Made by a program: the position numbers and the translations under genes
The notes under the pieces: generated by a model
Told to the model about the DNA's origin: nothing
Database searches by the model: none
The model's input: the letters and a program-made list of their open reading frames with translations, nothing else
NCBI GenBank assembly: GCA_947631085.1
Contig: CANRJY010000012.1
Coordinates: 1 to 64,000 of the forward strand
DNA: 64,000 bases
Source: an uncultured Clostridia bacterium
GTDB lineage: Bacteria; Bacillota; Clostridia; UBA1381
Direction: 5' to 3'
In this document: piece after piece, positions 1-64,000 of the stretch
Position numbering within the stretch: the stretch's first letter is position 1
Layout: every line of letters starts with the position of its first letter

Positions 1-167
1 TGTCACCCTTATTAAGTATATCATGTTTTTGGATTGTTTGTGTTACTATTTTATTTCAAATTTAGATTGACGTGATACAGTTTTTCAATAAAAATATTCA
101 CATCACCGCAAAATCATGGCACGATAAATGCCGAATAACTTTCATGTTACGGTCTATGCTAAACATA

Positions 168-196
168 TTGACAAAACCAATTATCTATGGTACTAT
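168..196 (+). promoter_or_regulatory. Predicted sigma-A promoter of the M16 peptidase gene
   Basis: A perfect TTGACA (168-173) and TACTAT (191-196) are separated by 17 bp. Transcription would begin near 203, giving a leader of about 30 nt that contains the GGAGGAG ribosome site at 221-227. The upstream 167 bases hold nothing I can name. Confidence 0.75.
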
Positions 197-232
197 TTTT
201 ACATAGATATACTATGTATCGGAGGAGATATT

Positions 233-3200
233 ATGAAGCTGAAAACAAGATTAACAGCCTTTTCACTCGCGGTTTCGATGATATGCGTCTATACGGCGAT
301 ACCCGTTTCCGCGGCGGACAAGCTTCCCGTCAAGGGAGATAAAATAAACGGTTTTACCGTCACCGAAAGCCGACCGTTTGAGCCGCTCGGCGCCGAGCTT
401 ATAACGTTCGAGCACGACAAAACCGGCGCGGAGGTGCTTTTCTGCGCCAATGACGATACAAACCGTCTTTTTCAAATTTCATTCAAGTCGCCGACCGTTG
501 ACGATACCGGCATAACTCATATATTCGAGCACGCCGTTCTCGGCGGCAGTGAGAAGTACCCCTCACAGACGCTCTTTATGAAGCTTGTAAATCAAACATA
601 CAACACATACATGAACGCGGCGACGGCTCAAAGCGTCACATCGTTTCCGCTGTCCTCTCTTTCGGAGGAGCAGCTTCTTAAGCTGAGCGACTATTATCTC
701 GACTGCGTGTTTAATCCGAAGCTTTACGACGACCCGTCCATCTTTGATCGGGAGGCGTGGCACTACGAGCTCGGTGACAGCAAAGACGATTTGAGCGTAT
801 CGGGAACCGTTTACAGCGAAATACAGGGCGAGCTGACGATTCAAAACCAGCATACCTACGACATCCGTAAAGCCATGTTCCCCGACAGCTATTCCACACA
901 TATGCAGGGCGGCTTGCCGGAGGATATACTTTCGCTTGACAATAACGATTTGATAGAATATCACAAAAAATACTATCTGCCTTCAAATTCGCTTACGCTT
1001 CTGTACGGCGATCTTGACTGCTCATCCTTTTTAGAGCTGCTTGACGGCTATTTTTCAAAATACGGCCGTACCGTCTCGGATACGGATTTCAAATCGTACA
1101 CACCCACCGAAAAATTTATCGAAGCAAGCTTCAAATATCCGGTATCCTCATCGCAGAGCGGCGGTCTGAATATATACACATCCTACGCGGTTGAATGCGC
1201 CGGCGCGGCAGACGATCCGGCTGAGCTTGCAAAGCTTGAAATGGTTGTGCGCGTATGGGCGGGACTTGTCGAAAACATGGCTGAAAAGCTGCTTGCGGGC
1301 TCAGTCGTGTCATGCTCTTTAGATACTCTCACTCCCGAGCCGCTCGTCATTTTTACAGCGTCCAACTCCGACAGGAAGGTCGGCACAATGCTTAAAATCA
1401 TAGTGGAGGAAGCCGCGAATCAAATTATAACATCGGGCATAGACCCTGAGCTTATCGAATCGATGACAATGTCAATAAAGCGCTCGCAAGCGCAAATGCT
1501 GGATTCCACATTCGGGGAAAACGGTCTTGAAATCTCCTCAAGATGGTCTTTATCCGACGATCCCGATTACATGTTCGACCTTATCGACAGTATTTTTTCG
1601 ATGGATGAAATAACCTCCGACGCTCTCAGCGCAACGCTTGAAAAATACACTTCCGACGCGCGCTCCGCCGTTGTTACGACCGAGCCCGAATTTGGTCTTG
1701 CCGACGAAAACAGCGAAGCGCTTAAGGCAAAGCTCGCGCAGATAAAGTCGCAGATGAGCGACGAAGAAATTAACGCGCTGATCGACAAAACATACGCCTA
1801 TCACAATCCAGAGACGACAAACGACGAGCTTGACAAAAAGCTCATTGATGAAATCAGCGTAATAGACGCGCAAAACCTTCCCGAAGATGTGCGCGATTAC
1901 AAAATAACTGACGAAAATGCGGACGGCGTTCGATATTTGTCCTCTGAAGTGGAAATCAACGAAATGGGCAAGGGCAGAATTATGTTTGACGTATCGGACG
2001 TTCCGCCCGAGGATCTTAACTGGCTTACGCTGTATATATCTCTCATCGGAGCCATTGACACGGAAAAATACACATCGGAAAGTCTGTCCGTTCTGTCGCA
2101 GCGCTATGCCGATTGTTCCGTTGATATGGTCACCGTGCCGGATAACAGCAAGAACGGGTTTACACCGTATTTGATTTTCAAATACACCGGTTTCGCGGAC
2201 GATTCGGATATGATATTCGACATAGCGGAGCAGTCGGTTCTAAAACCGGATTGGAACGATAAATCCGCCGTTTCGTCACTCGCCGCTCAATACAGGAGCT
2301 TGCTTAAAAGCAGTATAGACACAAACGGATATAATCTTATACAAAAGCATGTTGCGGCATCGTCTGAAGCCGAAAACGCGTATACAAACGCTATGGGACT
2401 GACCCTCGACAGTGATCTTTCGGATGTTATTTCGTTGGTTGAAAGCGACATTGACTCGGCAATCGAAAAGCTGCGCGGCATACAGTCCGTTCTTTCCAAT
2501 AAATCGGGCGCGTGCGTAATCTACGCCGGCTCCGATGACAGCATAGCGAAAAACCGAGCCGCCGCGAAAAAATTCTTTTCCGAATTATCGTCGCAGCCCA
2601 GGAATACAGCCGATTATTCCGGACTTATGACAAAATACGAAAGCAGCGCGCTCATTACAAATTCATCTGTCAATTTTAACGGAATGTACGCTCCTATGAG
2701 CCTTCTCGGCTCAAATGCGGGCGGCGGCGCGAAAGTCGCTCTGAGCTGCATTTACGACAAGATGATCATGCCGGTGTTGCGTGACGAGTTTAACGCATAC
2801 AGCGTAAACTGCGCCTTTACGGACGGCGGTCTTATGATTTTATCGTACCGCGATCCGGAGCTTTCGAATACCTTTAAATTCTATTCCTCTCTCGGAGATT
2901 TAATTTCCTCCGCTGAGATCACACAGGAGGAAGTGGACAGGTATATCCTTTCCGTATACTCCGATTACACAAAGCCCGAAGGCGAGCTTAACGACGCGTA
3001 CTGGGCGGCTGCCGACTACATGAACGGCATAACCGCCGATATAAAGAGGAACTATATGCACAGCATAAAGTCGGCTACGCCCGAAACGGTAAAACGCTTC
3101 GCCGATGTGTTCAGGAAGCTCAATGACAACGGTATTCGATTTACCGTCGGTTCCGCAGCGGCTGTGATGAGCAGCCCCGAGCTTTACGACACGATCCTTA

Positions 3201-3577
3201 ATCCGCTCGATTACGATCTCGGAGAGATAAAAATCATCGTTTCCGGAAGCGCAGTCAAACCCGACGTTCCGCCGTATACCGAGAACGACCGCGTAATGAT
3301 ACCGCTGCGCGCGATATTCGAGGCGCTCGGAGCCGAGGTGGAATGGGACGACGCGGCTCAAATGGTTACTGCGCGAAAAGACGGGATCACCATATCGCTC
3401 ACTATCGGCGCGAACGTAATCGTTGTAACGGACAGCTACGGAACAAAGGAAGTCGAGCTCGACTCCCCCGCCGTTATTCGTGATGACCGCACTATGGTGC
3501 CGCTGCGCGCCGTTTCGGAAACTCTCGGCTTCGACGTGCGCTGGGACGAACTGACACGCACTGTTTATGTGGAGTAA
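233..3577 (+). CDS. Secreted M16 (PreP/M16C-type) zinc metallopeptidase with C-terminal stalk domains
   Basis: This 1114-residue protein is an insulinase-superfamily peptidase of the presequence-protease type. The inverted zinc motif HIFEH lies at residues 96-100 and the probable third ligand is Glu196 in VYSEIQGE. Residues 1-27 form a signal peptide, which is unusual because PreP-like clostridial enzymes are normally cytoplasmic. The C-terminus (about 1006-1114) carries two copper-amine-oxidase-N-like repeats recognisable by MIPLRA and MVPLRA motifs, a module found on many clostridial exported proteins. The ATG at 233 is chosen over an earlier in-frame start at 128 because it follows GGAGGAG and opens the signal peptide. 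It probably degrades peptides outside the membrane. The fold call is firm; the substrate is unknown. Confidence 0.9.
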   Translation: MKLKTRLTAFSLAVSMICVYTAIPVSAADKLPVKGDKINGFTVTESRPFEPLGAELITFEHDKTGAEVLFCANDDTNRLFQISFKSPTVDDTGITHIFEHAVLGGSEKYPSQTLFMKLVNQTYNTYMNAATAQSVTSFPLSSLSEEQLLKLSDYYLDCVFNPKLYDDPSIFDREAWHYELGDSKDDLSVSGTVYSEIQGELTIQNQHTYDIRKAMFPDSYSTHMQGGLPEDILSLDNNDLIEYHKKYYLPSNSLTLLYGDLDCSSFLELLDGYFSKYGRTVSDTDFKSYTPTEKFIEASFKYPVSSSQSGGLNIYTSYAVECAGAADDPAELAKLEMVVRVWAGLVENMAEKLLAGSVVSCSLDTLTPEPLVIFTASNSDRKVGTMLKIIVEEAANQIITSGIDPELIESMTMSIKRSQAQMLDSTFGENGLEISSRWSLSDDPDYMFDLIDSIFSMDEITSDALSATLEKYTSDARSAVVTTEPEFGLADENSEALKAKLAQIKSQMSDEEINALIDKTYAYHNPETTNDELDKKLIDEISVIDAQNLPEDVRDYKITDENADGVRYLSSEVEINEMGKGRIMFDVSDVPPEDLNWLTLYISLIGAIDTEKYTSESLSVLSQRYADCSVDMVTVPDNSKNGFTPYLIFKYTGFADDSDMIFDIAEQSVLKPDWNDKSAVSSLAAQYRSLLKSSIDTNGYNLIQKHVAASSEAENAYTNAMGLTLDSDLSDVISLVESDIDSAIEKLRGIQSVLSNKSGACVIYAGSDDSIAKNRAAAKKFFSELSSQPRNTADYSGLMTKYESSALITNSSVNFNGMYAPMSLLGSNAGGGAKVALSCIYDKMIMPVLRDEFNAYSVNCAFTDGGLMILSYRDPELSNTFKFYSSLGDLISSAEITQEEVDRYILSVYSDYTKPEGELNDAYWAAADYMNGITADIKRNYMHSIKSATPETVKRFADVFRKLNDNGIRFTVGSAAAVMSSPELYDTILNPLDYDLGEIKIIVSGSAVKPDVPPYTENDRVMIPLRAIFEALGAEVEWDDAAQMVTARKDGITISLTIGANVIVVTDSYGTKEVELDSPAVIRDDRTMVPLRAVSETLGFDVRWDELTRTVYVE

Positions 3578-3604
3578 AATTTTATAAAATATACCAATAT
3601 TCTA

Positions 3605-3633
3605 TTGACAAAACAGGCGATATACAGTATAAT
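3605..3633 (+). promoter_or_regulatory. Predicted sigma-A promoter of nifS-nifU
   Basis: TTGACA (3605-3610) and TATAAT (3628-3633) both match consensus perfectly with 17-bp spacing. The start codon lies about 50 bp downstream. No IscR-like gene is adjacent. Confidence 0.85.
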
Positions 3634-3687
3634 AACATCTGAACAGTTATTCATATGTTCAATTTTACTTTAACGGGAGATGACACA

Positions 3688-4881
3688 ATGAGTAAATCAG
3701 TTTACATGGATAACAATGCCACGACTTACCTGAAAAAGGAAGTTCTCGACGCCATGATGCCGTATTACACGGATATATACGGCAACGCCTCCTCAAAGTT
3801 TTACGCTGTCGGCAGAGAGGCGGAGCAAGCTTTATATAAGCTTCGCGAAAAAGCCGCAAAACTGTTGGGCGCGGCAAATGTAAACGAAATATATTTTACC
3901 GGTTCCGGCTGTGAAGCGGACAACTGGGCGATAAAGGGCGTCGCGAACGCCTATAAGCGCAAGGGTAACCACATCATAACGAGCAAAATAGAACACCACG
4001 CCATTCTCGGCGCGTGCGAATATCTTGAAAAGCACGGATTTGAAGTCACTTATTTGGATGTGGATGAATACGGCAGAGTATCACCCGAAGCAGTCGAGGC
4101 TGCGATCAAGGACAATACCGTCCTGATCAGCATAATGACCGCGAACAACGAAATCGGCACAATAGAACCGATAAAGGAAATCGCGGAGGTCGCGAAAAAG
4201 CATAAAATCGTATTCCATACCGACGCGGTTCAGGCTATCGGACATATGCCTATAAACGTCCGGGATTTGGGCGTTGATATGCTTTCCGTATCGGCGCATA
4301 AGTTCCACGGTCCGAAGGGCGTCGGGCTGCTCTATATCAAAAACGGCGTGAGGATAGACAATCTTATCCACGGCGGCGGACAGGAGCGCGGCAAGCGCGC
4401 GGCGACCGAAAATCTTGCCGGTATCGCGGGACTTGTAAAGGCTCTCGAAATCGCCGTTGAAAACCTCGATAAAAACGTTGAGATTATGCGCGATAAGCGC
4501 GACAAGCTTATAAAAGGCATACAGGAAAAAATCCCTTATTGCAGATTAAACGGTCCCGTCGGTGACGACAGGCTTTGCAATAACGTCAATTTCTCGTTCC
4601 AATATGTGGAAGGCGAGTCAATTTTGATGATGCTTGATATGAACGGAGTTGCGGCTTCAAGCGGCAGCGCTTGCGCTTCGGGCTCGCTCGACCCGTCACA
4701 TGTGCTTTTGGCAATAGGTCTGCCGCACGAAATAGCGCACGGTTCATTACGTCTCAGCGTCGGAGAGGACACCACCGACAATGACGTAGACTATATAATC
4801 GAGGTTCTGCCTCCGATAATACAGCGGCTTAGGGATATGTCGCCTTTATATGAGGATTTTTTGAAGGGAGAGAATAAATAA
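3688..4881 (+). CDS. nifS: Cysteine desulfurase NifS
   Basis: A 397-residue PLP-dependent class-V aminotransferase-fold enzyme that removes sulfur from cysteine as a protein-bound persulfide for iron-sulfur cluster assembly. The PLP lysine is Lys205 in SAHKFHGPKG, and the persulfide cysteine is Cys329 in SSGSACASG. The ATG at 3688 follows GGGAGATGACACA and starts the usual N-terminus (YMDNNATT); an earlier ATG at 3655 has no ribosome site. Its stop overlaps the nifU start by one base (TAATG), so the two are translationally coupled. Length and motifs are standard for the NifS subgroup used for general cluster assembly in Clostridia. Confidence 0.97.
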   Translation: MSKSVYMDNNATTYLKKEVLDAMMPYYTDIYGNASSKFYAVGREAEQALYKLREKAAKLLGAANVNEIYFTGSGCEADNWAIKGVANAYKRKGNHIITSKIEHHAILGACEYLEKHGFEVTYLDVDEYGRVSPEAVEAAIKDNTVLISIMTANNEIGTIEPIKEIAEVAKKHKIVFHTDAVQAIGHMPINVRDLGVDMLSVSAHKFHGPKGVGLLYIKNGVRIDNLIHGGGQERGKRAATENLAGIAGLVKALEIAVENLDKNVEIMRDKRDKLIKGIQEKIPYCRLNGPVGDDRLCNNVNFSFQYVEGESILMMLDMNGVAASSGSACASGSLDPSHVLLAIGLPHEIAHGSLRLSVGEDTTDNDVDYIIEVLPPIIQRLRDMSPLYEDFLKGENK

Positions 4882-5252
4882 TGTACAGTGAGAAGGTTAT
4901 GGATCATTTCGCGCACCCGAGAAATGTCGGCGAGATTGAGAACGCTAACGCGGTAGGCTTGGTCGGCAACGCAAAATGCGGCGATATAATGAAAATTTAT
5001 ATGGACATACAGGATAATATCATAAAGGACGTAAAGTTTAAAACGTTCGGCTGCGGCGCGGCTATAGCGACAAGCTCTATGGCTACGGAAATGGTCAAGG
5101 GCAAGACGGTCGAGGAAGCGCTCGAGCTTACGAACAAAGCCGTTATGGAGGCTCTTGACGGACTCCCCGCCGAGAAAATCCACTGCTCGGTACTCGCCGA
5201 AGAAGCGATACGCGACGCTATCGAGGACTACAGAAAAAGACAGAACGCATAA
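4881..5252 (+). CDS. nifU: Fe-S cluster scaffold protein NifU/IscU
   Basis: A 123-residue IscU-type scaffold on which clusters are built with sulfur from the upstream desulfurase. The three cluster-binding cysteines are Cys33 (NAKCGD), Cys58 (FGCGAA) and Cys102 (HCSVLA), and the conserved Asp35 is present. It corresponds to the N-terminal domain of full-length NifU only; the ferredoxin-like and C-terminal Nfu domains are absent, as in most Firmicutes. It is the second gene of a two-gene operon closed by a terminator at 5272. Confidence 0.96.
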   Translation: MYSEKVMDHFAHPRNVGEIENANAVGLVGNAKCGDIMKIYMDIQDNIIKDVKFKTFGCGAAIATSSMATEMVKGKTVEEALELTNKAVMEALDGLPAEKIHCSVLAEEAIRDAIEDYRKRQNA

Positions 5253-5271
5253 TCAAAAATACGATTTTTAT

Positions 5272-5308
5272 ACCGCGGTGCAGCTAACGCTGTACTGCGG
5301 TTTTATTT
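5272..5308 (+). terminator. Rho-independent terminator of nifS-nifU
   Basis: An ACCGC...GCAGC / GCTGT...GCGGT stem with a TAAC loop is followed by TTTTATTTTATC. It starts 20 bases after the nifU stop. Confidence 0.75.
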
Positions 5309-5376
5309 TATCAAAAAACACCTCCAAAAAATTAACGATACCGCGCTCGGACAAAATGCAAAAAAGCGGCTTCGGT

Positions 5377-5385
5377 CATAGTATA
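5377..5385 (+). promoter_or_regulatory. Possible sporulation-type (sigma-K/E-like) -10 element
   Basis: CATAGTATA fits the CATAnnnTA pattern of mother-cell sigma factors and lies 32 bp before the start of a small Cys-rich peptide gene. I cannot identify a convincing matching -35 element, so this is weak support only. Confidence 0.3.
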
Positions 5386-5416
5386 TATTACAAATGCAGG
5401 AAAGGAGGACTTCATC

Positions 5417-5542
5417 ATGGGAGACTGCTGCGTAAGCAACAACAACTGCGGTCACAGCTGCGGCGGCTGCAACTTCGATCTTGATATGATCCTTTGGGTT
5501 CTTATCATAATTGTTATCGTTACATGCATGTGCAATAAATAA
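5417..5542 (+). CDS. 41-residue Cys-rich single-pass membrane peptide
   Basis: A short gene with an excellent ribosome site (AAAGGAGG, 5401-5408) and a 41-residue product. The N-terminal half holds five cysteines plus Asn, Gly and His (CCVSNNNCGHSCGGC). The C-terminal half is one hydrophobic segment (MILWVLIIIVIVTC) ending in CMCNK. The Gly/Cys-rich head followed by a hydrophobic tail recalls the tiny YjcZ-type sporulation proteins, but the similarity is architectural only. It stands between the nifU terminator and its own terminator at 5637, so it is probably monocistronic. Function unknown; possible roles are a spore-coat or membrane peptide, or a metal-binding peptide. Confidence 0.7.
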   Translation: MGDCCVSNNNCGHSCGGCNFDLDMILWVLIIIVIVTCMCNK

Positions 5543-5636
5543 TCAACGCAAAACATAATAAAAAGGGCCTATTTAAGCCGCGCGGCGCAAAACTATAAAA
5601 TCGGTAATTTTACGGCGGGCTGTCAAATATGGTCCG

Positions 5637-5666
5637 AAAAGAGCGTATCGTTCGATACGCTCTTTT
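5637..5666. terminator. Bidirectional terminator between convergent genes
   Basis: A perfect 12-bp stem (AAAAGAGCGTAT / ATACGCTCTTTT) with a CGTTCG loop. Both arms end in an A or T run, so it can serve the small peptide gene on plus and the DUF1015 gene on minus. Confidence 0.85.
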
Positions 5667-5713
5667 GCTGTTCCGCTTGCGAAAGCCTTGCCGCTTTATC
5701 CCATTCCTTATTT

Positions 5714-6970
5714 TTATATCCTTCTGCACTCAAAATAGTACCGCTTATCAGCCGCTTCTCCCATAGAAAACGTCTTTCTCGGCAGCGCGCCGTCCTTTAT
5801 AACCGTTTCAAACAGCTCGTTCTTTTCCATGCGGTCTACCATAAATCCGATCGTGCCGCTCTCGCCCGTGAGCCTTTCCACAACGTCGTCGCCGTGGATA
5901 TAGTCGATACGGCAGCCGTTTTCGGCGATATATTTGTCAAGAAACAGCTGCAGCGTGCCGACGGGAAGATTGCTCGGAGCGTTCTTTACATAAACAGCGC
6001 CGCTTTTTCCGCCGTAGGTATAGCGTATCTTCTGTCCCCTGTTGTCCTCGTATGACGCGTTGTAATACGATACGAGCGAGGAAAGCAGCTTTTCCGGATC
6101 GCAGCCGAACACCACACGCTGTATAGGCTCAAATTCGAGCGCGTCGTCGTGGATATTCTCGACCTCGACAAGCGCGTACCTCGCCGGATGTATTTCCGCT
6201 TCGGCGGGGCTGAGCGTCTTTTTTATCTCCTCCCAGCATGTTTTCGCAGTCGCGAGAGAGTGATTTCCGTCGCCCGCCGCGAACGCAAGCACGCCTTTGC
6301 CGCTCACGCCGTACTTTTTTTCAAATTCTTCCGTGTTTTCAAAAGCATCAATAGCGGAAATTATATCCGATTTTGCCTTTCCGCTTACAAGATATCCCGT
6401 AAGATGACCGCCGCCGAGCATCAAATCAAAATCGTACAGCTTTTCAAGATCCGCTTTTTTCGCTTCGAGCGGTTCGATTACCGTCTTTTTTCTGTCGTCG
6501 ATAAGCATTATTATATGCGGAAGCTCCAGCGGCGCGTTTCGGCGCACCCTTTGACGCGGCGGGATGCGCTCGACAATCGTCCCCTCCGTAGCGCGAATCT
6601 TCGACTGCGAGCCTTTTGTAAAATCGTATTCCTCCAAATCAAGCATACCGATCACACCCTTGCGCGTCCTGCCGTTCGACTGCGTCCTCTCGACGTATAT
6701 AAGCGAGTCTTTAAGCTCCCTGAACAGCCCTGAATTAAGATATTTTCGCATCTCTGCGTTGATATTTTCTATCCTCTCATCATCGTTTTCGTCGTCGAGA
6801 TACACCTCGGGAAAAATAATTTTAAGCGTTGACGGGCGATCTCCGACGATTTGTGCCGCCTTATCCCAGTATTCCGGCTCGGATGTATACTGATCGCACG
6901 CCACAACACTCCATTTTGTATAATCGATGTTCTGCGGAATAAGTATATCCGCAGGTTTAAATATTGACAT
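5714..6970 (-). CDS. DUF1015 family protein
   Basis: A 418-residue soluble protein matching the DUF1015 family; the N-terminal VVACDQYTSEPEYW stretch is characteristic. A conserved AAGDGNHSLATAKTCWE segment lies mid-protein and resembles a nucleotide- or phosphate-handling loop, but the reaction is not established. There is no signal peptide. GGAGGGAAATAT precedes the ATG. It begins 27 bp after the GH43 stop on the same strand with no terminator between, so it may be the third gene of the DUF1961-GH43 transcript, ending at the hairpin at 5637. In other genomes DUF1015 genes often sit near amino-acid or serine metabolism genes, so the sugar link here may be incidental. Confidence 0.85.
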   Translation of the reverse strand: MSIFKPADILIPQNIDYTKWSVVACDQYTSEPEYWDKAAQIVGDRPSTLKIIFPEVYLDDENDDERIENINAEMRKYLNSGLFRELKDSLIYVERTQSNGRTRKGVIGMLDLEEYDFTKGSQSKIRATEGTIVERIPPRQRVRRNAPLELPHIIMLIDDRKKTVIEPLEAKKADLEKLYDFDLMLGGGHLTGYLVSGKAKSDIISAIDAFENTEEFEKKYGVSGKGVLAFAAGDGNHSLATAKTCWEEIKKTLSPAEAEIHPARYALVEVENIHDDALEFEPIQRVVFGCDPEKLLSSLVSYYNASYEDNRGQKIRYTYGGKSGAVYVKNAPSNLPVGTLQLFLDKYIAENGCRIDYIHGDDVVERLTGESGTIGFMVDRMEKNELFETVIKDGALPRKTFSMGEAADKRYYFECRRI

Positions 6971-6997
6971 ATATTTCCCTCCTGTTTTTGCGGTAAA

Positions 6998-8494
6998 TCA
7001 TTCCACCGCAAACCGCGTTATCTCCGCCGCCGCGGTTGTTTTCGTATCCGATTGCGCGTACGCGCCGATTACCGCGCCGGTGAAGCATCGGTCGGCAATA
7101 TCCGTTGTTATAAATTTCGCCGGCGCGCTTCCCGCGTTTTGGTATTCGCCGTTGTATGAGGCATAGAAAAATTCATATTTTTCCGTGTTTGATTTTATCT
7201 TGAATTTAAGTTTACCCTCCGGCGCTTTTGTATGGTATATAATGTGTATAAGCTTGTCCGCGCGCATTGTGACTGTAATGTGATCCGCGCCGTTTTCGCG
7301 TTTTTTCGCTATACTGTATATGTTTTTCGGCGATAAATATACAGTCAGTCCCGCTTCGTCTCCGTTTTCGCGCGGCGCAAAATCAAGCTCGATTTCCGCA
7401 GTACATTCAAAATCGGGCTGACGCACCGCCGCCATTGACGGAAAGCCGCGCTTATCCGTTAATTTCGTGTTCGGTATAAGCGTCATAGCTCCGTTTGAGC
7501 GCTTTATATAATCGTCGTTACGCCCGCGCACGAAAAGCCAACGGTTTTCCCAATCGGCGAACTTAAAATCGCACACAAAGTGCGTATTAATACGCTGTTC
7601 CGAGTTCGCTTCGTTTTCGATACTCGCCTTTTTATTTTCAGCCGTAAACCAACCGTCCGCCCATTTTACCCGAGTTAAAAACGTCTCGCGTCCGAGCACC
7701 GTTTTGCTCGACACATACGGTCTTGCGGCGAGATGCACCATGTACCAAGCACCTTTCGGAGTATCGATCAAATCCGCGTGACCGGCACATGAGATTTGTT
7801 TTGTCGTGTCGTTTCGGTTGGTGAGTATCGGATTGTGCGGACACGGCTCGTATTCGCCCCATATATCGCGGCTTCTCGCGAGAACCGCGGCGTGGTTTTC
7901 TCCCGTGCCTCCCTCGGCGGCGAGAAGGTAGTACCAATCGCCGATATGGTAAATATGCGGCGCTTCGAGCCAGCCGCCGCCCGTACCTTCCCATATCCGC
8001 TTTATTTCGCCGATCACCCTGCCTGTTTTGGGGTTCATCTCCGCGAGCGATATGCCTTCGGTTTTGTATAATTTGCCCCTGTCGCCGCAGTCGTTCGCAC
8101 AGTAGTACATTTTACCGCCGTCAAACAGCATAGACGGGTCAATTCCGTCCATATCCGTCCATACCGCGTCAGACCACTCTCCGCGCGGATCGGGCGAGGA
8201 AATAATAAAGTTTCCCCTGTCGCCGAACGTGGCGGTTATGTATAAAATGCCGTCGTTATAACGTATCGTCGGCGCCCAAATCCCGCCCGACGCTTCCGCC
8301 TCCGACATGGGAAGCTGTGACGGGCGCGTTACGGCGTTCGCGATATGCTCCCAGTTTATCAAGTCCGTGCTGTGATAGATAGGTATTCCCGGAAAATATT
8401 CGAACGTGCTCGTCACGAGGTAATAATCGTTTCCGACGCGGCATACGCTCGGGTCGGGGTTAAAGCCGTGTATTACGGGATTTAAATATTTCAT
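6998..8494 (-). CDS. Glycoside hydrolase family 43 (beta-xylosidase / alpha-L-arabinofuranosidase)
   Basis: A 498-residue GH43 enzyme without signal peptide, so it should act inside the cell on imported oligosaccharides. The five-bladed propeller occupies roughly residues 1-310, with catalytic base Asp14 (FNPDPS), pKa modulator Asp119 (GIDPS) and general acid Glu177 (WLEAPH). The C-terminal half is a beta-sandwich of the type attached to GH43 xylosidases. Longer in-frame starts exist upstream but run into the DUF1961 gene. The ATG at 8494 overlaps the DUF1961 stop in an ATGA, which fixes the start and implies coupled translation. Likely substrates are arabinose or xylose side chains of pectin; the sequence alone does not decide. 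Confidence 0.93.
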   Translation of the reverse strand: MKYLNPVIHGFNPDPSVCRVGNDYYLVTSTFEYFPGIPIYHSTDLINWEHIANAVTRPSQLPMSEAEASGGIWAPTIRYNDGILYITATFGDRGNFIISSPDPRGEWSDAVWTDMDGIDPSMLFDGGKMYYCANDCGDRGKLYKTEGISLAEMNPKTGRVIGEIKRIWEGTGGGWLEAPHIYHIGDWYYLLAAEGGTGENHAAVLARSRDIWGEYEPCPHNPILTNRNDTTKQISCAGHADLIDTPKGAWYMVHLAARPYVSSKTVLGRETFLTRVKWADGWFTAENKKASIENEANSEQRINTHFVCDFKFADWENRWLFVRGRNDDYIKRSNGAMTLIPNTKLTDKRGFPSMAAVRQPDFECTAEIELDFAPRENGDEAGLTVYLSPKNIYSIAKKRENGADHITVTMRADKLIHIIYHTKAPEGKLKFKIKSNTEKYEFFYASYNGEYQNAGSAPAKFITTDIADRCFTGAVIGAYAQSDTKTTAAAEITRFAVE

Positions 8495-9150
8495 ATTTCG
8501 TATACCTTCAAATTCGAATATTCCCCAATCATTGGAGCCATTTGCCTGAAGCCTATCTTGCCGCCGCCGAGGACGGGACCGTATTCCGCGCCGTCGTCCT
8601 GCCACGAGAACACCGTCAAATCGTTTATCGCAAACTCGATTTTTCCGTCCTTTTTCGTGAGACAAATATGATAGCTTTCAAACGCGTCGTCGCAGTTCGG
8701 GATCGGATCCGCGCCCTGTACCACAAGATGAAAACCCTTGCTCTTGCGTAAATTGCAGGTATGGAAACCGCGCTCCTCGTCCCATTTGCGGCGGAAGTAC
8801 GACACATGATACGCGTTTATGTCGCCGGAGTGGTAGAGGTTATACTGCCCGTCGCGCGGCGCGAGCGAGCTGTCGAACAAATCCTCGCCATTACAGCCTT
8901 TGGCGCTGAAAAACATTATCGCAAGACCGGGTTCTTCGATAGGACGGAAGTCCCATTCTATGCGCACATCCGACGGAAAGTCTACGGGACACCAGTACAC
9001 GAAATTCGATTTCTGTCCCAAATCAGCCGAAAGAGCGTTTTTCATACGCATTTTTCCGTTTTCAAAATAAATCTCCGCACTGCCCTCGAGACGAAAATCC
9101 TTCACGTCCTCCGCACGGGCGAGTTTATTTTCATATATCAGCTTTTCCAT
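8491..9150 (-). CDS. DUF1961 family protein (YesU-like)
   Basis: A 219-residue protein of the DUF1961 family, whose Bacillus member YesU is encoded in the rhamnogalacturonan utilisation region. The predicted fold is a concanavalin-like beta-sandwich (for example NFVYWCPVDFP and FRPIEEPG strands). No signal peptide is visible. It is the first gene of an operon with GH43, overlapping it by 4 bases, and is preceded by GGAGG and a good promoter. Its partnership with GH43 and the pectin lyases in the window fits a role on a rhamnogalacturonan-derived sugar, but no activity is established. Confidence 0.88.
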   Translation of the reverse strand: MEKLIYENKLARAEDVKDFRLEGSAEIYFENGKMRMKNALSADLGQKSNFVYWCPVDFPSDVRIEWDFRPIEEPGLAIMFFSAKGCNGEDLFDSSLAPRDGQYNLYHSGDINAYHVSYFRRKWDEERGFHTCNLRKSKGFHLVVQGADPIPNCDDAFESYHICLTKKDGKIEFAINDLTVFSWQDDGAEYGPVLGGGKIGFRQMAPMIGEYSNLKVYEI

Positions 9151-9179
9151 AGTTTTTCCTCCATAGTCATAATATTTAT

Positions 9180-9208
9180 ATTATATCAGCATTTCACGCC
9201 AAAAACAA
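9180..9208 (-). promoter_or_regulatory. Predicted promoter of the DUF1961-GH43 operon
   Basis: On the minus strand, TTGTTT (9208-9203) and TATAAT (9185-9180) are 17 bp apart. It is divergent to the glmS promoter 30 bp away. Confidence 0.7.
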
Positions 9209-9237
9209 TATTTTTCTTTATAAATATGTAAAAAGGG

Positions 9238-9266
9238 TTGAAAAAACAGTTAAAATAGTGTACAAT
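9238..9266 (+). promoter_or_regulatory. Predicted promoter of glmS
   Basis: TTGAAA (9238-9243) and TACAAT (9261-9266) are spaced by 17 bp. The start would lie near 9273, leaving a leader of about 47 nt, too short for a glmS ribozyme. Confidence 0.65.
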
Positions 9267-9319
9267 ATAATAGAATAAATATGAAGTTGACATAATTTTT
9301 AGATGCGGAGGTAAATTTT

Positions 9320-11143
9320 ATGTGCGGAATAGTAGGTTATATAGGCTCGGAGCAGGCGTCTCCGATACTGCTCGAGGGGCTTTCGAAGCTCGAATACCGC
9401 GGCTACGACAGCGCGGGTATAGCGGTGTTTAACGAGGGCAAAATAGAAATCGCTAAGGCTAAGGGCAGACTTGCGGTGCTTGAGGAAAAAACTCACAACG
9501 GCGCGACCGTTCACGGAACTATGGGAATAGGTCATACGCGCTGGGCTACGCACGGCGAGCCGTCGGACGAGAACGCGCACCCGCATATTTCCAATTCGGG
9601 CAGATTTGCGGTCGTGCATAACGGCATAATCGAGAATTACATAGCGTTAAAGCAGAGACTTATCGAGCGAGGATTTGAATTTATGTCCGATACCGACACC
9701 GAGGTCATAGCTCATCTTTTCGAGTATTACTACAAGGGCGACATCATGGACGCGATGATCCGCGTTATAAACCGCGTCGAAGGCTCGTACGCTCTGGGCG
9801 TGCTCTGCTCGGATTATCCCGACCAATTTATCGCGGTGAGAAAGGCGAGCCCGCTTATCGTCGGTTTGGGCGAGGGCGAGAACTTTATCGCGTCGGACGT
9901 TACCGCGATTTTGAAGCATACGAGAAATATTTATTACCTTGAGGACGAGGAAATGGTCGTTCTCTCGAAGGACGGAGTTACGGTTTACAACAAGGACAAG
10001 GAAGTTGTTCCGAAGGACGTTTTCACCGTAAACTGGGACATCAGCGCGGCTGAAAAGGGCGGCTATGAGCACTTCATGATGAAGGAGATCGAAGAACAGC
10101 CGAAGGCTTTGCGCGACACGATAAGCCCGAGAATTAAGGACGGCAAAATCGTGCTCGACGATATTTCGCTCACAACCGAGGATATAAAGAAGATAAACAA
10201 AATTTATATCGTCGCGTGCGGAAGCGCGTACCATGTCGGCGTTGTCGGAAAGTATGTGATTGAAAAGATGTGCCGCATACCGGTTGAGGTGCAGGTAGCG
10301 TCGGAGTTCCGTTACTGCGACCCGATCGTTACGAAAGACGATCTTGTAATAGTGATAAGTCAGTCCGGCGAAACCGCCGATACATTGGCGGGACTGAAAG
10401 AAGCGAAAAACCGCGGCGCGCGTATCTTGTCGATCGTAAATGTTGTCGGAAGCGCGATAGCTAACGCTTCGGACGATGTAATATACACATGGGCGGGACC
10501 GGAAATCGCGGTCGCGACGACAAAGGCGTACAGCACTCAGCTTGCCGTTATGTACCTTATCTCGACATACATGGCTGATAAGCTCGGCATGATCACGTCG
10601 GGCGAATACGCGCGGCTGATTTCGGAAATCGAGGCTCTGCCGGATAAGGTTGAGGAAGTGCTGAAATCGAAGAAGGAAATTCAATATCTCGCGTCGCTGT
10701 TCTACAACTGCCGCTCGATATTCTTCATAGGACGCAACCTCGACTATGCGGTATCGCTCGAGGGCTCGCTCAAATTAAAGGAAATCTCGTATATTCACAG
10801 CGAGGCATACGCGGCGGGCGAGCTGAAGCACGGCACGATTTCGCTTATAGAGGACGGTACGCTCGTAATAGCGCTCGCCACAGGGCAGGATTTATTCGAT
10901 AAGACCGTTTCAAACGTAAAAGAGGTAAAGGCGCGCGGCGCTGTCGTAATGGGAGTAACGACGGAAAATCACGACATGACGGAGGTCGCGGACCACGTCA
11001 TAAAAATCCCGTCGATCCACGAAACGCTGCTCCCGTCACTGACGGTGATCCCACTCCAGCTTTTCGGCTATTACGTCGCGTCGCTTAAGGGATGCGACAT
11101 AGATAAACCGAGAAATTTGGCTAAATCGGTTACTGTGGAATAA
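9320..11143 (+). CDS. glmS: Glutamine-fructose-6-phosphate aminotransferase (isomerizing)
   Basis: A 607-residue enzyme making glucosamine-6-phosphate from fructose-6-phosphate and glutamine, the entry step to UDP-GlcNAc and peptidoglycan. The N-terminal glutaminase domain begins MCGIVGYIG, with Cys2 as nucleophile after Met removal. Two SIS domains follow, recognised by SQSGETADTLAGL and by the region around SLEGSLKLKE. The C-terminus KSVTVE is the classic GlmS ending. Length is normal. It has GCGGAGG as ribosome site, its own promoter and its own terminator. The catalytic leader ribozyme of many Firmicutes is absent. Confidence 0.98.
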   Translation: MCGIVGYIGSEQASPILLEGLSKLEYRGYDSAGIAVFNEGKIEIAKAKGRLAVLEEKTHNGATVHGTMGIGHTRWATHGEPSDENAHPHISNSGRFAVVHNGIIENYIALKQRLIERGFEFMSDTDTEVIAHLFEYYYKGDIMDAMIRVINRVEGSYALGVLCSDYPDQFIAVRKASPLIVGLGEGENFIASDVTAILKHTRNIYYLEDEEMVVLSKDGVTVYNKDKEVVPKDVFTVNWDISAAEKGGYEHFMMKEIEEQPKALRDTISPRIKDGKIVLDDISLTTEDIKKINKIYIVACGSAYHVGVVGKYVIEKMCRIPVEVQVASEFRYCDPIVTKDDLVIVISQSGETADTLAGLKEAKNRGARILSIVNVVGSAIANASDDVIYTWAGPEIAVATTKAYSTQLAVMYLISTYMADKLGMITSGEYARLISEIEALPDKVEEVLKSKKEIQYLASLFYNCRSIFFIGRNLDYAVSLEGSLKLKEISYIHSEAYAAGELKHGTISLIEDGTLVIALATGQDLFDKTVSNVKEVKARGAVVMGVTTENHDMTEVADHVIKIPSIHETLLPSLTVIPLQLFGYYVASLKGCDIDKPRNLAKSVTVE

Positions 11144-11161
11144 ATTTGGCTGAAAAATGTA

Positions 11162-11196
11162 AACGGATAGAAACACAGAGTTTCTATCCGTTTTTT
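11162..11196 (+). terminator. Terminator of glmS
   Basis: A 13-bp stem (AACGGATAGAAAC / GTTTCTATCCGTT) with loop ACAGA runs into TTTTTTATT. It ends 6 bp before the stop codon of the convergent gene. Confidence 0.9.
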
Positions 11197-11201
11197 ATTA
11201 T

Positions 11202-11882
11202 TTATTGTACCGTAATATTCCCAATACCAATTCCCTCATCACCTACAATTTTCAATTGCAGTCCGTAGTTTATAGGAATAGAGACCGTTTTGGGTAATGA
11301 TTCATTTTCAAGCTCTACCTCTTTTATAGTCCTACCATCCACAATGAATGATACCGATTTTCTTTTTTGACCGCGTGCATGACCTATTGTACATTCAATA
11401 TTGGAATATTTACTGTTAATATTGAATAAAGCATAACACTCACCTGCCCAAGTGTAACTATGCATTACTAAACCATTACTGTAATTTTCTCCAGACATCT
11501 CAAACTTGCTTCCTTTAGATGATAAATATATATCACACTTATGTGTATCATATGGCGGACATTCTTCGAGAAAAATCGTTCCCTTCGGAACCATTTCATC
11601 CCATAAATACACACTTTTAGTAGTCCCATCCCATGTAACCTGCATATCTGCAAGATTCGCAGTACCTCTTATCGGCATATATGTAGTACCGTTATAGATA
11701 AACGGTTCAATAGTACTGCCGTTTACATCTCTAAGTTCACACAGAACATTGTCTTTGTAAACCTTAATATTGTCATACGACACCTCAATCATCTCTGTGC
11801 AGTTTTTTGCGTAAGTCAATCCGCTTGTCAATATAGTACCAATTGTAATACCGATTAAAACCGCTTTCACTTCTTTTTTCAT
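11202..11882 (-). CDS. Exported stalk-domain / NPCBM-like carbohydrate-binding protein
   Basis: A 226-residue secreted protein. Residues 1-25 are a signal peptide. Residues 55-95 (TTYMPIRG, VTWDGTTKSVYL) are a copper-amine-oxidase-N-like stalk segment. The C-terminal half resembles the NPCBM carbohydrate-binding fold (GLVMHSY near 138, SVSFIVDGRT, and a closing strand GIGIGNITVQ). No catalytic domain is present. The DNA is visibly richer in A and T than its neighbours, as is the divergent regulator gene 122 bp away, suggesting that both arrived together. It may bind cell-wall or host glycan; this is inference from the fold. Confidence 0.75.
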   Translation of the reverse strand: MKKEVKAVLIGITIGTILTSGLTYAKNCTEMIEVSYDNIKVYKDNVLCELRDVNGSTIEPFIYNGTTYMPIRGTANLADMQVTWDGTTKSVYLWDEMVPKGTIFLEECPPYDTHKCDIYLSSKGSKFEMSGENYSNGLVMHSYTWAGECYALFNINSKYSNIECTIGHARGQKRKSVSFIVDGRTIKEVELENESLPKTVSIPINYGLQLKIVGDEGIGIGNITVQ

Positions 11883-12004
11883 TTTTTTCCTCCTTATCTT
11901 TAAATCATATGTGTATATAAATATATATCGATATAATTATATACTGAAATAGAGGAATTGTCAAGTATGTATATATATAATAAAGTATATATGAGGTGAT
12001 TTTT

Positions 12005-12217
12005 ATGGCTATCAAGCTAACACTTGATAAAATTCTTAATGAAAGAAATTTAAGCCGTTATGAGCTTTCCAAACGTACAGGAATACAGTATCAAATTGTA
12101 GATAACTATTATAAAAATAAAGTTGTACGTTATGACAGCTATATTTTAAATAAGTTATGTGATTTCTTGGAATGCGATATTTCGGATTTGATCAGTTATG
12201 ATAAAACCACATATTAA
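12005..12217 (+). CDS. Small XRE/Cro-type helix-turn-helix regulator
   Basis: A 70-residue single-domain Cro/C1-type DNA-binding protein. The helix-turn-helix spans about residues 15-40 (SRYELSKRTGIQYQIVDNYY), and CDFLECDISDLISY is the usual fifth-helix ending. The ATG at 12005 follows GAGGTG; a GTG 9 bases earlier overlaps that site and is less likely. It is AT-rich and divergent from the stalk/NPCBM gene, so it may control that gene from the shared intergenic region 11883-12004, which contains several TATATA-type dyads. Target unproven. Confidence 0.88.
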   Translation: MAIKLTLDKILNERNLSRYELSKRTGIQYQIVDNYYKNKVVRYDSYILNKLCDFLECDISDLISYDKTTY

Positions 12218-12246
12218 AAAGGGCTGCCTCGGCAGCCTTTTATTTT
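12217..12246. terminator. Bidirectional terminator
   Basis: GGCTGC / GCAGCC stem (12222-12227 with 12232-12237) with CTCG loop, A-rich on the left and TTTTATTTTTAT on the right. It serves the XRE gene and the minus-strand membrane protein gene ending at 12262. Confidence 0.85.
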
Positions 12247-12261
12247 TATATTAATAGATTT

Positions 12262-12774
12262 TTACATTTCATCATCCAGCAGCTTTATTTTGAAAACATC
12301 TTCGGTGCCGCCGATATCGGTTAAAAGTATAACGGATACCAAATCGCCTTCGTCCAAATCGGAAAGGGAAATCGGCTGTCCGTGCCATTCGAGCGGAATG
12401 CCGTCGTAGAGCTCATATGTAAATTCGCCTCGATAAGACTCGTCATTAAGCGGTATTCCCGTTACGGTTACGGTATTGTCACCGACTTCCTTTACCTCGG
12501 CATAAAAAGCGTCCGCATCGATCTGCCCTTCCGGCGTCTTGGGATTTGATATGCCCTGCTTTATAAAAAAGCTGATAATGACGGCAACAAGAAGAAATAT
12601 AATTGTCAAGACAGCCGCGACGCGTGAGGGTGCGGGCATTGATTTTTTGCGCTCATCCGCTCCGTTCGAATCCTCGCTGCTTTTTGTCTTATATATAAAA
12701 TAATAACCCACGCAAACGGCGGCCACGAATATTGCCGCTGCCAAAAGTACAAAAAGATACATCGGTAATACCAT
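12262..12774 (-). CDS. Two-pass membrane protein with extracytoplasmic C-terminal domain, unknown
   Basis: A 170-residue protein with two hydrophobic segments (about residues 4-27 and 52-73) separated by a charged loop, then a roughly 95-residue acidic domain containing TVTVTGIPLND and GDLVSVILL strands that could form a small beta barrel. I do not recognise a family. AAAGGAGGGC is its ribosome site. Its promoter is a 28/30 copy of the one driving the adjacent toxin-antitoxin operon, so the two are probably co-regulated. It could be a third member of that system or an unrelated gene that acquired the same control region. Confidence 0.7.
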   Translation of the reverse strand: MVLPMYLFVLLAAAIFVAAVCVGYYFIYKTKSSEDSNGADERKKSMPAPSRVAAVLTIIFLLVAVIISFFIKQGISNPKTPEGQIDADAFYAEVKEVGDNTVTVTGIPLNDESYRGEFTYELYDGIPLEWHGQPISLSDLDEGDLVSVILLTDIGGTEDVFKIKLLDDEM

Positions 12775-12797
12775 AACAAAGCCCTCCTTTTTGTTAA

Positions 12798-12827
12798 ATT
12801 GTATTACAAAAATTATATTTTGTCAAT
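12798..12827 (-). promoter_or_regulatory. Promoter/operator copy 1 (membrane protein gene)
   Basis: Minus-strand TTGACA (12826-12821) and TACAAT (12803-12798) with 17-bp spacing. The -10 overlaps the odd palindrome TTGTATTACAA at 12799-12809. The -35 lies on the toxin stop codon (12823-12825). The 30-bp block is identical at 28 positions to 13339-13368. Confidence 0.8.
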
Positions 12828-13095
12828 GAGATGCGTAAATATCCCGCCTGTGTCCGACATTCAGTACCAAAATCGTGACTTTTCCATCGCCGATTTTCGC
12901 AAGCAGGCGGTAGTCGCCGACGCGGTAACGCCATTCGCCTGCTCTGTCTGCCGACAGCGGCTTCCCATGCCGGCGCGGATTTTCACAGTTTTCGAGATTT
13001 TTCCTCACCCAGCCTAAAATCAGCGCGGTTGTAGGACGGTCTAATTTTTTTAAATCCTTTAACGCGCGCTCCGTAAACTCAACCCTGTAAATCAT
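12823..13095 (-). CDS. RelE/ParE-superfamily toxin
   Basis: A 90-residue RelE-type toxin. The family pattern is clear: MIYRVEFTERALKDLKKLD at the start, then GEWRYRVGDYRLLAKI with the conserved Arg residues, and a closing VLNVGHRRDIY strand. RelE members cut mRNA at the ribosome; ParE members act on gyrase. The conserved C-terminal His-Arg-Arg and the central RYRVGDYR favour RelE. It overlaps the upstream antitoxin by 4 bases (13092-13095), the usual translational coupling of type II pairs. Confidence 0.92.
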   Translation of the reverse strand: MIYRVEFTERALKDLKKLDRPTTALILGWVRKNLENCENPRRHGKPLSADRAGEWRYRVGDYRLLAKIGDGKVTILVLNVGHRRDIYASH

Positions 13096-13313
13096 CTCAA
13101 GCCCAGTTCCCTTTCCGCCTCGTCAAGCGAAAATGTGACGGGATTGCTTTTGTATTCCGCCATAGCCGCGTCAAACATTTCCAAATCGTATTCGTTTTCG
13201 ATCCGCTCCATTACGCTTTGACGTATAAGCTCCGACACGGAAATATTGTTAAGCTCGGCGTATTTTTTTATCAGTAACGTATCCTCGTCGTTCAGTCTTA
13301 ATGAAATAGTCAT
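13092..13313 (-). CDS. RelB-type ribbon-helix-helix antitoxin
   Basis: A 73-residue protein whose first 45 residues are a ribbon-helix-helix DNA-binding domain (MTISLRLNDEDTLLIKKYA, then NISVSELIRQSV). The C-terminal tail (AEYKSNPVTFSLDEAERELGLR) is of the toxin-wrapping type. It precedes and overlaps the toxin gene. As a dimer it would be expected to repress its own promoter; the TTGTAwTACAA dyad over the -10 is the likely operator. Confidence 0.92.
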   Translation of the reverse strand: MTISLRLNDEDTLLIKKYAELNNISVSELIRQSVMERIENEYDLEMFDAAMAEYKSNPVTFSLDEAERELGLR

Positions 13314-13338
13314 ATCAAAAGCTCCTTTCGCGTATTAC

Positions 13339-13368
13339 ATTGTATTACAAAAAGTATGTTTTGTCAAT
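13339..13368 (-). promoter_or_regulatory. Promoter/operator copy 2 (toxin-antitoxin operon)
   Basis: Minus-strand TTGACA (13367-13362), 17-bp spacer, TACAAT (13344-13339), with the TTGTATTACAA dyad at 13340-13350 overlapping the -10. Only 2 of 30 bases differ from 12798-12827. Confidence 0.85.
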
Positions 13369-13441
13369 AGTATTTGCAAAAATTAAAAAATAATTTACGT
13401 TTCCGCTCCAAATTTAACCAACATCGTATTTTGTAAATTTT

Positions 13442-13472
13442 TGAATAATACGCGCGGAAAAAAATCATAATA
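13442..13472 (+). promoter_or_regulatory. Sigma-G-like promoter of spoVT
   Basis: TGAATA (13442-13447), 18 bp, then CATAATA (13466-13472) match the forespore sigma-G pattern (TGAATA / CATACTA). This agrees with the known sigma-G dependence of Bacillus spoVT. Confidence 0.65.
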
Positions 13473-13521
13473 AGTTCATACCAACCATAAAAACTATTTT
13501 AGCATATAGGAGGAATTTATT

Positions 13522-14058
13522 ATGAAAGCCACAGGCATTGTCAGAAGAATAGACGACTTGGGCAGAGTTGTTATACCTAAGGAAATAAGACGCACCATGC
13601 GCATAAGAGAGGGAGATCCTCTTGAAATTTATACAGAAAAGGACGGCGAGGTTATTTTCAAGAAGTATTCGCCCATAGGCGAGCTTGGAGATTTCGCCGC
13701 GAATTACGTTGAAACTCTCGCGAAGGCGAGCGGTCACGGAGCCTGCATCACAGACCGCGACAACATAATCGCGGTTTCGGGCATACCAAAGAAGGAGCTT
13801 ATGGAAAAGCCTATCAGCTCCGAGCTCGAGCACGTTTTGAACGATAAAACGGTACTGAGCGCGTCCGGCGGGAAGTCGATTTCCGTGACGGACGCGAACG
13901 ATAAGTACAGCGCGGGCGTAGTCGTTCCGATTATTTCGGAGGGCGACACGATAGGCTCGGTTCTGTTTATTATGAACGAGGGCGAACCGCTTTCCGAGGT
14001 GGAGAGCAAGCTCGCCGAGTCGGCAGCCGGTTTTCTCGGAAAACACATGGAGGGCTGA
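13522..14058 (+). CDS. spoVT: Stage V sporulation protein T
   Basis: A 178-residue forespore transcription regulator, exactly the length of the Bacillus protein. Residues 1-50 form the AbrB swapped-hairpin DNA-binding domain (MKATGIVRRIDDLGRVVIP, then RRTMRIREGDPLEIY). Residues 60-178 form the GAF-like domain that mediates tetramer assembly. TAGGAGG precedes the ATG. SpoVT adjusts sigma-G target genes late in spore development. Its presence with a sigma-G-like promoter is the best evidence in the window that the organism forms endospores. Confidence 0.97.
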   Translation: MKATGIVRRIDDLGRVVIPKEIRRTMRIREGDPLEIYTEKDGEVIFKKYSPIGELGDFAANYVETLAKASGHGACITDRDNIIAVSGIPKKELMEKPISSELEHVLNDKTVLSASGGKSISVTDANDKYSAGVVVPIISEGDTIGSVLFIMNEGEPLSEVESKLAESAAGFLGKHMEG

Positions 14059-14063
14059 ATGCG

Positions 14064-14253
14064 CAGTCCCGCAAAAAACAGACAATAGACAAAAGCCTCC
14101 TATGGTATAATAAAAGAAAACCATAGGAGGTAATTTTATGTCAAGAAGTTACAAACATATCCAAAAATATGAGAAAGAGAGTTTATAATTAAAAGATAAA
14201 GGCTTAACAAAGCGGGAAATATGGAGAATGACTGTCCGCATAAACCGGGACAG
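14064..14253 (+). mobile_element. Degenerate IS-derived remnant (about 190 bp)
   Basis: CAGTCCCG at 14064-14071 and CGGGACAG at 14246-14253 are near-inverted (7 of 8) and may be the ends. Between them lies the start of a transposase-type helix-turn-helix gene (see 14138). Upstream of that start is an 11-bp inverted repeat, CCTCCTATGGT (14096-14106) with ACCATAGGAGG (14120-14130), that would sequester its own AGGAGG ribosome site. Almost the whole body is missing, so it cannot move by itself. Confidence 0.5.
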
Positions 14254-14256
14254 TTC
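14138..14256 (+). pseudogene. Broken N-terminus of an IS3-type orfA transposase
   Basis: After TAGGAGG the frame reads MSRSYKHIQKYEKESL, then a TAA at 14186, then continues LKDKGLTKREIW. This matches the N-terminal helix-turn-helix of IS3-like orfA proteins common in Clostridia (YKHIQ.YEKEI..LK..GLT.REI). The in-frame stop and loss of the rest make it a pseudogene. Confidence 0.6.
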
Positions 14257-14262
14257 AGTTTG

Positions 14263-15636
14263 CTATACGGCGGCTTTGCCAATCGATTTTCTTGTTTTGA
14301 AATATGCCGCCGCTATCGCTGCCGATGTTATTATCCAGCTCACCGGATATACCATCAACAATGTTTCAAACGTCGGTGACTGCGGGAAAACTAAGTAAAC
14401 CCATATCAGACGCACTCCGCACACTCCAACGATCGAGATGAGCGCCGGAACGAGCGAGCGCCCAAGCCCGCGCATACTGCCGGACAGTACGTCCATAATC
14501 GCATTGAAAAGCTGCGGCAGCAGCGCGTAGCGCATTCGTATGCAGCCCAAATCGGCGACGATTTGCTCGGACGTGTATATTTTTATAAGTGTGTGTCCGG
14601 AGAAATAGAACGCAAGTGACATCGCCATAGTAAATACCGAGCCGAGCAGCAGACACCAGCGTGTTACCGCGCGGCATCGCTCGTATTGACCAGCGCCGTA
14701 GTTTTGGCTTGTAAACGTCACGCACGCCTGGCTGAAGGAGTTGAGCATATAATAGACGAAGAACTCAAAGTTCAAAGCCGCAGCGCAGCCCGCGACCGCG
14801 TCAGAACCGAGTTGGTTTAACGACGACTGAACGCATATGTTTGATACGGAGAACACAACGCCCTGAAGTCCGGCAGGGAGCCCTATCTGCGCTATTTCGC
14901 GTAAAATTCTGAAATCTATTCGCAGATTTTTTAATTTTATTTTAAGTGCGCCTTCCTCATGCATCAAGAAAAACAGCAGCATACCCGAGCTTACGACATT
15001 TGCGATAACCGTCGCGATCGCGACTCCGGCAACGCTCAGCTTGCATACTATTACGAAGAACAGATTCAGTATAATATTGATAACTCCCGATACGAGCAGC
15101 GCGAAAAACGGGCGTTTCGTATCGCCGCGGCTTCTCAGAATTGCCGCTTCGAAGTTGTAGAGCATTATAAACGGCATACCGAGAAAATATATTCTCAGGT
15201 ACAGTATCGCCAAATCTATAATATCATCCGGCGTTGACATAAGCGTTAAAATCGGACGCGTTATAAGCTGACCGAGACCCATGATAATTATACCGCTCAG
15301 AAACGCCACGGTGACAGCCGTATGCGCCGCGCGTCCGGCGCGCTGCGCGTTGTTTTCACCGAGATATCTCGCGATTACGACATTCGCTCCTATCGAAAGC
15401 CCGACGAAAATATTTACCAGCAGATTTATGACCGGACCGTTGCTTCCGACCGCCGCCAGCGCGCGGCTTCCCGCAAACTGACCCACCACGGCAATATCCG
15501 CCGAGTTAAAAAGCTGCTGCAAAATGCTGCTCGCCGCGAGCGGCAGAGCGAACAGAAGTATTTTATCCCACAGAGAGCCGCTCAGCATATCTATCGTTCT
15601 TTTTTGCTTTTTTGCTTGCATTAAAAATTGCCCCAT
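14263..15636 (-). CDS. MATE family multidrug/metabolite exporter
   Basis: A 457-residue polytopic membrane protein with about 12 hydrophobic segments and the MATE pattern ALPLAASSILQQLFNSADIAVVGQFAG in the first helix and loop. The family exchanges Na+ or H+ for cationic drugs or metabolites. A second ATG at 15621 (MQAKKQKRT) sits behind GGGG and could be the real start. TATAAT at about 15660-15665 on the minus strand may be its -10, but I cannot pick a clear -35. It lies next to the pectin lyases but nothing ties it to them. Confidence 0.93.
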   Translation of the reverse strand: MGQFLMQAKKQKRTIDMLSGSLWDKILLFALPLAASSILQQLFNSADIAVVGQFAGSRALAAVGSNGPVINLLVNIFVGLSIGANVVIARYLGENNAQRAGRAAHTAVTVAFLSGIIIMGLGQLITRPILTLMSTPDDIIDLAILYLRIYFLGMPFIMLYNFEAAILRSRGDTKRPFFALLVSGVINIILNLFFVIVCKLSVAGVAIATVIANVVSSGMLLFFLMHEEGALKIKLKNLRIDFRILREIAQIGLPAGLQGVVFSVSNICVQSSLNQLGSDAVAGCAAALNFEFFVYYMLNSFSQACVTFTSQNYGAGQYERCRAVTRWCLLLGSVFTMAMSLAFYFSGHTLIKIYTSEQIVADLGCIRMRYALLPQLFNAIMDVLSGSMRGLGRSLVPALISIVGVCGVRLIWVYLVFPQSPTFETLLMVYPVSWIITSAAIAAAYFKTRKSIGKAAV

Positions 15637-15738
15637 TCCAAAATATATTTGTTTTTCTTAATTATAGCACAGTTGTTACATAAAGGAAACAGTAAAAGTA
15701 TATAAATTATGCGCGAAAAGAGTATGATATATCATATA

Positions 15739-15772
15739 AAAATGTCAAGGAGCTTATGCTCCTTGACATTTT
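15739..15772. terminator. Terminator of the first PL11 lyase gene
   Basis: A perfect 15-bp stem (AAAATGTCAAGGAGC / GCTCCTTGACATTTT) with TTAT loop, A/T-flanked on both sides. On the minus strand it lies 11 bp after the lyase stop. Confidence 0.92.
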
Positions 15773-15782
15773 ATGTTTTCGA

Positions 15783-18700
15783 TCAGTTTTCGCTTGACCA
15801 CATTTCAAGCGGTTCCATGTCATCCGCCCACATAAATACCTTTGTGGGGATAAATCCTAGTGATGTTGTTACCATACCCGGGCCGTCCAGCACGAGCTTT
15901 CTGACATTTGAGAGAGTGCCGTCGCTGCCGTATTTTGCAGCATATATGCTGACTGTGTTAAGCCTTTCGGGTGTATCTACGTTATATGATATCTTTCGTC
16001 CGTCAACGCTTACGAGCCCGCAAAGTATCATTTTCGTATTATCTATCGTAACGCTTGCTTCTCCGCCCTGACTTGCCTGATTGAATATCTGCACAGATGT
16101 GAGCGGTTCGCTCTTTTGAGCGTTGTTGGACAGATTTCTGAGGTTCAGTCCGGTTTTTGACGCTACCGTACTGCCTTTGTCGTTTACAACATACATATCA
16201 ACGCTGATTTCAGCATCCGGACCGTTGCCGACATTATGGAATGCGTATCTTATCGTGTATTCCTTTCCGACCTCGATCGGAGCTCTGCTCGAGATAGTCT
16301 CCGCGTTGCGGTTGCTGTCTTTCCAAATTATATCGGCTTTTTTATCATCTGCCGGCATGAGAGACCAGCCGCCGCCCGTGCCCGTCGCCGACATAAACCT
16401 CATAAAGAATCCCGCGCTTGTGTCCTTGTTCAGATTTCCCGAAGCGGGCATGGAGTTTATTTTGAATGTATGCTCTATCACGAAAGAGTTCGAGAATGAA
16501 CCCAAGCCAACGGTTATCGGGTCGGCAATATTCGTTTCATTAGTCGTGTAGGTGTTGTTAAGCGACGATAAATCAGCTTCCTCTACGGTGACATTGAAGT
16601 TTGCGCTGAATCCGGCGTATGAGACTACTACGGTTTGCTCGCCTATTCTTCCGCCGTTGAAGCCCGATACGGTATAATCCCTGCCGGTGAGCGGGGCTGT
16701 GGTGCCGTCGGCAAATTCCGCTTCAACGACCGATCCTGTCATGTCGACGACCTCACCCTGCTTGTAAACCGTTTTGGTAGGAGGCGTTACGATTTTTACG
16801 CCCGTAACCTCTTTTACGGTGATAGTAAACGAAGCCGTGTGTCCGAGATATGTAACGGTTATCGTCTGCTCGCCCGGAGCTGACGGGTCAAAATCAGAAA
16901 CCTCGTACGCCGCGACGGGCGCTGTTATGCCGCCCTCGTAAACCGCTTCAACCTCAAGACCGGTGAGATCAAGCTCAGTGTCGCCGGACGAGTATACCTT
17001 CTTTTCGGGATCGGACGCGATTTTTATCTCTGTCAGCGGAGGCATGAACGTTTCCTCCGAAAGATAGAAACCGACATGAGGCGGCTGATTGTAAGCCGTC
17101 TGCTCCGCCGCCACGCCGCTGCGGTATACCGGATCCTGCATCAGTGTTTTAACTTTGTATTTTGTCGTGTCCGTGGAAGTAAATACGCGCAGCTTACTGC
17201 CGTCCGTTGTCGGATATACAAGCTCCTCACGCCAGTCGCCGAACAAATCTGCCTGTAAACTCGGATTTGATTTTGTTCCGTTTATTTTTGTGCATCCGTC
17301 CGCGCGGAATATTCTGCCCATTCCATTGCCGTTCCAATCCGTTATATCTGTACCGTCGAGAAGCTCGTCATATAAATCGCCGTCCCAGAAAATGCGGAAG
17401 TTTTGGCTCATACCGAAATCGCCTGCGGTGAAGTTGTCTCCGCCGTTCGAGCGGTATGTGCCTGCCGCGCTTGTAACCTGATAAAATCCGCCCGCGCCTA
17501 TATTTGCCATAACGCCGCGTCCCGTATCGCCGCCGGCTGTCCAGTGCTTTATAATTTCGCCTGTATTTGCGTTGATTACCGACATACCGTAGTTAATTTC
17601 AACCGTCTGACCGCTCATGGTATTCGGGCCGCTGTCCTCATGCACCGTGAAAAATTCAAGACCTTCAACTGTAGGATCGTAGTCGCCTATATGGAGCGCG
17701 TCGCCGTGTTCCATGAACGTACACCATCTGGGCTTGAATTGATTTTCATCGTCAACCTCCATACAGAGCGCGCCGGTGATAAATTCGTCCTTGCCGTCGT
17801 TATCGACATCTGCTACGGTACAGTTGTGGTTGCCGTTTCCGACATACTGATACGCGCCTTCGTAATAGCCTGGCTGTCCCTTTTCCGTATCAAATTGGTA
17901 ATCAACGGAGAGCTTTTCACCGTCAAAGCTCGTTCCGCTCACGCCGGTACGCTGTCTGCCGTTTCTGCCGAAATAGTAGCCGCGCAGATATACCGCGTAC
18001 GGCTTTTCACCGTCGAGATACGCAACCGACGCGACAAAACGGTTGGAGCGGTTGCCTGATGTATCGCCGAAGCTCTCGCCGTTTCCTATACGGGCTGTCG
18101 GGAAATTAATTGTGTCTATCGCCGCACCCGTTTCGCCGTTAAATACCGTTAAAAATTCATCTCCGCGCGTAAGCGGACCCCATTCTTCTTCGCGGAAATC
18201 TGCGGTTTCGTTGTCTTCGTCCGTGTAAGCCGCGATAACCTCGTCCGTTTTCGCGCTGTGCGATACATATTTACCCTGTGCGTCGGTAGAACCGAGCGAC
18301 GTTTGGCACATCAGCTCCGCTTTTCCGTCGCCGTTAAAATCGTATACGAGGAACTGTACCGTATGAGCGCTCGAATATACGTTTCTGCCTAAATTAATGT
18401 CGTTTTCCCAAAGCTTTGTTCCGTCAAGCTTGTACGCCGCAAAACGCACCGTTCCGGAAAGAGCTTCTATTCCGTTGCCGGGCGAGCCTACGTCATGCTC
18501 CGATGACGTCCATTTTATAACTATCTCATATTCGCCGTCGCCGTCAAGGTCGCCAGCCGAGCAGTCCGTAGGGGAAAAGTTAAATCTGCCGACCGTCTGC
18601 CCTCCTGGCGTTATTATTGTTTCCTGCGCGGGTTTTGTGAGCGGGATGTCAAACCAGCTGTTCGCCTGAACGCTTACCGCTTCGCATTTCTCGCCCTCCG

Positions 18701-19091
18701 TTCCGTCCGTTACCGGAGCTACGCTGTATTTTGCGTCAGCCGTGCCGGACTTATCGACATAGTTGGTCGCGTCCGCTACTTCGGCTATTTTTTCATCGCC
18801 GCGGTATACGTTGAAGGTTACGTTTTCCGCAGCGCTGCCGTAAATTTTGTCCTCGCTGTCGAACAATCTCCAGCTCAGAAATACGCCGTCGCCGGTTTTT
18901 ACGGCAATAAGCCCTCTGCCGAGCTTCTCCATCTCGCGCGTGTGGTCGTCCTCGTCGGAATAGCCGTCCGCGCCGGTGTATTTATAGTTGTAGCTGACCG
19001 TCTCTGTAGCCTTTTCGTCCGCGCTGACGGGCAGCGATACCGCCGGAACGGCAAGAGCCGCCGCAAGCAATACGCTTAGTATTCGTTTCAT
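15783..19091 (-). CDS. Secreted PL11 rhamnogalacturonan endolyase with Ig-like domains (paralog 1)
   Basis: A 1102-residue exported lyase that cleaves the rhamnosyl-galacturonosyl backbone of rhamnogalacturonan I by beta-elimination (YesW/YesX family). Residues 1-24 are a signal peptide. The PL11 propeller covers about 40-675, with Asp-rich calcium loops ([40 protein letters not shown]). Two Big_3-type Ig-like domains follow (about 685-850), then a beta-sandwich region (850-1020) and a C-terminal module ending KVFMWADDMEPLEMW. The ATG at 19091 follows AGGAGATGC; an earlier in-frame start lacks a ribosome site. It is closely similar to the lyase at 55771-59433. Confidence 0.94.
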   Translation of the reverse strand: MKRILSVLLAAALAVPAVSLPVSADEKATETVSYNYKYTGADGYSDEDDHTREMEKLGRGLIAVKTGDGVFLSWRLFDSEDKIYGSAAENVTFNVYRGDEKIAEVADATNYVDKSGTADAKYSVAPVTDGTEGEKCEAVSVQANSWFDIPLTKPAQETIITPGGQTVGRFNFSPTDCSAGDLDGDGEYEIVIKWTSSEHDVGSPGNGIEALSGTVRFAAYKLDGTKLWENDINLGRNVYSSAHTVQFLVYDFNGDGKAELMCQTSLGSTDAQGKYVSHSAKTDEVIAAYTDEDNETADFREEEWGPLTRGDEFLTVFNGETGAAIDTINFPTARIGNGESFGDTSGNRSNRFVASVAYLDGEKPYAVYLRGYYFGRNGRQRTGVSGTSFDGEKLSVDYQFDTEKGQPGYYEGAYQYVGNGNHNCTVADVDNDGKDEFITGALCMEVDDENQFKPRWCTFMEHGDALHIGDYDPTVEGLEFFTVHEDSGPNTMSGQTVEINYGMSVINANTGEIIKHWTAGGDTGRGVMANIGAGGFYQVTSAAGTYRSNGGDNFTAGDFGMSQNFRIFWDGDLYDELLDGTDITDWNGNGMGRIFRADGCTKINGTKSNPSLQADLFGDWREELVYPTTDGSKLRVFTSTDTTKYKVKTLMQDPVYRSGVAAEQTAYNQPPHVGFYLSEETFMPPLTEIKIASDPEKKVYSSGDTELDLTGLEVEAVYEGGITAPVAAYEVSDFDPSAPGEQTITVTYLGHTASFTITVKEVTGVKIVTPPTKTVYKQGEVVDMTGSVVEAEFADGTTAPLTGRDYTVSGFNGGRIGEQTVVVSYAGFSANFNVTVEEADLSSLNNTYTTNETNIADPITVGLGSFSNSFVIEHTFKINSMPASGNLNKDTSAGFFMRFMSATGTGGGWSLMPADDKKADIIWKDSNRNAETISSRAPIEVGKEYTIRYAFHNVGNGPDAEISVDMYVVNDKGSTVASKTGLNLRNLSNNAQKSEPLTSVQIFNQASQGGEASVTIDNTKMILCGLVSVDGRKISYNVDTPERLNTVSIYAAKYGSDGTLSNVRKLVLDGPGMVTTSLGFIPTKVFMWADDMEPLEMWSSEN

Positions 19092-19128
19092 TTTTTTGCA
19101 TCTCCTTGCATATAAAATCATTACAGAC

Positions 19129-19157
19129 ATTTTACCACAAGCAAAAAAAAATAACAA
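19129..19157 (-). promoter_or_regulatory. Predicted promoter of PL11 paralog 1
   Basis: Minus-strand TTGTTA (19157-19152), 17 bp, TAAAAT (19134-19129). The second PL11 gene has the same two hexamers at the same spacing. Confidence 0.65.
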
Positions 19158-19211
19158 TAAATTTGCAAAAAGTTCACAAAATATACACAATTTAAACGGA
19201 AAATTAAATAA

Positions 19212-19242
19212 AAAGTCCCGAGAAACCGTTTCTCGGGACTTT
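19212..19242. terminator. Terminator of PL11 paralog 2
   Basis: GTCCCGAGAAAC (19215-19226) pairs with GTTTCTCGGGAC (19228-19239); the innermost bases form the loop. A and T runs flank it. It separates the two lyase genes, so they are independent units. Confidence 0.9.
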
Positions 19243-19252
19243 CTGTGAATAA

Positions 19253-21646
19253 TTACTGTTTATTTAACGTATCGGATTCTGTTATAGGCTCCATGTCCTC
19301 CGCGCTATTCCAAAGGAACGCCTTTACGGTATAGTCTGAAACCGTATTTTCAAATGTAAGCGATTCGGTAATATCCGATTTTGCCAAATCGACCGCAACC
19401 GGCTTTTCCTTTACCTCAATAAGCTTATCTCCGTCATAGAGCGCCACTATAAGCTTTGCGCTTTCGTACGTTTCAGCCGCGGCGAAGGTTATATTGACTG
19501 TTTTATCCTCAGCGGAATTTATTGTGAGGTGCGGATCCGTTTCAACGAGTATTTTCGTAAACGGAACCGCCGGAGCGAGATAATTCTTCTTCGCGCCGCT
19601 TTCATCGGTCGCAAGAGAAGCCGAGCCGATATAATAGCTCGTGTGCGGCGGCTGGTTATAGCCTACGTTCTGCCAAGCTATCGCGCAGCGGTACTGGCTG
19701 TCGTGCATGAGAGTTGTCAGACGATACTGCGTCGGTATGCACGAGGTAAAAATACGCGCGCCCGTGCCGTCGCTCAGCGGAAATACCATTTCCTCGCGCC
19801 AGTCGCCGAGAATGTCCGCGGTAAGCCCGGGAGTTGCTTTTGTGTCATTGTTGTAGGAAATATCGGGAATATAGCTTCCGCTGCTACCGCCGCCCCAGAA
19901 AAATCTTGATGTTCCGCTTGTTACCGAATATTTTGCAAGCCAGTTTTTGTCAAGAAGCTCGCGTCCCAAATCTCCGTCCCAATAAATCATGAAATTCTGG
20001 AACGGACGGCTGGGGTCGCCCCACGCGCTGACCTTTTCGCCCGACATGCCGTATACGCTGCTGCCGTCGGCAACCGTCATATATACCGAGCGTGAATTTG
20101 TACCCTCGGAAGAAAACTTATCGTCGAGGTTGTCTATAACGCCTCTGCCTATATCGCCTTTAGCCGCCTGAGTCATAACGTCGTCCATGATATTTGTTTC
20201 GCTGTTGTATCTCTTTAAGTCAACGGCGTATTCTATCGTTTCATCGTTGCCCTTGCCGGCTTCGTGTACCATGAAAATTTCCTGCTTGCCGTCGTTGTCA
20301 AAGTCAGAAACGTGCTCCGCGTCGCCGTGACCGCGGTCGTCGGAATAAAGGACAGTGCCGTCGTTATCGAGAACAGCCGAGCCGAATATAATTTCATCAA
20401 ATCCGTCGTTATCAACGTCGGCAATCGACAGGCTGTGCGCTCCCTGACCGTAAAGCGTGTATTTATTGGGAGACGTTTTTGTTGTGCCGTCCGCATATGT
20501 TACCTTGCTTGACTTTCTTTCGCTGCTGTGGAGCCACTGTTCGGTGAGATTTTTTCCGTCCCACTTGTACGCCGCCACATACGCGAAGGTGTAATAACCT
20601 CTGCACATGATAAGGCTCGGAGTTCTTCCGTCAAGATACGCCACTCCCGCTAAGAAACGGTCGCATCTGTTTCCGTTGCCGTCGCCCCAATATCCGGCGT
20701 TTACGCCTTCCGCTATCTTTCTTACGAGACGATTCGGGTCATAGTCAACGGTCTGCATCGCCGCGCCCGTTTCGCCGTTGAATATTGTGAGCCATTCTGC
20801 GCCCTTTAAAATGCGTCCGCTTTCTTCTCTGTAATCATCGGTATCGGGAGCGGATGTGAATTTTGCCCCGGGTACAGCTGACACATAATTGCCCTGACCG
20901 TCCTTCGAGCCGGGAGCGGTTCTGAACGCGATCTCGGATTTTCCGTCGTCGTCAAAATCATACACCATATACTGCGTATAATGCGCGCCCGCGCGTATAT
21001 TAACGCCAAGATCCATTCTCCAAAGACGCGTTCCGTCAAGCTCGTACGCGTCCATGATAACATTACCCGTATAGCCGTCATACGAGTTGTCCTTGGAATT
21101 GCTCGGATCCCATTTTACGACAAGCTCATACTGACCGTCGCCGTCGAGATCGCCGACGCTCATATCGTTCGCCGTGTATGTATAGCTTGCGCCGTCGGGA
21201 GTTGTGCCGCCTTCGGGAGCTTCGAATTTAATATCGAGATAACCCCCTCTGTTATCGTTTCCGCCTTCGTTTCTCGACGCGTACCCTGTCCAGGGCGTGA
21301 TCTCTTTTTCATCCGCCGCGTCCGCGCCCTCGGGAACGACCTTGTATTTACTCGTCGCCTTTCCGGAAGCGTCTGTATAGCAGGTCGCGCCGTCCGCGGC
21401 GCTTGTGTATATCTTCTCACCGTCGCGGTAAACGTCAAATGCCTGATTTTCAAGACTTTCCGTGCCGAGCAGCCTCCAGCTTAAAAATACTCCGCTGCCG
21501 GTGTATACCGCGACAACGCCTCTGTCGAGTGTTTCCATTTGACGTGCGGAAGGCTGATATTTAGGAACAGTTTCCGCCGCGCCTGCGGAAATCATTGTCG
21601 ATGACGCCAATGCCGCGGCAATTAAGATGCTTAAAATTCGTTTCAT
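19253..21646 (-). CDS. Secreted PL11 rhamnogalacturonan endolyase (paralog 2, compact form)
   Basis: A 797-residue exported PL11 lyase. Residues 1-23 are a signal peptide (MKRILSILIAAALASSTMISAGA). The catalytic propeller runs from about 30 to 690, with the calcium loops [28 protein letters not shown] and IADVDNDGFDEI. A short C-terminal module (about 700-797) ends KAFLWNSAEDMEPI, like the other two PL11 proteins. It has no Ig-like domains and is more diverged from paralogs 1 and 3 than they are from each other, suggesting a different preferred substrate length. AGGAGAG precedes the ATG. Confidence 0.94.
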   Translation of the reverse strand: MKRILSILIAAALASSTMISAGAAETVPKYQPSARQMETLDRGVVAVYTGSGVFLSWRLLGTESLENQAFDVYRDGEKIYTSAADGATCYTDASGKATSKYKVVPEGADAADEKEITPWTGYASRNEGGNDNRGGYLDIKFEAPEGGTTPDGASYTYTANDMSVGDLDGDGQYELVVKWDPSNSKDNSYDGYTGNVIMDAYELDGTRLWRMDLGVNIRAGAHYTQYMVYDFDDDGKSEIAFRTAPGSKDGQGNYVSAVPGAKFTSAPDTDDYREESGRILKGAEWLTIFNGETGAAMQTVDYDPNRLVRKIAEGVNAGYWGDGNGNRCDRFLAGVAYLDGRTPSLIMCRGYYTFAYVAAYKWDGKNLTEQWLHSSERKSSKVTYADGTTKTSPNKYTLYGQGAHSLSIADVDNDGFDEIIFGSAVLDNDGTVLYSDDRGHGDAEHVSDFDNDGKQEIFMVHEAGKGNDETIEYAVDLKRYNSETNIMDDVMTQAAKGDIGRGVIDNLDDKFSSEGTNSRSVYMTVADGSSVYGMSGEKVSAWGDPSRPFQNFMIYWDGDLGRELLDKNWLAKYSVTSGTSRFFWGGGSSGSYIPDISYNNDTKATPGLTADILGDWREEMVFPLSDGTGARIFTSCIPTQYRLTTLMHDSQYRCAIAWQNVGYNQPPHTSYYIGSASLATDESGAKKNYLAPAVPFTKILVETDPHLTINSAEDKTVNITFAAAETYESAKLIVALYDGDKLIEVKEKPVAVDLAKSDITESLTFENTVSDYTVKAFLWNSAEDMEPITESDTLNKQ

Positions 21647-21685
21647 GACTTTCTCTCCTTACTTTAGATGATTAATATTAGAATA

Positions 21686-21714
21686 ATTTTATCATATATT
21701 AACAAAAATAACAA
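21686..21714 (-). promoter_or_regulatory. Predicted promoter of PL11 paralog 2
   Basis: Minus-strand TTGTTA (21714-21709), 17 bp, TAAAAT (21691-21686): the same hexamers and spacing as the first PL11 gene. Confidence 0.65.
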
Positions 21715-21793
21715 GAAAAATATTAGAAATTTATTAAAAATTATTGCAAATCAATATATGAAAAAAAACTTTTTGATTTTCATCGTAAAACTG

Positions 21794-21823
21794 TTGAAAA
21801 ATGATATTGTTTTATGTTATAAT
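21794..21823 (+). promoter_or_regulatory. Predicted promoter of the surface-protein gene
   Basis: TTGAAA (21794-21799) and TATAAT (21818-21823) with 18-bp spacing. Confidence 0.6.
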
Positions 21824-21945
21824 AATTTTATGCAGTTGCAAAATGCTGAAAAAACATTATATCATATCGCTGCGGCTATGCCGATTTGTAAATATGATTA
21901 ACAAATATATGTATGAAATTTATTCAAAAAAGGGGTATTAAAACC

Positions 21946-23589
21946 ATGAGGATAAAAATTATCGCTTTGCTCAGTGCGGCGGTGATGTTGACAGGCATAT
22001 GCGCTTCCGCAAGATATTCGAGCGACGATCTTCCAAAGAGGCTTGACGACGCGGTGACGTGGTCGGAATCGAATTTTCCGCCCGATCTTAATCCGCAGTT
22101 TGAAAGCTCGTCTTATCAGATTATGGCTATGGCGCGTATGGGAAAGGACTATGACTATTCGTCATATCTTTCGGGAATAGAGAGTGTGGCGGCGGGATAT
22201 AACGAATATACTCCCGCGTCGGCTTATGCGAAGCTGGCTCTCGCGGTAAGCGCCGCCGGAGGAGATCCGCAAAATGTAGGCGGACGAAACCTTTTATCGG
22301 AGGGTATTTATAATAGGTCGGAGACTTCTCCGCTTGACTTGAACAGTACCACCGATATGAGCTGGGCGCTTATTGCGCTCGATTCAAAGCGGTATTCCGT
22401 TCCAAGCGAGGCGGCGGCGCCGAGAGAGGGCGTGGTTTCGGCGCTCGCGCTGACGCAGCGCGATGATGGCGGATTCGGCGCGAATGCTTACGATACGGCT
22501 TTGGCGGTATGCGCGCTGTCAAACTATGCGGACGGAGGATGGGTATCTGCCGATTCGATAAACGCAGCTGTAAATTATCTGTCGTCCGTGCAGGGCGCGC
22601 ACGGCGATTACGGCAGCCCCGATACAACGGCGATGGTTCTTATCGCTCTTGACGCAATCGGTGTGGACAGTGATAATGATACGCGTTTTGTGAAAAATAA
22701 TAATAACGTTATGGACGGGCTGTTGAGCTACGCAGTCTCTGACGGAAGCTTCAGCAGAAGCGATGAGACTACGGGACTTGCGGAATGCGCTGTTGCAAGT
22801 CATATCAGATATTTGGACGGAAACAGCAAATTTTTCGAGTTCGCCTCGGCGGATATTCCGCATTCCGTAACGGAATATGAACGCAATAAAAACAGCGATC
22901 AAAATGACGACGAAAACGATAATACCAACACGAACACAAGTAACAACACAAATAACAATACCAGCACGAACACCAACACCAACACCAACACCAACACAAG
23001 CAGTTCAAATAATTCGGGAACATCAACTAATACAAATTCAAACAACAGCCAAAGCGTAAGCAGCTCATCGACAACGACACCGAGGATCACTCCGATTCCG
23101 CGTCCGGCAGTTACTCCGCGCCCAACGGTAATGCCGCGGGTGACGATAGCTCCGCGTGCCACTACGGGAGCGAGAATTACGCCTATGCCGAGGGCAAGCG
23201 CATCACCGAGACCGGTCAGGACGCCCCGTCCGACGGTTGAACCTGAGCTTGTGGGTCCCGTAAAGCTGCCCGGACCGATGCCCACTCCGGAGCCGACAAT
23301 AGAGCCGGATTATATGACGGGTGATTTGACAAGAGATGATATACTTTCGAAAGATACGATATCAATCCCAACGGCGGTGGGTATAATCGGATTGATGGCG
23401 CTTGGCGGACTTGTGATCGCGTTTATGGCAAACCGTATACCGAAAGTGATTGAAAAGAAAAGGACAAGAAAGAAGCAATCCGATATTTACCGCGCGAAAA
23501 TACACCGCCGAACCGAGATCCATGGCGCGTATAAAGCGAGAGAGAAATATAAGGAGCGCAGGAAATACCGCGGCTCTTACAGAAAATAA
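21946..23589 (+). CDS. Membrane-anchored surface protein with prenyltransferase/terpenoid-cyclase-like repeat domain
   Basis: A 547-residue exported protein. Residues 1-24 are a signal peptide. Residues 35-300 carry alpha-alpha-barrel repeats of the prenyltransferase/squalene-oxidase-repeat type (for example SALALTQRDDGGFG and MVLIALDAIGV). Residues 313-378 are an Asn/Thr/Ser linker, residues 378-460 a Pro/Arg/Thr linker. A membrane helix lies at about 475-495 (GIIGLMALGGLVIAF), followed by a very basic 50-residue cytoplasmic tail. This fold in exported clostridial proteins resembles cobalamin-binder and complement-type domains, so binding is more likely than catalysis. The ATG at 21946 starts the signal peptide. 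No cyclase acid motif is evident. Confidence 0.75.
   Translation: MRIKIIALLSAAVMLTGICASARYSSDDLPKRLDDAVTWSESNFPPDLNPQFESSSYQIMAMARMGKDYDYSSYLSGIESVAAGYNEYTPASAYAKLALAVSAAGGDPQNVGGRNLLSEGIYNRSETSPLDLNSTTDMSWALIALDSKRYSVPSEAAAPREGVVSALALTQRDDGGFGANAYDTALAVCALSNYADGGWVSADSINAAVNYLSSVQGAHGDYGSPDTTAMVLIALDAIGVDSDNDTRFVKNNNNVMDGLLSYAVSDGSFSRSDETTGLAECAVASHIRYLDGNSKFFEFASADIPHSVTEYERNKNSDQNDDENDNTNTNTSNNTNNNTSTNTNTNTNTNTSSSNNSGTSTNTNSNNSQSVSSSSTTTPRITPIPRPAVTPRPTVMPRVTIAPRATTGARITPMPRASASPRPVRTPRPTVEPELVGPVKLPGPMPTPEPTIEPDYMTGDLTRDDILSKDTISIPTAVGIIGLMALGGLVIAFMANRIPKVIEKKRTRKKQSDIYRAKIHRRTEIHGAYKAREKYKERRKYRGSYRK
22969..22998 (+). repeat. Hexanucleotide repeat inside the Asn/Thr linker
   Basis: Four AACACC units followed by AACACA encode alternating Asn-Thr. 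Changes in copy number would keep the frame and alter linker length only. Confidence 0.85.
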
Positions 23590-23595
23590 AGTGTA

Positions 23596-23625
23596 AAAAA
23601 AGAACGGCTTAAGCCGTTCTTTTTT
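23596..23625. terminator. Bidirectional terminator between convergent genes
   Basis: A perfect 13-bp stem (AAAAAAGAACGGC / GCCGTTCTTTTTT) with a TTAA loop. It sits 6 bp after the surface-protein stop and overlaps the end of the minus-strand lyase gene. Confidence 0.93.
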
Positions 23626-26275
23626 AATCCTTCTTTTTTTCTGTGACATTTCCTACAGAGCTGTATCTTACCCAGTCGTCCCACTTGTAGCTGTCTTTGT
23701 TTTCGTGCATCCTGTCTCCTATAAGCCCGAGCGATACTATAGTGTTTACGCACCACTGCGATACAAAGTTGGTTGAAATCCAAAACATTTCATTGAGCGC
23801 CTTGCTGTTAAAGTAGTTTTCGACCGTTTCAACATCGAAGTTATCGCTGAAATCCTTGTTTGTGAGCGAGTATATAAGCACCTGCCATGTTTTGTCCGCA
23901 AGTCCCTGATTATTGTGCTCGCGCGCCGCGTATGCCGCCAAGCTTGACGCCATATACGGATATTCGAAGCCGATAGGATTGATTATTCCGTTCGAAGCTT
24001 TGATCTTGTTTTCCGGAGACATGTAATAAAATTCGCCGTATTGAGCCAGCATATCGCGAAGCTCATCATCGCCGAAGTCGTCGGCAATTTCCATCCAGGT
24101 TTGAGGTCCGCCCATGCAAACCGCTAAATGCGAGCCGCCCGCGGCCGCTTCGCCTATGTAACCGAGATGACCGGTAGCGGGATCGTATTCGTAATTTGAA
24201 CCCGATATGAGGCGCATCGGGGATCTCTTTATATCGTTAAGTCCGACGAGAAGCTTGTCTCTGTAGTGCTTGTCGCGCTTGGTTTCCCATTGGGTGAACC
24301 AGTTTGAACAGTAAGTTGACCAGTCCGGTCCGCTGCGCGCGTGGGTCGGCATTTTTGTTTCCTTGCCCATATAGGCGTAACGAAGCGGGTCTTTTTTTAT
24401 TGTGGCAAAATCGGCGTCCTTTACATCGTCGAATACATCGCCTATTCTGAAGTCGCCGCCGAGGAGGTAGTAAAGCGCTCTGTGATGCCCCGCCATGCCG
24501 ATACGCGGCTCCTTGCACGCATCGCCCCAGTGAATTACGTTGTGACGGCTGCCGAGCCCTTTTAAATCGCCGAAGTGATATGTGTCAACCTCGGAGCAGT
24601 GGCGGCTCATTGACTCAGCCATTGTAAAAACGTCTTCTCTGCCCGTGCGCAGGAATGTGTACCACAGCCAAAGCGTTGGGACAAGCTCCGTGTTCTGCCA
24701 TGCATATCCGCCCAAGTCGTATTTCCAACAATGACGCTGCGCGTCGTAGGTGTGCATGAAATCACCGTAGTCCCATAATCCGTACCAGTGGCGCTGTTCC
24801 ACTTCATTTTTATAGAAATCTATGACCTTTTCAAGCTCGTCCTCGATCCATTTTTTCAGCGGAGTGCTTCTGTCGGGGAGTCCCCATGTACCCAAGACCT
24901 TGGTTTCATGGTAGTATTCGGGGTCGGCAACAAGAACGGGCGGCTTTTGCACACGTTCCGCCATAGCCATGATTTCGTCATCCGTCGGTATCTCATCGAG
25001 CATGAATATCGTAATTTCATTGGTGTTTGCTATGCCGTATGCCGACGCGCCTATTTCGGGGAATCCCTCATAATAGGTTTGGTCATGAGCTACGGTGTCG
25101 TAATGGCGCATATCGATGGGTTCAGCATCGGGCGGAATGATCCATGCCGTCAGCTTCGCCGTGTCCTGCGAAAGTCCCTCCGCATAGAGTGAGGACGGAT
25201 ATTTCTGCCAAAAGTTACGCATTCCCACAGCAAGACCGTATTTTTCGTCCGCGATATACATAAGTCCCTTTGAGCGTCTGCCCCAGTTTGCCTTGATAAA
25301 AGAGCATTCCGGCTTTGCCGTGCGCTTTTTTACCACGAAGCTGTCAGCGCTTTCCTGCTGCAGACGATAGCAATCCCATTGTGTTACGTTATCTATATCA
25401 GACGCTTTTACCGGATTGCCGTTGCGGTAATCGAACAGCTCGTTTAAGTCTATCATATTGCCGTTGAGCTGATTTGTAAGAGTCGGCTGCCAGCCTATCG
25501 AGGGACCGGTGCGCGGTCTCCAAAGATTTAATATCTGCATGGTTTCATGCATTACGCCGTAATCGCCGGCTATTTTCACGCGGCGGTTGTAAAGCCCGCC
25601 TTCCATCCCGCGCGTAAGCTCCAAGCCTATGCCCTTGATGAAATCAACGCTTTCATCGCCATCGAACAAAAAGGTGTGCATCACCTTTATCGATTTGTCC
25701 TCATGGAAAATTGCGAAGCGAACGACGAATCTCAGGAACTCGTCACCGTCCGCGCTTTTGTGGACACCTGACACCTTGATCACTGTCTTGACCGCACCCT
25801 TGTCCTCAACGGCAACGCTTTCCGTTTCGCCGGTGTATGGGACGGATTTCTTTATTTCCACGCCGTTTTCCTCGCAGCGAAGCTCTTTAATAACGCGCAG
25901 AGCCGCGTCGGAGTACGGTGTTTTCATTATTACGGGACCGGATTTCGGGAAAACCGCGGTAAACGCTCCGTTATTTACCGTAATCTCGCTGTCGGTTTCC
26001 GTGACCTCGTTGCCGCCGTATGCCTGACCGCCTCTGTCACTTAAAAGCTCTATTGAATCGGAGTCGATTTTTGCCGTGTAGGAGCTCCACTTTACGCTGC
26101 CGTCGGAATAGTACGCTATGGGTTTTTCCTGATACGGAGCCGCCACGCCGTTGGGAGCGTATGGAGAATAATGGATATCCTCGGTTTTTTCTCCCTGTTT
26201 CCAGGGTACGCCGAAGGTTACATAACCGCCCTCGGAGCGGCCTTTAAGCCAATGCATTTTTATTGTTTTCTTCAA
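23624..26275 (-). CDS. PL26-type exo-rhamnogalacturonan lyase (PcRGLX/YetA-like)
   Basis: An 883-residue protein of the PcRGLX/YetA family, whose characterised fungal member is an exo-acting rhamnogalacturonan lyase. The three-part architecture fits: an N-terminal RIFT-barrel region (about 1-90), a central beta-sandwich (90-430) and a C-terminal alpha/alpha toroid rich in Trp, Tyr and His (RHWYGLWDYGDFMHTYD, SRHNVIHWGDACKEP). No signal peptide is visible, so it should act in the cytoplasm on fragments released by the secreted PL11 enzymes. I choose the TTG at 26275 because AGAGGTG lies 7 bases upstream; the ATG at 26257 (MHWLKG) is the alternative. Confidence 0.88.
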   Translation of the reverse strand: MKKTIKMHWLKGRSEGGYVTFGVPWKQGEKTEDIHYSPYAPNGVAAPYQEKPIAYYSDGSVKWSSYTAKIDSDSIELLSDRGGQAYGGNEVTETDSEITVNNGAFTAVFPKSGPVIMKTPYSDAALRVIKELRCEENGVEIKKSVPYTGETESVAVEDKGAVKTVIKVSGVHKSADGDEFLRFVVRFAIFHEDKSIKVMHTFLFDGDESVDFIKGIGLELTRGMEGGLYNRRVKIAGDYGVMHETMQILNLWRPRTGPSIGWQPTLTNQLNGNMIDLNELFDYRNGNPVKASDIDNVTQWDCYRLQQESADSFVVKKRTAKPECSFIKANWGRRSKGLMYIADEKYGLAVGMRNFWQKYPSSLYAEGLSQDTAKLTAWIIPPDAEPIDMRHYDTVAHDQTYYEGFPEIGASAYGIANTNEITIFMLDEIPTDDEIMAMAERVQKPPVLVADPEYYHETKVLGTWGLPDRSTPLKKWIEDELEKVIDFYKNEVEQRHWYGLWDYGDFMHTYDAQRHCWKYDLGGYAWQNTELVPTLWLWYTFLRTGREDVFTMAESMSRHCSEVDTYHFGDLKGLGSRHNVIHWGDACKEPRIGMAGHHRALYYLLGGDFRIGDVFDDVKDADFATIKKDPLRYAYMGKETKMPTHARSGPDWSTYCSNWFTQWETKRDKHYRDKLLVGLNDIKRSPMRLISGSNYEYDPATGHLGYIGEAAAGGSHLAVCMGGPQTWMEIADDFGDDELRDMLAQYGEFYYMSPENKIKASNGIINPIGFEYPYMASSLAAYAAREHNNQGLADKTWQVLIYSLTNKDFSDNFDVETVENYFNSKALNEMFWISTNFVSQWCVNTIVSLGLIGDRMHENKDSYKWDDWVRYSSVGNVTEKKKD

Positions 26276-26455
26276 TGTTAACACCTCTTGATTTAAAATC
26301 AAATCTAAGTAGATTGTATCATAATATGCGATATAAAGCAAACATAAATTGTCCGTTTTATAAAATTTTATGGAATTTGAATATATTCTGAAACATATTA
26401 TCGGGGAAAGCGGAAATAATACATAAAAAGGTGTTTTTTAGTTTGGAGGGATAAT

Positions 26456-27142
26456 ATGCTCATCCTGGTTATACGCACGCTCCTGCTGTATGCCGCGGTT
26501 ATTTTTTCACTGCGTATTATGGGCAAACGCCAGCTCGGCGAGCTGCAGCCTTCGGAGCTTGTTGTGGCAATTATGATTTCCGATCTTGCCGCCGTGCCTA
26601 TGCAGGCGATAGATATACCTATTATAACGGGAATAATTCCGGTCATGACGTTGATTTTCGCGGAGGTCACCATGTCGTATCTGAGCCTCAAAAGCAAGGC
26701 GGTGCGGAAATTTCTGTCGGGCGAACCGAGTATCGTTGTATATAACGGACATATAAACGAAAAGGAGCTTGCGCGGCTTCGGTTCAACGTAGATGATTTG
26801 CTTGAGGAGTTAAGACTCAATAACTGCCATGACATTTCGGACGTGGCTGTCGCCGTCATTGAAACGAGCGGCAAGCTGAGCGTGATACCGAAGGATACCG
26901 CGCGCGGAGTGACGGTGGAGGATATGAAAATAAAAAATCCCCGCCACGAGGGACTTCCCTGCACGATTATCTCGGACGGCAGCATAAACAAAGAGGAATT
27001 TAAACGCAGCGGAAAGAGCGGGAAATGGCTTGAGGAGAGTCTGAAAAGATACGGAATAAACAGCGTAAAAGAGGTGTTTATCGCTTCAATAGATGCTGAG
27101 GGCGAGCTGTTTTTACAGAAGAAGGGGGAGGAGAAGCGGTGA
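26456..27142 (+). CDS. DUF421 (YetF/YdfS-like) membrane protein
   Basis: A 228-residue protein with three N-terminal membrane helices (residues 1-80, including LRIMGKRQLGELQPSELV, the family signature) and a cytoplasmic DUF421 domain. Bacillus homologs are spore inner-membrane proteins, and related '2Duf' proteins raise spore resistance. TTGGAGGG precedes the ATG. Its stop overlaps the GTG start of the DUF4363 gene (GTGA), so the two are coupled; the pair recurs in Clostridia. A sporulation role is inference. Confidence 0.92.
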   Translation: MLILVIRTLLLYAAVIFSLRIMGKRQLGELQPSELVVAIMISDLAAVPMQAIDIPIITGIIPVMTLIFAEVTMSYLSLKSKAVRKFLSGEPSIVVYNGHINEKELARLRFNVDDLLEELRLNNCHDISDVAVAVIETSGKLSVIPKDTARGVTVEDMKIKNPRHEGLPCTIISDGSINKEEFKRSGKSGKWLEESLKRYGINSVKEVFIASIDAEGELFLQKKGEEKR

Positions 27143-27519
27143 AAGCGTTTGTTACATCGATCGTAATAGCCGTAATAATCGTTGCGGGCAGCGCCATGTA
27201 CACGCATGAGCTTGAAACGATTTCCGACGAGCTTGTCGCGATAAACGACGTTATAACGGAGAATATCGAAAACGGGCAATATGACGAGGCTAACGGAAAA
27301 ATATCGGAGCTTGACAAGTATCTTGAGGAAAAACGCGAAATGCTCGCGACAACGGGAAATCATCAGGAGCTTGACAACATACAGATAAACCTGTCGGAGC
27401 TTAAGCGCTTTTCGCAGGGAGAAATGCGGACCGACGCGCTTTCGCGCTGTCAGGTGCTTGATTTTCTGTTTCACCATCTGCCGCAGGATTACCGGCTAAA
27501 AATCGAAAATATATTATAA
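27139..27519 (+). CDS. DUF4363 family membrane-anchored protein
   Basis: A 126-residue protein with one N-terminal membrane helix (about 4-21) and an extracytoplasmic helical domain with heptad-like Leu/Ile spacing (TISDELVAINDVITENIENG). It matches DUF4363, a family usually found beside DUF421. The start is GTG at 27139, overlapping the DUF421 stop, with GGGGGAGGAG upstream. Probably a partner of the DUF421 protein. Confidence 0.88.
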   Translation: MKAFVTSIVIAVIIVAGSAMYTHELETISDELVAINDVITENIENGQYDEANGKISELDKYLEEKREMLATTGNHQELDNIQINLSELKRFSQGEMRTDALSRCQVLDFLFHHLPQDYRLKIENIL

Positions 27520-27521
27520 AA

Positions 27522-27549
27522 AAAACGGAACGAATAATCGTTCCGTTAT
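27522..27549. terminator. Bidirectional terminator
   Basis: A 9-bp stem ACGGAACGA / TCGTTCCGT (27525-27533 with 27538-27546), ATAA loop, flanked by an A run and TTATC. It serves DUF421-DUF4363 and the minus-strand uppP gene. Confidence 0.85.
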
Positions 27550-27563
27550 CTTTATGTCCGATT

Positions 27564-28400
27564 TTATACCGCTTGCGCGCCGGTTATAAGAAATATTACA
27601 GTGACCGCCGCCGCAAGTAAAATTCTGTAGATTCCGAACGGGATAAATGTGTTTCTTCTGATAAATCCGAGCAGGAATTTTATCGTTATAACCGAAACAA
27701 CATATGCAACCGCCATTCCGACAAGGAGAATCGCTGCCTGACTTGCCGAAAACATTCCGAAATCAAGGAAATATTTTAATATTTCCAGCGCGCTCGCACC
27801 GAGCATAACGGGTATAGCGAGGAAAAACGAAAACTCCGTCGCGACATAGCGGCTTGTTCCAATGAGCATCGCGCCGATTATCGTCGAGCCGCTTCTCGAT
27901 GTGCCGGGTATCATGGCAAGAACCTGAAATATTCCTATCATCGCCGCCGTTTTGTAAGACATGTCGTCAATAGAGTTTATTTTCGGGCGTATGCGCATTT
28001 TCTCTATCACGATGAAAATTACGCCGTAGACGGCAAGGGCAATCGCCACGACCTGCCATGAGTAAAGCTTTTCCATGATAAAGTCGTCGAAAAGAAGCCC
28101 TATCACAGCCGCGGGAATACATCCGACGAGAACCTTGAACCACATCGACCATGTGTCCTTTTTCTCGGCCGCGCTTTTTTTCGGCGAGAACGGGTTCAGC
28201 TTGTGGAAGTAAATCGTAACTACCGCGAGTATCGAGCCGAACTGAACCACGACGAGAAACAAATCGCGGAAATCCTTGTTGTCAGCCATGAAATGAATGA
28301 ACTGGTCAACGATTATCATATGTCCGGTGCTGCTTACGGGCAGCCATTCGGTAATTCCCTGCACTATGCCGAGTATGACGGCGTTTAAAAATTCAAGCAC
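27564..28400 (-). CDS. uppP: Undecaprenyl-diphosphatase UppP (BacA)
   Basis: A 278-residue polytopic membrane enzyme that dephosphorylates undecaprenyl pyrophosphate to recycle the lipid carrier of peptidoglycan synthesis. Both active-site signatures are present: GIVQGITEWLPVSSTGH near residues 11-27 and MIPGTSRSGSTI in the second half. Loss or gain of copies affects bacitracin sensitivity in other bacteria. UppS, which makes the carrier, is encoded at 50242. Confidence 0.97.
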   Translation of the reverse strand: MLEFLNAVILGIVQGITEWLPVSSTGHMIIVDQFIHFMADNKDFRDLFLVVVQFGSILAVVTIYFHKLNPFSPKKSAAEKKDTWSMWFKVLVGCIPAAVIGLLFDDFIMEKLYSWQVVAIALAVYGVIFIVIEKMRIRPKINSIDDMSYKTAAMIGIFQVLAMIPGTSRSGSTIIGAMLIGTSRYVATEFSFFLAIPVMLGASALEILKYFLDFGMFSASQAAILLVGMAVAYVVSVITIKFLLGFIRRNTFIPFGIYRILLAAAVTVIFLITGAQAV

Positions 28401-28430
28401 AAAAACAACTCCTTAGATTATTGAAATATT

Positions 28431-29093
28431 TTATTTATCGCTTTTAGCTGCCGCTTCGGCTTTGCTCTTTTCAACTCTGTCCTTTACACAGTTTATTATG
28501 ATTTGCGCCGCGCCCTCTATTGTGAGCGATTTTGTGTTGAGGCACATATCGTAATTGGACATAACGCCCCAGTCGCGGCTTGCGTAGTAGTCGTAATATG
28601 TGCGGCGCTGCTTATCTGTTTTATTGACCCTGTCGCGCGCTTTGGACTGTGACAGCTCAAGCGCTTCCATGACGCGTCTTGCTCTGAAATCGAGAGGAGC
28701 ATGGATAAATACGTTGAGCAGGTCTATTCCTTCAACGTCGCCGAGAACATAATCCGCGCAGCGTCCTATGATAACGCACGGGCCCTCCGCCGCGCGCTCC
28801 TTTATTATTTCGGACTGCGCAATAAACAGTTTGTCGTTGATAGGCATCTCGTAGTAGAGCGGTGCGTTTATTCCGCGCATGGAATAGTTGCCGCCGACGA
28901 GCGAGTACAGGAAGCTGTTTGTCGCGCGCTCGTCAACCTCTTTTAGCGCCTCATGGCTTAAATTGCTTTTCTGAGCGGCCATTTCAACAAGCTCCTTGTC
29001 ATAAAACGGGATATCGAGCGCTTTTGAAATAATCTGTCCGACGTCTCTTCCTCCGCTTCCGAATTGCCTTCCGATAGTAATTACAAATGACAT
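28431..29093 (-). CDS. Cytidylate kinase-like family protein
   Basis: A 220-residue P-loop kinase-like protein. The start MSFVITIGRQFGSGGRDVG has the variant Walker A loop (GRQFGSGGRDVG) of the cytidylate-kinase-like family, followed by IPFYDKELVEMAA and IIGRCADYVL. It differs from true Cmk, and its substrate is unknown. It lies 30 bp upstream of uppP on the same strand and may be co-transcribed. Confidence 0.88.
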   Translation of the reverse strand: MSFVITIGRQFGSGGRDVGQIISKALDIPFYDKELVEMAAQKSNLSHEALKEVDERATNSFLYSLVGGNYSMRGINAPLYYEMPINDKLFIAQSEIIKERAAEGPCVIIGRCADYVLGDVEGIDLLNVFIHAPLDFRARRVMEALELSQSKARDRVNKTDKQRRTYYDYYASRDWGVMSNYDMCLNTKSLTIEGAAQIIINCVKDRVEKSKAEAAAKSDK

Positions 29094-29157
29094 AATGTTC
29101 TCTCCTTTCGTTTTACGCTTTAGCCTTATTTTAAGCGAGCTCCTCTCAAGAGCCGCA

Positions 29158-29715
29158 TTAATTTACATTTTGACCGTATTTTTCCTTATACTCATCCCAG
29201 TATTCGTTGACCCTTGACACATAATGGCGCGTTTCTCCGAACGGAATGTATTTGAGAGTTTCGCCGTCGTCGCTGCAGTCGGGATCGTTAAGCCAGACTG
29301 CCACGTTTCCCATTCCGCCGTTGTACGCGGCGAGAGCGGTGTCGATATTGCCGTCGTATTTATCTATAAGATAACGCATATAATGGCAGCCGAATTTGAT
29401 ATTTGTCTCGGGATCCATGTAGTCATAATCATCGATGCCGAGCTGATTGGCGTTCCATTCAGCCGTTTCCTCGGTAAGCTGCATAAGACCGCCCGCAAAG
29501 CCCGAATGCGCCTCCGGCACAAAATTGCTCTCCTGCTTGATCACTCCCATGACAAGGAACGGGTCAAGATTATTTTCTCCGGAATATTTTACTATCAAAT
29601 CGGCATACGCCACCGGATATTTTACCTGTGTCGCCGTTTCATAACCCGCCCGCGCGCCGATTATCGCCAGGACTATTGCCAGCAGCGCGAGCAGCACTTT
29701 AAAAAGCTTACTCAA
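29158..29715 (-). CDS. Soluble-type lytic transglycosylase (SLT family)
   Basis: A 185-residue peptidoglycan lyase with an N-terminal membrane anchor (about 5-22) and one SLT goose-lysozyme-fold domain. The catalytic Glu62 lies in IKQESNF. GLMQL and AAYNGG complete the family signature. It cuts glycan strands with 1,6-anhydro product formation outside the membrane. Its start overlaps the coaE stop by 4 bases. Confidence 0.95.
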   Translation of the reverse strand: MSKLFKVLLALLAIVLAIIGARAGYETATQVKYPVAYADLIVKYSGENNLDPFLVMGVIKQESNFVPEAHSGFAGGLMQLTEETAEWNANQLGIDDYDYMDPETNIKFGCHYMRYLIDKYDGNIDTALAAYNGGMGNVAVWLNDPDCSDDGETLKYIPFGETRHYVSRVNEYWDEYKEKYGQNVN

Positions 29716-30305
29716 ATTAAAACCTCATTTTCCTGTAATTTTCTGTATACACTATATACTTCTTTTTGGAGGTCGTCTTTTCCTTTGTTGTTTTCTATAA
29801 TGTAATCTGATTTTTCCGTATAGAATTTATCGTCGGGCTGCGAATCGATTCTCGCCGCCGCGCCTTCGCGCGTTATCGAGTCGCGCTCGATTATGCGCTT
29901 TATTCTTGTTTCCTTATCAGCCGTAACGGCAATAATAAACTCGCAAAGCGGCTCTACGGCGCTTCCGATTATGACGGCTCCGTCTATGGCTTTCAGCCTT
30001 GCGCCGGAAGCGTCCAGCATTTTGATGATTTCATTTTTTATGTATTTGTGCGTTATGGCGTTTAGCTCCGCAAGCTCGGATTTATCCGCAAAAACTGTAT
30101 CGCCGAGCGCACGCCGATTCAGCGTACCGTCGGGGTTCAGTATTTTTTCGCCGAACCGCGACGTTAATTCATCAAGACACTCTCGCGAATTTGCCACCTC
30201 ATGCCCAACCGCGTCCGCGTCGATAACATATACGCCGAGCGATCGGAAAATATCGGATACAGCGCCCTTACCCGCGCCGGAACCGCCGGTTATACCGAAA
30301 ACCAT
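29712..30305 (-). CDS. coaE: Dephospho-CoA kinase
   Basis: A 197-residue P-loop kinase performing the last step of coenzyme A synthesis. The Walker A is GITGGSGAGKG at residues 4-14, and the conserved VIDADAVGHEV follows. It overlaps the transglycosylase by 4 bases and lies 11 bp after ung, so ung-coaE-slt form an operon. Confidence 0.96.
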   Translation of the reverse strand: MVFGITGGSGAGKGAVSDIFRSLGVYVIDADAVGHEVANSRECLDELTSRFGEKILNPDGTLNRRALGDTVFADKSELAELNAITHKYIKNEIIKMLDASGARLKAIDGAVIIGSAVEPLCEFIIAVTADKETRIKRIIERDSITREGAAARIDSQPDDKFYTEKSDYIIENNKGKDDLQKEVYSVYRKLQENEVLI

Positions 30306-30316
30306 AGCCGCGCCTC

Positions 30317-30991
30317 CTATATATTTTCAATCTGCCAGTCTATCGGCGTTTTGCCCATCCTCTCGAGCAGTTCATTTGCCTTTTTGAAGTGGTTGCAGCC
30401 GAAGAAGCCGCGGCTTGCCGAAAGCGGGCTCGGATGGACGGTAGTAAGAATTTTATGCTTTGGATTTGTTATTAATTCCGCTTTTTCCTTGGCATTCGAA
30501 CCCCAAAGCAGGAATATTACGGGATCCTCGCGCTCGTTTAAACATTCAACAACTCGTCCGGTGAAAATTTCCCATCCCTTATTGCGATGCGAGTTTGCAA
30601 TTCCCTCGCGCACAGTGAGAGACGAATTTAAAAGCATGACCCCCTGCCGCGCCCATTTTTCAAGATATCCATTGTTGGGAATATAGCATCCCAGCTCCGT
30701 TTGCAGCTCTTTATACATGTTCATGAGCGACGGCGGGATGCGAACCCCGGGCTTTACCGAAAACGCAAGCCCGTGCGCCTGACCGACCTCGTGATACGGA
30801 TCCTGTCCCAAAATTACCACCTTGGTATCGGCGTATGACGTCCATTTTAGGGCGTTGAAAATATCGTACATATCGGGAAAAATACGATGCGTGCGGTATT
30901 CTTCTTTTAAAAAAGCTCGCAGCTTCAGGTAATATTCTTTTTTAAATTCGTCCTTGAGGATCTCGTCCCAGTCATTCCCGATATTTACCAT
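30317..30991 (-). CDS. ung: Uracil-DNA glycosylase
   Basis: A 224-residue family-1 uracil-DNA glycosylase that starts base-excision repair. Motifs: [21 protein letters not shown] with the catalytic Asp, [11 protein letters not shown], and [14 protein letters not shown] with the catalytic His. Full length, with AAAGGAG before the ATG. First gene of the ung-coaE-slt operon. Confidence 0.98.
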
Positions 30992-31020
30992 TTCAGCGTC
31001 TCCTTTTCACAGATATTTAT

Positions 31021-31049
31021 AGTATACCACATATTTTCCGAAAAATCAA
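31021..31049 (-). promoter_or_regulatory. Predicted promoter of ung-coaE-slt
   Basis: Minus-strand TTGATT (31049-31044), 17 bp, TATACT (31026-31021). Confidence 0.65.
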
Positions 31050-31060
31050 CCGTTATCGAC

Positions 31061-34000
31061 TCATTTTACCTGTGCTGTGATTTTGTTCCCGAGCGTGTCC
31101 GTAAACGTGTAGCTGAAATCGGTATTTATCGGATTGGTATAGCCCAGATCCTTCATGCCCTGCGCCACCATCGACGCCCACAGATACGCGCCCGCGTAGG
31201 ACGAGTGGAGCGTGTCGCCGCCGACCGAGGTGAGGTTGTAGTTGTTCGTCACAACGTCGTCCTTGTCGTCGCCGTAGAGCGAATAGAGGAAGTCATAGCT
31301 CATTTTCGAGAGATCTATTATATCACAGCCCGTATCTATCGCTATGTCCTTCAGATAACTGCTCCACGCGACGGACTCCTTATAGTCGTGCTTTGAGGCG
31401 TTGGGCGTTACGAGAATGGGACGTATGCCCTTTGAGCGGCATCCTTCGATCATGCTCTTGACGGATTCGGTCATTTCCTTGCGCGTTGAATAGTTCCTGT
31501 CGTTATAGCCGCACTCGATAAGGAGAATATCGCCGTTCTGACCGTATTTCATCACGCCCGGAAACGCGGTGTCGTAAAGCCCCTTCGCGTACTGACCGCT
31601 GTTTGCGAGATTTGTCACCGGAACGTTTAAGAAGCTCGCGAGCTGCTGTCCCCAGCCCGATCTTCCGCCGCCGACCTCCTTTTCAAAATCGCCGTAGTAT
31701 TCGCACGCGAGCGAGTCGCCTATTACGAACACTCTCGAACCGATATTATCCGACATTTCAACGGTAACATAATCGAGCATAGTCGAGCCGTCCGTCATGG
31801 AAACGCTGATTTCGCCCTCCGCGACCGCCAGCCGCTCCGCTTTATAGAGCGCGCCGTCCGTCACCTTTCTGTCGGCGTCCGCCTGATCGACGTTATTTCC
31901 GACCATAGCGCCGTTTACAAGTATATCGCCGCGCTTCGGCTCGGCTTTTTTGAAGGTTATGTCATAGTAATACGGCATAAAATCCGCGTCAAGCTTTTTA
32001 CCTTCGGCAACGTCGCCGATGTTTTTAAAGGTATACACCGGAGATATTATATAAGGCGCGGACCCATCTGTACCTTTGATTTCAAAGCCCTCCATTGTAG
32101 TGTCGGCTTCGGTGATTTGCTCTAATTTACCGTCCGACCATAAGTAGATTTTCTTAAACTCCGACGAAACCTCGGTTTTATCGCCAGCGCGAACGGCTGT
32201 TTTGTCAACGTGCAAGAGCTGTTCGTCCGACCAATATATCGCTTTTATAATATATCCGTCAGCCGTAACCTCTGCCGCCGGAATATCGGTTGGGTTTACA
32301 TAATCCTTTGTTCCGTCGTCGTAGATAATTTTGTAACCGGATATGTTGTCGTTTTTAACCAAATCATTTGCGATATACGTCGCGTTATTTTCCGACGTTC
32401 CCATGTATGCATAGCGGTCAACGGTATATTCCGCGCTCATTATATTATCCTGTTTCGCGTCCATATTCGCCGTGATCGTCGCCTTGCCTACGCCTACTGC
32501 GGTCATATTTCCATAATCGTCAATTTTAATGACATTTTCGTCTGACGATTTGAAACCGCGCATATACGAATGGTATACATTGCTTAAATCGTTCCCGAAC
32601 TCATCATTTACTTTTGTCGGCATGAATGGCTGAGGTACCGAATTAGTGTTAAAATTCATAGTTTTAAAGCCATGTTCCGCAATTATTTTTGGATTTGGAA
32701 CAACATTTACGTCTTTATATGCCGTATAGCCGCCGTATTTGAACTCCACTCTTACCTTTCCCGATAAGCCCGCCGGAATAATAAAGTTCGCATCTCTACG
32801 CGACTGAATTGATGACTGATGAGCCGGTTCTTCTCCGTTAAAGCTCCATGACGTTTCAACCGTTTCCATGTCATATTCCGGAATTGCCGTATACTCCGCC
32901 GTATTTACTCCTTCCGCGAATGACACAACGGTATCCGGTCCTTCGATCGTGATTTTTGACACGTCGGGATATGAAACGCCGAGATAATCCATCGTCGCGT
33001 TCTTGCCGGTTATTTTTGAGATCACGCTAAAATCCGTTTTTCCGTCAATCTTGTACGGAGTTTTGTTCTGCCAAAGAGTAACGCACTTTCCGTCCTTATC
33101 GAAAAACAGTTCAAATTCCATATTGTCCTTCGCGGTGATAAACGTATCGCCCGCGTAAATGCCGTCGGCTTTTTTCGAGATTTTAACAGCCTCCGCGTTA
33201 TCGCCGATAACCGACAGCTCGCCGCCGTCGGCAAACGTAACCTCGCCGAAAAAGCGCGTTACGGGCTTCGCTTCGACGTTTAAGTCATAGCTTTCAAGCT
33301 CCAAAACACCCGACGGCACGCCGAAATCGGACTCGTAATACACCGCGTTCAGCTCACATTCGGGATATATTTCCGCGCTTGTGTCGCCGTTGATTTTAAC
33401 CGTCGTTTCCGCATCCTTGTAGCCGTCCTTCTGCGCGGTAATTTTCACTTCTTCGCCCTGCGAGAGTGACGGAACTGTCAAATTACCATCCGCGTCGGCG
33501 TAGAATTTTATTCCGTTGACGTTTAAATTCGCGTACTGGGTTGTTTTGATATTAAGGTTATGCAGTTCCGCGTTTTTCGCTGTCTTTATCTCTATCTTCT
33601 GTACCGCTACAGCGCCCCATTGGTCGCAGAAAAACTCTATAGTGTCCGTGTCCTCGCCCGTCACGACGCTCGCGGTGCGCCAAGTGTCGAAGTCGCCGCC
33701 GTTGATTGAAATGTACCTGTCCGCGATTTTAAAATACGCATAGGGATCGTTCTCGTTTCGGCGCGTGCTTCCGTTATTCGTGATAACGGGCTTCGCGAAG
33801 GTCAGCGTAACCTCCGAGCCCTTCGCTATTTTCGGCAGAGCAAGCGTAAACAAACTGCCCGCGTTGGTATTTCCGACCGCGAGATAAATATACGAGCCTG
33901 TCGGCTTAAATCCGCCGCCGATAGGATAAAAACCACATTCGTTGTTATGGTCTATATCCGTTACAGCCGCCGCCTTCCAGTTCATAAGTCCGCCCGTTGT

Positions 34001-34165
34001 GACGTTTATTTCGTCCGTGAGCTTCGCGTTTTCAACGTCCTCCGTGCCGCTCGGCTTGGCGAGATTGAAGCCCGAAAACGTGTATGTCTTGCCCGCCGCC
34101 GACGCCGCCGTAACGCATAAAAGCATCATAAGCGCCGCCGCCAATACCGAAATTATCTTTTTCAT
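31061..34165 (-). CDS. Large secreted SGNH esterase (rhamnogalacturonan acetylesterase-like)
   Basis: A 1034-residue exported protein. Residues 1-23 are a signal peptide. The N-terminal half holds beta-rich modules: a YTFSGFNLAKPSG sandwich of possible carbohydrate-binding type, a carboxypeptidase-regulatory-like repeat around LNVNGIKFYADADG, and Ig-like segments. The last 250 residues are an SGNH hydrolase: GDSLACEYYGD (block I Ser), GYNDRN (block III Asn) and GDTLHSS (block V Asp/His). The block I sequence and neighbourhood resemble CE12 rhamnogalacturonan acetylesterases, which remove acetyl groups before lyase attack. The acetylesterase assignment is inference; the SGNH fold is clear. Confidence 0.85.
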   Translation of the reverse strand: MKKIISVLAAALMMLLCVTAASAAGKTYTFSGFNLAKPSGTEDVENAKLTDEINVTTGGLMNWKAAAVTDIDHNNECGFYPIGGGFKPTGSYIYLAVGNTNAGSLFTLALPKIAKGSEVTLTFAKPVITNNGSTRRNENDPYAYFKIADRYISINGGDFDTWRTASVVTGEDTDTIEFFCDQWGAVAVQKIEIKTAKNAELHNLNIKTTQYANLNVNGIKFYADADGNLTVPSLSQGEEVKITAQKDGYKDAETTVKINGDTSAEIYPECELNAVYYESDFGVPSGVLELESYDLNVEAKPVTRFFGEVTFADGGELSVIGDNAEAVKISKKADGIYAGDTFITAKDNMEFELFFDKDGKCVTLWQNKTPYKIDGKTDFSVISKITGKNATMDYLGVSYPDVSKITIEGPDTVVSFAEGVNTAEYTAIPEYDMETVETSWSFNGEEPAHQSSIQSRRDANFIIPAGLSGKVRVEFKYGGYTAYKDVNVVPNPKIIAEHGFKTMNFNTNSVPQPFMPTKVNDEFGNDLSNVYHSYMRGFKSSDENVIKIDDYGNMTAVGVGKATITANMDAKQDNIMSAEYTVDRYAYMGTSENNATYIANDLVKNDNISGYKIIYDDGTKDYVNPTDIPAAEVTADGYIIKAIYWSDEQLLHVDKTAVRAGDKTEVSSEFKKIYLWSDGKLEQITEADTTMEGFEIKGTDGSAPYIISPVYTFKNIGDVAEGKKLDADFMPYYYDITFKKAEPKRGDILVNGAMVGNNVDQADADRKVTDGALYKAERLAVAEGEISVSMTDGSTMLDYVTVEMSDNIGSRVFVIGDSLACEYYGDFEKEVGGGRSGWGQQLASFLNVPVTNLANSGQYAKGLYDTAFPGVMKYGQNGDILLIECGYNDRNYSTRKEMTESVKSMIEGCRSKGIRPILVTPNASKHDYKESVAWSSYLKDIAIDTGCDIIDLSKMSYDFLYSLYGDDKDDVVTNNYNLTSVGGDTLHSSYAGAYLWASMVAQGMKDLGYTNPINTDFSYTFTDTLGNKITAQVK

Positions 34166-34194
34166 GGATCATCCCCCTCAAAGTTATTTACTTA

Positions 34195-34223
34195 ATTATA
34201 CCACACCGATAACAAAAAGTCTA
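34195..34223 (-). promoter_or_regulatory. Predicted promoter of the SGNH esterase gene
   Basis: Minus-strand TAGACT (34223-34218), 17 bp, TATAAT (34200-34195). It is back-to-back with the trpE promoter. Confidence 0.55.
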
Positions 34224-34247
34224 TGTAAAAAATATAATATTTATATA

Positions 34248-34276
34248 TTGACAACATTTGAAAACCATGTTATACT
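34248..34276 (+). promoter_or_regulatory. Promoter of trpE-trpG
   Basis: TTGACA (34248-34253) and TATACT (34271-34276) with 17-bp spacing. Transcription should begin near 34283, just at the first triplet of the repeat array that follows. Confidence 0.8.
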
Positions 34277-34282
34277 ATCTCA

Positions 34283-34325
34283 CAGACGAGATGAGATTAG
34301 TTTAGATGAGACGAGATGAGACGAG
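34283..34325 (+). promoter_or_regulatory. Putative TRAP (MtrB) RNA-binding site in the trpE leader
   Basis: Eight (G/T)AG triplets start at 34288, 34293, 34298, 34303, 34308, 34313, 34318 and 34323, an exact 5-nt period. A CAG in phase at 34283 could be a ninth. The order is GAG GAG TAG TAG GAG GAG GAG GAG, while the 2-nt spacers vary (AT, AT, TT, AT, AC, AT, AC). TRAP binds up to eleven (G/U)AG triplets separated by 2-3 nt in trp leaders, so period, triplet choice and location all fit. No mtrB gene lies in the window. Confidence 0.65.
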
Positions 34326-34416
34326 AATTATTAATAATCGGGATATTTCTGTGTCTTTTTCTGTCCTAATACAGTGAAAAGGCATTTTTATTTAATGCCG
34401 GAAAGGTAGTGATATA
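34326..34416 (+). other. Remainder of the trpE leader
   Basis: The last triplets (AGAC 34319-34322 and AGAA 34324-34327) can pair with GTCT (34353-34356) and TTCT (34347-34350). A GGCATT / AATGCC hairpin (34381-34386 with 34394-34399) lies directly before GGAAAGG, the ribosome site. I see no U-tract terminator, so control at translation or RNA stability is more likely than attenuation. Confidence 0.4.
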
Positions 34417-35889
34417 ATGTATAATTTAACTCTTGACGAGGTAAAATCGCTCGCGGAGGAGTATAACATAATTCCGCTTACGCTTGAATGTCTCGCCGAT
34501 ATGGACACTCCTATAAGCGTGTTCAAGCGCTTACAGACCGAGCGCGACTGCTTCCTTTTGGAAAGTATCGGAGACAGCCAGGTCACGGCGCGTTATTCGT
34601 TTATCGGGAGAAATCCGTTTATAAGCTTTCAAAGCCGCGCCGGAGAGGTGACCTTTACCGATTATACGGGAAAAACCGAAACATATTCCGGCAAGCCGAT
34701 GGAGGAGCTGAGAAGGCTTGTGGAGCGTTATAAGGCGCCGAAGCTTGAAGGAGTTCCGTCGTTCAACGGCGGCGCGGTCGGCTTTTTCGCATATGATATT
34801 ATTCGGCAGTATGAATATCTTCCCAACATTCCCGAGGACGATTTGCATATTCCGGATATGCATTTTATGTTCATGGACGAGATTATAGCCTTCGACCATA
34901 AAAGGCAAAAAATAGTCATAATTGTAAATATTCACACAGGGGGAGACATTGAAACGCAGTACCGCAAGGCGGCTGACAGGCTCATGGATATACAGCTTGA
35001 AATGGCTGACATGTCCGCGCTGACAGTGCGTGAGAAAAGACAGTACCGCACTCCGTCAAAGCCTGAGTCGAATATGACAAAAGAAGAGTTCTGCGCCAAT
35101 GTTGAAAAGGCGAAGGAGTATATCAAAAACGGCGATATTTTCCAAGTTGTGCTCTCGCAGAGATTTTCGGTTGAAACGTCGGTAAGTCCGCTGAACACCT
35201 ACCGCGCGCTAAGGCTTATAAATCCGTCGCCGTATATGTATTATCTCAATTTCGGCGAGTATCAGATAGTGGGCGCGTCGCCGGAGATGCTTGTGAGAGT
35301 TGAAAACGGAGTTGTTCAGACAGGTCCTATCGCAGGAACACGTCCGCGCGGCAAGACTTTAGAGGAGGATATAGCTCTCGAAAAGGAGCTGCTTGCGGAT
35401 GAAAAGGAAATCGCGGAGCATACCATGCTTGTGGATCTCGGCAGGAACGATATAGGCAGAGTCAGCGAGTTCGGCTCGGTAAAGGTCACGCGGTTTAAAT
35501 ACGTCGAACGTTTTTCGCATGTTATGCATATTATTTCTGATGTGGAGGGCAAGCTTCGTAAGGACAAAACCTGTTTTGACGCGCTCGCGTCGGCTCTCCC
35601 CGCGGGAACGCTTTCGGGCGCGCCAAAAATACGCGCGATGGAAATAATCGATGAGCTCGAAAAAACAAAGCGTTCGTCTTATGGCGGCGCGATAGGCTAT
35701 ATAAGCTTCAACGGCAGCTTTGACAGCTGCATCACGATCCGCACGGGTCTGTTCAAGGACGGAAAAGCTTACGTTCAGGCGGGCGGCGGCATAGTGTATG
35801 ACTCGATACCCGAAAATGAGTATCAGGAATCCGTGAATAAAGCGTCAGCGGTTCTGAGAGCAATAGAGGAGGCGGGTGATATAATATGA
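34417..35889 (+). CDS. trpE: Anthranilate synthase component I
   Basis: A 490-residue chorismate-utilising enzyme that makes anthranilate with ammonia supplied by TrpG, the first committed step to tryptophan. The N-terminal LLES motif (residues 47-50) binds feedback tryptophan and separates TrpE from PabB. The catalytic C-terminal half shows GPIAGTRPRGKT, DLGRNDIGRV, LPAGTLSGAPKIRAM and the GGAIGYI strand. Its stop overlaps the trpG start by 4 bases (ATGA). GGAAAGG precedes the start. The leader carries a candidate TRAP site. Confidence 0.97.
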   Translation: MYNLTLDEVKSLAEEYNIIPLTLECLADMDTPISVFKRLQTERDCFLLESIGDSQVTARYSFIGRNPFISFQSRAGEVTFTDYTGKTETYSGKPMEELRRLVERYKAPKLEGVPSFNGGAVGFFAYDIIRQYEYLPNIPEDDLHIPDMHFMFMDEIIAFDHKRQKIVIIVNIHTGGDIETQYRKAADRLMDIQLEMADMSALTVREKRQYRTPSKPESNMTKEEFCANVEKAKEYIKNGDIFQVVLSQRFSVETSVSPLNTYRALRLINPSPYMYYLNFGEYQIVGASPEMLVRVENGVVQTGPIAGTRPRGKTLEEDIALEKELLADEKEIAEHTMLVDLGRNDIGRVSEFGSVKVTRFKYVERFSHVMHIISDVEGKLRKDKTCFDALASALPAGTLSGAPKIRAMEIIDELEKTKRSSYGGAIGYISFNGSFDSCITIRTGLFKDGKAYVQAGGGIVYDSIPENEYQESVNKASAVLRAIEEAGDII

Positions 35890-36452
35890 TTATAATGATT
35901 GATAATTACGATTCGTTCACATATAACCTGTATCAGTATATCGGCACGCTTGATCCGAATATTGAGGTATACAGAAACGATAAAATTACCGTAGACGAGG
36001 TTTTGGCGAAAAAACCGAGCCATATTATATTATCCCCGGGCCCGGGTTATCCTGCGGACGCGGGAATATGCGTCGAGCTTGTAAAGCGCGCGGGAGACAT
36101 TCCCGTTTTGGGCGTATGTCTGGGACATCAGGCGATAGGGGAGGCGTTCGGCGCAAAAATTGTCCATGCGCCGCGTATAATGCACGGCAAGCGCGATAAT
36201 GTGATGCTCAACTGCGAATGTCCGCTGTTTAAGGATATCAATCTCACCGCGCAGGTGGGACGGTATCATTCGCTTGTGATAGACGAGGAAACAATGCCGG
36301 AAACGCTGAAAATCACTTCCTGCAGCGACGACGGCTGTATCATGGGAGTGCAGCATACCGAAAGACCTGTTTACGGCATTCAGTTTCATCCCGAGTCCGT
36401 GCTGACGCCGGACGGAATGAAGATGCTTGAAAATTTTTTGGCGATAAAGTAA
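35886..36452 (+). CDS. trpG: Anthranilate synthase component II (glutamine amidotransferase)
   Basis: A 188-residue class-I glutaminase subunit that feeds ammonia to TrpE and may also serve PabB. The catalytic Cys lies in LGVCLGHQAIG, and the His-Glu pair in GIQFHPESVL. It overlaps trpE by 4 bases. The operon ends here at a strong terminator, so the remaining trp genes must be elsewhere. Confidence 0.97.
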   Translation: MIIMIDNYDSFTYNLYQYIGTLDPNIEVYRNDKITVDEVLAKKPSHIILSPGPGYPADAGICVELVKRAGDIPVLGVCLGHQAIGEAFGAKIVHAPRIMHGKRDNVMLNCECPLFKDINLTAQVGRYHSLVIDEETMPETLKITSCSDDGCIMGVQHTERPVYGIQFHPESVLTPDGMKMLENFLAIK

Positions 36453-36486
36453 ATCATAACCACCAGTAAACTGGTGGTTATGATTT
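36451..36486. terminator. Bidirectional terminator of trpEG and the metal transporter operon
   Basis: A perfect 16-bp stem (AAATCATAACCACCAG / CTGGTGGTTATGATTT) with TAAA loop. It overlaps the trpG stop codon and the 3' end of the minus-strand permease gene. Confidence 0.93.
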
Positions 36487-37314
36487 ATTCTTTTTTGATA
36501 AAAGCATGACGGCTATAAGCACAACAACGCCCAGTATAACTATCGTGCCGCCCGGGCGCCAATCGAGATAATATGACGCGAAAAGTCCCGCTATCGTGAA
36601 AATTTCGGCGAATACAACGGATAAAACCATCGTCTGCTTGTAGCTTTTCGCAATCATCATCGCCGCCGCGACGGGTATTACGAGAAGCGACGAAATCATC
36701 AGCGCGCCGACTATTCTCGCAGCAACCGAAACAGTCACGGCTGTGAGCACCATTAACACGAAATTTATCGTTTTGACCGGCACGCCCGAAAGCATAGCCG
36801 CCGTTTCGTCGAACGATATATAAAACAGTTCCTTGTACAGGAGCATTGACACAACTATAACAGCCGCGCCCAAGCCGAGCGTCAGATACAGTTCAAAATC
36901 GGAGATCGCCACTATCGAGCCGAACAGAAAGCTTGAAAGATTGCTCGAACCCGACGTTATAAATCCCGAAAAAATCGCGGTAAGACCAATTCCGGCGGAC
37001 ATCACCACCACCGCCGCGAGCTCGGAAAAACGTCCGAAACGCGTTCGGAAAAATTCAATTCCCAAAACGGCAATCACCGCGAACAGCACTCCGCCCAATA
37101 CCGGATTTATCGGTAAAATCTTCGCTATCACAGGATTTGAGTTAAGCACAAGTCCAAGCGCGATACCCGCGAGAGCCGAATGCGAAGCCGCGTCGCCTAT
37201 CGCGGACAGACGCTTCATAACGACAGGCACACCGATGCATGGCGCTACCGCCGCAATTACCGCCGCGACGAGAAAGGCACGCCGCATGAAGACATACGAG
37301 AAAATATTATCCAT
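36478..37314 (-). CDS. znuB: Zinc/manganese ABC transporter permease (ZnuB-like)
   Basis: A 278-residue membrane permease of the ABC-3 family with about eight helices. The family pattern VVMKRLSAIGDAASHSALAGIALG is near the N-terminus. It forms the channel for the ZnuA-ZnuC system encoded just upstream, whose ATPase gene it overlaps by 8 bases. Metal identity (Zn or Mn) cannot be settled from the permease. Confidence 0.95.
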   Translation of the reverse strand: MDNIFSYVFMRRAFLVAAVIAAVAPCIGVPVVMKRLSAIGDAASHSALAGIALGLVLNSNPVIAKILPINPVLGGVLFAVIAVLGIEFFRTRFGRFSELAAVVVMSAGIGLTAIFSGFITSGSSNLSSFLFGSIVAISDFELYLTLGLGAAVIVVSMLLYKELFYISFDETAAMLSGVPVKTINFVLMVLTAVTVSVAARIVGALMISSLLVIPVAAAMMIAKSYKQTMVLSVVFAEIFTIAGLFASYYLDWRPGGTIVILGVVVLIAVMLLSKKNKS

Positions 37315-38032
37315 GATTATGCGCTCTCCCTCCCGCGAAAATTTCGCTTATCTGCTCCATAGTCAGATCCGCGCGTGCCACATACTCGCTGTTGCCGTGC
37401 TCGCAGAATATCAGCAGCTTATTCGCCGCCTTTACGAGCGTGGGCGTGTCGTGATTTGTCATTACGATCGCTATGCCCTGCTTGTTCAGCTCCGCCGCCA
37501 GCTTCATTATCGCGTGAACTGACTGCGCGTCAACTCCGACCGTCGGCTCGTCCATAAGCAGAAGCTCCGGCTCCGCGATCAACGCTCTTGCGATAAACAC
37601 GCGCTGCTGCTGACCGCCCGAAAGCTTGCCTATCATGCGGTTTTCATAGCCCTCCAAGCCGACGCGTTTAAGCGCGTTTTTCATTTTTTCCTCGTCGGTT
37701 TTTTTGTACCGTTTAAACAGTCCGACGCTTTTATACAAATTCGCCATGACCACCTCGCGCACCGTCGCGGGAAAATCGGTATTGAACGAGTTCGCCTTCT
37801 GCGGAACGTAGCCGATTTTGTCCGTAAAAAGCCGTATTTCACCCGAGTCCTTTTTGAGGAGCCCGAGTATCAGCTTTATAAGCGTGCTCTTTCCCGCGCC
37901 GTTCGCGCCTATTATGCCGAGAAAATCGCCCTCGTGAACTGTGAAGCTCACGTCGCGCAGAAGCGATATATCGGGGTAATCGAAGCATAAATCGTCAACC
38001 TTTAAAATTTCTTTCATATTGTTCACCGTCAT
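37307..38032 (-). CDS. znuC: Metal ABC transporter ATP-binding protein (ZnuC-like)
   Basis: A 241-residue ABC ATPase with Walker A GANGAGKST, signature LSGGQQQR, Walker B LLLMDEPTVG and the switch His in VMTNHD. I chose the ATG at 38032 because it overlaps the ZnuA stop in an ATGA; in-frame ATGs at 38038 and 38017 are possible. It powers the permease downstream. Confidence 0.95.
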   Translation of the reverse strand: MTVNNMKEILKVDDLCFDYPDISLLRDVSFTVHEGDFLGIIGANGAGKSTLIKLILGLLKKDSGEIRLFTDKIGYVPQKANSFNTDFPATVREVVMANLYKSVGLFKRYKKTDEEKMKNALKRVGLEGYENRMIGKLSGGQQQRVFIARALIAEPELLLMDEPTVGVDAQSVHAIMKLAAELNKQGIAIVMTNHDTPTLVKAANKLLIFCEHGNSEYVARADLTMEQISEIFAGGRAHNHG

Positions 38033-38877
38033 AAGCATATCGTTTCATTTCCAAGCAGATTTCCCATCATAACCGTCACATAATCTCTGTCCTGCTCGTC
38101 ATACTCGAACGTATAAAACTTCTCAGCCAAAACGCCCGCCTCTTTAGCCGCCTTTTCCGCGAGCTTACCGCCCTCTATCGGGTCATAGTAAATACATTTC
38201 ACATTCCGCGCCTTTACTTCGTCCACAAATTCAGCCATCTGCGCCGGAGACGGATCGCTGTCGCCCGCCACTCCCTCGAGCGCGAGCTGCGTCATGCCAA
38301 ACTCCTCGCACAAATACCCGTACGCGCCGTGCGTCACCGCGAGAGTTATACCGGCGAGATTATAGTTTTCATACGACTCCTTCAATTCGTCCAGCTTTAC
38401 CGAGTAAAGCCGCATATTTCTTGCGTACGCGTCCGCGAAATCGGGATCGGTTTCAATCAGCGCGTCGCAGATAGTCTGCATCTGTATCCTCGCGTTGTCT
38501 ATATTAAGCCACACATGCGGGTCGGAGCCGTCAAGATTTGTAAGCCTTTCCGACGCGTTTACCACCTTAACCGTATCCGGCAGCGTTTCCGCCACGTCCT
38601 CAGCCCACGCCTCCATGCCGTTTCCGCTGTAGATAAACATATCCGCCTCGGTGAGCTTCGCCATATCCGCGGCGGTAGGCTCGTAATCGTGCGCGTCGCC
38701 GGAGGGCGTCATATTATATAAATGAACGCAGTCCCCGCCGATAGTGCGCGCGAAATCGTACATGGCGTAAAACGACGCGTATACGGTAATTTTCCCGTCG
38801 TCCGCCTTTTCCGCCGGCGCGGGGGCGCATGAGGTTAATATAAACAGCGATGTGATTAATAGAATAAACTTTTTCAT
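38029..38877 (-). CDS. znuA: Metal-binding lipoprotein of the ABC transporter (ZnuA-like)
   Basis: A 282-residue cluster A-I solute-binding lipoprotein. The lipobox cysteine is Cys17 (LFILTSC). Likely metal ligands are the His residues in GDAHDYEP, SDPHVWL and VTHGAYGY plus an acidic residue near IYYDPIEGGK. The His-rich acidic loop typical of many zinc-specific ZnuA proteins is absent, leaving manganese possible. First gene of znuA-znuC-znuB. I see no clear Zur or MntR box upstream. Confidence 0.94.
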   Translation of the reverse strand: MKKFILLITSLFILTSCAPAPAEKADDGKITVYASFYAMYDFARTIGGDCVHLYNMTPSGDAHDYEPTAADMAKLTEADMFIYSGNGMEAWAEDVAETLPDTVKVVNASERLTNLDGSDPHVWLNIDNARIQMQTICDALIETDPDFADAYARNMRLYSVKLDELKESYENYNLAGITLAVTHGAYGYLCEEFGMTQLALEGVAGDSDPSPAQMAEFVDEVKARNVKCIYYDPIEGGKLAEKAAKEAGVLAEKFYTFEYDEQDRDYVTVMMGNLLGNETICL

Positions 38878-38904
38878 TGTTACATCCTTTCTTTGGGCGA
38901 TAAA

Positions 38905-39393
38905 TTATGATCTGACAATATCCTCAATAACGCATCCCGTCGCCTTCTGCAAATCGTCCGGCTTCATTATCAACGTGCAGCCGCATACGCCGCCGCTTAC
39001 GGCTATTGTGTCGTGCTCCAACGCGGATGAGTTTACATAAGTAGGATATTTCTTTTTCATCCCAATCGGCGAAACTCCGCCCCTGATATAACCTGTTAAT
39101 TGCAAAAGCTCCTTAACGTGCGTCATTTCCGCGCTTTTGTTGCCCGAAACCTTCGCCAATTTTTTCAAATCCACCTCGTCCGCGACGGGTATACAGGTTA
39201 CCATAATACCCGTTTTGTCGCCGCGTACGACGAGCGTTTTAAACGACTTTTCCGGCGGTATTCCCGTGAGCGCGGCTATTTCCTCGCCGAAGTGATCGCC
39301 CACCTTTTCCGCCTCGTATTCCACGGTTTCATATTTTATCCCCGCCGCGTTCAAAATGCGCATCGCGTTTGTTATAGTTTTCTTCTTTGCCAT
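38905..39393 (-). CDS. ybaK: YbaK/EbsC-type aminoacyl-tRNA deacylase
   Basis: A 162-residue editing hydrolase that clears Cys-tRNA(Pro) formed by prolyl-tRNA synthetase. Typical features are FKTLVVRGDKTGIMVTCIP, the GYIRGGVSPIGMKKKYPTYV segment with the substrate-binding Gly residues, and the conserved first-strand Lys in EKSFKTL. The ATG at 39393 follows GAAGGATTAAAG, 2 bp after the mutS2 stop; longer in-frame starts lie inside mutS2 and are rejected. Confidence 0.93.
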   Translation of the reverse strand: MAKKKTITNAMRILNAAGIKYETVEYEAEKVGDHFGEEIAALTGIPPEKSFKTLVVRGDKTGIMVTCIPVADEVDLKKLAKVSGNKSAEMTHVKELLQLTGYIRGGVSPIGMKKKYPTYVNSSALEHDTIAVSGGVCGCTLIMKPDDLQKATGCVIEDIVRS

Positions 39394-39395
39394 CT

Positions 39396-41798
39396 TTAAT
39401 CCTTCTTTATCTCCACTACCGTAACTCCGTCCTCGCCTTCGCCGAAGCGTCCGTTTCTGTACGACTTCACATACCTGTGCCGCCGTAAATTCTCCTGTAT
39501 TCCGCGCCTGAGTATGCCCGTACCCTTGCCGTGAATTATGTTGACCGGCGAAAGCCCCGCGAGATAGCAGTCGTCGAGGTATTTCTCGACGTTCATCCAC
39601 GCTTCCTCCAAATTCATGCCGCGCACGTCAACCTCTGTTGAAACGCTTTTCGTCTTTGACGCGAATGAGCGGGAAGGTCTCGCGAACTGCTCCGCAAGCT
39701 CCTTCGAGTTGCTTTTCTCGATTTTCCTAAGATTTGTGATATGCACGTCCATCTTGATAATTCCCGCCTGAACGCGGACGTTTCCGTTTTTGTCCGGCTC
39801 TTTGAGAACGGTCGCCTCCTGGTTCATATTCAGGATTTTCACAGCCGTACCGGGCTTTAGATCCTTCGGCGGCTCGACGTACGTTTTCTTCGGCTTCGCC
39901 GCCTTTTCCATCGCCTTGTCGAGCGTGTCCTCGCGCTTCTTGAAGCCGCCGCGAGCCTTCGCGATTTTTTCGTCCAATTCGCCGCTTTTTATACCGTGCT
40001 CACGCATTTTTTCAAGGTCGCGGATTATGGCGTTCGCTTCCTCCTTTGCGTTCATCACAAGTATTTTCGCCTCGCGCCGAGCCTCGTCCATGATACGCGA
40101 TTTGTTTTCCTTCAGCTTTATTCTGTCCTTTTCGACCTCTTTGCGAAGCTCCGTCAATTCTCGCTTTAACCGCGCCGCTTCGTCCGCTTCTTGACGCGCC
40201 TTTGTGCGGTTCTGCTCGAGGTCGGTTATTACGTCCTCGAATTTAACGTCCTCGTCGGATAAAATATCGTTCGCGCGGCTTATCACGCGTTCGTCAAGAC
40301 CGAGCCTGCGTGATATAGCGAACGCGTTCGATTTTCCCGGTACACCGATAAGCAACCGATATGTCGGCTGTAAGCTCTCCACGTCAAACTCGCACGACGC
40401 GTTTTCAACTCCGTCCGTCGAGAGCGCGAACAGCTTTAATTCGCTGTAGTGCGTGGTGGCGACGGTTTTCACGCCGCGCGCGCGCAGAAATTCAAGTATC
40501 GAAATCGCAAGCGCCGCGCCCTCGGTCGGGTCTGTTCCCGCGCCGAGCTCGTCGAACAGCGCGAGGGACGTAAAATCCACCTGTCCGAGTATATCTACTA
40601 TATTCACCATATGCGACGAAAACGTGGATAAGCTCTGCTCGATAGACTGCTCGTCGCCGATATCGGCAAAAACGCTTGTAAACACAGCCGCCTCGCTTCG
40701 TTCGCGCGCCGGAATATGCAGTCCCGCCGCCGCCATAAGCGAGCAAAGACCGATCGTTTTAAGCGTGACCGTCTTGCCGCCCGTGTTCGGACCGGTCACA
40801 ACGAGCGTGTCAAAATCGCCGCCCAAATATATGTCGTTCGCGACGACCTTGTCCTTGTCGATCAGGGGGTGGCGAGCGTGTTTCAGCGCAATTCTGCCCT
40901 TGTCGTTTAAAATCGGCTCGGTCGCGTCCATATCGAGAGACAGCTTTGCCTTGCAGAACATGAAATCGAGCGCGGCGATATGCTTGTAATCGACGAAAAC
41001 GGCGTGTCCGTTCTCGCTGACGAGCGCGGATAATTCGGCTAAAATGCGCTCGATTTCCATTTGCTCCTTGCTGTGCAGGTCGCGTATCTCGTTGTTGCTG
41101 TTTACGACGCTCATCGGCTCTATAAAAAGCGTAGCGCCCGTCGCCGAGCTGTCGTGGACGATACCGGGTACTTCCTGACGGTATTCGCTTTTTACTGGAA
41201 TTACAAATCTGTCCGAGCGCATTGTCACGATCGCGTCCTGCAAATATTTTTTATAGTGCTGCGAATGTACCATTGAATTGAGCGTTTCGCGTATTTTTCC
41301 GTTCAGACCGCGTATTTTGCGGCGTATCGTGTTAAGCTCCGGCGAAGCGTCGTCCGCGATCTCCTCCTCGGAAATAATGCACGAATTTATCCTGTCCTCA
41401 ACGGATTTCGCGGTGATTATCTCCGCTTCGATTTCATGGAGCGCCGTACATTCCTCCGCCGCTTCGCTAAGATACGCTTTCATTCTGCGCGCGACATAGA
41501 GAAGGCGCGATATTTCAATCAGCTCCTTCGTATGAAGCACGCCGTCTCTTTCCGCGCGTTTCACCGCTCCGCGCGCGTCCGCGACCGACAAATTCACCGG
41601 CGGACCGCCGAGCTTCAGCGACGTTATAACCGCCTCCGTGGTTTCCCGCTGCGCCTTTTTTGCCTTATCAAGCTCGGAAAACGGTGTAATATTCAATATT
41701 TTCTTCTTAACGCCCTCGCTGTCGGTGTATTCCGCCATACGTTCGAGAATTTTATCAAATTCGAGCGTTTTTAATGATTTGTTTTGTTTTGGTGGCAT
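39396..41798 (-). CDS. mutS2: Endonuclease MutS2
   Basis: An 800-residue MutS-family ATPase lacking the mismatch-recognition domain, thought to suppress recombination and to rescue collided ribosomes in Bacillus. Walker A is VVTGPNTGGKTVTLKTIG and the Walker B region reads SLALFDELGAGTDPTEGAALA. A long coiled coil (about 510-620) leads to a KOW-like segment and a C-terminal Smr nuclease domain with VDVRGMNLEEA and IIHGKGTGILR. Length is standard. Confidence 0.97.
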   Translation of the reverse strand: MPPKQNKSLKTLEFDKILERMAEYTDSEGVKKKILNITPFSELDKAKKAQRETTEAVITSLKLGGPPVNLSVADARGAVKRAERDGVLHTKELIEISRLLYVARRMKAYLSEAAEECTALHEIEAEIITAKSVEDRINSCIISEEEIADDASPELNTIRRKIRGLNGKIRETLNSMVHSQHYKKYLQDAIVTMRSDRFVIPVKSEYRQEVPGIVHDSSATGATLFIEPMSVVNSNNEIRDLHSKEQMEIERILAELSALVSENGHAVFVDYKHIAALDFMFCKAKLSLDMDATEPILNDKGRIALKHARHPLIDKDKVVANDIYLGGDFDTLVVTGPNTGGKTVTLKTIGLCSLMAAAGLHIPARERSEAAVFTSVFADIGDEQSIEQSLSTFSSHMVNIVDILGQVDFTSLALFDELGAGTDPTEGAALAISILEFLRARGVKTVATTHYSELKLFALSTDGVENASCEFDVESLQPTYRLLIGVPGKSNAFAISRRLGLDERVISRANDILSDEDVKFEDVITDLEQNRTKARQEADEAARLKRELTELRKEVEKDRIKLKENKSRIMDEARREAKILVMNAKEEANAIIRDLEKMREHGIKSGELDEKIAKARGGFKKREDTLDKAMEKAAKPKKTYVEPPKDLKPGTAVKILNMNQEATVLKEPDKNGNVRVQAGIIKMDVHITNLRKIEKSNSKELAEQFARPSRSFASKTKSVSTEVDVRGMNLEEAWMNVEKYLDDCYLAGLSPVNIIHGKGTGILRRGIQENLRRHRYVKSYRNGRFGEGEDGVTVVEIKKD

Positions 41799-41829
41799 GT
41801 GTATTATTCCTTTTTGTGACTTATCGACT

Positions 41830-44460
41830 CTATTTCGCGTCGTACCAGCTTTTTCCTACCGACATATCCACGATAAGCGGCACATTTAATTTCATCGCGC
41901 CCTGCATTTCCTCTTTCAATATCCTCTTAACTTCCTCAATCTCGCTCATTTCCGCCTCGACGATCAATTCATCGTGAACCTGCAAAATCAAGCGCGATTT
42001 TAAGCCTTCGTTTATCAAGCGTTGGTCTACGCGTACCATAGCCAGCTTTATTATATCCGCCGCCGTGCCTTGAATAGGCGTGTTTAACGCGACGCGTTCG
42101 CCGAAGGAGCGGACGTTGAAATTCGGCGACTTTAATTCGGGTATATATCTGCGGCGGTTCATCAGCGTCGTGACATAGCCGTCCTTTTTCGCCTGCTCCT
42201 TGATACGCGCCATGTACTCGCGCACGCCGTGGTATTTTTCGAGATAGCTGTTTATATACGCCTTCGCTTCCTTAACGGATATATGCAAATCATTTGCAAG
42301 ACTGAACTCGCCTATACCGTAAACTATGCCGAAATTGACCGCCTTCGCGCTCGAGCGCTGCTGCTTCGTGACTTCGTTCAGCGGTATTCCGAGCACCTGC
42401 GACGCGGTTACGGCGTGTATATCCTCGCCGCTCTTAAACGCGTTCATCATAGTTTCATCGTTCGCTATATGCGCGAGGACGCGAAGCTCTATCTGCGAAT
42501 AGTCCGCGTCAACGAGCATATAACCGTCCTTCGCGACGAACATTTTTCTTATCTCACGTCCCAGCTCTGTGCGCGTCGGGATATTCTGCATATTCGGCTC
42601 TGTAGAGGAAATGCGTCCCGTCACGGTCACGGTCTGGTTGAACACCGAGTGAATACGCTTCGTTTCGGGGTTTATTACAGCCGAAAGCCCGACGCAGTAG
42701 GTGCTTTTGAGCTTCGTATACCGTCTGTATTCGATTATCGGCTCGATTATCGGGTGTCTGCCGAGGAGCTTTTCAAGCACTTCAACATTTGTGGAATATC
42801 CCTTTTTCGTGCGTTTCGCAAACGGCAGACCGAACTTTTCAAACAGTATTTCTCCGAGCTGCTTCGGCGAGTTTATGTTAAATTCTTGTCCCGCGCACTC
42901 GTAAATCTCATTTGTGAGATAATCTATTTTTTCCGTCAGCATATCGGAAAACTTGTCAAGCTCCGCGCCGTCGATAAGAAATCCGTTTTCCTCCATATGC
43001 GCGAGCACTCTTATAAGCGGCAGTTCAACGTTCGCGTACAGCTCCTCCTGCGCGTTTTCCTTGAGCTTTTCGTGTATTTTCTCGTTTAAAGCGTACACCG
43101 CGACCACGCATTTTGCGAGATATTCCGTCTTGTCGCTGTCGTCCTCGTCAAACAGCGACATCTGTTTCTGCTCCGGCTTTTCAAACTCAACTCCGAAATA
43201 TTCCTGCGTCAGCCGCTCTATCGCGTATTCGCTTTTGGCGGGATCGACAAGGTACGCGCCTATCGCCGCGTCGTCGCATATACCGTTTATTTCAACGCGT
43301 CCGTGCAGTTTCACAAGCGCGTCCTTTATGTTAAATGTAATTTTTTTCGCGTTTTCATTCTCCAAAAACGGCTTTAATTCCTCCGTAATATCCGCGCCCG
43401 TCACCACATACGCCGTTTTGCCGGAAGCGACAGCTATCGCCGAGATATTGTTTCCGTCAAAATCAAGCACGACCGCTGCCTTGTCCTCTCCGAGCGATAC
43501 AGCCTTTGAAATATCCGTATTTTCGTACTTCATGCCCTCGAAAATATCTGTCGCGTACACAGGCGCGCCCTCCGACGGAGTAAGCTCCAGACGCTTTATA
43601 ATGCTGTTGAGCCTCAGTCGGCTGAGGATTTCAAATAAGCTTGCGTCAGCCGTTTCCGCGACGGTGCCTTTTACGGCGCAGTCCTCTATATTAAAATCAA
43701 TCGGCGAATTTACGTCGATCGTCGCGAGCTGTTTCGACAAAAACGCCGTTTCCTTACTGTCCTTAAGCTTTTGAAGCATAGCGCCCTTTAAGCCTATTTC
43801 GTCTATATTATCGTAAATATACTCGATATTATGGTACTTTTCGATAAGGCTCATCGCCGTTTTCTCGCCTATGCCCTTAACTCCGGGTATGTTATCCGAC
43901 TGGTCGCCCATAAGCGCTTTTACGTCGATAAATTCCGTCGGCGTGACGTGGTATTTCTCCTTCACCGCCGCCTCGTCGTAAACGGTCGTTTCGTTGTAGC
44001 CGGACTTGGTTACGGTGAGAATTACGCGCGTTTTATCGCTCACGAGCTGCAAATCGTCCTTATCGCCCGTCGCTATGAAGCAGCTTACGCCCGTTTCGCC
44101 GCATATACGCGAAACGGTACCTATTATATCGTCCGCCTCGTAGCCCGCTTTTTCGAGTACCGTTATGTTCATCGCCTTTAAAATGTCCTTCATAAGCGGT
44201 ATCTGCTGCGCCAAGCCCTCGGGCATGGGCTTTCGCTGCGCCTTATACTCGCTGTACTGCTCGTGGCGGAACGTCGGCGCTTTCACGTCGAATGCGGCGC
44301 AGATATAATCGGGTTGCTGCTCGTTTAAGAGCTTTATCAAAATATTCAGAAATCCGTAAATCGCGTTGGTCTGCGTCCCGTCAGGCGCGGATAAATAACG
44401 CACGCCGTAAAACGCGCGGTTTATGATGCTGTTGGAATCGAGAATGAGTAACTTTTTCAT
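41830..44460 (-). CDS. polA: DNA polymerase I
   Basis: An 876-residue family-A polymerase. The N-terminal 5'-3' exonuclease (1-290) keeps its acidic residues (LILDSNSIINRAFYG, TGDKDDLQLV, KALMGDQSDNIPG). The central 3'-5' exonuclease fold (about 310-480) reads LDFDGNNISAI where an active enzyme has DxE, so proofreading is probably lost, as in Bacillus and Thermus. The polymerase domain has motif A LVDADYSQIELRVLAH, motif B RSSAKAVNFGIVYG and motif C LQVHDELIVEA. It serves Okazaki-fragment maturation and repair. Confidence 0.98.
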   Translation of the reverse strand: MKKLLILDSNSIINRAFYGVRYLSAPDGTQTNAIYGFLNILIKLLNEQQPDYICAAFDVKAPTFRHEQYSEYKAQRKPMPEGLAQQIPLMKDILKAMNITVLEKAGYEADDIIGTVSRICGETGVSCFIATGDKDDLQLVSDKTRVILTVTKSGYNETTVYDEAAVKEKYHVTPTEFIDVKALMGDQSDNIPGVKGIGEKTAMSLIEKYHNIEYIYDNIDEIGLKGAMLQKLKDSKETAFLSKQLATIDVNSPIDFNIEDCAVKGTVAETADASLFEILSRLRLNSIIKRLELTPSEGAPVYATDIFEGMKYENTDISKAVSLGEDKAAVVLDFDGNNISAIAVASGKTAYVVTGADITEELKPFLENENAKKITFNIKDALVKLHGRVEINGICDDAAIGAYLVDPAKSEYAIERLTQEYFGVEFEKPEQKQMSLFDEDDSDKTEYLAKCVVAVYALNEKIHEKLKENAQEELYANVELPLIRVLAHMEENGFLIDGAELDKFSDMLTEKIDYLTNEIYECAGQEFNINSPKQLGEILFEKFGLPFAKRTKKGYSTNVEVLEKLLGRHPIIEPIIEYRRYTKLKSTYCVGLSAVINPETKRIHSVFNQTVTVTGRISSTEPNMQNIPTRTELGREIRKMFVAKDGYMLVDADYSQIELRVLAHIANDETMMNAFKSGEDIHAVTASQVLGIPLNEVTKQQRSSAKAVNFGIVYGIGEFSLANDLHISVKEAKAYINSYLEKYHGVREYMARIKEQAKKDGYVTTLMNRRRYIPELKSPNFNVRSFGERVALNTPIQGTAADIIKLAMVRVDQRLINEGLKSRLILQVHDELIVEAEMSEIEEVKRILKEEMQGAMKLNVPLIVDMSVGKSWYDAK

Positions 44461-44475
44461 AGCGTCCTCCGATTA

Positions 44476-45528
44476 TTAAACTACAATAAGCTCCTTAGGC
44501 GAGCTTGTCAAATTCACCGCTTTGCCGTCACAAATGGCAATCAAATCCTCAATTCTCACGCCGCCGAAGCCGTCGATATAAATTCCCGGCTCTACCGTGA
44601 GAATGTGTCCGTTTTCGATTATATCACGGCATTTCGGCGATAACGACGGCATTTCGTGGATCTCTATGCCGACGCTGTGACCCAAGCCGTGACCGAAATT
44701 CTCGCCGTAACCCGCGTCTCTTATAATGTTTCGCGCGACCGCGTCTACGTCGGAGCACTTCTCCCCCGCCGCTATCGCTTCGATCGCCGCTTTCTGCGCG
44801 TTAAGAACAATATCATAAATTTCACGCTGTTTTTCGTCCGCGTGACCTATCGCGACCGTGCGCGTCATATCGGAGCAGTAGCCCTCGAAAACGCAGCCGA
44901 AATCGAGCGTCAATAAATCGCCGTTTTCAATCACCTTATCACTCGCCGCGCCGTGCGGCATTGCCGAGCGAACGCCGGACGCGGCTATCGTTTCAAACGA
45001 CAGCGCGCTCGCGCCCTGTTTTTTCATGAAAAATTCAAGCTCCAGCCCGACCTCGCGCTCCGTCATGCCCGGCTTTATAAAATCGAGTATATGCGTAAAA
45101 GCCGCGTCGCCTATCTGCTCCGCTTGCGCGATTTTTTTGATTTCGCTCTCGTCCTTTATCCTGCGCGGCTCTGTGATCTGCTTCTGCATTTCGAGAAGCT
45201 CCTTGTTTTCGCCGACCTTTTTTTTGAAACGTCGGTACTCCTTGACCGTCATCGCGCTTTCCTCGTAGCCGATGTACTTCTCACCGATTTTAGCGAATAT
45301 CTTTTCAAATCCCGTTTCAAGCGGTACGACTTCGAAATCGGGAGCCTGTTCCCGCGCCTGTATCGTGTAGCGAGAATCGGTTATAAGCAGCCGTTTATCA
45401 CGCGATATGAGCAGATATGCGTCGCCCGAGGTAAAGCCGCTGTAATAGAAAATATTCGGATAGCTTGAAATGAGCGCCGCCTGGTTTCCGTCAAGGCTCT
45501 CGCAAAGCTTATTTACCCTATCAAGCAT
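44476..45528 (-). CDS. pepP: Xaa-Pro aminopeptidase (M24B)
   Basis: A 350-residue pita-bread-fold metallopeptidase removing the N-terminal residue before proline. The dimetal ligands lie in LTLDFGCVFEGYCSDMTRT (two Asp), GHGLGHSVGIEIHE (His), TVEPGIY (Glu) and GVRIEDL (Glu). An N-terminal creatinase-like domain covers 1-125. It overlaps aroQ by 8 bases. The aroQ-pepP pairing is common in Firmicutes, where efp usually follows; here polA follows instead. Confidence 0.95.
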   Translation of the reverse strand: MLDRVNKLCESLDGNQAALISSYPNIFYYSGFTSGDAYLLISRDKRLLITDSRYTIQAREQAPDFEVVPLETGFEKIFAKIGEKYIGYEESAMTVKEYRRFKKKVGENKELLEMQKQITEPRRIKDESEIKKIAQAEQIGDAAFTHILDFIKPGMTEREVGLELEFFMKKQGASALSFETIAASGVRSAMPHGAASDKVIENGDLLTLDFGCVFEGYCSDMTRTVAIGHADEKQREIYDIVLNAQKAAIEAIAAGEKCSDVDAVARNIIRDAGYGENFGHGLGHSVGIEIHEMPSLSPKCRDIIENGHILTVEPGIYIDGFGGVRIEDLIAICDGKAVNLTSSPKELIVV

Positions 45529-45964
45529 TGTTATCCCCCATTTCGGTCAGCGCCTCAAGCGCAAGCATGTAGCCTTTGAAGCCCAGTCCGCAAATCTGAC
45601 CGACGCATTCCGGCACGATCACCGACGTATGGCGAAATTCCTCGCGCTTATGTATATTCGAAATATGCACCTCGATCACCGGTAGCTTCACCGAGCCGAA
45701 CGCATCTCTTATAGCGTAAGAATAATGCGTGAACGCGCCTGGATTTATGATAATTCCGTCATACGCGCCTAAGCATGAGTGGATTTTCTCGACTATTTCA
45801 CCCTCGAAATTGCTCTGAAAAAAGTCAACCGCGACGCCGAGCCTTTCAGCCGCCGCCGTCACCTGCTTTTCCAGATCCGCGAGAGTGCTGTTTCCGTAAA
45901 TCCCGGGTTCGCGGATACCGAGCATATTTAAGTTTACTCCGTTGATTACAAGATACTTTTTCAT
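45521..45964 (-). CDS. aroQ: Type II 3-dehydroquinate dehydratase
   Basis: A 147-residue dodecameric dehydratase of the shikimate pathway. The signature VINGVNLNMLGIREPGIYG with catalytic Tyr is at residues 6-24; NPGAFTHYSYAIRDA and PVIEVHISNIHKREEFRH complete the active site. Full length. Confidence 0.97.
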   Translation of the reverse strand: MKKYLVINGVNLNMLGIREPGIYGNSTLADLEKQVTAAAERLGVAVDFFQSNFEGEIVEKIHSCLGAYDGIIINPGAFTHYSYAIRDAFGSVKLPVIEVHISNIHKREEFRHTSVIVPECVGQICGLGFKGYMLALEALTEMGDNNA

Positions 45965-45977
45965 TCCGTTTCCTCCT

Positions 45978-47018
45978 TTACAGTTTTTCGATCTCAGCCA
46001 TAAGCTCGTCTATGATTTTATCCTCGGGCACTTTTTTTTCGATTTCGCCCTTTTTGAAAATCAGCCCAACTCCGTTACCGCCCGCGATACCTATGTCCGC
46101 GTCGCGCGCCTCGCCAGGACCGTTTACCGCGCAGCCCATTACGGCTACCTTTATTGGCTTTTCTATGTTAGCCACGCGCCGCTCTACCTCGGACGCTATC
46201 GCGATCAAGTCGATCTGCGTTCTTCCGCACGTCGGGCATGATACGAGATTTACTCCCTTTTTGCGCAAGCCCAAAACACGCTGGATTTCGTACGCCGCGT
46301 ATACCTCCTCAACTGGATCCGCCGTGAGCGAAACGCGCATTGTATCGCCTATTCCCTCCGCCAAAAGCGCGCCTATCCCTACGGCGGATTTTATCGTTCC
46401 GGCTCTGAGCGTTCCCGCCTCGGTCACGCCGATATGGAGAGGTATATTGCTCGCTTTGCTGAATTTTCGGTACGCCTCAATAGTAGTCGGAACGTCCGAA
46501 ACCTTTATTGACACGACTATATCGTCGAAATTCAAATCCTCTAAAATCGCGATATGCCCCGCCGCGCTCTCCACAAGCGCGTCCGCCGTCACGCCGCCGT
46601 ATTTCTGTAAAAGCCTTTTTTCAAGCGAGCCGCCGTTTACGCCGATTCTGATCGGTATTCCGCCCGCCTTCGCCATTTCCACGACCTGCTTAACTCTGTC
46701 CTTATCGCCTATATTGCCCGGATTTATCCGCACCTTATCCGCGCCGTTTTTCATGCACTCCAACGCGAGCCGATAATCAAAATGAATATCGACTACAAGC
46801 GGGATCGAGATCCGCCTTTTTATATCCTTAACCGCTTCCGCCGCCGCCATATCAGGCACGGCAACGCGGATGATCTCGCACCCCGCGTCGGTAAGCCGCG
46901 CGACCTGCTCGACCGTCGCGTCAACATCGCGGGTGTCGGTATTGCACATAGACTGAATCACAACGGGATTTCCCCCGCCAATTTTAACGCCGCCTATGTT
47001 TACTTCTCTTGTTTTCAT
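45978..47018 (-). CDS. ispG: 4-hydroxy-3-methylbut-2-en-1-yl diphosphate synthase
   Basis: A 346-residue [4Fe-4S] enzyme of the MEP isoprenoid pathway. Cluster cysteines lie in SCPTCGRTQ and GCAVNGPGE. The ATG at 47018 is preferred because AAAGGAACG lies upstream and it starts at the normal position ([10 protein letters not shown]). An ATG at 47036 overlaps the rseP stop in ATGA and is the alternative. With dxr and uppS in the same cluster it feeds undecaprenyl carrier synthesis. It probably depends on NifS-NifU for its cluster. Confidence 0.97.
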
Positions 47019-47032
47019 AATTTTCGTTCCTT

Positions 47033-48184
47033 TCATCGTATCAGCCTCATGATATCATTAAACGAAATAAACAATATCAGCGCGAACAGAAGCATGAAGC
47101 CTATCGCGTGTACCGCGCCCTCCTTTTCGGGCGGCACGGGCTTTCTTCTTATCAGCTCCACTATCATAAACACAAGCCTTCCGCCGTCGAGAGCGGGGAT
47201 CGGAAGGAGGTTGAATATGCCTAAGTTTATCGTCAGAAGCGCTACGAGATTAAGAATATTCAGCCATCTGTACACTCCGGAATTTACTACTTCGTGAACC
47301 TCGCTGACTATTCCGACGGGGCCCGACATCTGATCTATTCCGACCTCGCCCGTAACAAGCCCCCAAAGCGACTGATACACGAGCTTTACCACAAATATTG
47401 TTTTGTTGAACGCGTGACCCCATATATTCTTCGCATTTACGTCCTCTATACCTGCCGCAAATCCCATTATATAACCGGTTGAGGTGGTGGTTTTGCCTAC
47501 CATTTCCTCATCGCGCGGAATCTCGTCCGAATACATAATCACTTCCGGTTCTTCCTCGACTCCGTTTACGGTGCTCACCGTCTCGATACGATCGTCTAAA
47601 TATTTTACCGTAACAACCTGCTCCGACGGACGCAGCGTGAAATTGAGCCTCTCGCGTCCGCGCTTGACCGTTATATCTATATCCTTGTTCAGCTGAAAAG
47701 TGCTCTTCGCAAGTGTTATGTCATCGTATGACGCGATATGTTTACCGTTTATGCGTATGATCTCATCGCCCTGCATCACGCCGACCTGTTCCATGTAGCT
47801 GTTCGGCACTATGCTATCAACTACATTCGTACGCATTGGCGAAGCCATGCCGACCACAAAAAGCATCAGTACAAAACCGAGTATCACATTCGAAACGCCG
47901 CCCGCTATGATTACAAGTATGCGTTTCCACGCCTTCTGATTGCAGAACGCGCGCGGATCGTCCGAGTCCTCGCCGTCGCCCTCGAATTTGCAGTAGCCGC
48001 CGAGAGGTATCGCGCGTATCGAATACTGCGTTTCGCCCTTTTGACGCTTGAATATCGTAGGACCAAAGCCTATCGCGTATTCGAGCACCTTAAATCCGAG
48101 CAGCTTCGCCACCGAAAAATGCCCAAATTCGTGGAGCGATACCATCACGAGAAACATTACGATTGTTACTATTGCCGTTACCAA
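47033..48184 (-). CDS. rseP: Site-2 protease RseP (M50)
   Basis: A 383-residue intramembrane zinc protease. The zinc motif HEFGH is at residues 18-22 in the first helix, the third ligand in [11 protein letters not shown] near the C-terminus, and one PDZ domain lies between ([14 protein letters not shown]). It releases anti-sigma factors or clears signal-peptide remnants. The start is a TTG at 48184, directly after the dxr TAA with no gap; AGGAGG lies 9 bases upstream. Confidence 0.96.
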
Positions 48185-49339
48185 TTATTTTTGCCTCCTA
48201 TATACAAATTCCTTTGCCGCTTTGTCGGTTTCGAGAATTTCCTCCAATGAGGGATCGTTTATTTTTTCTATTTTATCCATAGCCTCCGCTATCGCGTCCG
48301 CGATCGCGAGGTACGGGATTTTTCCGTTTAAGAATAATTCCACCGCCGCTTCGTCCGCGCCGTTGAATACCGCGGGCAAATTGCCGCCCTCGCGTCCGGC
48401 TCTCTGCGCCAAAGCGAGCGCGAAAAATGTGTCGGTGTCCGGCTCTTCGAATGTGAGCGCCGGATGCTCGGCGAAGTTCAGCTCGTTTTTCGTCATAGCA
48501 AGTCTGTTCGGGTACGTCAAAGCGTACTGGATAGGCAGACGCATATCGGGCGCACCGAGCTGCGCTATTATGCCGTTATCCACAAATTCCACCATCGAGT
48601 GGACTATGCTCTGCCTATGTACGAGCACCTTGATTTTGTCTATATCCACGCCGAAAAGCCACTTCGCTTCGATCACTTCAAGCCCCTTGTTCACGAGCGT
48701 TGACGAGTCGATTGTGACCTTCGCACCCATATCCCAGTTGGGGTGCTTGAGAGCGTCACCGGGTGTGATGTTTTCAAGCTCCGCGCGCGTTTTTCCGAAA
48801 AACGGTCCGCCCGACGCGGTTAAAAGTATGCGTTTTATCTCCCGATCATCGCGGCAGCCTTGAAGCGACTGAAAAATCGCGCTGTGCTCGCTGTCCACCG
48901 GAAGTATTTTTACGTTGTTTTCCTTTGCAAGCTTCGTCACGATATGACCGCCCGTGACGAGCGTTTCCTTATTGGCGAGGGCGATATTCTTCCCCGCCTT
49001 GATCGCCTTGATGGTAGGCTCCAAGCCGGAAATGCCGACCACCGCCGTAACGACCGTGTCGGCTCCGTCAATGCGCGCGGCTTCGATAAGTCCGCTTTTG
49101 CCCGATACTACCTTTATCGGAGTATCGGCTAATTTTATTTTAAGCTCCGCCGCCTTAGCCTCGTCCGTAACGCAAACAAGCTCCGGCAAGAACTCCCTCG
49201 CCTGCGCTTCGAGTAATCGTATATTTGCCCGCGCCGACATTGCGCGGATTTTTATATGCGGGTACGCGCGCGCGATTTCAAGCGTCTGCGTACCGATCGA
49301 GCCTGTCGAGCCTAAAACGGATATGTGTTTTTCTTCCAT
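48185..49339 (-). CDS. dxr: 1-deoxy-D-xylulose-5-phosphate reductoisomerase
   Basis: A 384-residue NADPH enzyme that makes MEP, the committed step of the non-mevalonate pathway. GSTGSIGTQTLEIA near the N-terminus is the nucleotide-binding loop. PVDSEHSAIFQSL and TASGGPFFG carry the metal and substrate contacts. Full length. It lies between cdsA and rseP in the standard Firmicutes order. Confidence 0.98.
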   Translation of the reverse strand: MEEKHISVLGSTGSIGTQTLEIARAYPHIKIRAMSARANIRLLEAQAREFLPELVCVTDEAKAAELKIKLADTPIKVVSGKSGLIEAARIDGADTVVTAVVGISGLEPTIKAIKAGKNIALANKETLVTGGHIVTKLAKENNVKILPVDSEHSAIFQSLQGCRDDREIKRILLTASGGPFFGKTRAELENITPGDALKHPNWDMGAKVTIDSSTLVNKGLEVIEAKWLFGVDIDKIKVLVHRQSIVHSMVEFVDNGIIAQLGAPDMRLPIQYALTYPNRLAMTKNELNFAEHPALTFEEPDTDTFFALALAQRAGREGGNLPAVFNGADEAAVELFLNGKIPYLAIADAIAEAMDKIEKINDPSLEEILETDKAAKEFVYRRQK

Positions 49340-49341
49340 AA

Positions 49342-50238
49342 TTAATCTATAAATGTCCCTGCTCCTGTCGTAAAGGATATTAACATTATAAAATGTATAA
49401 TCGGCGCAATATACAGAACGCTGTCAAATCTGTCCATAAAACCGCCATGTCCCGGGAATATCCATCCGAAATCTTTTATCCCGCTGTCGCGCTTTATTGC
49501 TGATGCTGTCAAATCGCCTATCTGCGACAGCGTTCCGCAAACAAGCCCGTATATTGCCACTATAACATACGATCTTATTCCGGTCGGATTTATCGTAAAA
49601 ATTAAATTCCACGCTCCCGAATAAGGGAAATACATATTTACAATAAATGTGTATATCAAGCAAGCGATTGCCGCGCCAATTACTCCGCCTATCGAGCCTT
49701 CTACTGTCTTTTTCGGGCTTACATTCGGTATCAGCTTATGCCTTCCCAAAAATCTTCCGGAAAAATACGCGAATGTGTCACACGACCATGCGCATATAAA
49801 AATCAGCAGCATATACGGCGTTCCGTACACAGACTTTGCCAGCCACACGCAACCCATTGAGATTACAATATACATCGTCATAAATCCGCTTGACAAAATG
49901 TTCTTGTAATCACGTTTACCGTGTTCAAACACCGCCAACGCCATATAGAGCATAATTGATACAATAACCATTGCAAATACATATACATATGATATCATAA
50001 GTCTTAAGGCGGCATCATCTACAAATAATGAAAAAACCATCGGTACGGCAAGCGTAAGCGCAGCCGAGATGAATCCTACAACCTTCATCGCGGTATCGGC
50101 TTTGGTCGCGGTATAGCACTCGAAAAGCATCATAAATATCACCGCCGCAAGCGCGATTGTGAATACTATCGGCGGCGCGAGCAGCACCGCTATAAATACC
50201 GCCAAAGCGACCGCGCCGGTTATAATTCTCGTTTTCAT
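49342..50238 (-). CDS. cdsA: Phosphatidate cytidylyltransferase
   Basis: A 298-residue polytopic membrane enzyme that makes CDP-diacylglycerol for phospholipid synthesis. The family signature SAIKRDSGIKDFGWIFPGHGGFMDRFDS is at the C-terminus (with the catalytic Asp residues), and SPKKTVEGSIGG precedes it. Two bases separate it from dxr and three from uppS, so the genes are one operon. Confidence 0.96.
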   Translation of the reverse strand: MKTRIITGAVALAVFIAVLLAPPIVFTIALAAVIFMMLFECYTATKADTAMKVVGFISAALTLAVPMVFSLFVDDAALRLMISYVYVFAMVIVSIMLYMALAVFEHGKRDYKNILSSGFMTMYIVISMGCVWLAKSVYGTPYMLLIFICAWSCDTFAYFSGRFLGRHKLIPNVSPKKTVEGSIGGVIGAAIACLIYTFIVNMYFPYSGAWNLIFTINPTGIRSYVIVAIYGLVCGTLSQIGDLTASAIKRDSGIKDFGWIFPGHGGFMDRFDSVLYIAPIIHFIMLISFTTGAGTFID

Positions 50239-50241
50239 TTG

Positions 50242-50979
50242 TTATATCCCCCCAAACCTTCTTCCGCGATTTTGGAAGTCATGTATTGCTTGTCTGAAAT
50301 CCGCCGGAGTGAAATCGGGCCACAGCTTATCGGTGAACCACATCTCCGCGTAGCTCACCTGCCAAAGCATGAAATTTGACAATCTTTGCTCGCCGCTCGT
50401 GCGGATAAGCAGATCCACGTCCGGCTGTCCGGCGGTGTAGAGCGCGTTTTCAAAATCCTCGGCGGTTATCGTATCGGGCGCGGTTTTGCCGCTTTGTGCG
50501 TCCGCAGCCAATTTTTTCGCCGCGCGGACTATTTCCTCCCGCGCACCGTAATTTAATGCGATATTCATAACAATACCGTCGTTTTTGCTTGTGAAGTTCT
50601 CGGTTTTTATGATCTGCTCCTGAATTTCTTCGCTCAATTCCGCGCGCGAGCCTATCACGCGTATCTGCACGTTCTCCCCCGCCAAATCGCGCTCGGCGTT
50701 TTGGAGATAGCCGAGGAGCAAATTCATCAGATAATCCACTTCCTCCTTCGGGCGCTTCCAGTTTTCGGTAGAAAATGCGTAGACGGTGATGTATTTTATG
50801 CCCATATTGTTGGCTTCGGTGATGATTTTTTTAAGGCTCTCCGCTCCCGCGCTGTGTCCGGCGCTTCGCGGGAGTCCGCGTCTTTTCGCCCAGCGTCCGT
50901 TTCCGTCCATAATTACACCGACATGATTGGGCAGACGCGTTAAATCTATTTCTCTTTTTGTTTTACGCTTAAACAGCAT
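50242..50979 (-). CDS. uppS: Undecaprenyl diphosphate synthase
   Basis: A 245-residue cis-prenyltransferase that makes the C55 lipid carrier. GVIMDGNGRWAKRRGLPR carries the catalytic Asp and diphosphate loop; SFSTENWKRP-type and DLLIRTSGEQRLSNF motifs follow. UppP at 27564 recycles its product. It is separated from frr by 232 bp of repeat elements. Confidence 0.98.
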   Translation of the reverse strand: MLFKRKTKREIDLTRLPNHVGVIMDGNGRWAKRRGLPRSAGHSAGAESLKKIITEANNMGIKYITVYAFSTENWKRPKEEVDYLMNLLLGYLQNAERDLAGENVQIRVIGSRAELSEEIQEQIIKTENFTSKNDGIVMNIALNYGAREEIVRAAKKLAADAQSGKTAPDTITAEDFENALYTAGQPDVDLLIRTSGEQRLSNFMLWQVSYAEMWFTDKLWPDFTPADFRQAIHDFQNRGRRFGGI

Positions 50980-51026
50980 GTTCTATTCCTTTCGGAGTTA
51001 TTTTTTTATTTTTTAAATACGCAAAA

Positions 51027-51052
51027 CGGGCGACCGCGAGGGTCGCCCCTAC
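51027..51052. repeat. Short GC-rich hairpin repeat
   Basis: GGGCGACC (51028-51035) pairs with GGTCGCCC (51041-51048) around GCGAG, followed by CTACG. This hairpin-plus-CCCTACG form is a known type of intergenic repeat in gut Clostridia. It might also act as a terminator, but no T run follows in either direction. Confidence 0.6.
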
Positions 51053-51111
51053 GATTTTGTGATTTTAATGCGGGCGGATAATATCCGCAGGTGTTTTAAT
51101 TGCAGATAATT

Positions 51112-51213
51112 AAACCCCTCAGTCAGCTTCGCTGACAGCTCCCCTAGTAGGGGAGCCAAATGTGTAAGCCTCCCCTACTAGGGGAGGTGGCGCCGCAGGC
51201 GTCGGAGGGGTTT
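51112..51213. repeat. Palindromic intergenic repeat element (about 100 bp)
   Basis: AAACCCCTC (51112-51120) and GAGGGGTTT (51205-51213) are perfect terminal inverted repeats. Inside are GTCAGC/GCTGAC and two CTCCCCTA-nTAGGGGAG hairpins in opposite orientation. The right end runs into the frr stop codon (51212-51214). This is the pattern of the mobile palindromic elements scattered in intestinal Clostridia genomes. Confidence 0.8.
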
Positions 51214-51763
51214 ATACCTCTAATATTTCCTTTTCCTTCGCCGCACAGATGTCGTCTATCTCTTTTATATACTTGTCCGTCATCTTCTGAATGTCCTTCT
51301 CCGCGTTTTTCACATCGTCCTCGGTCATGTCGCCGTTTTTCTTCTGCTTCTTGAAGTCCTCCATAGCGTCGCGGCGGACGTTTCTTATCTGAACCTTCGC
51401 TTCCTCGCTGTACTTCTTGACCGTCTTAACAAGCTCTTTTCTGCGCTCCTCAGTGAGCGGCGGGAAGTTGAGACGGATAACCTTGCCGTCGTTCTGCGGC
51501 GTGATACCTATATCCGACTTGTTTATCGCCTTTTCGATCGCCTTCAGGGCCGTCGCGTCCCACGGCTGGATAACAAGCATTCTCGGCTCGGGTACGGATA
51601 TTGAGCCAATCTGTGCAACCGGCGTCATTGTGCCGTAATATTCGATTGCCACCTTGTCGAGCACCGACGGATTTGCGCGTCCCGCGCGGATCGTTTTAAG
51701 CTCTCCCGAGTAGCCCGATATTCTTCTTTCCATTCTCGCTTCGATTTCAGGATAATTTCCCAT
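51212..51763 (-). CDS. frr: Ribosome recycling factor
   Basis: A 183-residue factor that splits post-termination ribosomes with EF-G. The family pattern is complete: [34 protein letters not shown], and [18 protein letters not shown]. Length is standard. Its TAA lies within the right end of a palindromic repeat, so the last codons may have been shaped by that insertion (it ends EILEV). Confidence 0.98.
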
Positions 51764-51801
51764 AATTTTCTCCTACCTTTCTTTATATAATTTTATTTAT
51801 T

Positions 51802-52524
51802 TCAGTGTAATTTGCCGTCGTTGTTTACGAGCGTACCTATTTTCTTGCCCTTTACCGCTCTTACTATGTTTTCCGGATCGTTAAGTCCGAATACGAGTAT
51901 CGGCATACCGTTGTCGCGGCACATTGAAGCCGCCGTCGAGTCCATAACGCCGAGATTTTTTGATAAAACCTCGCTGAACGAAAGAACATCGTACTTCTTC
52001 GCGTTGGGGTTGGTGTTCGGGTCGCTGTCGTATACCGCGTCAACCTTTTTCGCGAGCAGAATTATATCCGCCTCCATCTCAACGGCTCTCAGCGCCGCGG
52101 CGGTATCGGTGGACATGAACGGATTTCCCGTTCCGCAGCCGAATATGACGACTCTTCCCTTCTCCAAATGCCTTATAGCTCGTCCTCTGATATAGAGCTC
52201 CGCGACCTGACGCATCTCTATTCCCGTCTGAACGCGTGTTTCAACATTGCAGTTCTCCAGCGCGCTGCAAAGAGCAAGCGCGTTTATCGCCGTGGCTAAC
52301 ATTCCCATGTGGTCGGCTCTTGTCCTGTCCATATTTTCTCCGCTGCGTCCGCGCCAGATATTTCCGCCGCCGACGACTATGGACACCTGCACGCCCAAAT
52401 CAACGACCTTTTTAATACTCTCGCTGATGCTGGCGATAGTCTTTTCATCAAGACCGAACCCGTTTTCTCCCGCAAGCGCCTCGCCGCTTATTTTGATAAG
52501 CACTCTTTTGTATTTTGCCGCCAT
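51802..52524 (-). CDS. pyrH: UMP kinase
   Basis: A 240-residue amino-acid-kinase-fold enzyme phosphorylating [12 protein letters not shown] at the N-terminus, [10 protein letters not shown], and [23 protein letters not shown] are diagnostic. First gene of the pyrH-frr-uppS-cdsA-dxr-rseP-ispG series and it carries the main promoter. Confidence 0.98.
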
Positions 52525-52570
52525 ATCCCGTCCTCCTTTAATTTTGGAATTTTATAATAACCTATTTTAT

Positions 52571-52599
52571 ATTATACTATTATTTACTAAAAAAAGCAA
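52571..52599 (-). promoter_or_regulatory. Predicted promoter of pyrH and the downstream cluster
   Basis: Minus-strand TTGCTT (52599-52594), 17 bp, TATAAT (52576-52571). Confidence 0.7.
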
Positions 52600-52612
52600 T
52601 AGCGAATTAATA

Positions 52613-53533
52613 TTATCCGTTAAAATACGCATCTATTCCTTCCGCGATCGAGCGTCCTATCGCTTCCGCTTCGCTGTCGAGGATCGCCATGTCGCCGGCG
52701 TTGTCGAAAAAGCCTATCTCGAGGTACGCAATCGTTATCGGGCTTTTGCAAAACAGTATCAGCTCGGGCAATTCTATTGTTCCGCCGCTGTACTCGACGA
52801 GACTTGTATTTTTAACTATCGCGCTGTTTATACACTGTCCCAGTCTGTTCCCGTCGTCGGCGTAGCTTTCGGAAATGCCGTATTGATCGTATACGCCGCT
52901 CATTTCTATGTATGCGCTGCCGCTGCCGCCGCCTGCGTTCGAGTGAATACACACAAACGCGTCCGCGTCCGGCTCTGTACCGCCGTCGGGATAGCAGCTT
53001 TCCAGGCGCTTTGTCATTGACGGGTTTGAATTATTATCGCGCGTAAGGCGCACCTCGTAGCCCATTTCTTCGAGGTACTGCTTGGCATACATGACATTGC
53101 GCAGGTTTATATCGCCTTCTCCGTCTCTGTCGCCGTTTGCTATCGGATACCAGCACGAGCCGTTTTCTGGCGCACGTCCTGAGCAGCCGTAGCCTTCGCA
53201 GTTCTCTGTGCGGCTGCCCGTTTTCCAGTGCCGCCATTCGCCCCAGCCCTTGTCGGTATGGGTCCAGCCCTGATTTGCCTTTTCCTCGTCGCTCATCTCG
53301 TCCGAGGTCATACCGTGTCCGGGGTCGAGGACGATTATTTTTTTATCCTCCTCGGCGGGCTTTTCCGTTTCCGTGTTTAATACGATCTCCGCAGTCGCTT
53401 CGGGCGTAACGCTTATCTCAGGACTCGGATTTTCTTCGGAATTATCGCTGCGCCTGCCGACATACGCGCCCAACACAGCCGCCGCTGCCGCCAATACGGC
53501 AGTCAAAATTATAACCAATATACGTTTTTTCAA
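52613..53533 (-). CDS. N-acetylmuramoyl-L-alanine amidase (Amidase_3) with a Cys/Trp-rich insertion
   Basis: A 306-residue zinc amidase that cuts stem peptides from muramic acid. One N-terminal membrane anchor (about 4-24) and a Glu/Pro-rich linker precede the catalytic domain. Zinc ligands: His in VLDPGHG, Glu in DGEGDINL, His in CIHSNAG; the catalytic Glu is in YLEIGFF. Between the first His and the Glu lies an unusual stretch of about 65 residues rich in Trp, Gly and Cys (GWGEWRHW, CEGYGCSG). I choose the TTG at 53533 because AAAGGAG lies 7 bases upstream; a longer ATG reading overlaps the GH36 gene. Confidence 0.88.
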   Translation of the reverse strand: MKKRILVIILTAVLAAAAAVLGAYVGRRSDNSEENPSPEISVTPEATAEIVLNTETEKPAEEDKKIIVLDPGHGMTSDEMSDEEKANQGWTHTDKGWGEWRHWKTGSRTENCEGYGCSGRAPENGSCWYPIANGDRDGEGDINLRNVMYAKQYLEEMGYEVRLTRDNNSNPSMTKRLESCYPDGGTEPDADAFVCIHSNAGGGSGSAYIEMSGVYDQYGISESYADDGNRLGQCINSAIVKNTSLVEYSGGTIELPELILFCKSPITIAYLEIGFFDNAGDMAILDSEAEAIGRSIAEGIDAYFNG

Positions 53534-53561
53534 TACGATTCTCCTTTGTATTCCCCAATTT

Positions 53562-55697
53562 TTATATTTTTTCAAAAACAATCACGCGCGCGGCAAAATC
53601 GCGCATATCGTAATTTATCCTAATACCTCTGTACATAAGCATATCGCCGCCGTAGATCTCTCCCGTTTCCACGCTGCGGTAGCGCGCTTTTTCATCAAGT
53701 CCGAAAAGCTTTAACCACGGATTTTTCGACTGCGCGACCGCAAGAATTTTACAGGTAAACACAAACGCGCGCGATTTATCCTCCGAAACTACCTCCCAGC
53801 CGCAGTAATTGCTCTCATACGGATTTTGCAGCCTGTACAGATCCCCCGTGCGGATAAACGAGCGTATATTTTTCACAAACTCAACCTGGCGTTTTACCTC
53901 TTCAAATTCCGTATCCGTCATTTTTGTAATGTCAAGCTCATATCCGAACGCTCCGGCATAAGCGGCTCCGGCACGGGTTTCAAGCGTCGTGATCCTTCCG
54001 CACTGATGATTTGGCGAAGCCGTAACATGCGCCGAGATCGAGCTTACGGGATAACACATTGACGTTGAATATTGGATTTTCAGTCTGGCAACGGCGTCCG
54101 AATTGTCGCTTGCCCATATCTGCGGCATATACGCCAAAATTCCGGGATCAAACCGCCCGCCTCCCGCGGAGCAGCCCTCAAACAGCACGTTCGGGAACGA
54201 TTGCGTTATGGTTGACATAACTTTGTAAAGTCCGAGCGTATACGCGTGATTGAAGCCTTCATACGGCATATCCGTCATTTGGCGGTTCATATCCCATTTT
54301 ATGTACTCTATATTCGCTTCCGAAAGCATCTTACTTATCGTATTTATAACATAATCGCAAACGTCGCTGCGGCTGAGGTCAAGTATAAGCTGATTTCGTA
54401 TCTCGACAGGTTCACGCCGCGCCGTTTTTACAGCCCAGCCGGGATGGGCGCGATATAAATCCGAATTTGGACTGATCATTTCCGGCTCTATCCACAAGCC
54501 GAACTTCAAGCCGAGCGTGTTTACCTTTTTCGCGAGCCCGTCAATGCCCGACGGCAGCTTGTTCTTGTTCACAAACCAATCGCCGAGACTTGATTTATCA
54601 TCGTTTCTGCTTCCGAACCAGCCGTCATCGAGAACAAAAAGCTCTATTCCGGCTTCTGCCGCCTTTCTCGCTATATTAAGCAGCTTTTCCTCGGTAAAAT
54701 CGAAATAAGTACCCTCCCAGTTATTTATCAGAACAGGACGATCCTTCCTTGCCCACTTGCTGCGCATCAGATGGTTTACATAAAGTTTATGGTATTCTCG
54801 CGATATATCTCCGTACCCGTTCTGCGAGAAGCATATAACGGACTGCGGCGTGCAAAAGCTATCGTTCGGTTTAAGCGTCCAGCTAAAGCCGCGCGGATTT
54901 ATTCCCTGGCGCACGCGCAGTATGCCGAACTGATCAACCTTCGCCGCAGTGGAGTGATTACCGCTGTAAATCAGTGAAAACGCATATACGTTTCCATGCG
55001 TTTCATCCGCGCCGGCGTCGGCTATCATCGCAAACGGATTTACCTGATGTCCGCTGCCGCCGCGCGCGTTCTCCGCCTCAACATTCAATCCCTGCGGCAG
55101 AGGCGTTGAGAACATTTCTCGTTCCCTGCCCCATGTTCCGGCAAAATGCACCATTTTGTAATCGCCCATAGGTAAATCGACGCTTGCCGAGTACGCGCAG
55201 GTAAGCTCGGCGTCCGCGTCCGATTTGTTGACTATAACCGCATGGCGCGCGATAATGTTGTATTCGTCGAATACGACGTAATAGAGCCTTATTTCCAACT
55301 CCGATATGTCGTCTTGCAGAGTTATTTCGAGCGTCCGCGCCTCTTTGCCGAAAAGACACGGCATGTCCGCGGTTCCCATAGCTCCCTCATGTATTTCACA
55401 TTTTACAAATCTCGCCCTGCTGACCGAATCGCCGTATTTATTTGTAATACGGTACGCCGGTTCTCTTAGATCCGTATACCCATACGCGGGATATTCCTGC
55501 GGGTACACATCGAGCGGAAACGCGTTTGTGGCAAATCCGAGGCCCTCGCGCCATTCGTCTGTCATAGAAGAATAATCAAAATCTTCGAGCTTTCTTCCGA
55601 AATGGAGGTTAAGCAGATCGCCCTCGTCGGTTATATGCATAATATAGCTGATATCCCGCCCTTGAAGATGAATTGTATTCCCGTTTTTAATAATCAT
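53562..55697 (-). CDS. GH36 alpha-galactosidase
   Basis: A 711-residue retaining alpha-galactosidase. An N-terminal beta-supersandwich (1-310) precedes the TIM barrel. FVLDDGWFGSRNDD begins the active site, the nucleophile is Asp469 in YIKWDMNRQ, and the acid/base is probably Asp531 in WASDNSD. There is no signal peptide, so it works on imported alpha-galactosides such as raffinose-family sugars or galactosyl pectin fragments. Family and length are standard. GAGGAGAAG precedes the ATG; TATAAT on the minus strand at 55718-55723 may be its -10. Confidence 0.96.
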   Translation of the reverse strand: MIIKNGNTIHLQGRDISYIMHITDEGDLLNLHFGRKLEDFDYSSMTDEWREGLGFATNAFPLDVYPQEYPAYGYTDLREPAYRITNKYGDSVSRARFVKCEIHEGAMGTADMPCLFGKEARTLEITLQDDISELEIRLYYVVFDEYNIIARHAVIVNKSDADAELTCAYSASVDLPMGDYKMVHFAGTWGREREMFSTPLPQGLNVEAENARGGSGHQVNPFAMIADAGADETHGNVYAFSLIYSGNHSTAAKVDQFGILRVRQGINPRGFSWTLKPNDSFCTPQSVICFSQNGYGDISREYHKLYVNHLMRSKWARKDRPVLINNWEGTYFDFTEEKLLNIARKAAEAGIELFVLDDGWFGSRNDDKSSLGDWFVNKNKLPSGIDGLAKKVNTLGLKFGLWIEPEMISPNSDLYRAHPGWAVKTARREPVEIRNQLILDLSRSDVCDYVINTISKMLSEANIEYIKWDMNRQMTDMPYEGFNHAYTLGLYKVMSTITQSFPNVLFEGCSAGGGRFDPGILAYMPQIWASDNSDAVARLKIQYSTSMCYPVSSISAHVTASPNHQCGRITTLETRAGAAYAGAFGYELDITKMTDTEFEEVKRQVEFVKNIRSFIRTGDLYRLQNPYESNYCGWEVVSEDKSRAFVFTCKILAVAQSKNPWLKLFGLDEKARYRSVETGEIYGGDMLMYRGIRINYDMRDFAARVIVFEKI

Positions 55698-55728
55698 TTT
55701 CTTCTCCTCTACTTAAAAATTATACAGC

Positions 55729-55763
55729 AAAATCCCAATAGTCCGAAAACTATCGGGATTTTA
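55729..55763 (-). terminator. Terminator of PL11 paralog 3
   Basis: AAAATCCCAATAGT (55729-55742) pairs with ACTATCGGGATTTT with one mismatch around CCGAAA. On the minus strand it lies just after the lyase stop and ends in TTTTG. Confidence 0.75.
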
Positions 55764-55770
55764 TCTTTAC

Positions 55771-58700
55771 TTAGTTTGTCACAACTGCACCTTCGCATAC
55801 AGGCTCGGGTACGGCTGTGTCGTTCCATGCGAACACACGGCATGAGTATTTTTCGACACCGGTCACTTCGATACCGTCAAAAACGACCTCGCCGTCAGAA
55901 ATATCATTGTCCTTTATCCGCACGCACTTCAGCGCTCCGTTTTCGTCATAAACGGCAAGAATAAGCTTTACCGGTTTATCGACATTAACGGTGCGAGCGC
56001 TGACCGTTCCGCCAAGTACGCCGTTTTCGAGCACGGGCGCCCGAAGTATCTCAACTCTCGGCGTATCGGGAGCCTGCGTCGGCTCTTGAGTAGGCTCGAT
56101 TGTCGTTTCCTCAGTCGGTTCCGGCGTCGATTCCTCGGTCGGCTCGGGCGTCGGTTCCTCGGTCGGTTCCGGCGTCGGCTCCTCAGTCGGCTCAGGCGTC
56201 GGTTCCTCGGTCGGTTCCGGCGTCGGCTCTTGAGTAGGCTCGGGCATCGGTTCCTCGGTCGGTTCCGGCGTCGGCTCTTCGGTCGGTTCCGGTGTTGGCT
56301 CCTCGGTCGGCTCAGGCGTCGGCTCTTCGGTCGGCTCAGGCGTCGGTTCCTCGGTCGGTTCCGGCGTCGGCTCAGGTGTTGGTTCAGGCGTCGGCTCAGG
56401 TGTCGGTTCCGGTGTCGGCTCCTCGGTCGGCTCAGGTGTCGGTGTTGGAGTTGGGGTCGGCGTCGGAGTGGGCTTCGGTGTCGGAATCGGGGTTGGGGTC
56501 GGGTCTATCTTTACCTTTGATACAGACAGTCCGCCTATATCAATACGCTGTCCTCCCGCATAGAAAGCAAATCTTTCCATAGCTGTTTTCTCCGCGGTGA
56601 AGCTTTTGGTTGAAAGAACCTTTCCCTCGGCGCCGCTTATTGTTAAAACTGATTTCCTTGATTTATCTATTTCAATTTTTACGTCTATCCATTCTCCCGC
56701 CGGTATGCTTTGATTATTTTTTATTGACAAGTACGGATCGTACGGCAAATCGCTCGAACTGCCTAAAGTCGAGTCTGTTATGCCGTATATTTGCATACTT
56801 GAAGCGCTGCTTCCGTAAATTGCCGAAAAATCGACAATCAGCCGTTCATCATTACCGAGCTTTGTAAACTCCGGCACACCGCATGACGAATCAATAGTAA
56901 ATGACGGTCCGCGCTGTACGGACGCGGTCTTTCCACCTATACAGCTCAATACATTACCGCTTGACGTTGTTTCCGTTAAAGCAAAACCGCTTTCTCCGTC
57001 GCCGCCATCGCCTCTGGAACCTACCAGCAAATTGAGCTTGCCGAGCGTCTGCGATTGGTCGGTCTTACCTTGGCGTCCCACAGTTATACTGCTGCTTTTA
57101 TAGCTTTCAAAGTTATCGCTGAAATACGTTTCTCCGGATACCACCTTTACCTTAAACGTATCGGACATATCGCCCGATGTAACCGTAATGGTCTGTTCGC
57201 CGAGCTTATTCGGGTCGAAATTATTGCTTACGGTAAATCCTGTGGTAAGGTCAGTCGTGCTGCCATTTTCGGTTACCCCTTTTACTTCAATACCGGATAT
57301 GTCAAGCTGCTGCCCCTGTATATATTCCGTCTTGACCGGAGGCTTGATAATCTTTATATCCTCTATCTCTCCCGTAAACACTTCGTTGCCCATGTACATG
57401 CTTACATGCGGCGGCTGATTGTACGCTGTCTGCTCCGCAGAAACTCCGCTTCTGTACAAGCTGTCGGACATAAGGGTTTTTATTTTGTATTCCGTTGGAA
57501 TATTCGTGGAGAAGACACGCAGCTTGCTGCCGTCCGTTGTCGGATATACAAGCTCCTCGCGCCAGTCGCCGAACAAATCGGCTTGAATCGACGGATTTGC
57601 CTTAGTTCCGTTTATGCTGGCGCAGCCATATCCTCCCGCATTGAATATTTCCCTCATTTCCTTTGCATTATTATCCCAGCTTTTCACAGAGATTCCGTCA
57701 AGCAATTCATCATATAAATCGCCGTCCCAAAATACGCGGAAATTAACGCTCAAGCCATAGTTTTCGAGAACAAACTTCGTACCGCCGTCCGAACGGTATG
57801 TGCCTACTCCGGCAAATTGATAATATCCGCCCGCACCGACATTAGCCATAATACCGCGCCCTGTATCCTTTGTGTTCCCTTGATGAAACACAAGACTACC
57901 TGTATTGGCGTTTATCACAGACATACCGAAGTCGCAGCGCACTCCCTGACTGTTCGTATAGCCATAGTCTCCTTCTTTATTATTCTTGTCTCCGTCCTCA
58001 TGAACGGTAAAAAATTCAAGAAAGTTATTTGTAGGATCGTAATTTCCTATATGAAGCGCATCGCCGTGCTCCTTATATGTACACCAGAGCGGTCTGAAAC
58101 AATTTTGATCGTCAACCTCCATGCAAAGCGCGCCGGTAATAAATTCGTCTTTGCCGTCGTTATCAACATCCGCAACGGTGCAGTTATGATTTCCGTTGCC
58201 CACATATTGATATGCGCCGTCATAGTAGCCAGGCTGATCGCTTTGAGTATCAAAACGATAATCTGCCGAAAGTTTCCCGCCGCTGAAGCTTACTCCCGCG
58301 ATGCTCGTGCGCTGTTTTCCGTTTCTTCCGAAATAATATCCGCGAAGATATACCGCATACGGCTTAACGCCGTCAAGATATGCCACACTCGCAACAAATC
58401 TGTTGCAGCGGTTTCCGCCGTCGTCTCCAAAATCAGTTCCGTTATCCGTTCCGCGCGCGGTGGGAAGTTTTATGGTATCCATAGCGGCGCCCGTTTTGCC
58501 GTTAAATACCGTCAAAAATTCTTCGCCTGTTCTGACCGCGCCCCAATCCGCTCGGTAATCGGTAGTTTCGTTCTTAGCGTCATCTATTCCCGATATGGAA
58601 GTATCATTTTTAGCCGCCTTTGAAACATATTGACCTGCCGCGTCTTTGGAGCCCAATGATGTTTGACACATCATTTCCGCTTTCCCGTCTCCGTCAAAGT

Positions 58701-59433
58701 CGTACACCAAAAATTGAACCGTGTGCGCGCTTGAATACACATTTTTGCCGAGGTTTATATCCTGCGCCCACATTTTTGTTCCGTCCAATTTATACGCCGC
58801 AAAACGCACCGTACCCGACTGTGATTGTATTCCGTCGCCCGGTGAGCCGACGTCATGCTCCGACGAAACCCATTTTACGACAATCTCATATTCTCCGTCT
58901 CCGTCCAGATCTCCCACCGAAGCGTCGGTCGGTGTAAAATTAAAAGTCCCGACAGTCTCACCGTTTTTTGTAGTTATCGTCTCTGCCGCCGGTTTTACAA
59001 GCGGTATATCAAAATATGTGCCGGATTTCGGCTTAACCGCCGCGCACTTCTCGCCTTCCTTGCCGTTGACGACCGGCGCGACCTGGTATGTATCATTCGC
59101 TTTTCCCGTTTTGTCGGTATAGTTTGTGGTAAATTCTTCATTTGCCAATAATGCTCCGTTTTTATAGATGTTAAACGTCACATTATCCGACGCGGTGCCG
59201 TAAATCGCGTCTTCCGTCGGAAACAACCGCCACGACAGATAATTTCCGCCGCTTGTGTTCTGTATGTAAAGTCCGCGCGTAAGATTCTTCGCCTCAGGCA
59301 TATTTCTCATGGTCGAATCGGCGGTGTATAAAATCCCCGGCTGTCCGTCAACCGGCTTATAGCTTACCGCAAATGCCGAAAATGATGAAACGGTAAGAAC
59401 CGCCGACAATAAAATTGCAATCCGTTTTTTCAT
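55771..59433 (-). CDS. Secreted PL11 rhamnogalacturonan endolyase with Pro-Thr-Glu linker (paralog 3)
   Basis: A 1220-residue exported lyase, closely related to the one at 15783-19091. Residues 1-22 are a signal peptide. The PL11 propeller (about 45-680) shows [28 protein letters not shown] and [12 protein letters not shown] calcium loops. A Big_3 Ig-like domain (690-765) and a concanavalin-like sandwich (770-970) follow. Then comes a roughly 150-residue (T/P)EPTEEP repeat, and a terminal beta domain (1125-1220) ending near [14 protein letters not shown]. The linker suggests surface display or a long reach. GGAG precedes the ATG. No convincing promoter is visible between it and pckG. Confidence 0.94.
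56085..56500 (-). repeat. Tandem repeat encoding the Pro-Thr-Glu linker
   Basis: Imperfect 12- and 18-bp units encode about two dozen PTPEP/TEEP blocks. Unit variants ([28 protein letters not shown]) show that the array has expanded and drifted in frame. Confidence 0.9.
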
Positions 59434-59459
59434 ACAATAATACTCCTATAATACAGTTA

Positions 59460-59495
59460 CAGCCTCCGAAACAAAATCCTCAGCTTCGGAGGCTG
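59460..59495 (-). other. Stem-loop between pckG and PL11 paralog 3
   Basis: CAGCCTCCGAA (59460-59470) pairs perfectly with TTCGGAGGCTG (59485-59495). No T run follows on either strand, so it is a poor intrinsic terminator. It could be an RNA-processing site or 5' stabiliser for the downstream lyase message. Confidence 0.6.
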
Positions 59496-59506
59496 CATAT
59501 GCTTTA

Positions 59507-61294
59507 TTATTTCTCTAAATTCTTCTCAAGCTTAACAAGCTCGTCAGCCATTTCCTTCGGAAGTCTGTCGCCGAACTGTGCAAAATACTGTTTAATACCC
59601 GTATCTGGATCTTCAACGTCCTTGAGCCACTCCGCTTTGTCTACCGTGAGGAGCGCCTTAACGTCGTCAACGGTCATGTCGAGGTCGGTGATGTCGATAT
59701 CCTCGGGCTTGGGAAGATAACCTATCGGTGAGTCAACCGCGTCAACCTTGCCCGCGCAGCGGTCGAGTATCCACAGAAGAACGCGCATATTATCACCGAA
59801 TCCTGGCCACATGAAGTGTCCGTCCTCGTCCTTTCTGAACCAGTTGACATGGAAAATCTTCGGGGCTTTGTCGCCGAGCTTCTTGCCCATCTCGATCCAG
59901 TGTCCCCAGTAATCAGCCATATTGTAGCCCACGAACGGCTTCATAGCCATCGGATCGCGGCGTACAACGCCTACAGCGCCCGCTGCAGCCGCTGTTGTCT
60001 CCGACGCCATTGTTGCGCCGACGAACGTACCGTGCTGCCAGTCTCTCGACTGATATACCAGCGGAGCGCACTTAGCGCGTCTGCCGCCGAATATGATTGC
60101 GTCAACGGGAACGCCCTGCGGATTTTCAAATTCGGACGAGATACACGGACAGTTTACAGCCGGAGCGGTAAATCTTGAGTTCGGATGAGCGAGGTTGTTG
60201 CCCTCAGCCACATATTCCGGACCGTTTACCTTCGCGCCCTTCCACTCTGTCGCGTTTACGGGCGGGTTCTTGTCGAGACCTTCCCACCAAACAGTCATAT
60301 CGTCATTGTTTATCGCAACATTTGTGAAGATCGTATTTTTCTTTGTCGATTCAAGAGCGTTGAAGTTTGTCTTAACACTCGTACCGGGCGCTACGCCGAA
60401 GAAGCCCGACTCGGGGTTTATCGCGTAGAGTCTGCCGTCAGGACCGATATTGAGCCATGAAATGTCGTCGCCGACAGTCCATACCTTGTAGCCCTTTTCC
60501 TTCAGATACTCGGGCGGAATAAGCATCGCGAGGTTTGTCTTACCGCAAGCCGACGGGAACGCCGCGCAGATATACTTGACTTCACCCTGCGGATTTTCAA
60601 GACCGAGTATGAGCATATGCTCAGCCATCCAGCCCTCGTTTTTACCGAGATACGACGCGATTCTCAAAGCGAAGCACTTCTTGCCCAAGAGAACGTTTCC
60701 GCCGTAAGCCGAGTTGATCGACCAAATCGTGCTGTCCTGCGGGAACTGAACGATATATCTCTCGTCGGGATTTACGTCCTTCTTCGCATGCAGACACTTT
60801 ACAAATTCGGGATCGTCGCCGAGCTGCTTCATAACAGCGTCGCCGACTCTCGTCATGATTGCCATATTAAGTACAACATAAATACTGTCCGTAAGCTCGA
60901 TACCTATCTTCGAGAACGGCGAGCCGACGGGGCCCATCGAATACGGGATAACATACATTGTTCTGCCCTTCATCGAGTCTTTGTAGAGAGCCTTGAGCTT
61001 CGCGTACATCTCGTCGGGAGCCATCCAGTTGTTGATAGGGCCGGCTTCCTCCTTAGTCGGCGTGCATATGAACGTTCTGTCCTCAACGCGCGCAACGTCG
61101 TTCGGAGCCGTTCTGTGATAATAGCATCCCGGAAGCTTCTCCTCGTTTAACTTTATCATTTCGCCTGTCGAAACAGCCTCCGCTCTTAACGCGTCGAGCT
61201 GCTCCTCACTGCCGTCAATCCAGACGATTTCGTCCGGCTGACACATCGCAGTCATTTCGTCAAGCCAAGCTTGAACCGCTTTGTTTTCTGCCAT
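59507..61294 (-). CDS. pckG: Phosphoenolpyruvate carboxykinase (GTP)
   Basis: A 595-residue GTP-dependent PEPCK interconverting oxaloacetate and PEP. The active-site Cys loop AAFPSACGKTNLAML is diagnostic for the GTP class, with the kinase loops VGDDISWL and GRRAKCAPLV. In anaerobes it often works in the PEP-carboxylating direction for succinate or propionate formation. The ATG at 61294 (MAENKAV) follows TTGGAGGAATG; an ATG 15 bases earlier overlaps that site. It is immediately upstream of the third PL11 gene. Confidence 0.97.
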   Translation of the reverse strand: MAENKAVQAWLDEMTAMCQPDEIVWIDGSEEQLDALRAEAVSTGEMIKLNEEKLPGCYYHRTAPNDVARVEDRTFICTPTKEEAGPINNWMAPDEMYAKLKALYKDSMKGRTMYVIPYSMGPVGSPFSKIGIELTDSIYVVLNMAIMTRVGDAVMKQLGDDPEFVKCLHAKKDVNPDERYIVQFPQDSTIWSINSAYGGNVLLGKKCFALRIASYLGKNEGWMAEHMLILGLENPQGEVKYICAAFPSACGKTNLAMLIPPEYLKEKGYKVWTVGDDISWLNIGPDGRLYAINPESGFFGVAPGTSVKTNFNALESTKKNTIFTNVAINNDDMTVWWEGLDKNPPVNATEWKGAKVNGPEYVAEGNNLAHPNSRFTAPAVNCPCISSEFENPQGVPVDAIIFGGRRAKCAPLVYQSRDWQHGTFVGATMASETTAAAAGAVGVVRRDPMAMKPFVGYNMADYWGHWIEMGKKLGDKAPKIFHVNWFRKDEDGHFMWPGFGDNMRVLLWILDRCAGKVDAVDSPIGYLPKPEDIDITDLDMTVDDVKALLTVDKAEWLKDVEDPDTGIKQYFAQFGDRLPKEMADELVKLEKNLEK

Positions 61295-61309
61295 GATACA
61301 TTCCTCCAA

Positions 61310-61539
61310 CCTATAAATTTATTATGTTGTTAAAAAAATAACATAATTGTCTTTTTTAATTGTTGATATTATACCATATTATTTTAAAATTTGGAATAAG
61401 ATATTAAAAAATTTTTTATTTTCATGATAAAAATCATAAATGGACAAAAAAAGAGTGCAATATCTAATGATATTGCACAAAAATTTTTAACAAATTATGA
61501 ATTTTCCGCTCCGATTGTTACCTCGGTTTAATTTTACAG
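61310..61539. other. AT-rich region upstream of pckG
   Basis: Contains a minus-strand TATAAT (61373-61368) that is the likely pckG -10, with a poor TTCCAA -35. A TTATGTT/AACATAA dyad at about 61322-61345 lies in the pckG leader, and the hairpin at 61455-61478 is listed separately. No gene is seen. Confidence 0.5.
61446..61478 (-). terminator. Terminator downstream of the M56 peptidase gene
   Basis: A perfect 10-bp stem GTGCAATATC / GATATTGCAC (61455-61464 with 61469-61478), TAAT loop. On the minus strand it is followed by TCTTTTTTTG. Confidence 0.8.
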
Positions 61540-61604
61540 GCGAACAAGACCTCCCAAGAGGTCTTGTTCGCGGAAAAGTTTGTCCTGCTCTGTTTTGTAA
61601 AATT
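61530..61604. repeat. Nested palindromic element
   Basis: The inner perfect 14-bp hairpin GCGAACAAGACCTC / GAGGTCTTGTTCGC (61540-61553, 61558-61571) is enclosed by outer inverted repeats AATTTTACA (61530-61538) and TGTAAAATT (61596-61604). The right end overlaps the M56 gene's stop codon (61603-61605). Confidence 0.65.
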
Positions 61605-63522
61605 ACAGTCCCGTCGCAAATTCGTCTATCTTATACGTTCCGTCCGTCTGACGCATCAGAATTACATAGAACGCCGCCTCTGTCTGTCCTTCGGGATATA
61701 ACGATCCTTCGTACCTCGTCATGTCCACAGTCACCGATACATTGAAATCGTTCGACGATTTCGCATATTCGCGCTCGTCGATCTCAATGTCCTTGATGCT
61801 CGCGCGCGTCATGCCGAAAACATAGCCGTCGCCGAAAAATCCGCTCACGCAGCTGTCGGTGCAATACTGTTTCATAGTCTCGAAATCGCTTTTTGCAAAC
61901 GCTTTGAAAAACGCTTTTATTACCGACACCGGCTGCTTGTTTACGTCCTCCGGATTTTCGTATGTCCAATATGTATTTGCAGCCGCACTGAGACGAACCT
62001 TATCCGAGCCGTCGCTTGTCGTTTTGTTATAATCCGGTCCGCGGTCGGTATTGCGGTCTATTTCCGTGTCCCATACCTGACAATTCAGAATATAGTCCGA
62101 ATTGGGATACATATTCGGCGTTCTCAGGAAATATTCCATATAGCTGAACGGCACATACAAAGTCTCCCCGCGCAGCATAGGCGTTGCTGTGTCGATTATA
62201 ACAAACGGAGCGCTGTTCGCGGCGCCGCTCTGTCCGAGCGCTATTCTGTCGCTTTCCGGAGCGATCGTGTACATTTCCATGATGTACTCGATCGAACCGT
62301 CCTCCTTCACATATGACGCCGACGTCTTTATATACAATATTGATTTACCGTTTTCCCATGTCAGACTGTTTCCGTCCGTAAGAGCGCCGATTTTTTCAAG
62401 CGTCTCCCGAAGCGGCAGATATTCCGTGCCATTCTCGAAAAACGGCTTGTTTTCATATTCGATCAAATTGCCGTTGTTGCGCACCTCGATTATGTAACGC
62501 TCGTTTAAAACATCGTCCGCGAGCACGCCGCTTGTGAATACCGCCGCCGCGAGCGTTATCGCCGCAAGCGCAGCCGACAGTATATGTGTTACCCTGTTTA
62601 CCCTTTTATTTCTCGTCATCATAACAAATCTCCTTTCCAGCATTTTTCTGCTGCCCGCCATTCCGGTTGTGAGCGGAATGGATTTCCTGTTTTTATCGGA
62701 GACAAGAGCGAGAATTGTGTCAACATATTCCAATTTTTCGACTCTGCTCATATTGGCCGTAACAGCCGCGTCGCATGAGATTTCGCATTCGGCGTTGATC
62801 TGTCTTGCCGCAAAATAAACGGCAGGATTGAACCAGTGTACGCATTTAACAAAAGTCACAAACCATTTGCAAAGCACGTCATTTCTGTTTATATGTGTTG
62901 TTTCATGCGCGAGCACGTTAGCAAGCTGCGCCTCGGTCATATAAACATTCGGCATGATAAGCGTTTTTCTGAATAAACCTATCGTCAGCGGCGAGGATAT
63001 ATTTTCACCTATTCTGACCGTAACCCGCTTTTTCGTGTACTGTCGTATTTCCGGACACGATATGATGTGTGAACGCTTTTTCATTCCGCGCACAAATACC
63101 GCATATGTTGCCATCTTGACCGAAAAAAGCATAATCGCCGCAGCAAGCCACACCGCCGCAAGAATATCAACGGCACCGACTGCCCTTTCCGCTATCCGCG
63201 AAACATCAAACGAGGTTTGCCCTGTTTGAGCGGGCCGGACTGCTTCAACGGGATTTACGTTTGCCACGACCTCGTTTACGTCCGGCATAGGCTGTGATAT
63301 AGCCGTTTGTGTCTGCGGCTGCCGCGCGGTATGTATTGCAGCACGCGGCACGTTGAACCGCACCGGCAGCATCATAACGAGCATTACCGCAAGCCAAACG
63401 TAGTAATTCCAGCCCGCCGAAAAATATTTTTTCGTAACCGGTCGCGCAGCCGCGATCAGCGCCGTCAACGCCGCGCCCGCGCATGAGGTTATAAGCATCG
63501 CTTTGAAAATCTGTTCAAGCAT
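61603..63522 (-). CDS. BlaR1/MecR1-like M56 membrane metallopeptidase with stalk and NTF2-like C-terminal domains
   Basis: A 639-residue membrane protein. Four hydrophobic segments embed an M56 gluzincin domain with HETTH at residues 206-210 and a third ligand near 245-247 (NAECEISCD). Unlike BlaR1, the extracellular part is not a penicillin-binding sensor. It holds a copper-amine-oxidase-like segment (about 340-400, EYLPLRETLEKIGA) and a C-terminal domain of DUF4829/NTF2-like character (AFFKAFAKSDFETMKQYC). It lies 3 bp after the BlaI-type repressor, so it should cleave that repressor after sensing an external signal. The ligand is unknown; a cell-wall signal is plausible. Confidence 0.88.
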   Translation of the reverse strand: MLEQIFKAMLITSCAGAALTALIAAARPVTKKYFSAGWNYYVWLAVMLVMMLPVRFNVPRAAIHTARQPQTQTAISQPMPDVNEVVANVNPVEAVRPAQTGQTSFDVSRIAERAVGAVDILAAVWLAAAIMLFSVKMATYAVFVRGMKKRSHIISCPEIRQYTKKRVTVRIGENISSPLTIGLFRKTLIMPNVYMTEAQLANVLAHETTHINRNDVLCKWFVTFVKCVHWFNPAVYFAARQINAECEISCDAAVTANMSRVEKLEYVDTILALVSDKNRKSIPLTTGMAGSRKMLERRFVMMTRNKRVNRVTHILSAALAAITLAAAVFTSGVLADDVLNERYIIEVRNNGNLIEYENKPFFENGTEYLPLRETLEKIGALTDGNSLTWENGKSILYIKTSASYVKEDGSIEYIMEMYTIAPESDRIALGQSGAANSAPFVIIDTATPMLRGETLYVPFSYMEYFLRTPNMYPNSDYILNCQVWDTEIDRNTDRGPDYNKTTSDGSDKVRLSAAANTYWTYENPEDVNKQPVSVIKAFFKAFAKSDFETMKQYCTDSCVSGFFGDGYVFGMTRASIKDIEIDEREYAKSSNDFNVSVTVDMTRYEGSLYPEGQTEAAFYVILMRQTDGTYKIDEFATGL

Positions 63523-63525
63523 GAT

Positions 63526-63933
63526 TTAATCCTCCCGTTTTTCCTCCTCACCGAAAATCGCGCGCAGATCCTTTATCTCGTTTTCCGAAAGAGTATCCTC
63601 TTCAAACAGCGCCGCCGCAAAATCCTTCACCGAGCCGTCGTATAGGCTCTTTATAAGACCGCGCGTCTGCGAGCGTCTGTAGTCCTTGCGCGAGATAAGC
63701 GGTGAATAATAGTACATATTGCCGCGCTTTTCCGACTCAACCGCACCCTTTTCGGTAAGCCTTGTTAAAAATGTTGATATTGTGGTGCGTTTCCATCCTC
63801 TGTCCTCGACAGCATTGTTTATATACTGCGTGTTAACAGGTTCTCCCGCCTTCCACAGAACCTTCATAATTTCCAGCTCCGACTCTCCGATATTGATTTT
63901 AACATTTTTTTCGGTGTTATTTCCTGACGTCAT
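63526..63933 (-). CDS. BlaI/MecI-type transcriptional repressor
   Basis: A 135-residue winged-helix repressor of the Penicillinase_R family. The start of the domain (ESELEIMKVLWKAGEPVNTQ) and the recognition helix (GWKRTTISTFLTRLTEKG) are clear. The C-terminal dimerisation half contains the segment that M56 peptidases cut. AAAGGAGG precedes the ATG. It is the first gene of a two-gene operon and probably represses itself through the upstream dyads. Confidence 0.95.
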   Translation of the reverse strand: MTSGNNTEKNVKINIGESELEIMKVLWKAGEPVNTQYINNAVEDRGWKRTTISTFLTRLTEKGAVESEKRGNMYYYSPLISRKDYRRSQTRGLIKSLYDGSVKDFAAALFEEDTLSENEIKDLRAIFGEEEKRED

Positions 63934-63954
63934 TAGAAATACCTCCTTTATTTT

Positions 63955-63992
63955 GACTACTTCTGTAGTCTATATTTATTCTACAACAGTAG
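63955..63992. promoter_or_regulatory. Two BlaI-type operator dyads
   Basis: GACTAC-TTCT-GTAGTC (63955-63970) and CTAC-AACA-GTAG (63981-63992, flanked by TC) are two dyads whose centres are 24 bp apart. They resemble the TAC/GTA operators of BlaI/MecI repressors and lie directly upstream of the ribosome site. Confidence 0.75.
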
Positions 63993-64000
63993 TCTCGATT

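Follow-up and report, generated by a model that had tools for sequence, protein, structure and literature searches.

The window, that is, the whole stretch of 64 kb analysed here, carries trpE and trpG, which encode component I and the glutamine amidotransferase of anthranilate synthase (Table 1). A perfect inverted repeat with a T-run follows trpG, and the other tryptophan genes, trpDCFA and trpB, are on other contigs; the description of trpEG as an isolated unit in the first-pass annotation is thus borne out. Upstream of trpE, a scan of the region found five promoter-like sites against a mean of 2.0 in shuffled sequence. The best of them, TTGACA-17-TATACT, places the predicted +1 near 34282-34284; a transcript from it would start with the array of triplets described below. 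This agrees with the earlier placement of the array at the predicted trpE-trpG transcription start; a start downstream of 34325 had been named as incompatible with control by TRAP, and the predicted one lies at the upstream edge of the array instead.

Table 1. Features of the trpEG locus and of the candidate sites at the other tryptophan units.
Feature	Position	Strand	Basis
Predicted sigma-70-type promoter of trpEG, TTGACA-17-TATACT	34248..34276	+	11/12 matches, TG before -10
Putative TRAP-binding array: CAG plus eight (G/T)AG, 5-nt period	34283..34325	+	sequence; orthologous arrays of relatives
Predicted antiterminator 5′ strand, array units 7-9	34313..34327	+	RNA folding
Predicted antiterminator 3′ strand, overlaps terminator 5′ arm	34347..34361	+	RNA folding
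Terminator (attenuator) hairpin, then interrupted U-tract AUUUUUAUUU	34351..34385	+	folding, conservation
Attenuator U-tract	34385..34394	+	sequence
Shine-Dalgarno GGAAAGG of trpE	34400..34406	+	sequence; 10 nt before ATG
trpE, anthranilate synthase component I, 490 aa	34417..35889	+	TIGR00564 over cut-off
trpG, glutamine amidotransferase of anthranilate synthase, 188 aa	35886..36452	+	family searches
Perfect inverted repeat plus T-run, end of trpEG unit	36451..36496	+	sequence
TRAP-like site GAGCTGAGTTGAGATTAGATTTAAGGAG over trpD Shine-Dalgarno (trpDCFA unit) (L224/L295)	G000:C3:81235-81262	minus	conserved in relatives
TRAP-like site GAGAACAGAGGAGATCAGAATAGTGGAG over trpB Shine-Dalgarno and GTG start (L226/L296)	G000:C14:47495-47522	minus	sequence, relatives

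The sequence at 34281-34325 reads CACAG ACGAG ATGAG ATTAG TTTAG ATGAG ACGAG ATGAG ACGAG. It consists of 8 + 1 units, in which every spacer measures 2 nt and the triplets begin at 34283 (CAG), 34288 and 34293 (GAG), 34298 and 34303 (TAG), and 34308, 34313, 34318 and 34323 (GAG). All the positions given in the first-pass annotation therefore match, namely eight (G/T)AG triplets spaced exactly 5 nt apart from 34288 to 34325, an in-phase CAG at 34283 and two TAG units in the middle. This is the only such array in the window. When spacers of 2-3 nt are allowed, the runner-up among separate (G/T)AG chains of the 64 kb is one of 3 units, on the minus strand, and the reversed control reaches 4, versus 8 in the array. 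Likewise, a run of at least six consecutive KAGNN units occurs nowhere else in the 2.55-Mb genome, and the reversed-pattern control gives 0. Among the 43 ORF starts of the window, the trpE leader is a single outlier, with an array score of 8.5 versus 2.6 for the next best.

Between the array and trpE, the leader is predicted to form an RNA switch, in which an antiterminator that overlaps the array and a terminator (attenuator) hairpin would be mutually exclusive. The hairpin is weak and bulged, with a folding energy of -12.3 kcal/mol (z -4.0), which none of 200 shuffles equalled. It was not detected by a simple scan for G+C-rich terminators, and it was folding and conservation that detected it. 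In nascent RNAs that end at 34362-34378, the pairing of 34313-34327 with approximately 34347-34361 has a probability of 1.0. When the array is masked in the folding, which mimics bound TRAP, the probability of the antiterminator is 0 and that of the completed terminator hairpin is 0.99. In the completed free leader of this genome, folding at equilibrium with the array unmasked still favours the terminator (0.74-0.95). Thus, antitermination must be kinetic and depend on the order of folding, as equilibrium favours the terminator even without TRAP. The hairpin can be aligned in the leaders of 20 relatives, where two-sided changes preserve its pairing, and competition between antiterminator and terminator is predicted in most of these 20 orthologous leaders.

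TRAP is the textbook tryptophan-sensing ring protein of 11 subunits, an RNA regulator studied in Bacillus. The first-pass annotation had read the array as a target of this protein (MtrB), and a profile search did find an mtrB homologue in the genome (PF02081, E 4.5e-38). Its product of 75 residues scores 132.1 bits with the NCBIfam equivalog PRK13251, for which the cut-off is 117, and 46 of 69 residues are identical to those of TRAP 1c9s, which we take to be the structure of a TRAP-RNA complex. The residues that bind RNA are presumably K37, K56 and R58, while T25, T30, Q47, T49 and S53 presumably form the tryptophan pocket. T25, T30, F32, H34, E36, K37, D39, Q47, T49, S53 and K56, the presumed contacts to RNA or tryptophan, are kept in this MtrB. 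The position of R58, which we assume to be essential for RNA binding, is occupied by K here; some relatives have N or H there. In an alignment of 25 MtrB proteins from the order, T25, T30, H34, E36, T49, T52 and K56 correspond to invariant positions, and K37 and Q47 are kept in 23 and 21 of the proteins, respectively. As in B. subtilis, mtrB lies away from the trpE leader. Its position between homologues of dnaE and pfkA-pyk (neighbours named from their translations) is unlike that in B. subtilis, and so is the lack of a recognisable anti-TRAP gene. Anti-TRAP (RtpA) is a protein of about 53 aa that belongs to PF15777. It was not found in a PF15777 search of the 95 genomes of the order, which returned weak matches only. 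Two of these sum over the cut-off, as repeats within frames of 381-390 aa. The matches were rejected as anti-TRAP on account of their low scores and of their location, mostly in frames of about 380 aa, as expected of DnaJ zinc fingers; controls such as E. coli match too.

In this order, mtrB is present in 59 of the 95 genomes. Six consecutive KAGNN units occur in 12 of the 95, and 11 of these 12 carry mtrB. The match in the remaining genome (G078, which lacks mtrB) was rejected as a purine-rich stretch because the reversed control matches that genome too. A clearer relation is seen with trpE itself. All 28 genomes with a type-A trpE, defined by at least 62% identity to that of the window (with partial matches in G010 and G041), carry mtrB. 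A significant array is found in 26 of the 27 type-A leaders read; it ranges from 4 to approximately 10 units, with about five in most members of one related genus. The AG cores are kept while the spacers drift, a pattern that the first-pass annotation had proposed to look for in close relatives. The sole exception, G075, has no array in the leader stretch examined. Two variants of the arrangement were observed among these genomes. In G012 (L075, C98:8122-8632), the array is directly at the ribosome-binding site of trpE and no attenuator hairpin was seen, which suggests a switch from termination to translational control. In G002, G017 and G029 (L089, L079 and L093), the attenuator hairpin includes the trpE Shine-Dalgarno and the U-run extends into the AUG, and one hairpin could thus serve as both terminator and ribosome blocker.

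A second type of trpE, 46-50% identical to that of the window, occurs in genomes both with and without mtrB. None of its nine leaders contains an array, and all nine match the T-box model (Rfam RF00230), one above the gathering score and eight below it but with E values of at most 1.4e-8. Conversely, no T-box match was found in the nine array leaders scanned with Rfam, and the Rfam scan of the window gave no match, including RF00230 upstream of trpE. The T-box of Clostridia trp genes likewise attenuates transcription in the leader according to tryptophan supply, and does so at trpE in the same order, but it senses uncharged tRNA and is found at the other trpE type. From these sequences, T-box and TRAP control of trpE appear to replace one another within one order (L095-L102, L104).

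In this genome, the trp genes are divided among three units, trpEG, trpDCFA and trpB (trpF, trpC, trpA and trpB were named from their translations), and arrays are found at all three, with those of trpD and trpB covering the ribosome-binding site. Apart from the trpE array, a search of the whole genome that allowed two mismatches returned three places, namely the ribosome-binding sites of trpD and trpB and a place near an HTH gene (L227) that was taken as a chance match. The reversed control gives equally many matches at two mismatches, so it is position and conservation, not count, that argue for the trpD and trpB sites. That of trpD recurs in 19 of 25 relatives versus 0 of 4 genomes without mtrB. 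That of trpB recurs in 19 of 26 relatives versus 2 of 6 controls without mtrB at p ≤ 0.05, and is the weakest signal because it overlaps a purine-rich Shine-Dalgarno; within one related genus, its GAGagGAGaaGAGaaTAGTG motif is kept.

Arrays were also observed at other genes. In five genomes (G007, G016, G028, G033 and G037; L030, L034-L037), an array, a hairpin and a U-run precede a TrpB-like (NF009057) gene; all five carry mtrB, and four have no detectable trpE. An array precedes the gene for a TrpX-like substrate-binding protein of a tryptophan ABC transporter in G004 (L032, C224) and in the Clostridia MAG STF2_141 (L123). The fragments of TrpX and of the TrpB-like protein that were searched stay below the cut-offs set for full-length proteins.

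An independent screen of a collection of genome contigs found at least 118 stretches of eight KAGNN units, and most of those listed are microsatellites built from one or two kinds of unit. If a non-microsatellite array is defined by at least five different units, there are 17 among the matches listed, 12 of which precede trp genes (nine trpE, two trpP and one trpX). The remaining five are three arrays at methyltransferase-like genes of Paenibacillaceae, one purine-rich archaeal tract and one array at a locus edge. By its several 5-mers, the array of the window would fall in the non-microsatellite class. In the Paenibacillaceae, namely Cohnella thermotolerans (L125), Paenibacillus sp. OV219 (L128) and P. 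ottowii (L154), the gene whose ribosome-binding site the arrays overlap is SAM-methyltransferase-like and possibly an undescribed target of TRAP.

It is very probable that the array is a TRAP (MtrB) binding site in the trpEG 5′ leader that steers attenuation, and the other trp units are probably repressed as well. The presence of mtrB in the genome, the conservation of the arrays in relatives and the sites at all three trp units favour TRAP as the ligand, as first proposed, and the membership of this leader among TRAP-controlled trp leaders is well supported by comparison of sequences. Some features weigh against this reading: the terminator is preferred at equilibrium even in the free leader, the array has fewer than 11 units, K stands at the position of R58, a 5′ stem-loop is missing, and the hairpin is weak and bulged, although the B. 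subtilis hairpin is weak as well. Tryptophan dependence, actual binding, termination and the translational repression of trpD and trpB are what we infer from this. When tryptophan is plentiful, tryptophan-loaded TRAP would wrap the emerging RNA over its first ~45 nt. The last array units would then be unable to pair with the 5′ arm of the hairpin downstream, which is the pairing that makes the antiterminator. The attenuator hairpin could form instead, and transcription would halt short of trpE. Under tryptophan scarcity, the antiterminator would form and trpEG would be made. At trpDCFA and trpB, TRAP probably acts as a repressor that occupies the ribosome-binding sites. The first-pass annotation had recognised the array, which is confirmed, and had proposed TRAP as its ligand, which is supported; the terminator and antiterminator, the two other trp sites and the spread through the order had no place in it.

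Alternatively, TRAP may bind the leader and act mainly on translation, through a fold that blocks the Shine-Dalgarno, and not on the end of transcription. Such a fold has parallels in the Shine-Dalgarno-containing hairpins of G002, G017 and G029, in the hairpin-less array of G012, in the trpD and trpB sites and in the B. subtilis leader, which also has a Shine-Dalgarno-blocking hairpin (PMC11255114). Nevertheless, it is unlikely in the window, where the trpE Shine-Dalgarno is outside the hairpin and mostly unpaired in both folded states, and where a U-tract follows the hairpin. Recognition of the array by another protein, whether a transcription factor on the DNA or an RNA-binding protein that is not TRAP, is far less probable. 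The array is strand-specific and begins at the predicted +1, its rule of (G/T)AG plus 2 nt is that of TRAP, type-A trpE was found only in genomes with mtrB, and pairing between the array units and the hairpin is predicted at the RNA level. Finally, a functionless GAGAT-type microsatellite or purine-rich tract, which is what most listed eight-unit matches of the screen are, is hardly credible, and the first-pass annotation had already argued against a plain microsatellite from the varying spacers and the kept AG core. The array is built of several distinct 5-mers; its location is shared by 26 of 27 orthologous leaders, in which the spacers drift and the AG cores are kept; it is absent from nine T-box leaders; and all genomes found with this trpE type carry mtrB. 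Similar arrays adjoin trp genes in unrelated genomes.

Read as a TRAP site, the leader has much in common with that of the B. subtilis trp operon, where (G/U)AG repeats with 2-nt spacers also lie in the trpE leader and overlap the antiterminator. Both attenuators are weak hairpins of about -12 kcal/mol with an interrupted U-tract (PMC3913778). In B. subtilis, the attenuator is low in G-C, has an interrupted U-stretch and an energy of -12.6 kcal/mol, and needs bound TRAP for efficient termination (PMC3913778). By contrast, there are 8-9 units here, 11 in B. subtilis and about five in many relatives, and the leader measures approximately 135 nt versus 203 nt. The 5′ stem-loop of B. subtilis, a feature that is not essential to this kind of leader, has no counterpart upstream of the array of the window, since the predicted +1 leaves no room for it. 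The trp genes, in three separate units here, are also arranged differently: trpD (heading trpDCFA) and trpB are targets of their own, whereas in B. subtilis both are controlled through the operon leader. The arrays over the ribosome-binding sites of trpD, trpB and the trpE of G012 do resemble the sites through which TRAP represses translation of trpG, trpP and ycbK in B. subtilis (PMC11255114).

No paper on TRAP in this group came up in a literature search; major surveys of how trp genes are regulated (e.g., Gutierrez-Preciado 2005) were outside that search, and a prior mention is possible. For this reason, and because automatic annotation models recognise MtrB homologues, no priority is claimed for TRAP outside Bacillus. 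The new part is the predicted order-wide regulon with two modes of TRAP control. We hold with even confidence a wider picture, in which an order of Clostridia has a TRAP regulon without anti-TRAP that acts by termination at trpEG and by ribosome blocking at trpDCFA and trpB, that extends to trpX transport and a TrpB-like enzyme, and that uses sites of down to 4-5 triplets and, in some species, a dual-role hairpin.

A control system known almost entirely from work on Bacillus thus appears to operate throughout a different bacterial order. If this is true, TRAP would be a widespread alternative to the T-box in uncultured Clostridia. Its minimal version, with short arrays and neither a 5′ stem-loop nor anti-TRAP, would bear on how few triplets an 11-subunit ring needs. 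Furthermore, one regulator would control trp genes that are split into three units, through a mechanism that differs between units.
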